Positions 1 to 36,822 of a stretch of 36,822 bases of DNA are shown here, piece by piece. Location: NCBI GenBank assembly GCA_019659055.1, contig JAIFWV010000004.1:1-36822 (forward strand), in the 5' to 3' direction. The notes beneath the pieces were generated by a model. That model made no database searches. It saw only the letters and a list, made by a program, of their open reading frames with translations, and was not told the origin of the DNA. The DNA comes from Candidatus Doudnabacteria bacterium. Its GTDB lineage: Bacteria; Patescibacteriota; Doudnabacteria; UBA920; O2-02-FULL-48-8. Position 1 is the first letter of the stretch. The number at the start of each line of letters is the position of its first letter. The position numbers and the translations under genes are program-made.

Positions 1-565
1 GGGAGAGAAAGGGGATTACATACCCAAAAATCGTGTAATTACCATCGAGAGATTTGGTGTTGGGATTTTCCTAAACCACGATATAGAACTGGCTCCCATT
101 GGAATCGCCTTTGGCCGCAGTCGAGGCCATACCAATTGCCCCAAGCTTATGCGTGAGTTTGATTTCCGCCGGCACAGTGTAGCCGGGTCCTCCCGTACCT
201 GTGCCGAGAGGATCGCCGCCTTGGATGACAAAATGCGGGATCACGCGGTGGAATTTGAGGCCGTTATAAAAACCTTCGTTTGAAAGTTTAACAAAATTTT
301 CAACCGTCTTGGGAGCGGCGGTGTGGTCCAAGGTCACGACGATATTGCCCATGCTGGTTTCGATCGTTGCCACGGGATGATCAGAAACCGCAACCGGTGC
401 CGGTTCAGGAGTGGGAGTAGGGGTCGGGTTGGTAGTTTCGGACGTGTTGGATCCGGCGGTACTGGACGTGTCCTGGCTGACGGTATCGGTTTTGCTTTGT
501 CTCACCAAAAAATATCCTGCGCCGATAATGAGTGCCAAAACCAAAATGCCTAAAATTGTTTTCAT
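1..565 (-). pseudogene. Peptidyl-prolyl cis-trans isomerase (cyclophilin type), membrane anchored; interrupted by in-frame TAG and truncated by window edge
   Basis: N-terminal TM helix, TP-rich linker, then cyclophilin motifs ([38 protein letters not shown]). In the same frame after TAG (71-73) the homology continues as ENPNTKSLDGNYTIFGYVI to the edge. Confidence 0.85.
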
Positions 566-595
566 ATGAGTTTGATTAATGCCTATAAAGACTAC

Positions 596-2047
596 CTAAA
601 AACCTGAGGATTGTAAACCCCTCCGTTTGCGTCCATACCCGACCACGATGATCAGAGCCGCATAATAAATAAGCAGTCCGATGATATTGATATGCAAACC
701 AATGCTCGCATACGGAATGCGCGCGGTCAATTGCACAATTTCGATAATATACGAAAGCAGAATCCACAGCGGCCACGCCACAAGCGAAGCCAGCGCCGGC
801 CAGATAAACCCCAAAACCCCGGTGCCAAACCCCAAGGCCATTGTTGGCGGAACCATCTCGAGTACCAAAACATTTGTCAGCGGTGAAACCAGAGACAGCC
901 GATCAAAGTTATATAGCAAGATCGGCAAAGTAAAAATCTGAGCCGCCAAGGTGGCGGTAAATCCCCTGCTCACCCAATCGGGAATCCATTTGTGCCGCCA
1001 AGAAATGATTGGGGTGAGGTAAACCAGTCCGCACAGCGCGAGAAACGACAGCTGAAAGCCGACGTCGAAATGTAAAATTTTTGGGTTCAGCAAGACCATT
1101 GCTGCCCCAGTGAGCGCCATAGCATTGGTAATATTTTGCAACCGGCCGATGTTCAGAGCAATCAATCCCAAAGTACCAATGATCGCGGCACGGATAGCCG
1201 AAGCCGCGGCCCCGGTCAGGATCACAAACGCGATTATTAGCAAAAACGAAATCGAAGATGAGACTTTCTTTCCAAACCGCCTCAGCATCAAATCCAAGGC
1301 CCAGACAATAATGGTAATGTTGTAACCCGAAATCGCCACAATGTGCGAAGTGCCTGTGGTATTAAATTTATCGCTCAAGTCTTTAGGTATCGTGCGTTTT
1401 TCACCGACTAGGATTCCCCCAAGCAGGGCGTTTTGCGGCTCCGGCAGGACAGTTGTAAGATTCGTGATAAATTTGTGCTTGATGCTGAGCAGTTGGCTCT
1501 TGATCGGATTACCTCGATTCTGCGCTGAGACTTCGAAGTTTGGATAATACATTACGGCATGGATGCCATAACGGGACAAATAGTTGCGGTAATTAAAATC
1601 TTCAAAGACTGCCGGCTCCTGGATCTTGCCTGAAAGCTCCAACTCGTCACCATAATCAAAATTATGATTGGGATAAACTGAAACCAAAATTTTATCTTGG
1701 ATTTCTTGATCGTTGATTCTAATTTTACCCAGAGTAAGATAAATTTTATCATCCCGAATATCCGGCTCCTCAATAATCACTCCCGAAACTTTGAGGTTGG
1801 TATCGTAAAAAGGTGTAAGATTATTGACGAGTATGGCAGTCTGGAACCTCATCACCCCGGCAAGCAAGACTAACCCACAAACTCCCGCGATTCTGGCCAT
1901 CTTGGAATTCCACCACACGGAAATAAGGATAACAAAAAACACAGCCGCAATGACTGTGAAAATTTTCGGAATAAACGGCGCAATGAGTACGCCAAAGATA
2001 AAGCTCAAACAAACGAATAGAAAGATTTTGGATTTTGAAAAATTCAT
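596..2047 (-). CDS. comEC: ComEC/Rec2-family competence membrane protein
   Basis: ORF 596..2074; likely start MNFSKSKIFLF. Multiple TM segments and ComEC core (LLGGILVGEKRTIPKDLSDKFNTTGTSHIVAISGYNITII). Confidence 0.85.
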   Translation of the reverse strand: MNFSKSKIFLFVCLSFIFGVLIAPFIPKIFTVIAAVFFVILISVWWNSKMARIAGVCGLVLLAGVMRFQTAILVNNLTPFYDTNLKVSGVIIEEPDIRDDKIYLTLGKIRINDQEIQDKILVSVYPNHNFDYGDELELSGKIQEPAVFEDFNYRNYLSRYGIHAVMYYPNFEVSAQNRGNPIKSQLLSIKHKFITNLTTVLPEPQNALLGGILVGEKRTIPKDLSDKFNTTGTSHIVAISGYNITIIVWALDLMLRRFGKKVSSSISFLLIIAFVILTGAAASAIRAAIIGTLGLIALNIGRLQNITNAMALTGAAMVLLNPKILHFDVGFQLSFLALCGLVYLTPIISWRHKWIPDWVSRGFTATLAAQIFTLPILLYNFDRLSLVSPLTNVLVLEMVPPTMALGFGTGVLGFIWPALASLVAWPLWILLSYIIEIVQLTARIPYASIGLHINIIGLLIYYAALIIVVGYGRKRRGLQSSGF

Positions 2048-2167
2048 AACTTCACGAAGCGAGGCGCTTTGCAAATAGTAACCCGCACAGCACGACGGTG
2101 CGAGCGAGTAGGCCGAAAATTCAGCAGAATTTTACGGCTGGTACTTTTGCAAACCGCCGAGCTGACA

Positions 2168-3406
2168 TTACCAGAGCATAGATTTAACTTCGGTCACCAA
2201 ATTATCCAGGTCTACGGTAACCTGCTTCTTCTCCGCAAGATTTTTGAGATTCACAACGCGCTTTTTTGCTTCGTCCGGACCAAAAATTACCGCAACTTGC
2301 ATGTTCTTGCTCTCAGCATATTTGAATTGCTTATCGATTTTAGCTGTATCATAAATGAATTCTGTATCTATGCCGGCCGCACGCAAATTGGTAGTCATGT
2401 TCAAATAGTCTGCGGTGAGGTTTTTATCCAAATTAAATACAATAACCTCGGCCGCAGTCTGAGGAGAAATCTTGCCGGCATCCTGAAGTGCCGCAAACAA
2501 CCGATCCAGGCCAATCGAGCCGCCTACGGCAGGCATATCTTTGCCTGTAAATTTGCCGATGAGGTTGTCGTATCGACCCCCAGAGCCCACGCTCCCGAAG
2601 TCTGCCTTGCCCTTGAGGAAAAATTCAAAAATAATGCCAGTATAATAATCCAAGCCGCGCATGAGATATGGATCAAACTGAATGTTTATTACGCCGAACC
2701 CTTCCAGAAGATTTTGCATGCGGCTCTCGTATTCGGCATCCATCTCGCGAACCGCTTTCTCATAATTTTTAAGCAAAGATTCTTCGAATCCTTCTTCCTT
2801 GAGCGCTTCGGAAACCTTCTCCGCTCCTATCTTATCCATCTTGTCTAAGATCCTCATAAATTTCACGCGGGAAGTTTTGGGCACGTCTAATTGTTCGAGA
2901 GCCTTATCGATGAGAGTGCGATTGTTTATGCGCACAACCACCTCCCCGACTTCCAAACTCATGAAGGCTTGTGAGAGGGCTGCGATTACCTCGGCATCAG
3001 CAATCTCGGAGTCGGCACCTATAATATCGGCATCACATTGTGTGAATTCGCGGAAGCGGCCTTTCTGAGGATTATCTGCTCTCCAAACATTGGCCACTTG
3101 GTAGCGCTTGAACGGTTTGGGTAAATCCGGGTAATTGGCCACGACTCGCGCCAGAGGCACGGTCAGGTCGTAACGAAGCGCTACCTCGCGATCTCCAAGG
3201 TCCTTGAACTTATACATGAGTTTCTCATCTTCGCCAAGCTTGCCTTTGAAAAGTTCGTATTGCTCCAGCGCTGGTGTTTCGATCGGGGCAAATCCAAAAC
3301 GCTCAAAGATTTCAGAAATCTTAGAGATGATCTTTCGGCGAGCAATTTGCTCGCTGGGCAAATAGTCGCGGAAACCTTTGAGTAATTGGATATTGTTCTT
3401 GGACAT
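2168..3406 (-). CDS. hisS: Histidyl-tRNA synthetase (catalytically complete copy)
   Basis: Motif 2 (VWRADNPQKGRFREFTQCDADIIG), RGLDYYTGIIFEF, motif 3 (GGSIGLDRLFAAL), C-terminal anticodon-binding domain. Confidence 0.93.
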   Translation of the reverse strand: MSKNNIQLLKGFRDYLPSEQIARRKIISKISEIFERFGFAPIETPALEQYELFKGKLGEDEKLMYKFKDLGDREVALRYDLTVPLARVVANYPDLPKPFKRYQVANVWRADNPQKGRFREFTQCDADIIGADSEIADAEVIAALSQAFMSLEVGEVVVRINNRTLIDKALEQLDVPKTSRVKFMRILDKMDKIGAEKVSEALKEEGFEESLLKNYEKAVREMDAEYESRMQNLLEGFGVINIQFDPYLMRGLDYYTGIIFEFFLKGKADFGSVGSGGRYDNLIGKFTGKDMPAVGGSIGLDRLFAALQDAGKISPQTAAEVIVFNLDKNLTADYLNMTTNLRAAGIDTEFIYDTAKIDKQFKYAESKNMQVAVIFGPDEAKKRVVNLKNLAEKKQVTVDLDNLVTEVKSMLW

Positions 3407-3448
3407 GCGGGTATTTTAACATAAACCAGAGCATTAAAAAACCGCCCC

Positions 3449-3685
3449 TTAGGCGGACGGTTTGTCTATTTCCATAAATTTGTGTTTGCCGTGCATGCCG
3501 GATTTGATCCGGACATTACTCGGAGCTGTGTTAAAATAATCGGCGACCAATTCAATGACCGCATCGTTAGCTTGGTTATCTACCGGTGATGCGGTAACCC
3601 AGACGTTGTAAGTCTCGAGATCCACTTGCTCAATTTTCTCTTCGTGCGCCCGCGTCCTAACGTGGACTCGGATTATAAATGGCAT
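3449..3685 (-). CDS. DUF167/YggU-family small protein
   Basis: 78 aa; VWVTASPVDNQANDAVIELVADYF...VRIKSGMHGKHKFMEI resembles the YggU family. Confidence 0.7.
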   Translation of the reverse strand: MPFIIRVHVRTRAHEEKIEQVDLETYNVWVTASPVDNQANDAVIELVADYFNTAPSNVRIKSGMHGKHKFMEIDKPSA

Positions 3686-4175
3686 GTGATTTCCTTCTGG
3701 CCCATGCCTTTACTAATTCATAAGATCCAAAAAATATTCCTGTGTACATAAGGTCAGAGACCAGTGTCGGCTTGAGAAACGGTAAGGCGTTGGTATACGA
3801 CCTCACCTGCTCGGCCCAAGTATGGCCATATATCCCATCTGGCGAATAAAGATAAACGCAATTGGTGACTAGGAAAAATATTGCCGACGCGGCCAATGAT
3901 CCGGACACGACAGTAGCCACATTTTTCTTGCGCCGAATAAGCATCCCCACCAATCCAATCAGCAAGAACGAACCATAAACTATGGAGCGTTGCTGAAGAG
4001 AATCAAAACCGATAAAGAAATCCGAGATAAGCATGGCCATAAGCGGCACGAGCAAAGCCACGCGGCGATTGAGATAGACTCCCCCAAATAAGGCCAGTGC
4101 TCCTATCGGTGCAAAATTTGCCGCATGCGGCAAGACGCGCAGTAGAGCCCCAATCAAAATTATTATATATGCCAT
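3657..4175 (-). CDS. DUF6580-like integral membrane protein (putative transport protein, S-component-like)
   Basis: RVLPHAANFAPIGALALFGGVYLNRR...LISDFFIGFD; several TM helices; start lies 2 nt from the DUF4430 gene stop. Confidence 0.6.
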   Translation of the reverse strand: MAYIIILIGALLRVLPHAANFAPIGALALFGGVYLNRRVALLVPLMAMLISDFFIGFDSLQQRSIVYGSFLLIGLVGMLIRRKKNVATVVSGSLAASAIFFLVTNCVYLYSPDGIYGHTWAEQVRSYTNALPFLKPTLVSDLMYTGIFFGSYELVKAWARRKSHAIYNPSPR

Positions 4176-4176
4176 G

Positions 4177-4554
4177 TTATTCTATTTTATCTAATTTCCA
4201 TTCGATGTGTTCACCATTTTTGGTGATGTATTGGTCTGCGCCGCGGTCGGCAAGTTTGCCATCGACATAAAATCCCCAGTAATGACTCGAATCGGGTTTC
4301 ACGCCGTCGATGCCAATGATCATAGGACCATACGAAGTATCTTTGGTGTCCACTTGGTGGAAAACCTTAAGCAGGTCCAGCGCATTGCGGCCGTCCTGGC
4401 CATCGTAAGTCACTGAGCTTATCTGCTGATTGTTTTCTGTGGTTGTCGGGGCTGTTACCGGTTTGCGGGTAAAGGCATAGACGACCCCGATTGCCGCGAC
4501 AATTGCTACGATTATAAATATTTCGACTCTTTTGGCTCTCAAAAAGTTAGACAT
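4177..4554 (-). CDS. Membrane-anchored DUF4430 protein (transcobalamin C-terminal-like domain)
   Basis: N-terminal TM (FIIVAIVAAIGVVYAF), then RNALDLLKVFHQVDT..YGPMIIGIDGVKPDSSHYWGFYVDGKLADRGADQYITKNGEHIEWKL, the DUF4430/transcobalamin beta-domain pattern. Confidence 0.75.
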   Translation of the reverse strand: MSNFLRAKRVEIFIIVAIVAAIGVVYAFTRKPVTAPTTTENNQQISSVTYDGQDGRNALDLLKVFHQVDTKDTSYGPMIIGIDGVKPDSSHYWGFYVDGKLADRGADQYITKNGEHIEWKLDKIE

Positions 4555-4590
4555 ATAGCTTTCGGTTAAACGCCTTGATATATTACCAGA

Positions 4591-5187
4591 TTATTTATTT
4601 TTGGCAATCGTGCTTTCAGCTTCGAAAGTTTGAGGTGTAATTCGCGGCAGATTGTGGTCATCGCAGTATTCGTGGAATAAAGAAGTATAATCGCGGTTGA
4701 TGCCAGAATTGATATCCAGATTTAATTTATTTACCATTTTTTCGACATCTGCTTTATCGCCTTCTATTTCTATAAACTCACCGATGAATGGCAATTTATG
4801 AAACTCCAAAATCATTTCTTGTAATCGGATTTTCCTCACGTACTTTTCTTTAATGCGGTAAGGCACAAATTCGAGCTTCTGAATTATTTCATCCATTGCT
4901 TTTGCGTCGGTCACGTACGTTTCAATCTCAGTCCTAACTAGAAAATGATCTTGATCACTTCCTTGATTTTTTTCTTTATAAGTTAGAAGGTTTCCAAAAG
5001 GTGCGGTTCTCAATCTTAAAACTTTAAAAGCGTCAAAAAAACCCTTCCCATCATCATACATAACGTCGTGTTCTAGGCCTTCCTTCTCTTTTAATTCTTC
5101 CCCGCCAAAAGACAAAGCTCTTTCATATAAAGCTTCTGGGTCATCTAGCTTTATTTTGATTTCAATTTCTTGGTTATCTTTATTCAT
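4591..5187 (-). CDS. CYTH-domain protein (class IV adenylate cyclase / CyaB-like)
   Basis: N-terminal EIEIKIKL, LRLRTAPFGNLLTYKEK, REK-rich CYTH pattern. Confidence 0.75.
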   Translation of the reverse strand: MNKDNQEIEIKIKLDDPEALYERALSFGGEELKEKEGLEHDVMYDDGKGFFDAFKVLRLRTAPFGNLLTYKEKNQGSDQDHFLVRTEIETYVTDAKAMDEIIQKLEFVPYRIKEKYVRKIRLQEMILEFHKLPFIGEFIEIEGDKADVEKMVNKLNLDINSGINRDYTSLFHEYCDDHNLPRITPQTFEAESTIAKNK

Positions 5188-5221
5188 AAAATGCTCTTAC
5201 TTTGCTCTGAGCAAATACTGT

Positions 5222-5250
5222 GTCATTCCCGCGGAAGCGGGAATCCAGAG
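5222..5250. repeat. Palindromic repeat abutting the GIY-YIG stop codon
   Basis: GTCATTCCCGCGGAAGCGGGAATCCAGAG; arms TTCCCGC/GCGGGAA. Confidence 0.75.
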
Positions 5251-5538
5251 CTAAAGCAAATCAGTGTATAAATCTTTCCAAGTAGGGTTAGATTTTTCAA
5301 TTAATGCTAGTTTCCATTTTCTATTCCACTTCTTAAGTTGTTTCTCTCTTAAAATAGCACTTTCAACTTCCGAAGTCTCTTCAAAATAAACTAATCTATC
5401 TACATTGTACTTCTGTGTGAATCCTTTCACCAATTTTTGCTTATGTTGATGTACGCGTCTAATTAAATCACCTGTAACTCCTATATACAAGGTGCCATTC
5501 TTGTCACTTGCTAAAATGTACACAAAATAAGATTTCAT
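5251..5538 (-). CDS. GIY-YIG single-domain nuclease
   Basis: MKSYFVYILASDKNGTLYIGVTGDLIRRVHQHK...VYFEETSEVESAILREKQLKKWNRKWKLALIE. Confidence 0.92.
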   Translation of the reverse strand: MKSYFVYILASDKNGTLYIGVTGDLIRRVHQHKQKLVKGFTQKYNVDRLVYFEETSEVESAILREKQLKKWNRKWKLALIEKSNPTWKDLYTDLL

Positions 5539-5540
5539 AT

Positions 5541-5570
5541 GTCTGGATCCCCGATCAGGTCGGGGATGAC
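5541..5570. repeat. Palindromic repeat immediately 5' of the GIY-YIG gene, inverted relative to 5222-5250
   Basis: GTCTGGATCCCCGATCAGGTCGGGGATGAC; ends (TCTGGAT, ATGAC) mirror the other copy (GTCAT, ATCCAGA). Confidence 0.75.
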
Positions 5571-5580
5571 AGCTCCGCTG

Positions 5581-6108
5581 TCAGTAATCAATGCCGCGCT
5601 GGGCGGTGATGCCCTGGTAGTATGGGTGCTTGATCATTTTCATTTCCGTGACCAAGTCCGCTTTCTCGATGATTTTTTTCCAACGCTTGTGGCCGGTCAT
5701 ACAGAGGTGAACTTCGTTAGGCTTGGCATCCATGATCTCGAGAATATCGTCTTCGGTGAGGAGTTTGGACTCCACAGCCGATAACGCCTCGTCGAGCACC
5801 ACCAGGTTGTATTTCTTGGACTTTAGATCTTTGATAGATTCAGCTTTGGCATTCTGCGCGGCCGCAATATGCTCAGATATATCTTTGCGGTCGCCCAAAA
5901 TTCCCACAAAGCCTCTTCCCATAAGTTTGACTTCGACCCCAAGCTTTGCGAGCGCTTCGCGCTCGCCCGAGGGCCAGTCCCCTTTGACAAACTGCAAGTA
6001 CAAAACCTTAAACCCGGTTCCGGCTGCCCGGCACGCCAGGCCTGCCGCGGCTGAGGTTTTGCCTTTGCCGTCGCCGATATAGACAATTGTCAGCCCCTGT
6101 TTTTCCAT
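5581..6108 (-). CDS. cobO: Cob(I)yrinic acid a,c-diamide adenosyltransferase (CobO/BtuR type)
   Basis: VYIGDGKGKTSAAAGLACRAAG P-loop; LVVLDEALSAVESKLL; GHKRWKKIIEKADLVTEMKMIKHPYYQGITAQRGIDY. Confidence 0.92.
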   Translation of the reverse strand: MEKQGLTIVYIGDGKGKTSAAAGLACRAAGTGFKVLYLQFVKGDWPSGEREALAKLGVEVKLMGRGFVGILGDRKDISEHIAAAQNAKAESIKDLKSKKYNLVVLDEALSAVESKLLTEDDILEIMDAKPNEVHLCMTGHKRWKKIIEKADLVTEMKMIKHPYYQGITAQRGIDY

Positions 6109-6159
6109 ATTGCTTATGTTTCTAATTTAAGATAAACTGATGTGTCCAAGGAGGAATTA

Positions 6160-6594
6160 GTGAGGATTTCAACCTTTGATTTCGATGAACTAAAAAGGCT
6201 TGGAGTGATCGGGCCTTATCCGGACAGTGACTATGCCGTCCAATGGCTGCTGGGGTATCTCAAACGCGGCATCCATGATTACGGTTCAAGTCCAGCCGAG
6301 AGAGTAAAAAAATTCAATTTACTCCAACAGATGGCAGTCGGACAGACTGTCCTGAAACTGAAGGCTTCCACCAGCAGTCGGCCAATGCGAGCCGGTATCC
6401 TGCTTTATTTCACCGGCCGGCCAGAACTGAACGAGATGGCAGAAGAAATTTCCGATTGCCCGTTTCTTGCCAAGATCAAGTGGAATAAAAACTTGGTTTC
6501 CGGCAAAATCGCCAACGACGCCTATTACGTGCGAATTGATCAACTGGTTTTGGAAAAAACTATGCAACCCCTTTGGCCTATTAAGTCCCTTTGA
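6160..6594 (+). CDS. Hypothetical protein
   Basis: ORF 6142..6594; AAGGAGG Shine-Dalgarno favours GTG start at 6160; followed by intrinsic terminator. Confidence 0.6.
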   Translation: MRISTFDFDELKRLGVIGPYPDSDYAVQWLLGYLKRGIHDYGSSPAERVKKFNLLQQMAVGQTVLKLKASTSSRPMRAGILLYFTGRPELNEMAEEISDCPFLAKIKWNKNLVSGKIANDAYYVRIDQLVLEKTMQPLWPIKSL

Positions 6595-6610
6595 CTTAGT
6601 AGGCTTTTTT
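6576..6610 (+). terminator. Intrinsic terminator overlapping the stop of the 6160 gene
   Basis: GCCTATTAAGTC-cctttt-region-GACTTAGTAGGC followed by TTTTTT. Confidence 0.85.
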
Positions 6611-6619
6611 ATATACAAA

Positions 6620-6650
6620 GGCGGCAGTCCGCCAACTGGCGGACGCCGCC
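6620..6650 (-). terminator. GC-rich hairpin, probable minus-strand terminator/repeat
   Basis: GGCGGC-a-GTCCGCC-aact-GGCGGAC-GCCGCC with TTTGTATAT beyond on the minus strand. Confidence 0.6.
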
Positions 6651-6656
6651 TTAAAC

Positions 6657-6887
6657 TTAATCTTTCGCTATAGTTTTCTGTTCCTGAAGATAAGCCAGTT
6701 TTTCTTTGAGCTTGGCAATACTGCGGTCGAGAGCGGCGATGTCGGCTGAGGTCATGCCGGGGTCGAGCTTGGCTTTCTCTAAACCCGCAATCCGTCCCGG
6801 CAAGTCGTCGCCTGGTCCATTTTTGGGCTGGCCGTCTTCCCGCTTAAACCCTCGCGGTGCTTGTTTATTGCTTTTATCTGAATCCAT
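6657..6887 (-). CDS. Small coiled-coil hypothetical protein
   Basis: C-terminal part of ORF 6657..7067 starting MDSDKSNKQAPRGF; IAALDRSIAKLKEKLAYLQEQK. Confidence 0.5.
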   Translation of the reverse strand: MDSDKSNKQAPRGFKREDGQPKNGPGDDLPGRIAGLEKAKLDPGMTSADIAALDRSIAKLKEKLAYLQEQKTIAKD

Positions 6888-7059
6888 ATTCCATATTCTT
6901 TCTCTCTCCCAAGAGTAAATGTGATTAGCGAGCCGGTGGCCGTCTGAAAACAATCTCGGAGCCAAACCGCTTAGTGCCCTGCGGGTTTGGCGAGAGCTTA
7001 GGCACAAATATGCGATCAGCAAATTTGATGCCGTGTTTTCAAAGGCTATCGGCGAGCGA

Positions 7060-9642
7060 TCATCCACATTTACTAAACCCGCAATTATTGCATTTCATAC
7101 AACCTTCGGCCATCACAAGCATGCTCGAGCAGTCGGGACAAGCCGGCGCATGGCCCAAGTTGGCCACGGAATCACGGCTCGAGGAGGTGCTCACAGTCTT
7201 CTGAGCCACAAACAGTCCGGCTGAGGCTTCGGGCTGGCTGGTAACTGTCTGAAACACTGGTTGTTGCTGGAGTTTAGGCGCTTCCGTTTTGGGAAATTCG
7301 AGTTTGAGTTCGGTCTGGCCGCGCTTGAGATGATTTTCCAAGACATTGGCTATGGCATCAGGTAGAGACAAGATGCGCTCGCCGTTGTGGAAGACCGGGT
7401 CCGGACCGCGGATGCCTTTGATCTGGTCAATGACATCGGTAATCGAAACTCCGGAACGCAGAGCCAGAGAAATCATGCGGCAGATGGCTTCGGTCTGAGC
7501 GCCAAAGAATCCGCCGGCTTTGCCGAGCTGAGAAAAAACTTCAAACGGACCGAATTGATCTTCGTTTATAGTCACATAAAGATTACCGTAGGCAGTAGTA
7601 ACTTTGTAGGTCGAACCCTGCATGACGTCCGGACGCTTGCGCGGGGAGATATGATGAGCCATCTGCGGCGCCGGCGGAATTTCCGGATGAAGTGGCTCTT
7701 GATTTGGCATAGGGGTAGGTGTTGGCATTGGAGCCGGGGTTGGCGGAGCCGGCTGTGGCCCTTCCTGAGCTTTCACTTCGCCTGGATTAATGGTTTTGCC
7801 ATCAGCAGTCATGTTTTTATTGATATTGAGGACCTGCAATTCCCGCGAACCGTCGCGGTAAACCGTACAGCCTTTGCATCCCATCTGCCAAGCGAGAATG
7901 TAGCCTTTGATGACATCCTCTTGCGTGGCTGAGTATGGGAAATTGATAGTTTTGGAAATAGAATTGTCGACCCACTTCTGGAATGCGGCCTGAGTGCGGA
8001 TGTGCGACTCAGCCGAAATATCCATAGAGACGCGGTAGGTGGTTTTGATGTCTTCAGGCAAACCCAAAATATTGGCCAGTGTCCCCTCTTGAGTGATCTG
8101 GTTCATAAGCTCTTCGGTGTACAAACCGCGGTCTTTGAGTTCTTTCTCCAGATATTGGTTGACATACAAATACTTCTGACGGTCTTTGTCCTGCTTGGTG
8201 TAGGCCAAGGCAAAATTCGGTTCACAGCCCGAGGCTGTGTCAAAGAACATAGAAATCGACCCGGTCGGGGCCACGGTCGTAACCATGGTGTTGCGCATGG
8301 GGATGCCTAATTTTTTGTAGATAGAAAGATCATAGAGCGGGAACACGCCTTTTTCTTTGGCCAAGTCCTGCGAAGTCTTATGCGCTTCTTCCTGGATAGT
8401 GCGCATCACAGATTCGGCCATAGCAAAGCCTTCCTGAGTATCGTAGCCAATGTGCAATTGGTAGAGCATGTCGGCAAAGCCCATGATCCCCAGTCCCAAA
8501 CGGCGGGAGTTGCGGGACATATCGTCCACGGCCTTCACCGGGAAGTTGGTCGAGTCGACGACATTATCCAAAAGCCTGGTCGCCGTGCGGGTCACAAAGC
8601 GCAAGCGTTCATAATCCACTGTCCCGTCTTTCACAAAGGCGGCGAGGTTGATTGAACCCAAGTTACAGACATCATAGTGATGCAAAAATTGTTCGCCGCA
8701 AGGATTGCAGGCATCGATTTCGCCAAGCTCCGGCAGAGGATTGGTTTTGTTGACGACATCGAGGAAGACCACGCCGGGTTCGCCGTTGCGCCAGGCGCCA
8801 TAGGTAACCTCATCCATCATTTCTTTGGCGGTAATGTCGAGCTCTTCGATGTTGGTTATAAGACCGTGGGAGTCGCGGGTAATCCGGCGGGGCTTCATGG
8901 GCTCGCCGTCGAATTTGCAGATCCAGGGCTCGTTGGGCCGGTTGATCACGGCGTCCATGAACTCATCGGTAATGCCGACAGAGATGTTGAAATTGCGGAT
9001 ATCACCTTCGACCTTCTTGCAGTGGATGAAGTCGAGGATGTCCGGATGATCGACGCGCAAAATGGCCATATTGGCTCCGTGGCGGCCCTGCTGTTTGATC
9101 ACCCCAAAGGCTTGGTTATATACTTGCAAAAAAGAAATTGGACCGGAAGCCATACCCTGTGATTTTTTGACTATGGCGCCAGCCGGGCGAAGGTGTGTAA
9201 ACGAAAAACCCAAACCCGAGCCGGCTTTCTGAAGCTGGGCAGCATCTTTGAGGGTTTGGAATATGCCTTCCATGGAATCTTTGATCGGCAAGACGATACA
9301 GTTGGCCACCACCGGAGTCGGAGCACCAGCATTGGTAATAGTCCGGCCGGCGGGGGTGAATTCCTTGTTGGCCATGATATAAAAGAAATCGCGTTCTATC
9401 TGCTCAATGTCGTAGGCAGATTTGCCGTAAGTTTTCTCGACATCGGCTAAGGCATGGGCAATACGATGCAGCATTTGAGCCGGATTCTCCAAAATATTTC
9501 CCTGCTCATCGCGCAAAAGGTAGCGTTTTTTCATCATTCTTTGCGCATTCTCGGAAAAAGACTTATTTATCCGGTCTTCCTCCTCAGGGCTTAGGAGCCT
9601 GTGCTGTTGAATTACTTCGTACTGCAGTTTGTTGCCTTCCAT
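7060..9642 (-). CDS. nrdJ: Adenosylcobalamin-dependent (class II) ribonucleoside-diphosphate reductase
   Basis: NCIVLPIKDSMEGIFQTLKDAAQLQKAGSGLGFSFTHLRP; NPCGEQFL; APTGSISMFFDTASGCEPNFAL; MGCKGCTVYRDGSRE; Cys-rich C-terminus CPDCSS..CMKCNNCGFSKCG. Confidence 0.95.
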   Translation of the reverse strand: MEGNKLQYEVIQQHRLLSPEEEDRINKSFSENAQRMMKKRYLLRDEQGNILENPAQMLHRIAHALADVEKTYGKSAYDIEQIERDFFYIMANKEFTPAGRTITNAGAPTPVVANCIVLPIKDSMEGIFQTLKDAAQLQKAGSGLGFSFTHLRPAGAIVKKSQGMASGPISFLQVYNQAFGVIKQQGRHGANMAILRVDHPDILDFIHCKKVEGDIRNFNISVGITDEFMDAVINRPNEPWICKFDGEPMKPRRITRDSHGLITNIEELDITAKEMMDEVTYGAWRNGEPGVVFLDVVNKTNPLPELGEIDACNPCGEQFLHHYDVCNLGSINLAAFVKDGTVDYERLRFVTRTATRLLDNVVDSTNFPVKAVDDMSRNSRRLGLGIMGFADMLYQLHIGYDTQEGFAMAESVMRTIQEEAHKTSQDLAKEKGVFPLYDLSIYKKLGIPMRNTMVTTVAPTGSISMFFDTASGCEPNFALAYTKQDKDRQKYLYVNQYLEKELKDRGLYTEELMNQITQEGTLANILGLPEDIKTTYRVSMDISAESHIRTQAAFQKWVDNSISKTINFPYSATQEDVIKGYILAWQMGCKGCTVYRDGSRELQVLNINKNMTADGKTINPGEVKAQEGPQPAPPTPAPMPTPTPMPNQEPLHPEIPPAPQMAHHISPRKRPDVMQGSTYKVTTAYGNLYVTINEDQFGPFEVFSQLGKAGGFFGAQTEAICRMISLALRSGVSITDVIDQIKGIRGPDPVFHNGERILSLPDAIANVLENHLKRGQTELKLEFPKTEAPKLQQQPVFQTVTSQPEASAGLFVAQKTVSTSSSRDSVANLGHAPACPDCSSMLVMAEGCMKCNNCGFSKCG

Positions 9643-9721
9643 ATTGATTTCTTTTATTTCTTATTAATTATTTTTAACGGGATTAATATTTTACGACACT
9701 TTTTGGTTTAAAGAAAGCATT

Positions 9722-10165
9722 TCATAACTTTCGGGCTTCTTTGATGAATTCTTCGACATCGGCGAACTTACGATAAACTGATGCAAACCTGATGTATGCC
9801 ACCTGGTCGCGGCTTTTGATCCGCCGCATGACTATGTTCCCTATCTCGCGGGCCCCGATCTCTTTTTTGTCCAACTTTTGGATGTCTTGCTCGATACCAG
9901 ACATAATCGCCGCAAAATCCTCGCGGGTGAGTGGTCTTTTCTCAAATGCCTTGCGGATACCGGACTCAATCTTCTCCCGCTCATAGGGCTCTTTGCGGCC
10001 GTCTCGTTTGACCACAGTCAGATCCAAGATTTCCATCTCCTCGTGGGTAGAGAACCGAAAGTCGCACTTCACGCATTCCCGGCGGCGCCGGATAGCCAAG
10101 CCGTCCGTAATCGGCCGGGAATCCAAAACCTTGGTATCGTCATTTCCGCAGTTGGGACATCGCAT
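9722..10165 (-). CDS. nrdR: Transcriptional repressor NrdR
   Basis: Likely start MRCPNCGNDDTKVLDSRP (ORF extends to 10228); Zn ribbon plus ATP-cone (VVKRDGRKEPYEREKIESGIRKAFEKR). Confidence 0.95.
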   Translation of the reverse strand: MRCPNCGNDDTKVLDSRPITDGLAIRRRRECVKCDFRFSTHEEMEILDLTVVKRDGRKEPYEREKIESGIRKAFEKRPLTREDFAAIMSGIEQDIQKLDKKEIGAREIGNIVMRRIKSRDQVAYIRFASVYRKFADVEEFIKEARKL

Positions 10166-10301
10166 AAGTGTTTGTGCTTTTTTAACGTCATTAAAAAACA
10201 GCCTCTTCTCTCGGGAATTAGCTCTCAATATTAGATTAAATGAACAACTTTTATTTTTTAGGTTGTATTTTTGTGTCAGGCTAGCCTAGAAAGCCTCTGG
10301 A

Positions 10302-10317
10302 ACACAATATCTTGTGT
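10302..10317. promoter_or_regulatory. NrdR box 1
   Basis: ACACAATATCTTGTGT, close match to consensus acaCwAtATaTwGtgt. Confidence 0.85.
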
Positions 10318-10328
10318 AATCCGTAGTT

Positions 10329-10358
10329 ACTATAACCCTATATGTAGAAAGTTGTCAA
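10329..10358 (-). promoter_or_regulatory. Sigma70-like promoter for nrdR(-nrdJ)
   Basis: Minus strand TTGACA (10358-10353), 18-bp spacer, TATAGT (10334-10329). Confidence 0.75.
10335..10350. promoter_or_regulatory. NrdR box 2, within the -35/-10 spacer
   Basis: acccTATATGTAGaaa with core CTATATGTAG. Confidence 0.75.
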
Positions 10359-10389
10359 AACACGCTTTTTTACTAAACTTTTGATTTCG

Positions 10390-10405
10390 GATCTATATGT
10401 AGATG
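10390..10405. promoter_or_regulatory. NrdR box 3
   Basis: gatCTATATGTAGatg; core identical to box 2. Confidence 0.65.
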
Positions 10406-10472
10406 AACTTATCAACAAAAAATCAACGTCAAGAATTCGCAATGTCAAATGATATTGCACGACGAGAAAAAT

Positions 10473-10506
10473 AAAAAAGTGGTGCACGAATCTCTTCGAA
10501 CACCAC
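10473..10506 (-). terminator. Terminator of pyrE unit
   Basis: GTGGTG...CACCAC followed on the minus strand by TTTTTTATTTTT. Confidence 0.8.
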
Positions 10507-10514
10507 CTAGATAC

Positions 10515-11282
10515 CTAGGACAAAGCTGTCTGCATCGATGCCTGCAACTCTGCCCACACCTCCTTCTCTTTCGGCTTGAGAGCGACATTGCCCGCGACAA
10601 TGTCCCCTGCAACCCGTAGATCTTCTTGCTCGTATTCCGGCAGCTCCTTATGTACCAGGCTGATCACGGGAATCATCGAGCCCGGTGCACCAAGTGTTGC
10701 TATGGAGCTGTGCCGCGATCGGTTGAGCCAGCACACAATCCCCGCCACCTCGCCACCTGCTCCCAGAACGAGCTTGATAGCTTTGTTGGTAGTCGAGAAG
10801 TTGTTGCAGACGTCTTCTGCGATCAGAACGCGGTCACCTCGACGGACTGAATGGCGACCCAACACCGGTTCGGACTGTTCACGTTTCTCCGCTGTCGCCA
10901 ACGCCGTCACTTTCTTTTCGGCAAACGCACATCGTACACCGGGCAGAGCAGCTGCCCACGCGAAAGCGGAAAAAATTCCGCCCATGGGCATACCGAGGAT
11001 GAGGGTTGGCCTGACCATTGCAAGCTCGTCTGCCATCATGCTCGCCCAGGTTTGCAGTATGATCGGATGCTGTTCGACGAGCGCAAAATTGGCATAGACA
11101 TCGCCAACATACTGCTTCTTGGTTCCGTTTGGCGCCTCGTATACGGCAGAGTAGCCGACCAACTTGCCCAGCCGCCTACCGTGGGCATCTTTGGGACACA
11201 GGTAGTAACCACCAACCAAGCGCAGAAGCTTGAGAGGTTCAGTCTGCCTGATGTCCGCTTCTGTCAAACAATCTGGATGCAT
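10515..11282 (-). CDS. pyrE: Orotate phosphoribosyltransferase-like PRTase
   Basis: PRTase motif VLIAEDVCNNFSTTNKAI, ILGMPMGGIFSAFAWA; adjacent to pyrF; SD AGGAGG before ATG. Confidence 0.7.
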   Translation of the reverse strand: MHPDCLTEADIRQTEPLKLLRLVGGYYLCPKDAHGRRLGKLVGYSAVYEAPNGTKKQYVGDVYANFALVEQHPIILQTWASMMADELAMVRPTLILGMPMGGIFSAFAWAAALPGVRCAFAEKKVTALATAEKREQSEPVLGRHSVRRGDRVLIAEDVCNNFSTTNKAIKLVLGAGGEVAGIVCWLNRSRHSSIATLGAPGSMIPVISLVHKELPEYEQEDLRVAGDIVAGNVALKPKEKEVWAELQASMQTALS

Positions 11283-11297
11283 GAATTCCTCCTGATC

Positions 11298-11987
11298 CTA
11301 TGCGACGGCTAGAGCCGGGGCAATCTCGTCCACCACCGCGGCAAGCGCGGTCAGCGGATCCGCTGCAGCCACGACCTGGCGACCGAGGACGAGCGCAGTT
11401 GCGCCATTTTTCATGACGTTCAACGGAGTGTCCACGTTCTTCTGGTCATGAGTAGCTTGCCCGGCCGAACGGGAGCCTGGAACAATGAAGTCGAGACCTT
11501 TCAGCTCGGGCCGTTTGGACAAGTAACCCACCTCTTTTGTGGAGCAGACCACGGCGTCGATTCCGGCGAGCTTGGCGTCACGCGCGAGTTTCAGAGCCGA
11601 CGCCTTGCGCGGCTGGCCAGATCCAAGGTGCGAGACCTCCTCGTCCAGCGAAGTCAGTTCGGTGATGCCGATGATGTACAGTCCGCTCTCTTTGGCAGCC
11701 TGCATCATTTCGATTCCGCCTTTGATGTGCACACTGATCGCAGTGAATCCAGCATTGCGATACTCCATCGCTCGCTCTCTCACCGTATCGGGCGTGTCGT
11801 GCAATTTGACGTCACCCCAGAGTGCCGCGAATTGAGCAAGCTCCTCTGCAATGCGTAGGGCACCGAGACGATCGATGAGCTGGTGCAGTTTGCCACCAAG
11901 AATGTTCTTGCCGGCGCCTTTGAGCAGGCCAATAGCCTGGTCGAGATCGACTCGGTCCAATGCCAGATAAAAAGGATTCTTTACCAA
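11298..11987 (-). CDS. pyrF: Orotidine 5'-phosphate decarboxylase
   Basis: FYLALDRVD, DVKLHDTPDTVRERA, VPGSRSAGQATHDQKNVDTPLNVMKNGATALVLGRQV. TTG start proposed at 11987 (SD GGAGGG; promoter -10 lies at 12042-12047, too close to the listed 12038 start). Confidence 0.85.
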   Translation of the reverse strand: MVKNPFYLALDRVDLDQAIGLLKGAGKNILGGKLHQLIDRLGALRIAEELAQFAALWGDVKLHDTPDTVRERAMEYRNAGFTAISVHIKGGIEMMQAAKESGLYIIGITELTSLDEEVSHLGSGQPRKASALKLARDAKLAGIDAVVCSTKEVGYLSKRPELKGLDFIVPGSRSAGQATHDQKNVDTPLNVMKNGATALVLGRQVVAAADPLTALAAVVDEIAPALAVA

Positions 11988-12041
11988 TGTATAACCCTCC
12001 ACTTTTGCAACAGGCAAGTGTTCGTGCTCACCTGACACTAA

Positions 12042-12070
12042 AGCTTACCAAATTGCCCATTTTTGGGCAA
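12042..12070 (-). promoter_or_regulatory. pyrF promoter
   Basis: TTGCCC - 17 bp - TAAGCT on the minus strand; -35 lies in dyad TTGCCCA..TGGGCAA. Confidence 0.65.
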
Positions 12071-12073
12071 ATC

Positions 12074-12101
12074 CAACGGCTCAGACCCGTCTGAGCCGTT
12101 G
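12074..12101. promoter_or_regulatory. Perfect 13-bp-arm dyad upstream of pyrF (copy 1)
   Basis: CAACGGCTCAGAC CC GTCTGAGCCGTTG. Confidence 0.7.
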
Positions 12102-12108
12102 AAGCAAA

Positions 12109-12147
12109 TAAAAAAGCGGTGGGCACAATTGGATTGTGCCGCACCGC
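12109..12147 (-). terminator. Terminator of the beta-helix gene
   Basis: GCGGTG/CACCGC with inner GGCACAAT/ATTGTGCC; T-rich tract TTTTTTATTTGC on the minus strand. Confidence 0.85.
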
Positions 12148-12170
12148 CGACTTGCTTGCTGCGAGAGCAG

Positions 12171-13181
12171 CTACTTGATCGCGTGAACCTTGGCGTTGTT
12201 GGTAAACGACGAGTCCGCATCAACCGCGTTGCCGCTCGGGTTGTAGACCGTGGAGCAACCGAGGTATCCGGGACCGGAAATCCGGGCGTTGATCATCTTG
12301 TCGTTGTTGCCGACATCCGAGATCCCAGCCTGGTACGAAGTGTTGAAGCACTGATCGCTTGTGATGGTGTTGTTCACGGCCTTGATGTTGGTGGCCGAGC
12401 CCGGAGCGGAGAAATCCGCTTCGAGATTGGTGAGGTAGATCCCGACATCGTTGTTGGCCAGGACGTTGTCGTTGACCTTGGAGTTCACGGTAAACGGACA
12501 ATCGTTGCCGTCGGGACAGGTACCGTATCCCGGACCGCCTACCACGATCACGCCGCCCGATGCTGAGCCGTCGCCAGGAAATCCGATGTAGGAATTTCCC
12601 GACACATTGTTCCGCATGACAGATGCTGAGGCGCCGTATCCAACCTGGATCCCGTTCTGAGCGATAAACGAGACATGGCCGTCGCCGGTAACCTTGTTGT
12701 CGGTGACCATGACCTGGGTCCCCATGCCATTGGCGACGATGCCGCCCTTCTGGTATCCCCAGATGCTGGCGCCGGAAATCTTGCCGGTAACATTGCTCAC
12801 CGGAAAGAAACCGCGGTAGTAAACGGCGACTCCATGCTGGGTGCCGTTGTGCGGCACTTCGCCGATGTCGTGGATCTGGCTTCCGGGCAGGATGTCGACG
12901 TTGACCGTTCCGCCGTCGCCATTGACCAGGACACCGAAGTAGTTGCTGCCGAAGACATCGGCCTTCACTGCCCCGCCGGCGCCGTTGTGGTCGTAGTAGA
13001 TCGCCACGTTGCAGCCGGTGGCGTCCACGGTGCCGGTCACGGTCCCAGACGGGTTGATGAGTGCGGCGGTCATGTTGATGCTGTCCCGGAAAAATCCGGT
13101 CGGCGTACATGTCGCGGCCTGGGCCGACGAAGAAACCAGCCACAAAAGCATGATTGCAATTCCGAAAACTGTCTTTTTCAC
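12171..13181 (-). CDS. Secreted right-handed parallel beta-helix-like protein
   Basis: GTG start preceded by GCAGGAGG; signal peptide VKKTVFGIAIMLLWLVSSSAQAATC; repetitive short turns (VMVTDNKVTGDG, VMRNNVSGNSY, NDNVLANNDVGIYLTN, AVNNTIT). Confidence 0.75.
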   Translation of the reverse strand: MKKTVFGIAIMLLWLVSSSAQAATCTPTGFFRDSINMTAALINPSGTVTGTVDATGCNVAIYYDHNGAGGAVKADVFGSNYFGVLVNGDGGTVNVDILPGSQIHDIGEVPHNGTQHGVAVYYRGFFPVSNVTGKISGASIWGYQKGGIVANGMGTQVMVTDNKVTGDGHVSFIAQNGIQVGYGASASVMRNNVSGNSYIGFPGDGSASGGVIVVGGPGYGTCPDGNDCPFTVNSKVNDNVLANNDVGIYLTNLEADFSAPGSATNIKAVNNTITSDQCFNTSYQAGISDVGNNDKMINARISGPGYLGCSTVYNPSGNAVDADSSFTNNAKVHAIK

Positions 13182-13242
13182 GTATCCTCCTGCGAGTTTC
13201 GATTCTGTCCACCGGATTGGCAGACATTTGAGCACGGTGATT

Positions 13243-13271
13243 AGTATACTTGAATTGCCAGTAAATAGCAA
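13243..13271 (-). promoter_or_regulatory. Promoter of the beta-helix gene
   Basis: TTGCTA - 17 bp - TATACT on the minus strand. Confidence 0.7.
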
Positions 13272-13285
13272 GGCTCAAGCAAATA

Positions 13286-13315
13286 GAAAAAGGCGGTACC
13301 AAAGATGGCACCGCC
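13286..13315 (-). terminator. Terminator of pyrC
   Basis: GGCGGT(G/A)CC..GGTACCGCC hairpin then TTTTTC on the minus strand. Confidence 0.85.
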
Positions 13316-13322
13316 CTAAAAA

Positions 13323-14351
13323 TTACACGACTTCTGCAATTCGCCAGCGGATGGTTTCGCCGGCGCGGAATGGCACGACTCCTCCGTAGATCGGCTCGAC
13401 CTTCCAGGATTGCCGCACGAGCTTGACCTTTTTTTCCGGGATGGGCAAACCATAACGCTTGAGTGCGCGAGTAGAAGTGAAGTTCTCGAAATTTTCAAAC
13501 GCACTCTCTTCCTCGAAAACTTCGGCAAGCGTTTCGTACTGCACCGGGGCGTTGAACACTCCCGCACAGCCTTCCGCGCATTCCTTGGCCCGGCGCATGT
13601 GAGGCGCCGAATCACTGCCGCTCATGAATGCCTGATGCGAACCCACCGCCGCTTTACGGATGGCCAGCATGTCTCGACGGTACTTGAGCACAGGCATGCA
13701 GAAGTTGTGCACCCGAACCTTCTGCTTGATCAGGTCATTCATGGACTTCGTCATGTGGTGGCAAGTGATCGTTCCCGCCACCTGCGGATACAGTTGACCC
13801 ACGATATCGATTCCCGCTTCTGTGCTGATGTGCTCGAGGGTGATTTTGAGGCCTGGGAAATTCCTCACGATCCAGCGCAAGATTGGGAAGAACTTCCGCT
13901 CGGCATCCATGGTGTCTATGATTGCTCGCGGATTCTCACCATGGAGCAGTAAGTGCATTCCCACTTTTTCCATGTACGCAAGCAGTTTGCGCAATTTGGT
14001 GTAGTAGAATATCCCGAACTCGGAGTTACTCACGCTCTTGGGGAAGATCTTCGCCGCCCGAGCGCCGGCAAGAAACGCACTTTGGAGATCTTTGAGAGTC
14101 GTGGTCTCTGTAATCTGGACGACCATGAACGGTTCAAACCACGGAAACTCCCGACCGACAGCACGCCGGATCTCGGACCGATAGAGATTGACATCGATAC
14201 CGTTGATCACAGGCCTGGTCTTCTTGCGGTTGGGCATGATTACGCCGCCGCAGCAATGGCGAGCCGTGTACTGCATGATCTTTTTCAGAAGCTGTTCTGC
14301 CCGGGCATGCATGTGCGAGTCAAAAAAGATACTTGCCCATATCTCATCCAT
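13323..14351 (-). CDS. pyrC: Dihydroorotase (E. coli PyrC-like)
   Basis: FDSHMHAR, GGVIMPNRKKT, LLLHGENPR, ITLEHISTEAGID, GTITCHHM, FMSGSDSAPH. Start MDEIW with SD TTGGAGGAATTT. Confidence 0.8.
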   Translation of the reverse strand: MDEIWASIFFDSHMHARAEQLLKKIMQYTARHCCGGVIMPNRKKTRPVINGIDVNLYRSEIRRAVGREFPWFEPFMVVQITETTTLKDLQSAFLAGARAAKIFPKSVSNSEFGIFYYTKLRKLLAYMEKVGMHLLLHGENPRAIIDTMDAERKFFPILRWIVRNFPGLKITLEHISTEAGIDIVGQLYPQVAGTITCHHMTKSMNDLIKQKVRVHNFCMPVLKYRRDMLAIRKAAVGSHQAFMSGSDSAPHMRRAKECAEGCAGVFNAPVQYETLAEVFEEESAFENFENFTSTRALKRYGLPIPEKKVKLVRQSWKVEPIYGGVVPFRAGETIRWRIAEVV

Positions 14352-14389
14352 AAATTCCTCCAAGTCAAAGTTGTATAAGTCCTTGCGGT

Positions 14390-14419
14390 ATGATACTACT
14401 ATTGCTCGCATTGAAGCAA
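14390..14419 (-). promoter_or_regulatory. pyrC promoter
   Basis: TTGCTT - 18 bp - TATCAT on the minus strand. Confidence 0.55.
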
Positions 14420-14424
14420 ATAAA

Positions 14425-14480
14425 CCCCCTCACCAAATTTTGGTGAGGGGGTAAAAAAAGGCGGCACATAAGGCACCGCC
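14425..14480 (-). terminator. Tandem terminators downstream of pyrD
   Basis: GGCGG..CCGCC + T7, then CCCCCTCACCAAA..TTTGGTGAGGGGG + TTTATTT. Confidence 0.85.
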
Positions 14481-14503
14481 AGAACTCAAACATGTCCTCC
14501 TCT

Positions 14504-15456
14504 TTACTCCCCAACTGTCGCCGCAAACCTCGGGATCAAGTGCGCCAACTCGACAAACTCCATGGTTACCCGCTCGAGAGGCTGCGGATCCAACAGTCCT
14601 TTGCTTAACAGCGCCGTTGTCATCTGCACCGCATCTGCTCCAGCCCAGAAATATTCAACGGCGTCGCGGCCCGAAGTGATTCCGCCGACGCCAATGATCT
14701 GGATTTCTGAACGAAGATTCTCTCGCCACATCTGCGTCTGGCCAAGCCCAGCTTCTTTGATCATACGACCTGCTCCGCCGGCGTAGCCCTTATACTGCGG
14801 CACAAGCAGATGTTTGCCATGCTGGGTGAAGGCCACGCAATTCGGGATCGTATTGGTGGTGACAATAGCGCTAACCATGAAATCGCTCTTATTGACGACG
14901 GCCGCCATTTCTTCGAGTACGCCCCGGTCGTGTAGTACGTCACCTTCACTGAGATTGGCAGACGAAGTCCGATTGCTCGGCGGATGGTGTAGAGGATCTC
15001 ATGAGACAAGTCCGGCAAGTTTGCGATGATACGCATCTGGCGTTTGTCACCATCGAACTTGTTGGGACAGCCGAGATTGATCTCGATAAGATCCACCTTT
15101 GCATCCGCGGCCGTGAGCGCCATCTCTGCGTACTCGTCCTGCGTATTGCCGGCAATCGAAAAATACAACAGCTTGCCGGCTTCGTGTGCGATGTTCACCA
15201 TTTCGGGCAGATCCCGCTGGTATCCTTCTTCTCCGGGATTGGGCAGGCCAAGCGAGTTGAGCGAGCGATACTCGTTCCAATCAAAAGTGTTGTTGGCATT
15301 GCCCATGCCGCCCTTGACTGTGCCCGAGCCCACGACAATTGCGCCAGCAGGGGTCCTAGCCAACGCGTTTACATCCGCAATAATCTTACAGCTTCCTGCT
15401 CCGTTCATGATGGGCATGGTCAATCGCTGGCCAGCCAATTCCACTGTAAAGTCCAT
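14504..15456 (-). pseudogene. pyrD: Dihydroorotate dehydrogenase, split by a 1-nt frameshift
   Basis: N-part (15477..14761 ORF): MPIMNGAGSCK, NSLGLPNPG, LIEINLGCPN, LPISVKVTYYTTG. C-part (14908..14504 ORF): EEMAAVVNKSDFMVSAIVTTNTIP, QIIGVGGITSGRDAVEYFWAGADAVQMTTALL. Frames join at the G4 run 14922-14925. Confidence 0.85.
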
Positions 15457-15477
15457 ACATCCTCCATTTGCTCCCAA

Positions 15478-15506
15478 ACCTTAACAGAAGATCGCACTTC
15501 GGGCAA
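15478..15506 (-). promoter_or_regulatory. pyrD promoter
   Basis: TTGCCC - 17 bp - TAAGGT on the minus strand. Confidence 0.6.
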
Positions 15507-15510
15507 ATCT

Positions 15511-15537
15511 AACGGCTCAAACGGGGTCTGAGCCGTT
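15511..15537. promoter_or_regulatory. Dyad upstream of pyrD (copy 2 of 12074-12101 element)
   Basis: AACGGCTCAAAC GGG GTCTGAGCCGTT; the one arm difference gives a G.U pair in minus-strand RNA. Confidence 0.7.
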
Positions 15538-15557
15538 GAAAATAAAACGAGGCTGAT

Positions 15558-16067
15558 TTAGGAATCAGCCTCGGAGAGTTGCCATTCAGACATGCGCAGA
15601 TAATGAGACAGGAGCACGTCTATGTGTTTGAGGCGCCTGGCCAAAAACCCGACGTGGACCAAACGAAGCCCAATGGCGTACAGCAGTTGATCGTAGACTT
15701 CGAGATACTGTTGCCTAGCCGCGTGATCGCGGATCTTTGAAGCAAACTTTCTGAAGTCATCCTCTTGGGCCGCGAGTCGCGTACTCTTGAACATGAGAAG
15801 CAAAAAATACAACCCGAGGGACGGCTGTCCACCGTAGAGAAGCCACACGCGCTTGCGCAGTTCGAAATGAGGCGCCCCAGCAAACCCTTTGAATCCTTTT
15901 TCGTAAGCCTCACGGAAAAGAGTGTCCAGATTTGCATCCAGCTCACAAATTTTGTGGTCGAGCACGTCTTCAAATACCTTGCGGAACAAGACAAACCACA
16001 TAAACCACAACATCAGAAGCCCTATGGAAATACGAACCGCTTCCACAGCCTGTTGTTGAGAAACCAT
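15558..16067 (-). CDS. Hypothetical membrane-associated protein
   Basis: SD AAAAGGAGGGG before ATG; N-terminal TM IGLLMLWFMWFVLF; own promoter and terminator. Confidence 0.65.
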   Translation of the reverse strand: MVSQQQAVEAVRISIGLLMLWFMWFVLFRKVFEDVLDHKICELDANLDTLFREAYEKGFKGFAGAPHFELRKRVWLLYGGQPSLGLYFLLLMFKSTRLAAQEDDFRKFASKIRDHAARQQYLEVYDQLLYAIGLRLVHVGFLARRLKHIDVLLSHYLRMSEWQLSEADS

Positions 16068-16093
16068 CACCCCTCCTTTTGACCCTTATCCCA

Positions 16094-16122
16094 ACCATAC
16101 CAAAAGCCCAATCTTTGGGCAA
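16094..16122 (-). promoter_or_regulatory. Promoter of the 15558-16067 gene
   Basis: TTGCCC - 17 bp - TATGGT; -35 in dyad GCCCAAAGATTGGGC. Confidence 0.65.
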
Positions 16123-16164
16123 ATAAAAAGAGGTGGAGCGATTCCTTGCGGAATCGTTTCCACC
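16123..16164 (-). terminator. Terminator of the purBEC operon
   Basis: GGTGGAaaCGATTCCgcaaGGAATCGctCCACC then TTTTTATTTGCC on the minus strand. Confidence 0.85.
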
Positions 16165-16183
16165 CCGTACTCCTCCCGTCCTC

Positions 16184-17197
16184 CTACTGAATCCACATGC
16201 GTTCAAGTGCTTCGTAACGCACTGTTGTGGCGCTGATAACTTTCGCAGGAACCCGCCACGACTGCACGATGCGAATCTGCTCTGGATCACTGGGATCCTT
16301 GAAACTACTGATGTCAACCTCTCTTCCATCCGGCAGAATTGCCTTCTTGCCTGCTTGCCGGACAGGCTCCTTGTCGTACCCAGATGGTGGTTTGCCAACC
16401 CAGGGCGACACGCACCAATCGTGGATGAGCCAATTGCGTGACGAGTCTGGTGTCACGACTTCATCCCCGAGCGTCAAAAGACCTTCGTCATCGAAACCGA
16501 ACTCAAGCTTTGTATCGGCCACGATGATCCCGCGGCGCAAACCATGATTGTGTGTCTGGCGGTAAACTTCCATGCTATAGCGTGTGAGAGTCTGCACCAG
16601 GGATTCCGCTTTGTCCATGGGCATCCCCATTTCTTCCGCCACAATTTCGGCGGCTCGATAAGCGTCGATGTTCTGATCGTGCCCATCATTGGACTTTGTC
16701 GAGGGCGTGAAGATGGGCTCGGGCAATCTGTCTGCATCCTTCAGACCGGCTGACAGCTGGATTCCGCAGACCATTCCCGTAGCCTGGTAATCCTTGTACC
16801 CCGAACCTGTGATGTACCCTCGCACAATGCACTCAAGCGGAATCATGCGAAGCTTTTTCACGATCTGGATTTGACCCCACAGGTCCGAAACAGCCGGCAA
16901 AGCCGGAAGATAATCCACAGCCTCCTGGCCATGAGCCTCAAGATGATGCCGAATACCTCTGAGCACCTTTCGGAGGTTGTGGTTTGTGATTTCGGCCAGC
17001 ACCCGACCCTTCCCTGGAACATCTGCGTTGAGAACGTAGTCGAAGATACTCACCCGATTGGTCGTGAGCACCGCCAGCAGGCCTCGACCGAGCTCGAAGG
17101 TATCACGGACCTTGCCTTGGTTGATGCGTTTGAGACCGGCCTCGAGCAAAAGCCGGCTCAGATCTGATTCTCTTTTCGATTCCGGAATCGTTACCAT
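16184..17197 (-). CDS. purC: Phosphoribosylaminoimidazole-succinocarboxamide synthase
   Basis: INQGKVRDTFELGRGLLAVLTTNRVSIFDYVLN, ECIVRGYITGSGYKDYQ, GIIVADTKLEFGFD, SRNWLIHDW. Start MVTIPESK. Confidence 0.92.
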   Translation of the reverse strand: MVTIPESKRESDLSRLLLEAGLKRINQGKVRDTFELGRGLLAVLTTNRVSIFDYVLNADVPGKGRVLAEITNHNLRKVLRGIRHHLEAHGQEAVDYLPALPAVSDLWGQIQIVKKLRMIPLECIVRGYITGSGYKDYQATGMVCGIQLSAGLKDADRLPEPIFTPSTKSNDGHDQNIDAYRAAEIVAEEMGMPMDKAESLVQTLTRYSMEVYRQTHNHGLRRGIIVADTKLEFGFDDEGLLTLGDEVVTPDSSRNWLIHDWCVSPWVGKPPSGYDKEPVRQAGKKAILPDGREVDISSFKDPSDPEQIRIVQSWRVPAKVISATTVRYEALERMWIQ

Positions 17198-17201
17198 CGT
17201 T

Positions 17202-17714
17202 TCACCCCCTTGCCACGCCCATTTGGGCGGGCGGATTACTCTCTTCTCGATATTTGCGGAGTGCCTCGCGTACTTCTTCCCGCGCCACACCCACAATCTG
17301 GCAAGCCGCGATCGCGGCGTTGACGAACCCGGGTTTGCCGATACCAGCACACAGCACGGGCGTACCCGGCGGCATGCGAGTCAGCGACAGAAGCGCGTCC
17401 ATCGCGTTGGGAAACTCTGCTGACGGAAGTGCTACGCCAATAACAGGAACAAGCGCACCGGTCTTGGCCGCGATCGAACCGGCAAGTTGTGCTGCCATCC
17501 CCGCTCCCGTAACGTAAACGGCCATCGGGTGCCTGAACACCAATGTGTTAAGGTCGGGCTCGTTGCGATGAGTGGAACAAATAGACAGTTCCCAGTCGAC
17601 ACCGCACTTTGTGAGAATCTCACCGGCCTTCGAGTCGTCAAAAAAAGACCGATCTGACTTGCTTCCGATTACGAACACAACGTCCGTCTCGTCTCGATCG
17701 TTTTCGTAACTCAT
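17202..17714 (-). CDS. purE: PurE-like 5-(carboxyamino)imidazole ribonucleotide mutase / AIR carboxylase
   Basis: VVFVIGSKSDRSFFDD, STHRNEPD, AVYVTGAGMAAQLAGSIAAKTGALVPVIGVALPSAEFPNAMDALLSLTRMPPGTPVLC. Confidence 0.9.
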   Translation of the reverse strand: MSYENDRDETDVVFVIGSKSDRSFFDDSKAGEILTKCGVDWELSICSTHRNEPDLNTLVFRHPMAVYVTGAGMAAQLAGSIAAKTGALVPVIGVALPSAEFPNAMDALLSLTRMPPGTPVLCAGIGKPGFVNAAIAACQIVGVAREEVREALRKYREESNPPAQMGVARG

Positions 17715-17715
17715 A

Positions 17716-19032
17716 TCACTCTCCTCCGAAAACTTGCGAAAAAATGTAATCGACGTGTTTGATCTTTTCTTTCAGATCGAAACAGCCGATAATCTCCGCT
17801 TCGGAAATCCGTTCGCGGATCTCGCCGGTGTTGATGAGGGCTTTCTGGAAATCCTCCCCTGTCTCCCAGCATCGCTGAGCAATTTCGTACACGAGCCCGT
17901 AGGCTTGTTGACGCGGAAGACCGCTTTTTTCTGCGATCAAGGCCTGGACTTCCTGTGAGTAAACCAATCCCTTCGTGAGATTCAGATTGGCCGCCATCCG
18001 CTCCGGGAACACCGACCATCCTGCCACGATTTTCGTAAACCGCGCCAAGATGTAATCCATGAGGATCGATGCGTCCGGCAGAATGATGCGCTCTGGACCG
18101 GAGTTTGAGATATCCCGCTCGTGCCAAGTGACTTGATTTGCAAACGCCACCTGAACGAAAGCCTGGATTACATGTGTCAGACCAGAGATGTTCTCACCGC
18201 CCACCGGGTTACGTTTGTGCGGCATAGCCGACGAACCCTTTTGGCCTTTGCGGAATGGTTCTTGGAGTTCGCGGACCTCTGTCTGCTGCATGAGCCGGCT
18301 TGTGGTTGCAAACTTGCGGATCGAACCGGCAATGAGTCCGAGCACTGTCATGTACTCAGCGATAATATCGCGTGAGATGACTTGCGTCGCGATCACGGGA
18401 CTCAGTCCCAGGCGTCGACAGACGATTTGCTCGACCTTGGGATCGAGTGTGTACATGCCCACTGCGCCGGACAGCTTCCCTACTGCCAGACGGTCCATCA
18501 ATTGTTCCATCCGTTCTGTATGGCGGATCATCTCGTCATACCAATTGGCCAGCTTCACGCCAAATGTGATCGGTTCGGCATGCACTATGTGTGTGCGGCC
18601 AATCATAGGCGTGTACTTGTGTTCGAAGGCGCGCTTCTTCAGCATGTCCATTAAGCCGCTGACTCCCGCCATTATCAGCTTGAGGCTTGCCACAAGCTGC
18701 ATCATAAGACTTGTGTCCCCCGGATCCATGGAGGTCATCTTGCCATGCCAGTGCGGACGAAGCTCTTCCGGTAATTGCGGTGAGGTATATTCGAGAAACG
18801 ATACAACATCGTGACCGTTGCCGGGTTTTTCGGGGGTACCAACCTCGAGCAGTTCGATCGCTGCGGCATCGATTTTGATTCGATCCCCGAGATTTTCCGG
18901 CACAGTTACCTCAATTTCTCCAAGTTCTGCCCGCGCGCGCATGGCCTCGGTTTCAACGAGTACCCAATATCGAAACCTCTGATCGTCGCTCCAGATCTCA
19001 CCCATCGGTTCACGAGTGTATCGCTTAATCAT
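17716..19032 (-). CDS. purB: Adenylosuccinate lyase
   Basis: MIGRTHIVHAEPITFG, GSSAMPHKRNPVGGENISGL signature; start MIKRYTREPMGEIWSD with SD CTGGAGGATCG. Confidence 0.93.
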   Translation of the reverse strand: MIKRYTREPMGEIWSDDQRFRYWVLVETEAMRARAELGEIEVTVPENLGDRIKIDAAAIELLEVGTPEKPGNGHDVVSFLEYTSPQLPEELRPHWHGKMTSMDPGDTSLMMQLVASLKLIMAGVSGLMDMLKKRAFEHKYTPMIGRTHIVHAEPITFGVKLANWYDEMIRHTERMEQLMDRLAVGKLSGAVGMYTLDPKVEQIVCRRLGLSPVIATQVISRDIIAEYMTVLGLIAGSIRKFATTSRLMQQTEVRELQEPFRKGQKGSSAMPHKRNPVGGENISGLTHVIQAFVQVAFANQVTWHERDISNSGPERIILPDASILMDYILARFTKIVAGWSVFPERMAANLNLTKGLVYSQEVQALIAEKSGLPRQQAYGLVYEIAQRCWETGEDFQKALINTGEIRERISEAEIIGCFDLKEKIKHVDYIFSQVFGGE

Positions 19033-19086
19033 TCGATCCTCCAGATCCAAATAAAAGTGCACATCAAGCGGATTGCCTGATTCCAT

Positions 19087-19116
19087 AGGATACCAAATCT
19101 TAGCACTATTCGGCAA
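19087..19116 (-). promoter_or_regulatory. purBEC promoter
   Basis: TTGCCG - 18 bp - TATCCT on the minus strand, directly after the ftsZ terminator. Confidence 0.6.
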
Positions 19117-19142
19117 ATAAAAAACCCACCTCATCGGCGGGT
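19117..19142 (-). terminator. ftsZ terminator
   Basis: ACCCGCCgatgAGGTGGGT TTTTTATTTGCC on the minus strand. Confidence 0.85.
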
Positions 19143-19147
19143 AAAAA

Positions 19148-20314
19148 TTATTTGATTTTCTTTCTTATAAACGCGGGAATCTCGAGTTCGTCGGAATCAT
19201 CGTTTGAGGTATCACGGTAAATCATCGGCTCTTCTTCCCGTTCCCGCTCGACTGGGGCCGGACGCGGGGCGTACACCGGCTTCTTTTCTACGACCACAGG
19301 TGCGGGCTCGGGTTCTGTATGTCGGACCTGTTGTGTTGGTTTGGATAATTCCACATCAAAGCCAGTGGCAATAACTGTAATTTTGATTTCTTCGTCGAGT
19401 TCTTCGTCGATGACGGCGCCAAAAATTATGCGGGCGTCGGCATCAGCAGATTTGGTGATGAACCTGGCGGCTTCATCGACTTCATACATACCCAAATCCT
19501 TACTGCCGGTGATATTGAAGAGCACGCCCTTGGCCCCGTCTATAGACATATCGAGTAAAGGCGAATCAATGGCGGCCCGGGCGGCGTCGATAGCGCGGTT
19601 CTCGCCTGTCCCCCGGCCTATGCCCATGAGCGCACTGCCCGCATTTTGCATTATGGACCGGACGTCGGCAAAATCGACGTTGATCATGCCGGGAGTCGTG
19701 ATGAGATCAGAGATGCCGGCCACGCCTTGGCGCAAGACATCATCCACTGTCTTGAAGGCATCAAGCAAGGAAGTCTTCTTATCTATAATTTGTAAAATGC
19801 GGTCATTGGGGATGGCGATGATCGTATCGACATGGTTGCGCAAATTTTCCATACCCTTGTTGGCAATCTCCAAACGCTTAGCGCCTTCGAAGGCAAACGG
19901 TTTGGTCACGACCGCAACGGTCAGGATCCCGGTCTTCTTGGCAAGTTCAGCGACAACCGGAGCCGCACCGGTGCCAGTACCACCGCCCAAACCGCACGTA
20001 ATAAAAACCATGTCAGCGTTGCGGATGACGTCGAGAATTTCTTCTTTGGATTCCTCTGCCGCCGCCCGGCCAATGTCAGGATTCATCCCGGCGCCGAGGC
20101 CGCGGGTTATCGTTTTACCAATATGGATTTTTTGGTCAGCTTGGGAATTATGCAAAGCCTGAGCATCGGTATTGATGGCCACGAATTCAACTCCGCGAAT
20201 TCCGGTCTCCATCATGCGATGAATAGCATTTTGACCAGAACCACCGACTCCAATAACTTTGATTCGGGCGAAACTTTCGATCTTTGGCTTTACTTCAAAG
20301 GATTTATACTTCAT
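19148..20314 (-). CDS. ftsZ: Cell division protein FtsZ
   Basis: [35 protein letters not shown]. Confidence 0.97.
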
Positions 20315-20345
20315 AAAGTATTAGTAATATACTCGACTGGCGCCC

Positions 20346-21593
20346 TTATGGCAAGAAGGATTTAAACCACTTGCGCATTTTATCTACGGTATCGTTTTCC
20401 AGGACTTTTTTGGCAAATTTATTGACGGTGCGGCTGGAGCCGAGCAGATACTCATGCGCCCAGAGCACGAGGCCGATACCGGTGGCAAAGGCCGGATCAT
20501 CGACGCGGTCAATGACGGTCACCACCGACCCCGGCAGACCCAAGGTTACTGGCAAACGCAATTCTTTTTTCGCGAGCTCAACAATCCCTGGAAGCTTAGC
20601 GCCGCCGCCAGTGAGGATGGCGCCAGCCGGGAGCTGACCGTCTTTACCGATGTACTTGAGTTCTTTGTTGACTAATTCAAAAATTTCTTCCAAGCGCGCT
20701 TCGGCAATCTCGGCAACATGCTTGGCCGAGACCTTGCCTTCTTCCTGTTTATCGATTTTGGCCAGATCGATGTCGAAATCTTTTTTGACTTCCCGCGCTT
20801 GCGCCTGCGCAAACTGCAGTTTGACTTTTTCGGCGGTATCAACCGAAGTCCGCAGGCCAATCGCCAAATCATTCGTGACATGCATAGAACCGACCGGCAA
20901 AATATTGCTGGTCACCAGCTCGCCTTCCTCGAAGACGACGAGTCCGGTGGTCCCCCCGCCCAGATCTATGACCACCACTCCCAATTCTTTCTGTTTTTTG
21001 GTCAGCACGGATTGCGCCGCCGCCAACGGCGCCAGCACTAAATCATCGATTTCCAAACCGGCCTGCAAAATACATTTGGTCAGATTTTTTATAAAGGGCA
21101 CCGAGGCCTGGATAATTTGGCAGTCAACTTCCAATCGGATACCAGACATGCCGACCGGATCTTTGATCCCGGTTTGGCCGTCCACGGTAAAGGTTTTGGG
21201 GATGACGTGCAAAATTTCGCGATTCGGCGGAATCGAGATGGCTTGGGAAGCATCGACGACGCGTACGACATCGGACTCCGTGATCTCGCCGTCAGCGCGC
21301 GAAATAGCCACTACCCCGTGGCTTTCCTGAGCCGTGATTTGAGCGCCGCCGACAGAAACTACAGCGTGGTCGATGGATAAACCCGTCATGCGCTCGGCTT
21401 TTTCCAAAGCCTCAGAAATAGCAGAGACGGCTTCATCGATATCGACAATTACGCCGCGCCGGATTCCCACCGAGGGCGCTTCGCCAACACCGATAATGCT
21501 TGGAGACCCGAGTTCCGATTCCTGCTTCCCGACCACGACACGGATCTGGGAAGAACCGACATCCAAGCCTACATAAATATGTTCTCTGGCCAT
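20346..21593 (-). CDS. ftsA: Cell division protein FtsA
   Basis: YVGLDVGSSQIRVVVGK, VVIDLGGGTTGLVVFEEG, ILTGGGAKLPGI. Confidence 0.95.
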   Translation of the reverse strand: MAREHIYVGLDVGSSQIRVVVGKQESELGSPSIIGVGEAPSVGIRRGVIVDIDEAVSAISEALEKAERMTGLSIDHAVVSVGGAQITAQESHGVVAISRADGEITESDVVRVVDASQAISIPPNREILHVIPKTFTVDGQTGIKDPVGMSGIRLEVDCQIIQASVPFIKNLTKCILQAGLEIDDLVLAPLAAAQSVLTKKQKELGVVVIDLGGGTTGLVVFEEGELVTSNILPVGSMHVTNDLAIGLRTSVDTAEKVKLQFAQAQAREVKKDFDIDLAKIDKQEEGKVSAKHVAEIAEARLEEIFELVNKELKYIGKDGQLPAGAILTGGGAKLPGIVELAKKELRLPVTLGLPGSVVTVIDRVDDPAFATGIGLVLWAHEYLLGSSRTVNKFAKKVLENDTVDKMRKWFKSFLP

Positions 21594-21672
21594 TAGGTAA
21601 ATTTCTAATTTCTAATTGCACTAATCGATCTAAATTTTAGAAATTAGGTCAATTAGATTAATTAGTTCAATT

Positions 21673-22110
21673 TTATTTTAGTTCTTCTTTCACAATTTTC
21701 GAAACGACTGCGCCCTCGGTCTGGCCGGCAGCCCGGTTGATGACTTCTTTCATGACGCGGCCGAAGTCTGCGGGTTTTGCCGCCAAGTCTGAGATCACTT
21801 CAGAAACCAATTTGCGGACTTGGTCTTCGGGCATTTGTTTGGGCAGATAATTTTCCAAAATTTGCATTTGGGCTCGCTCTTTCTCTACGAGATCCGGCCG
21901 ATTACCCTTTTCAAATTCGGAAATAGAATCCTTGTGCTGTTTGACTTTCTTGGCCAGCACGGCCGCAACCTCCTGGTCGGTGAGCGGCTCGCGCTTTTCC
22001 AATTCGGCATTTTTGATTGCCGCCCGCACATTGCTCAAAGATGATTTTGCGATCTCATCGTGAGCTTTAAACGCGGCCTTATAATCTGCTTCTAATTTCT
22101 CAATGAGCAT
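21673..22110 (-). CDS. yqeY: GatB/YqeY domain protein
   Basis: MLIEKLEADYKAAFKAHDEIAKSSLSNVRAAIKNAE..., SD GAAGGAGATAAG. Confidence 0.88.
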   Translation of the reverse strand: MLIEKLEADYKAAFKAHDEIAKSSLSNVRAAIKNAELEKREPLTDQEVAAVLAKKVKQHKDSISEFEKGNRPDLVEKERAQMQILENYLPKQMPEDQVRKLVSEVISDLAAKPADFGRVMKEVINRAAGQTEGAVVSKIVKEELK

Positions 22111-22111
22111 C

Positions 22112-22351
22112 TTATCTCCTTCTGAATGTCGGCCGGACTGGTAATTTACCGAGCTTCTTGAGCTCTTCTCTCTTTTCACGATTTTCGGCACGGCGCAATG
22201 CATCTTCTCTCAAAAGATTTCGGGATCTACCCGGTTCAAAAAATCGAATTCTGCGGGCGCGCACCAAAACACCGCTCTGTTGGATCTTGCGGTTAAATCT
22301 GCGGAGCAAACTTTCAAATGATTCTCCGTCTTTACGTTTTACTTCTACCAT
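22112..22351 (-). CDS. rpsU: 30S ribosomal protein S21
   Basis: MVEVKRKDGESFESLLRRFNRKIQQSGVLVRARRIRFFEPG (internal start of ORF 22112..22486). Confidence 0.9.
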   Translation of the reverse strand: MVEVKRKDGESFESLLRRFNRKIQQSGVLVRARRIRFFEPGRSRNLLREDALRRAENREKREELKKLGKLPVRPTFRRR

Positions 22352-22398
22352 AGTTACCACCTCGCTTCCTAAAAATTGCCTCAAAAGCTGATACAAAC

Positions 22399-22462
22399 AA
22401 AAAAAGGCTGACCCGCCTAGACTCGTAGCGAATAAACCTTGAAAGTCTAGTCGAGGCTGGCC
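22399..22462 (-). terminator. Terminator/leader hairpin between HisRS-like gene and rpsU
   Basis: GGCCAGCCtcGACTAGACT...AGTCTAGGCGGGTCAGCC TTTTTTT on the minus strand. Confidence 0.75.
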
Positions 22463-22503
22463 CAAATATAACATAAAATCAGGCATTGGTCAAACCTAGG
22501 CAA

Positions 22504-23781
22504 TTATTTGCCTAATCTTTTTTTGACTTCGTCGATAATGCGTTCCGAGGTGAATAATTCCTGCATTCCGGATTTGACATCGCGCAGAATGACCGTGCCT
22601 TCGCGCGCTTCTTTCTGGCCGATGATCAAGGCGATTGCGACTTTGTTTGATTCGGCAAGTTTGAGCTGGGTTTTGATACTGCCCGGACCTATGAATTCGG
22701 ACGCGACGATATTATTGTTCCATAAATCTGTGAACAATCTCAAGGTTTTCTTCGCCGCGAGTTCCCCGAGCGGCACCAAAAAGACGTCGGCTTTGTGCTT
22801 GCTGGCAAATTTGACGTTGGCCGACTCGAGTGCGGTCAAAACATTTTCTATGGTGCCCATAAATCCCAAAGCTTGGGCCGGCAATCCCCCGAGCGATTGG
22901 ATCAGGTCGTCGGCATGGCCGCCTTGACCCAAGGTCACTTCGGAATTTTCGAATTTGGCCCGGACTTCAAACACAGTTTTTCGGCTCCAGGGTTTGCCGA
23001 TGACTTTTTGATTGAGATTATAAACCAAATTCAGCTCATCGAGGCCTTCCAAGACGGCGATGAAGTGCCGGCGGCAGGCGTCGCAGAGATAATCGATGAT
23101 GACCGGGGCTTCAGCCGAGACGGTGGAACACGACAAATTATTGCAGGCCAAAATCTGCAGAGGATGCGTGTCGATCAGCTCGAGACAATTCTCACAGAGA
23201 TCGTATTTTTTTTCTTTGAAATAATTCCGTAAGACCTCTTCGTACCCCGGCTGGCATTCCAGACACCCGATGTTGTTGATCTCAAGCGATAAATTCGGTA
23301 AACCCATTTCAGTAAACAGCCGGAAGATAAGATTGATCAGCTGGGAGTCGGCAATGGGGTTAGTTTCGCCAAGCATCTGGAAACCGTATTCTGTGGATTG
23401 CCGCATCTGGCCGTCGGAGACGTAGGCCACCGGGGATGTGTAAAACCATTTGCTGACTTTCTCGCGCAGTGGAAACTGGTATTCCAAATACGCGCGCGCC
23501 AAACTAAACAGCGTCGTGGGTTTGAGCGCGCAAGTCAATCCCTTGGCATCGGTAAAGGCGGCGAGCTTGTCCTTGCTCCCCGCTTGCCAGAAGCGGAACA
23601 GGCGGGCGTCCTCGACGAGCGGTGTTTCGATTTTTGAGTAACCGAAGGTGTGGGCCAGGCTGTGCAGTTTCTCAACAAAAACTTCCCAGGACATAATCTG
23701 CTCAGGAAGCACATCAAAACTGCCCGGAAGGCGGGCGGGAGCTTTTTCGACTTGGGGGGTAATCTTTTTCGGTCGACCCAT
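22504..23781 (-). CDS. HisRS-like protein with degraded catalytic motifs
   Basis: HisRS fold with bacterial Cys insertion (IGCLECQPGYEEVL..LCENCLELIDTHPLQILACNNLSC..YLCDACRRHF) and C-terminal anticodon-binding domain, but motifs 2 and 3 and the RGLDYY motif are not preserved. Confidence 0.8.
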   Translation of the reverse strand: MGRPKKITPQVEKAPARLPGSFDVLPEQIMSWEVFVEKLHSLAHTFGYSKIETPLVEDARLFRFWQAGSKDKLAAFTDAKGLTCALKPTTLFSLARAYLEYQFPLREKVSKWFYTSPVAYVSDGQMRQSTEYGFQMLGETNPIADSQLINLIFRLFTEMGLPNLSLEINNIGCLECQPGYEEVLRNYFKEKKYDLCENCLELIDTHPLQILACNNLSCSTVSAEAPVIIDYLCDACRRHFIAVLEGLDELNLVYNLNQKVIGKPWSRKTVFEVRAKFENSEVTLGQGGHADDLIQSLGGLPAQALGFMGTIENVLTALESANVKFASKHKADVFLVPLGELAAKKTLRLFTDLWNNNIVASEFIGPGSIKTQLKLAESNKVAIALIIGQKEAREGTVILRDVKSGMQELFTSERIIDEVKKRLGK

Positions 23782-23882
23782 GGAAGAAGTTTAAAAATAA
23801 AAAGGAAAAAGTCAAAAGTACAAGTAAAAATTCAGAATTTTTAGCTTTTGACCTGTATTTTTGACTTTTGATTTTTTTAGAT

Positions 23883-24515
23883 TTACTGAGCGTAGCCCGG
23901 CGTGTGGAAGAGCTTGAATTCAGACAAAGGCAGGGCTCGTATCAATACTTTGCCGACAATCTCGTTCGATGTCAATGGCCCCCAATCGCGCGAGTCGGAA
24001 GAGTATCGGCGATTGTCACCCATCATAAAGTATTCATCGGATTTCAAAGTCAGGATATTTTTTCCCCCGACAATCGTACTGTTATGAGGATAGCTCGAGG
24101 TTTGGTCAGGCAAATAGATTTCCGCAAGAATCATGCCCTTGGGGTGTTCGGAGTTGAAAATAGTCACATGGCCGCTGTCGATTTGGACTTTCTCTCCCGG
24201 CAGGCCAATGATCCGCTTGATGTAATATTCTTTTTGGTTCTGCGGCGGCCGCAGTACCAAGACATCGCCCCGTTTCGGCTCATGAAACCGATAAGACAAT
24301 TCATCGATTACCAGATACTGGCCGTTTTCGAAATTCGGCTTCATGGAATCCCCCGAGACAATAAACGGCTGAAACACGAAATAGCGGATCGGGACAATAA
24401 TTAAGAGTGCGATAATAATAACTTTAAGAAAATCCCAAATAAACAGCAGGCCCGACGCCAAACCGCCGGTTGAGACTTTGGAATCTGAAGAATTATTGGT
24501 TGGATTTTGTTCCAT
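23883..24515 (-). CDS. lepB: Signal peptidase I
   Basis: IVSGDSMKPNFENGQYLVIDE, KRGDVLVLRPPQNQKEYYIKRIIGLPGEKV, YFMMGDNRRYSSDSRDWG. Confidence 0.95.
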   Translation of the reverse strand: MEQNPTNNSSDSKVSTGGLASGLLFIWDFLKVIIIALLIIVPIRYFVFQPFIVSGDSMKPNFENGQYLVIDELSYRFHEPKRGDVLVLRPPQNQKEYYIKRIIGLPGEKVQIDSGHVTIFNSEHPKGMILAEIYLPDQTSSYPHNSTIVGGKNILTLKSDEYFMMGDNRRYSSDSRDWGPLTSNEIVGKVLIRALPLSEFKLFHTPGYAQ

Positions 24516-24525
24516 AAGATTTTTT

Positions 24526-24602
24526 TGGTGGTCATTGCTGGACTCGAACCAGCGGCCTCGTCGATGTGAACGACGCGCTCTAACCAGCTGAGCTAAATGA
24601 CC
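24526..24602 (-). tRNA. tRNA-Val(CAC), CCA encoded
   Basis: GGTCATTTAGCTCAGCTGGTTAGAGCGCGTCGTTCACATCGACGAGGCCGCTGGTTCGAGTCCAGCAATGACCACCA; anticodon loop TTCACAT. Confidence 0.95.
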
Positions 24603-24723
24603 TTCAATTTACCGAAACTTCTTTAAGCTTACCAAAATTCCGAGCCCGAATCAACCCCGTAATCCGGGAATATTTCGAGCCTGGCTCAAAGCTCTAAATT
24701 AAGATATAATAGTTGGGTAATTT

Positions 24724-26334
24724 TTGTACCATATGACAAATTTTGACGGCCTAAATTCAGAGAACAGACACATGGGATCGTACCAGCCCCGTGCACGCCG
24801 CAGCAAACTCAAAAAGTTTGCAATTTTTGTCATAGTTTTTCTTGTCCTCGGATCATTGGCGTGGGCTGGTGTGAGCGTTATCTCCAAAACCAGTAAAATC
24901 TTTACTAACAAGAAAAGTATTTTCACCCGCATCGGCGGCCTGTTTATTTCAAATGACAAACCACTTGCAGGCGAAGACAGCGGGACGGTAAACATCCTGC
25001 TTCTCGGCATCGGCGGTGAAGGCCATGACGGCGCTTACCTGACCGACACCATGATTGTAGCGTCGCTCAAACTTGAAACTGACGAAGTCGTTCTGACTTC
25101 CATCCCCCGCGACTGGCTCGTCACGATTCCCAATCACGGATTAAATAAAATCAATGCTGTGTATGCTTACGGCTTGCAGGATAACCCTAAAGACCCTGAC
25201 GCACCGGGCAGAGCCGCCATCGCTGCCGCCGAAAAAGTCACCGGTTTCACCATTCCCTATTACGCCATTGTCGACTTCAAAGGATTTGTCCAAGCTGTCG
25301 ATCACGTCGGCGGTGTCGACGTCACGGTAGACCGTACTTTTAGCGATGCCACCTTCCCCAACGACTTTCCTTATGACACCAAGGGCTACCTCTCGCCGGT
25401 AACCTTTACTAAAGGCCCCGCTCATCTCAATGGCCGGGAAGCGCTCATCTTTGCCCGCTCGCGCCATTCCAGCAATTTTGAAGAAGCTTCCGATTTTGCC
25501 CGTTCCGAGCGCCAGAAGAAAATCCTCGTCTCACTCAAGGATAAACTTTTGAATTTAAATATAGGCAACCTCAGTACGCTCAATAATCTGCTGTCAGATT
25601 TTTCAGATAACTTCCGAACCAACTTGGAAGCCTACGAACTCCTGAGGCTGAGCAAGATTGCCAAGGACATCTCCGGCGAAAATGTTTACTCTCTGGCGCT
25701 TGAACCCCAAGGCACGCTCATCTGCGACACGACTATAGACCAGCTTACGGGCAAACCCTACATCCGCCCGGCCACACCCGAACCCTCGCCGACACCTAGC
25801 CCAACACCGACTAGCAGCACCTCTACTAGCACGGGCACGAAATCCTCAACCTCGACTACTACCGGGACCAAAACCCAAACTCCGTCCACGACCACGACCC
25901 CCAAAACCACTTCCCCCACTCCGGCCCCCACCCCCAATCCAACTAGTTCGCCCACCAATGGACAAATCCCGATGTATATCGTCGAACCCTGCGCCGGCAA
26001 AACTCTGGCCGACATCAACCACTATCTTTTGAACTATTGGGAGACTGCCCGCCTCAAGAAAGAAGGTGCAACTATCGAGATCCAAAACTCCACCGGCAAA
26101 ACTGCAGCCACCGCGTCGTGGAGACACTTGTCTGATCTGGGATTAGACGTAACCTTTGTGTCTTTCCCAGGCAAACTGCCCTTTGAACGCACTATTATTT
26201 ACGACAATAGCAAAGGAGCCAAACCGAAAACGCTCCAATACCTCAAGGATAATTTCGACCTCACACAAGCTGACGTGCAATTTACAAATTCTAAAGCCGA
26301 TTTCGTCATCGTCATAGGAAACGACGCTTTGTGA
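24724..26334 (+). CDS. LytR-CpsA-Psr (LCP) family protein with S/T/P-rich linker and LytR_C-like tail
   Basis: NILLLGIGGEGHDGAYLTDTMIVASL, TSIPRDWLVTIP, KINAVYAYG, GREALIFARSRHSSNFEEASDFARSERQKKIL. Confidence 0.92.
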   Translation: MYHMTNFDGLNSENRHMGSYQPRARRSKLKKFAIFVIVFLVLGSLAWAGVSVISKTSKIFTNKKSIFTRIGGLFISNDKPLAGEDSGTVNILLLGIGGEGHDGAYLTDTMIVASLKLETDEVVLTSIPRDWLVTIPNHGLNKINAVYAYGLQDNPKDPDAPGRAAIAAAEKVTGFTIPYYAIVDFKGFVQAVDHVGGVDVTVDRTFSDATFPNDFPYDTKGYLSPVTFTKGPAHLNGREALIFARSRHSSNFEEASDFARSERQKKILVSLKDKLLNLNIGNLSTLNNLLSDFSDNFRTNLEAYELLRLSKIAKDISGENVYSLALEPQGTLICDTTIDQLTGKPYIRPATPEPSPTPSPTPTSSTSTSTGTKSSTSTTTGTKTQTPSTTTTPKTTSPTPAPTPNPTSSPTNGQIPMYIVEPCAGKTLADINHYLLNYWETARLKKEGATIEIQNSTGKTAATASWRHLSDLGLDVTFVSFPGKLPFERTIIYDNSKGAKPKTLQYLKDNFDLTQADVQFTNSKADFVIVIGNDAL

Positions 26335-26392
26335 TTTAAGTATTTATTACTCAATCATAATTCTTAATTCGTAATTCCTAATTCATACTTTC

Positions 26393-27709
26393 ATGAGAAT
26401 TCCACTAGTCGCCATCATCGGCCTGCCCAACTCGGGCAAATCCACTCTTTATAACAAAATCCTGCACCGCTATACAGCGCTGGTGCATGACTTGGCGGGC
26501 ACGACCCGCGACCGCGCCTACGGTCTGACCGAATGGAACGGCTTGTCTTTTTATCTCATCGACACCGCCGGCATTGTCCACCGGGCCGACTCGGAACTGG
26601 AAAAAAATATCCAAAAGCAGACCGCGATTGCCGCAGAAGAATCCGACGTCATCGTTTTGGTTGTCGATGGCAAAACCCCGGTCTCAGACAAAGATTTCCA
26701 AGTCGCCCAACAGCTGACCCGGCTCAAGAAGCCGATTATTTTAGCTGTGAATAAAATCGACGCCCGCAATCCCAAAACCGAAGAACAAATTGCCTCCTAC
26801 CAGAAGCTTGGTCTCGACCTGCAAGCAACCTCAGCCGTCAACGGTGCCGGGGTTGGCGACCTTCTGGATATGATTACGACCAGCCTTGAGACATTTAAAG
26901 CCGAACGAATCGAGGATCCCGACCGCATCAAGATCGCTTTTTTGGGCAAACCAAACGTCGGGAAATCGTCGCTGATCAATGCTCTCATCAAACAAGAGCG
27001 CTTGCTGGTGCACGACAAGGCCGGGACCACCCGCTCCACTGTGGAAATCCCATTTGAATCCAATGAGCATAAATTTATGCTTCTCGATACAGCCGGGATC
27101 AAGCGCAAATGGAAACAAGATTCCGATGTCGAAGCCGCTGCTGCATTCCAGTCGATTAAAACTCTCTCACACACCGACGTCGCCTTATTTGTGGTCGACG
27201 GCTCACAGGAAATCACAGTCCAGGACCAAGTCGTGGCCTCGGATATTTTGGATCAGCACAAACCAGTCGTCCTGCTCATGAACAAAACCGATCTCCTCAA
27301 CGAAGAGCAGCGCGACCAGCTCCTCACCGAGCTTCCTAACTACCTGCCCATGCTGTGGTTTGCCCCTGTGCTCTTTACTTCCGCCCCCACTGGGCAAGGT
27401 TTGGATTTGCTGTTAAAATTTGCTTACGAAGTGCACACTTTGGCCGACCGCGAGGTCGAACCCGAGGTTTTGGATCAGTTTTTAGACAAGATCATTGCCG
27501 AAAATATGCCGGGGAAGGTCGAAGACGAACGGGCGCCGAAAATTTACAACATCAAACAAACCGGCACGCGGCCGCCGGTGTTCCGAATCACTGTGAACTT
27601 TCCGTCCTCCCTCGCCGAATCCTGGAAGCGATGGTTCGAAAAACAGTTCCGCTTAAGGTTTGGTTTCGAAGGCACACCAATAATTATTAAATACATAAGA
27701 AAACAGTAA
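26393..27709 (+). CDS. der: Ribosome-associated double GTPase Der
   Basis: Two G domains: GLPNSGKSTLYNKI and GKPNVGKSSLINALI; C-terminal KH-like domain. Confidence 0.96.
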   Translation: MRIPLVAIIGLPNSGKSTLYNKILHRYTALVHDLAGTTRDRAYGLTEWNGLSFYLIDTAGIVHRADSELEKNIQKQTAIAAEESDVIVLVVDGKTPVSDKDFQVAQQLTRLKKPIILAVNKIDARNPKTEEQIASYQKLGLDLQATSAVNGAGVGDLLDMITTSLETFKAERIEDPDRIKIAFLGKPNVGKSSLINALIKQERLLVHDKAGTTRSTVEIPFESNEHKFMLLDTAGIKRKWKQDSDVEAAAAFQSIKTLSHTDVALFVVDGSQEITVQDQVVASDILDQHKPVVLLMNKTDLLNEEQRDQLLTELPNYLPMLWFAPVLFTSAPTGQGLDLLLKFAYEVHTLADREVEPEVLDQFLDKIIAENMPGKVEDERAPKIYNIKQTGTRPPVFRITVNFPSSLAESWKRWFEKQFRLRFGFEGTPIIIKYIRKQ

Positions 27710-28251
27710 TGTACCTTATAGTTGGCCTGGGGAATCCGGGCGCAAAATACGAACAAACTCGTCACAACCTGGGATTTATGGTCCTGGATCTTTTGGCAGG
27801 AGCCGATGCGCCTTGGGAATTGAAGTATGATTCGCAATTTTTAAAACTAAATGACGTTATCTTGGCCAAACCTCAGACGTTCATGAATAATTCAGGCAAG
27901 GCGGTGGCGCAAATCCTCAAATTTTATCCGGATGCCGAGCTAGTCGTCGTCCACGACGAGCTGGATATCGAACTGGGCACAATCCGCATCCAAAAAAATG
28001 TTTCTGCGGCCGGGCACAACGGAGTCCAGTCTATCATCGATGAAATCGGTACCCAAGATTTCATCCGCATAAGGCTTGGGACCAACGATCCCCCTCTGCG
28101 GGGACAAGTGCCAGGCGAAGATTATGTCTTGCAAAATTTCCAAGCCGAAGAACAAACGCTGGTAAAAGAAGTACTCGAAAAATCAATCAAAGCCCTCGAG
28201 ACTATTCAGACCGAAGGATTCGAAATCGCCCAATCCAAGTTTAATGGGTAA
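27709..28251 (+). CDS. pth: Peptidyl-tRNA hydrolase
   Basis: YLIVGLGNPGAKYEQTRHNLGFMVLD, KPQTFMNNSGKAV, VVVHDELDIELG, GHNGVQSI. Confidence 0.96.
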   Translation: MYLIVGLGNPGAKYEQTRHNLGFMVLDLLAGADAPWELKYDSQFLKLNDVILAKPQTFMNNSGKAVAQILKFYPDAELVVVHDELDIELGTIRIQKNVSAAGHNGVQSIIDEIGTQDFIRIRLGTNDPPLRGQVPGEDYVLQNFQAEEQTLVKEVLEKSIKALETIQTEGFEIAQSKFNG

Positions 28252-28266
28252 TATTCAGACATAGAA

Positions 28267-28311
28267 AAAAGACCTGGCCAATTACGATCGCGTAAAATGG
28301 GCAGGTCTTTT
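28267..28311. terminator. Bidirectional terminator after pth
   Basis: AAAAGACCTG...CAGGTCTTTT. Confidence 0.75.
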
Positions 28312-28445
28312 ATATAAGCTTGTAAACTTGAAGCTAAATCAATGATGTGCTCCGGGCTGGGTCCGGAGCAAGATTAGTGTCCGTTCCGCTTAGGTTGCGG
28401 GACTACTGACACATTTGGTGGGATCTTGAAGTGGGCGGACGTTCG

Positions 28446-28691
28446 TTAGTGTTCCCGTAACCTCATGCCTTCAGCGCGCAGCCACTCCATGAGCGCCTTG
28501 CGCTGCTTGGGCTCGAGATCCAAGGGATGCTCGAGGACCTCGCGAACCAACAGTCGCGACTGCTGATTGGGGGCCACGTTGGCGAGGACAAATACCGGCG
28601 ATTGTCCGGCGATCTCTGTCACCGGCTCACCGAATTCCTCGATCTGGAACCCCTTGAGGCTGAGACTCTCGCGTCTTGATACTGGGATCAT
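28446..28691 (-). CDS. Hypothetical small protein
   Basis: 81 aa; SD-like CGGAG upstream; third gene of a minus-strand unit. Confidence 0.5.
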   Translation of the reverse strand: MIPVSRRESLSLKGFQIEEFGEPVTEIAGQSPVFVLANVAPNQQSRLLVREVLEHPLDLEPKQRKALMEWLRAEGMRLREH

Positions 28692-28770
28692 AATCCAACT
28701 CCGACAAACGAGATTGTTACCCCTACCGGAAGTGTTTCTCCGGTAACTCTCGAAACAGTCCTCCTTCCCA

Positions 28771-29010
28771 CTAGTTACGGAACAGGTTGTCCCATTCCTT
28801 TTTCACCGCGTCCGCGGTATTCACACTCGTGCTCGATGAGCTCGGTGTGGTCTGTTTTTTCGGTTGCACCGGAGGCGGGGCTGGGGCGGGTTTCAGCAAG
28901 CGAGGAGCCTGCTGGGAAGGATTTCCGGGAGGCACCAGACTGCTTTTGCGCAGTTCTGATGATTCTCTCCGCAGAAACGAACCCACCGCACGTGTAGACG
29001 CTTTTGCCAT
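28771..29010 (-). CDS. Hypothetical small Pro-rich protein
   Basis: 79 aa MAKASTRAVGSFLRRESSELRKSSLVPP...; GAGGGAG upstream. A competing overlapping ORF (28775..29014) exists in another frame. Confidence 0.45.
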   Translation of the reverse strand: MAKASTRAVGSFLRRESSELRKSSLVPPGNPSQQAPRLLKPAPAPPPVQPKKQTTPSSSSTSVNTADAVKKEWDNLFRN

Positions 29011-29030
29011 TCACTCACTCTCCCTCTGGT

Positions 29031-29249
29031 TTAGTCGTAGTCGATCTGCTTCAGGGCTTGCGTGATCGTCCGCCGAGGCCGCGTCACGAACCGATATTTC
29101 ACCTCGGTGATGACTGCCGCCAGCACGAACGCGACATTGAGCACCCAGAATGGAACTGTGCTCTGGGTGAGCAATGACGTGACCATCAAGCAGATGATGT
29201 ACGCCAACACGAACTTCGCGACAACGCTGTACGGTACCGGCATGGCCAT
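29031..29249 (-). CDS. Hypothetical small protein with two TM helices
   Basis: MAMPVPYSVVAKFVLAYIICLMVTSLLTQSTVPFWVLNVAFVLAAVITEVKYRF; SD TAAGGAGAT. Confidence 0.6.
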   Translation of the reverse strand: MAMPVPYSVVAKFVLAYIICLMVTSLLTQSTVPFWVLNVAFVLAAVITEVKYRFVTRPRRTITQALKQIDYD

Positions 29250-29282
29250 CTCCTTAGTTTACGAATCCTCCGATTCTGTAAG

Positions 29283-29517
29283 AAAAAAATCGCACCAGCT
29301 ACTTACTTATAATACTACTACAAATAAATAACTAATGCGATTTACTGTGCTTAACCCTACCTACGAGCGCAGGACATGTACGGAAAACCGCACCGGCCCT
29401 GACTTGTGGCTACTTACAAACAATAGGAGGGATGCTGCTTGCGTTCGCCGCTGCGTAAGTAGGGTAAAAAACAGTATTTCACTAAAATGTACGACTCGAG
29501 AAGGTTTATTATTCCAA
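29283..29517 (-). ncRNA. Structured leader RNA or independent sRNA
   Basis: Minus-strand promoter TTGACA-17-TAAAAT at 29552-29524; closing helix ACCCTACTTACGCAG/CTGCGctcGTAGGTAGGGT; terminator AAATCGCA..TGCGATTTTTTT. Confidence 0.65.
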
Positions 29518-29523
29518 CATCTA

Positions 29524-29552
29524 ATTTTAGCAAATTTTTGCGAGTTTGTCAA
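29524..29552 (-). promoter_or_regulatory. Near-consensus sigma70 promoter
   Basis: TTGACA (29552-29547), 17-bp spacer, TAAAAT (29529-29524). Confidence 0.8.
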
Positions 29553-29612
29553 TACTACTGTAAAATACCCTTGAAATACCCCTTTATTTATGCCAGGTAG
29601 TAGAAGTTTGAT

Positions 29613-29640
29613 ATTTGTTTCCGGTACACCGGAAACAAAT
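29613..29640. repeat. Perfect 13-bp-arm palindrome upstream of dprA
   Basis: ATTTGTTTCCGGT AC ACCGGAAACAAAT. Confidence 0.85.
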
Positions 29641-29733
29641 CAAAAGTTTAGTGATTTCTGCTGCTTGATGAATCTTATAGAACCGTAGTTATCGCTAATT
29701 ATCGATTTTTTAATCAAATTTTCACTACCTGGT

Positions 29734-30828
29734 ATGGCCAATCCGGAAGAAGAGATGTTTGCCAACGCCCTCAATCTCATCCCTATGCTAGGGCCGGTTC
29801 GACTTGCCCATATGCGTGGAAAATTTGGGACCTATGAGAAAGCTTGGATGGCCAAGCGCGCCGACTACGTCGCCATCGGTTTCAATCCCAAACTGGTCGA
29901 ACAAATAGTCTCGCTCAAAGAGCAAATCGACCCGAGTGCCGAATACGGCAAACTCGGCCGGCACGGGATCAGCATCGTACTTATAAATAGCGGGCAGTAC
30001 CCGGATCAGCTCAAAGAAATTTCCGCCGCCCCGCCTATACTCTATATCCGGGGCCAGATCCAAGTTCTCAATACCACCTGTATCGCTGTGGTTGGAACGC
30101 GCAAGATCACGGTTTATGGCAAGCGAGCCGCAGACGAAATTGTCGGCGGGTTGGTCAGCTCGGGCCTAACCATTGCCTCAGGTCTGGCCTACGGCATCGA
30201 TGGTGCCGCACTCACAGCCGCCCTCAATAACGGCGGCCGCACGATCGCGGTCTTGGCCACCCCGCTGGATGATGATTCGATTTCACCCCGGACCAATTAC
30301 AACCTGGCTCAGAGAATTCTCGAAAGCGGCTGTATTATTTCCGAATACGGGCTGGGCGCATCGGTTCAAAAACAAAACTTTCCTATCCGCAACCGGATTC
30401 TTTCCGGATTGGGCATTGGGACTTTGGTCATTGAAGCCGACGTCGATTCGGGATCATTGATTACCGCAAGCTACGCCTTGGAGCAGAACCGGGAAGTTTT
30501 TGCCGTGCCGGGATCGATCTTTTCCGAAGTCTCGCGCGGGACCAACAATCTCATCAAAAAAGGCGCTAAGCTTGTCACCACTCACCTCGATATCCTCGAA
30601 GAACTCAACCTCGATGTGGCCCTCACCACTGAATTTGAAACGGGCCAGGACACCACGGACGAAGAACAAAAAATTATTGATTCGCTAAGCCGCGAACCGG
30701 TCCATATCGACGAGCTCGTACGCGCCTTAGGTCTGCCGGCGGCCGAAATTAATTCCACTCTGGTCATGCTTGAGATGAAAGGCCGCGTCAAAAACTTCGG
30801 CGGCGCCAAATTCGCCAAAATTAGATGA
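29734..30828 (+). CDS. dprA: DNA processing protein DprA
   Basis: IAVVGTRKITVYGKRAADEIVGGLVSSGLTIASGLAYGIDGAAL; FPIRNRILSGLGIGTLVIEADVDSGSLITASYALEQNREVFAVPG. Confidence 0.95.
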   Translation: MANPEEEMFANALNLIPMLGPVRLAHMRGKFGTYEKAWMAKRADYVAIGFNPKLVEQIVSLKEQIDPSAEYGKLGRHGISIVLINSGQYPDQLKEISAAPPILYIRGQIQVLNTTCIAVVGTRKITVYGKRAADEIVGGLVSSGLTIASGLAYGIDGAALTAALNNGGRTIAVLATPLDDDSISPRTNYNLAQRILESGCIISEYGLGASVQKQNFPIRNRILSGLGIGTLVIEADVDSGSLITASYALEQNREVFAVPGSIFSEVSRGTNNLIKKGAKLVTTHLDILEELNLDVALTTEFETGQDTTDEEQKIIDSLSREPVHIDELVRALGLPAAEINSTLVMLEMKGRVKNFGGAKFAKIR

Positions 30829-31865
30829 AAAAAATTATATTACTATTTCTAATAGTTCTAATTGCCGGGCTTTTCATAACTTCGAGAAAAATAAATCGCG
30901 GTCAGCTCTCTTCTAAAACTGGTATTCCGCCTACAACCTACGACCTACCAACTACCACCTTGTTCTTTGCTGGAGATATTATGCTCTCGCGCAATGTCGC
31001 GGCCAAAATCTACGCCGCCGATGACTACACTCTGCCGTTTAAAAACGTCGCCTCCGAATCCCAAGCCGCCGACATTGCCTTTGCGAATCTCGAATCTCCT
31101 TTCAATGACACTGGCGATCGTTCCGTGGAAGGAAGTTTGGTTTTCAACGCAGACCCTAGATCCGTCGCCGGCCTCAAGTTTGCCGGATTTGATATTTTAT
31201 CCACGGCTAACAATCACTCAATGGACCAAGGCTCAATTGGGCTTATTGAGACTCAAAATGTGCTTACAACAGTCGGCATCTTACCGGTAGGTACTGGTAA
31301 TGATTGCCGTGAGGGGAAAATTATTACTCGAAACAATATCACATTTGGATTTTTGGCCTATTCATATACGGCTTACAATACCGGCGGATCAGACAGCCCC
31401 TACCCTCAAGTTTGCGATGCCAACGATTTGCAGGGACTAAAAAAGGATATCCAGAACCTGCGGCCAAGCGTTGATGTTTTGGTTGTCTCCACTCACATGG
31501 GCACCGAATACACACGGAATCCAAATGCGTCTCAAATTAATTTCGCTCATACGGCAATCGATGCCGGAGCTGATTTAATCATCGGCAATCATCCGCATTG
31601 GGTACAGACAATAGAACAATACAATGGCAAATGGATTTTTTATGCCCTGGGCAATTTTGTATTTGACCAAATGTGGAGCACCGAAACTCGCGAAGGATTG
31701 ACGGCAACTGTAACATTTAAAGATAAAACCCTAGATAAGATTGTATTAAAACCTGTAATCATCGACAATTTCTGTTGCCCACGATGGGCTGATGAACTCG
31801 AATCAGAAGCAATTTTGAGTAAAATTAGTCTTAATTCTCCAATTTTGTTTAATGCTGGCGACTAA
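30825..31865 (+). CDS. CapA/PgsA-family poly-gamma-glutamate synthesis-like protein
   Basis: TLFFAGDIMLSRNV, DIAFANLESPFNDTGD, FDILSTANNHSMDQGSIGLIET, IIGNHPHWVQTIEQYNGKWIFYALGNFVFDQ. Confidence 0.9.
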   Translation: MKKIILLFLIVLIAGLFITSRKINRGQLSSKTGIPPTTYDLPTTTLFFAGDIMLSRNVAAKIYAADDYTLPFKNVASESQAADIAFANLESPFNDTGDRSVEGSLVFNADPRSVAGLKFAGFDILSTANNHSMDQGSIGLIETQNVLTTVGILPVGTGNDCREGKIITRNNITFGFLAYSYTAYNTGGSDSPYPQVCDANDLQGLKKDIQNLRPSVDVLVVSTHMGTEYTRNPNASQINFAHTAIDAGADLIIGNHPHWVQTIEQYNGKWIFYALGNFVFDQMWSTETREGLTATVTFKDKTLDKIVLKPVIIDNFCCPRWADELESEAILSKISLNSPILFNAGD

Positions 31866-31899
31866 GATATACTGATACCAACAGAATTAAGTTAAAATT

Positions 31900-32151
31900 G
31901 TGCCATTTTATAAAAAATATAAATTTACTATTCTAGTTTTTCTTATTTCTCTCATAGTAGTAACTTTGAATTACGTTTATAATCCTACACCTAACTATGG
32001 TGTAGATGGTTATTATGACTCATGTGGCATTTTAGGTTGTAGGAGCGTAGCGCAGGAAACTTTAATAGGCAACATAATAAAAGCTGCCTTTATTACGCTG
32101 ATCATTTTTTTGATCGAGCGAAATTATAACCAAAGATCCCGGAAAAACTAG
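31900..32151 (+). CDS. Hypothetical small membrane protein
   Basis: 83 aa with two hydrophobic segments; GTG start. Confidence 0.45.
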   Translation: MPFYKKYKFTILVFLISLIVVTLNYVYNPTPNYGVDGYYDSCGILGCRSVAQETLIGNIIKAAFITLIIFLIERNYNQRSRKN

Positions 32152-32298
32152 CCCTGAAAAAAGATCCCGACTTCCGACAGGATTTCGACTATTTAATTTT
32201 TCAATTAGTGCTCGGCTTGACAAGCACGACCCTTTTCAGCACAATTAGATAGTCGCGTCGAGAATGTCGCGGCAATTTAATTATCATAAAAATTTTTC

Positions 32299-34566
32299 AT
32301 GTCCAAATCATTAGTCATAGTCGAATCGCCAACCAAAGCGAAAACTATTTCGCGCTTCCTCGAAGGTAAATACAAAATCGAGGCGTCTTTTGGTCATATC
32401 CGCGACCTCCCCACGAGCAAGATGGGTATCGATATCGAACACGACTTCGAACCAACTTATGTCATTCCTCCCAAATCGAAAAAGCGTGTCGCGGAACTCA
32501 AAAAATTAGCCGCCGATGCGCCGGAAATTATTCTGGCCACTGACGAAGACCGCGAAGGCGAAGCCATTGCCTGGCATTTGCTGACAGCTTTAGGTTTGGA
32601 CAAAGGCAAAGGCAAAAAAACCATCGTCAAACGAATCGCTTTCCACGAAATCACCAAAACCGCCATCGAAGCGGCCCTGGAAAATCCGCGCGATCTCGAT
32701 CTGCACATGGTTGACGCCCAGCAAGCCCGCCGCGTCCTCGACCGTCTGGTCGGTTATGAGCTCTCCCCTTTCCTTTGGAAAAAAGTCCGCCGCGGTTTGT
32801 CGGCTGGCCGTGTCCAATCGGTTGCGGTAAGATTGATCGTCGAACGCGAACGCGAGATCCAGAAATTCAAGCCGGAAGAATATTGGAGTATCGAGGCCAC
32901 CTTCCATAAGGATTCCAATTTCATCGGCCGACTGGCCAAGGTCAATGATAAAACTTTGGATAAACTGGCTGTCAAAAACGAGGACGCGGCCAAAAAAATC
33001 CTGTCCGACCTCAGGGACAATACCGCGATTATTACCGAAGTCACGAAAAAAGAAGTCCGACGCTCCCCGGCCGCGCCGTTTATCACCTCGACCATGCAGC
33101 AAGAAGCGGCACGCAAACTCGGTTTTTCCGCCAAGCAGACCATGATGTACGCCCAACAGCTTTACGAAGGTGTAGAGCTCGGCGAAGGCAATGCTACGGG
33201 GTTGATCACCTACATGCGTACCGACTCTGTGAATCTTTCCGAGCAAGCTTTGGCCTCGGCTCTCGAAGCCATAGGCGCCAAGTTTGGCAAAGAATACCTG
33301 TTGCCGACGCCGCGAAAGTACGCCTCCCGCTCCAAGAACGCCCAAGAGGCCCACGAAGCTATTCGCCCGACAGACCTCATGCGTGACCCGGAATCAATCA
33401 AAGATCATCTGGACCGTAACCAATACAGGCTTTATGACCTCATCTGGAAACGGACCATCGCCACTCAAATGCCAGAGGCAGTTTTCGATGCCACAGCCGT
33501 GGATACCGAAATCAAGGGCGACAAAACTTACACCTTCCGCAGTAACGGCCAGGTCATTAAGTTTGACGGCTTCATGAAAGTCTATCTTGAAGGTACCGAC
33601 GAAGAAGAGCTCGAGGAAGAAGGACTGCTTCCGGAACTTTCCAAAGGCGACAAACCCAAAGTCGTCAAAGTCTTGCCTAAACAGCACTTCACCCAGCCGC
33701 CGCCGCGGTTTACAGACGCTTCGCTCATCAAATCCCTTGAGGAACTGGGTATCGGTCGCCCGTCGACTTATGCCCCAACGATTTCTACCATCCAAGAGCG
33801 CGACTACGTCAATAAAATCGACAAAAAATTCCATCCGACTGAGATCGGATACATAGTCAACGACATCCTCGTTGAGCATTTCCCCAAAGTCGTGGACTTT
33901 CAGTTTACAGCCAACATGGAAGACCAGCTCGATGAGATTGCCAACGGCACCAAAGAATGGGTGCCGGTCATCCGCGAATTCTACGACCCGTTCCATGAAA
34001 ATCTCAAGACCAAAGAAAAGGATGTCGAAAAACACGTTGAGATCTTGGAAGAAAAATGTCCGCTCTCGGGACACCCACTGCAAATCAAATTCGGCCGGTT
34101 TGGCAAATTTATAGCCTGCAGTAATTATCCTGAATGCAAATACACCCGGCCAATGCCTGAGGAACAGAAAATCATTGATGAAAATTCTGGCGAGATCTGC
34201 GAAAAATGCGGTAAGCCTATGGTTGTAAAGTTTGGAAGGTTTGGATCATTCCTCGGCTGTTCCGGATATCCGGAATGCAAGAACATCAAGAAGATCCAGA
34301 AAGGCACTGGCGTCCCCTGCCCCAAATGCGGGGAAGGCGAAATGGTGGAGCGCCGCAGTAAGCGCGGAATCTTCTACTCCTGTTCCAAATATCCGCAATG
34401 CAAATTCCTGCTCAATGGCAAACCGACCGGCGAGAAGTGCCCCACCTCTGGCGACCTGCTCATCATCGACCCGCGCTCCGGAGTTCTCAAATGCAGTAAC
34501 AAAGAATGTGATTACGAACGCGAACCTCAGCCCGAAAAAGTCGAAGGTCTCGAAAAAGCCGCTTAA
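32299..34566 (+). CDS. topA: DNA topoisomerase I
   Basis: SLVIVESPTKAKTISRFL, ATDEDREGEAIAWHL, LITYMRTDSVNLS; C-terminal Zn ribbons (CPLSGHPLQIKFGRFGKFIACSNYPECKYTRP). Confidence 0.97.
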   Translation: MSKSLVIVESPTKAKTISRFLEGKYKIEASFGHIRDLPTSKMGIDIEHDFEPTYVIPPKSKKRVAELKKLAADAPEIILATDEDREGEAIAWHLLTALGLDKGKGKKTIVKRIAFHEITKTAIEAALENPRDLDLHMVDAQQARRVLDRLVGYELSPFLWKKVRRGLSAGRVQSVAVRLIVEREREIQKFKPEEYWSIEATFHKDSNFIGRLAKVNDKTLDKLAVKNEDAAKKILSDLRDNTAIITEVTKKEVRRSPAAPFITSTMQQEAARKLGFSAKQTMMYAQQLYEGVELGEGNATGLITYMRTDSVNLSEQALASALEAIGAKFGKEYLLPTPRKYASRSKNAQEAHEAIRPTDLMRDPESIKDHLDRNQYRLYDLIWKRTIATQMPEAVFDATAVDTEIKGDKTYTFRSNGQVIKFDGFMKVYLEGTDEEELEEEGLLPELSKGDKPKVVKVLPKQHFTQPPPRFTDASLIKSLEELGIGRPSTYAPTISTIQERDYVNKIDKKFHPTEIGYIVNDILVEHFPKVVDFQFTANMEDQLDEIANGTKEWVPVIREFYDPFHENLKTKEKDVEKHVEILEEKCPLSGHPLQIKFGRFGKFIACSNYPECKYTRPMPEEQKIIDENSGEICEKCGKPMVVKFGRFGSFLGCSGYPECKNIKKIQKGTGVPCPKCGEGEMVERRSKRGIFYSCSKYPQCKFLLNGKPTGEKCPTSGDLLIIDPRSGVLKCSNKECDYEREPQPEKVEGLEKAA

Positions 34567-34577
34567 ACCTATATTTG

Positions 34578-34611
34578 AACACCTCAGCTAATAGCTGAGG
34601 TGTTTGTTTTT
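34578..34611 (+). terminator. topA terminator
   Basis: AACACCTCAGCTA/TAGCTGAGGTGTT then TTGTTTTT. Confidence 0.85.
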
Positions 34612-34621
34612 GGCTGGTCTA

Positions 34622-34657
34622 TCCCTCTCCCTTCTAGGGAGAGGTTAGGTGAGGGTA
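34622..34657. repeat. Palindromic repeat CCCTCTCCCTTCTAGGGAGAGGTTAGGTGAGGG
   Basis: Arms CTCTCCCT/AGGGAGAG followed by GGTTAGGTGAGGG, a REP-like class seen in many genomes. Confidence 0.6.
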
Positions 34658-34751
34658 ACAAAGCTTTTTGCTCCTTCCTGCCAGCCCGTAGCAGACATAA
34701 TGCGCTTGTCTGCTGTTTTTGACGATCGCACAAAACAGAGGTATAGGCAAA

Positions 34752-34791
34752 TAAAAAAGCCGATGTGATTGAATTACTCAACCACACCGGC
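34752..34791 (-). terminator. Terminator of the 34798 gene
   Basis: GCCGGTGTGgTTGA...TCAATCACATCGGC TTTTTTATTTGCC on the minus strand. Confidence 0.85.
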
Positions 34792-34797
34792 AAACTT

Positions 34798-35292
34798 TCA
34801 ATGAGTTCCGTTTTTCGGCTGTGCCAGATCAAGCTCGACCTGGGCTTCCAGTATCCGGATCATAAACACGACCACGAATACTACAATTTCCCAACCCACA
34901 CCGTGGCCTATGCCATCTGCGGCACAAGCAGCTAAGGTCAATTTACCGATTAGGCCATCGTAAAAGTACGGAGTACCGAACTTATTTACAAAGGCTTTTG
35001 GATCTGCAATCGCTTCAAGTGCAACCTTTCTCAACGAAGGACGCATTTCCACAATGGGTAACTGACCGCCTGCTACTCGCCGGAGTTGCTCATAAACCAC
35101 CGAACTCAACTGAAGGCCAAGCAGAATTCCTGGAATCTGATCCTCATAATCTTTCATCATGTAGATCAGGTCCGCGAGTTGAGGATTGGTTCGCTCCATC
35201 TCCTCGAAGACTCGAACACAGAACCCCACGTAATCCGCGTCGTATTCGGCAAAGACTGCTGTCTCGATCTCCTGCGTTGGTTTCTGCAACAT
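34798..35292 (-). CDS. Hypothetical protein with C-terminal hydrophobic segment
   Basis: Likely start MLQKPTQEIETAVFAEYD with SD CAGGAGATAG; C-terminal TM IVVFVVVFMIRIL. Confidence 0.55.
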   Translation of the reverse strand: MLQKPTQEIETAVFAEYDADYVGFCVRVFEEMERTNPQLADLIYMMKDYEDQIPGILLGLQLSSVVYEQLRRVAGGQLPIVEMRPSLRKVALEAIADPKAFVNKFGTPYFYDGLIGKLTLAACAADGIGHGVGWEIVVFVVVFMIRILEAQVELDLAQPKNGTH

Positions 35293-35522
35293 GTCTATCT
35301 CCTGCCCTACCGGCGGGAGCGGCGCTCGACGCGCCGAACTAGGGCGACTGACGATTTTGCGTGGTGCCCGGACACTTGCGTGCACGGACGTTTACCGAAA
35401 TCCTCTTTAACATTTTTTATTCTCTTCTAAGTGAAGAAATATTATAGGCTCAATCATTGATCCGGGATAAAGGCAGCCCTTAAACCTTCTCCCCTCCTAT
35501 TGGATCAACGACCAATTCTAGC

Positions 35523-35551
35523 AAAAAAACCCGCGTCGGTCAAGCGGGGTT
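35523..35551 (-). terminator. dus terminator
   Basis: AACCCCGC..GCGGGTTTTTTT on the minus strand, overlapping the stop codon. Confidence 0.8.
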
Positions 35552-36613
35552 CTTTTGTAATACTGGATAATGTTCGTAAACTATCCGCTCGACGTCGGCT
35601 GAGGTTTCGGCTTCCATCAACTGCATGCGAAGCTCCTTGGCGCCGTCGAAACCGTTGACATAAGCTTTGTAGTGCTTCTTCATGACTTCGAAGTTTTTCC
35701 CGCCGAAGGCGGGTCCGCCTTTGGCGGAGATCCCACAATACATTTTCTCAAAGAGCCTGGTGTGTTCGAGCATGGCCCGCATCCGTTCGGAGATGGAAAT
35801 AATTTGCTTACTGCGATTAAACAGCCATGGGTTGCCAAAGATCCCTCGGCCGATCATCACGCCATCACAGCCGGTCTCGGCCACTTTGGCCTCAGCCTCA
35901 GCCAGAGTCATGACATCGCCATTGCCCAAAATAAGTGGTCTGGTTTCCATCTCGACCGGAGGGAGAGATCCCGGTGTTAAATACCGAGACTTCTCGCTAA
36001 CGCTCGAAGTGGTTCTGTGATTATTCACGATTCCCATAATCTCAGGCATCAGTTCCCAATGCGCCGGAACCTTAGACATTTCCTTCACAGTCCTAAGGTG
36101 TACCGTAATTGCGGCCAGATCGGCCTTGAGCAATGCCGGAATCCAAGTTTCGATCTCAACTTTGTTACAGCCAATCCGCGTCTTCACAGACACAGGCAAG
36201 TGTGGCGCCCCACGTTTGGTCGCGACGATAATCTCTTGAGCGAGTTTGGGATCTTTGATCGTGGCCCCGCCGGCTCCCTGCTTCATGACCGCCCGATCCG
36301 GACAGCCCATGTTGATATCAATGCCGTCGAATCCCATTTCCGCAAGCATTTTGGCAACCGCTTCAAATTTTTCCGGGTCACTGCCAAAAATCTGGGCCAC
36401 AATCGGGCGTTCGGCTTCCGAGTAGCGAAGATCGACGAGAAGTTTTTCTCGGCCCGCCGAAAGCAAACCATCCACCGAGACAAATTCGGTCCACATAATA
36501 TCAGGTTTACCGTAACGCGCGATAATATTTCGAAAAGCCGCATCCGTAACATTGGCCATAGGTGCGAGTGCAAGTATCGGCTTCTTTGGTTTATCCCAAA
36601 ATCCTCTGTTCAT
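35540..36613 (-). CDS. dus: tRNA-dihydrouridine synthase (DusB-like) with in-frame insertions
   Basis: LALAPMANVTDAAFRNII, GFDGIDINMGCPDRAVMKQGAG, VSVKTRIG, ILGNGDVMTLAEAEAKVAETGCDGVMIGRGIFGNPWLF. Confidence 0.93.
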   Translation of the reverse strand: MNRGFWDKPKKPILALAPMANVTDAAFRNIIARYGKPDIMWTEFVSVDGLLSAGREKLLVDLRYSEAERPIVAQIFGSDPEKFEAVAKMLAEMGFDGIDINMGCPDRAVMKQGAGGATIKDPKLAQEIIVATKRGAPHLPVSVKTRIGCNKVEIETWIPALLKADLAAITVHLRTVKEMSKVPAHWELMPEIMGIVNNHRTTSSVSEKSRYLTPGSLPPVEMETRPLILGNGDVMTLAEAEAKVAETGCDGVMIGRGIFGNPWLFNRSKQIISISERMRAMLEHTRLFEKMYCGISAKGGPAFGGKNFEVMKKHYKAYVNGFDGAKELRMQLMEAETSADVERIVYEHYPVLQKNPA

Positions 36614-36648
36614 AGAGCACTATTCTAACAAATTCAGGCAAAATAAAA

Positions 36649-36749
36649 AAGGTACCATTTCGAGTGAAACGAGAAATCCCTTTTATGAGGGATCCCTCAC
36701 TGTGTTCGGGATGGAACCCTTCGCATTTTTTGCCTTACGGAGTCACCTT
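36649..36749 (-). rRNA. Probable 5S rRNA (short/divergent)
   Basis: Minus RNA AAGGUGACUCCGUAAGG...GGUUCCAUCCCGAACACAGUGAGGGAUCC...GAAAUGGUACCUU; CCAUCCCGAACACAG is the 5S loop C signature at the expected distance from the 5' end; ends pair AAGGU/ACCUU; T-tract follows. Confidence 0.6.
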
Positions 36750-36822
36750 GTTGCTGCCGAGAGCCGCTGCCAAAAAAGTAACATACAAAAATACACGGAT
36801 TAATAAATAAGATCCTTCGCTC

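Follow-up and report, generated by a model that had tools for sequence, protein, structure and literature searches.

A near-universal, single-copy structured RNA of Candidatus Doudnabacteria presents an invariant loop resembling an anti-Shine-Dalgarno sequence

We report a structured RNA on the minus strand of a 36,822-nucleotide stretch of DNA (the window) from a Candidatus Doudnabacteria genome (CPR/Patescibacteria; 0.9 Mb, 39 contigs). By its sequence landmarks it is a stand-alone RNA gene, with a predicted promoter, a core of ~130 nt and an intrinsic terminator. Comparison of homologous sequences demonstrates the RNA gene, its structure, an invariant loop (L3), promoter, terminator and a constant place between pth and dprA. 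We infer that L3 may pair with Shine-Dalgarno (SD) sequences of the GGAGG type, thereby blocking or tuning ribosome access. A minus-strand structured RNA with promoter and terminator and of no known family had been foreseen in the original prediction, and that part stood; its reading as an attenuator or riboswitch of a downstream two-TM gene did not.

The transcription unit comprises the following features.

29524..29552, minus strand: promoter, with TTGACA at 29552-29547, a 17-nt spacer, TAAAAT at 29529-29524 and a TG ahead of the -10
29283..29517, minus strand: inferred transcript of ~235 nt, its start placed ~7 nt past the -10 and its end at the T run
29283..29343, minus strand: intrinsic terminator, a 26-bp hairpin followed by a T run, sequence not conserved

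The promoter TTGACA-17-TAAAAT, claimed at the outset, indeed lies at 29552-29524 with 11 of 12 consensus matches, and the claimed terminator AAATCGCA...TGCGATTTTTTT was likewise found at 29343-29283. Consensus matches of the RNA's own promoter and terminator are kept among homologues: a promoter scoring at least 10 of 12 occurs upstream of 42 of 50 of them, compared with 4.8% of shuffled upstream regions, and a terminator follows the core by 20-60 nt in many homologue loci. These landmarks predict a length of ~235 nt, and the RNA is probably strongly transcribed and abundant. Upstream of the promoter, between the RNA and dprA, the window also contains an inverted repeat at 29607-29646 (TTTGTTTCCGG TGTA CCGGAAACAAA), which gave only chance-level Rfam hits.

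The conserved core has the following anatomy, all on the minus strand.

29343..29474: conserved RNA core with a three-way junction (covariance model R1, 135 bits, E 5.9e-30; covariation)
29458..29474: P1 closing helix, 5' strand, partner 29361-29345 (15/15 pairs compensatory)
29345..29361: P1 closing helix, 3' strand (covariation)
29449..29453: P2, 5' strand, partner 29369-29365 (covariation)
29365..29369: P2, 3' strand (covariation)
29447..29449 with 29410-29408: P2a, a short GGC/GCC helix (letters of 50 sequences)
29435..29442: P3, 5' strand, partner 29423-29416 (8/8 pairs compensatory)
29416..29423: P3, 3' strand (covariation)
29424..29434: L3 loop CAUCCCUCCUA, 11 nt, anti-Shine-Dalgarno-like (CCCUCCU in 50/50)
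29396..29401: P4 lower stem, 5' strand, partner 29375-29370 (covariation)
29370..29375: P4 lower stem, 3' strand (covariation)
29378..29393: P4 upper hairpin with a UUUU loop (6/6 pairs compensatory)

P1 leads through P2 into the three-way junction, whose arms are P2a-P3, carrying L3, and P4, which keeps its shape while its sequence varies. Folding energy of the full transcript stands at z = -6.97 and that of the core at z = -5.3, with none of 200 shuffles equal. The covariation anticipated for the core was indeed found in homologues, whose cores share a mean pairwise identity of 59% (50 sequences). In a plain sequence alignment of 15 sequences, 97.1% of structure cells are paired and compensatory changes occur in 29 of 40 pairs, which none of 500 shuffles reached; in 50 distinct sequences, aligned by fitting to the model and hence biased towards the structure, the figures are 94.1% and 39 of 40, again with no shuffle reaching them. 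Sliding the partners by 1-3 columns abolished the signal. The long-range pairing of CUACUUAC with GUAGGUAGGG, proposed from the window and with its letters in place, proved to belong to a real helix of 15 pairs; compensatory changes occur in 10 of these when 15 homologues are compared and in all 15 when the 50 are.

Within the P2a-P3 arm, an internal loop places GAA (29446-29444) opposite AGUA (29414-29411) on the minus strand, which we take, on letters only, to be a putative bulged-G (sarcin-ricin)-like module; these letters are present in most families and lost in one. A likeness of the junction letters GGYGAA...GUAAC..AAG to the 16S decoding region was dropped, since P2a and the GAA/AGUA loop explain them in most members; that the same letters change in other families argues further against it. 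A pairing of L3 with P1 was also discarded because other families have a different sequence in P1.

When the region was searched by BLAST, 10 of the family's 13 other genomes gave hits of 73-85% identity, confined to ~130 nt. With a covariance model built from 15 sequences, 43 of the 50 Candidatus Doudnabacteria genomes searched across the order proved to carry the RNA, including 33 of the 36 of good quality. There is one copy per genome; the only additional match, in one genome, lies on the opposite strand of the locus already counted. Across the phylum, eight genomes of other families among 382 matched and a wider model added two, counts that are lower bounds because filtering was strict and only a few candidates were taken from each genome. 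The RNA is also present in about ten other families of the phylum, and the named relatives that carry it are almost all Doudnabacteria or Patescibacteria. It was not found in the plasmid collection, nor in the viral contigs. Against Rfam 15, at gathering and at permissive thresholds, the window and eight diverged homologue loci gave no match for the RNA, only chance-level hits, in agreement with the original reading, which did not recognise it as 6S, SRP, tmRNA or RNase P. No account of an RNA of this kind from CPR was found in the open-access literature, although an earlier account elsewhere is possible.

The position of the gene was compared at 38 loci. In the window the neighbours are as follows.

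27709..28251, plus strand: pth (peptidyl-tRNA hydrolase), a convergent neighbour retained throughout the phylum
28446-28691, 28771-29010 and 29031-29249, minus strand: small SD-bearing ORFs that separate pth from the RNA, the last being the two-TM gene
29734..30828, plus strand: dprA, divergent neighbour, usually kept

At nearly all of these loci the RNA is directed towards the 3' end of pth, and at most of them it is divergent from dprA, other families included. In most families pth lies 30-270 nt from the core. The window's family alone has small ORFs in this interval, of which the two-TM gene is one of several; in relatives the interval encodes different small proteins, some of them hydrophobic in part. 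It follows that the RNA does not serve the gene downstream of it, as pth is convergent and the intervening ORFs are family-specific.

This arrangement bears directly on whether the RNA is a cis-acting attenuator or riboswitch for the two-TM gene, as originally proposed. The window's terminator does end ~35 nt ahead of the two-TM ORF, and a start codon with an SD stands close behind the RNA in some family members (L026, L028). However, in most loci a terminator and then the convergent pth follow the RNA, and the downstream gene is not conserved. The alternative pairings on which the proposal relied fared no better: both copies of GUAAGUAG (29417-29410 and 29306-29299) are in place, but they are not conserved as partners. 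For 29417-29410, 68.4% of cells pair compared with 66.2% in shuffles, and of 50 loci only that of the window has the 29306-29299 partner, letter for letter, in its 3' flank. Nor are the helices mutually exclusive as had been claimed, for the lowest-energy fold contains both the long-range helix and the terminator hairpin. Since neither the downstream gene nor the alternative pairings are conserved, we removed the attenuator or riboswitch reading, which we now regard as very improbable; the RNA does not keep a place ahead of any particular gene or pathway, and the loci share no conserved helix that excludes the terminator.

Among the housekeeping RNAs of the lineage, tmRNA and RNase P RNA were found in relatives. 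RF00169 gave no SRP RNA match in 288 genomes of the phylum, which would leave room for the RNA described here to be the lineage's SRP RNA in unrecognised form. It shares with bacterial small SRP RNA its single copy, structured nature and size of ~100-130 nt. However, it has no helix-8 motif, and the protein partner is absent as well: the Ffh M domain (PF02978) was found in 0 of 21 relatives while 14 of 14 controls were positive, and no SRP GTPase signature occurred in ~800 kb of the relative G005. The lack of the Ffh M domain makes it very unlikely that the RNA serves in an SRP. Doudnabacteria seem to lack a signal recognition particle altogether (genomes G000-G021 of the order and the phylum sample).

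The lineage also appears to be without a recognisable 6S RNA, as RF00013 had no match in 21 genomes of relatives, while tmRNA and RNase P RNA were found. The RNA could be another scaffold or regulatory RNP, perhaps one that binds RNA polymerase as a functional counterpart of 6S RNA that has diverged far from it, and the strong promoter, the housekeeping size and the long closing stem, which 6S RNA shares, would suit such an abundant RNA. Its core, however, is a three-way junction without the large central open bubble of 6S RNA, cmscan found no similarity to RF00013, and the invariant loop has no role in this model, which we consider improbable.

The loop itself is the most constant part of the molecule. 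CCCUCCU occurs in 50 of 50 sequences and AUCCCUCCU in 48 of 50, and L3 has a mean unpaired probability of 0.85, so the conserved and accessible CCUCC motif that characterises anti-SD sRNAs is present. L3 (CAUCCCUCCUA) is similar to the tail of 16S rRNA, AUCACCUCCUUU, whose anti-SD part it matches, and can thus be written as the complement of SD sequences; in the genome of a relative, 16S rRNA ends in the canonical GGATCACCTCCTTTCT. Such a loop could be read by a protein rather than by pairing, with the RNA acting as a mimic of the 16S rRNA 3' tail that stores or titrates a ribosomal, assembly or ribosome-associated protein. The similarity of AUC-CCUCCU to the tail AUCACCUCCU, the rigid arm with its possible bulged-G module under the loop and the near-universal, single-copy gene favour this idea, as do the reduced sets of ribosome biogenesis factors in CPR (PMC12641178). 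On the other hand, the loop lacks one A of GAUCACCUCC, and we see the mimic as a possibility of rather low probability. It is the nearest rival of SD pairing, followed by the other RNP role.

SD use in these genomes is sparse. Most housekeeping genes in the window have no SD, and in relative G005 (~800 kb) a strong SD precedes 39 of 635 predicted genes (~6%) while 503 of the 635 are without any SD-like tetramer tested, although the SD share is probably underestimated because gene starts were set at the first ATG. The SD-bearing genes of G005 are richer in GC (52.5% versus 47.3%, p = 6e-11) and, by sequence inspection only, include purine genes, small membrane proteins and lipoproteins, hypotheticals and a few ribosomal proteins. 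The predicted loop:SD duplex has a median of -10.9 versus -2.3 kcal/mol, a contrast that arises partly by construction. In the window, a purC-purE-purB cluster occupies 16184-19134 on the minus strand, with a strong GGAGG SD at purE; ahead of the purE start codon in G005 stands AGGAGGGAT, which is complementary to almost the whole RNA loop.

The full 10-nt loop complement TAGGAGGGAT was rare outside the RNA gene in 14 genomes, the other sites lay off start codons and no conserved specific target emerged. Most of these outside sites fall in a repeat-like element. This element (...TCGCTCTTAGGAGGGATCTCTC...CGAGATGG) occurs at L079, L090 (G000:C12:40050, C35:13291), L083, L089 and L091 (G004), and its reverse strand carries ATCCCTCCTA, like the RNA loop.

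Precedents exist for loops of this kind. Known anti-SD sRNAs are usually less conserved and have no conserved three-way junction, which counts against the pairing model. In Firmicutes, sRNAs of the RsaE/RoxS type pair with SD regions through a C-rich loop; the Doudnabacteria RNA has such a loop in common with them but differs in architecture and phylum, and no Rfam match links the two. In S. meliloti, NfeR1 silences mRNAs via CCUCCUCCC anti-SD loops (PMC10746234). The alpha-r14/NfeR1 'cuckoo'-type sRNAs of Alphaproteobacteria resemble the Doudnabacteria RNA in being stand-alone, with an ultraconserved unpaired CCUCC-containing motif and variable stem sequences (PMC10746234). They consist, however, of three separate hairpins each with CCUCCUCCC; the Doudnabacteria RNA has no such series of hairpins and displays a single AUCCCUCCU loop, carried by one arm of its three-way junction, and Rfam covariance models reveal no similarity between them. 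The RNA is thus a new family, functionally closest to anti-SD sRNAs and unusual in its architecture and depth of conservation.

Because few genes of G005 carry a strong SD and rhizobia offer known cases of anti-SD sRNAs whose pairing silences mRNAs, we propose that the RNA acts in trans by pairing through L3 with a few SD-bearing mRNAs, a reading to which we give an even chance. The P2a-P3 arm would present L3 as an equivalent of the ribosome's anti-Shine-Dalgarno tail; L3 would base-pair with GGAGG-type SDs of mRNAs, and this pairing may block or tune ribosome access. As only a few percent of G005 genes have a strong SD, pairing would select few mRNAs rather than shut down translation in general. 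The targets would be a small set, namely purine genes, small membrane and lipoprotein ORFs, probably acquired genes, and a few ribosomal-protein genes. The constancy and single copy of the RNA could equally mean a protein-binding, housekeeping role. A bolder extension of SD pairing, which we think doubtful, is an RNA-based filter against foreign genes, in which a housekeeping RNA of SD-poor bacteria would hold down strong-SD mRNAs, mainly those of acquired genes.

To conclude, an apparently undescribed, nearly universal and single-copy structured RNA is added to a branch of the CPR that seemingly has neither SRP nor a recognisable 6S RNA. It carries an invariant anti-SD loop in genomes that hardly use SDs, and it offers a testable handle on translation and on the control of acquired genes in uncultured bacteria with reduced genomes.
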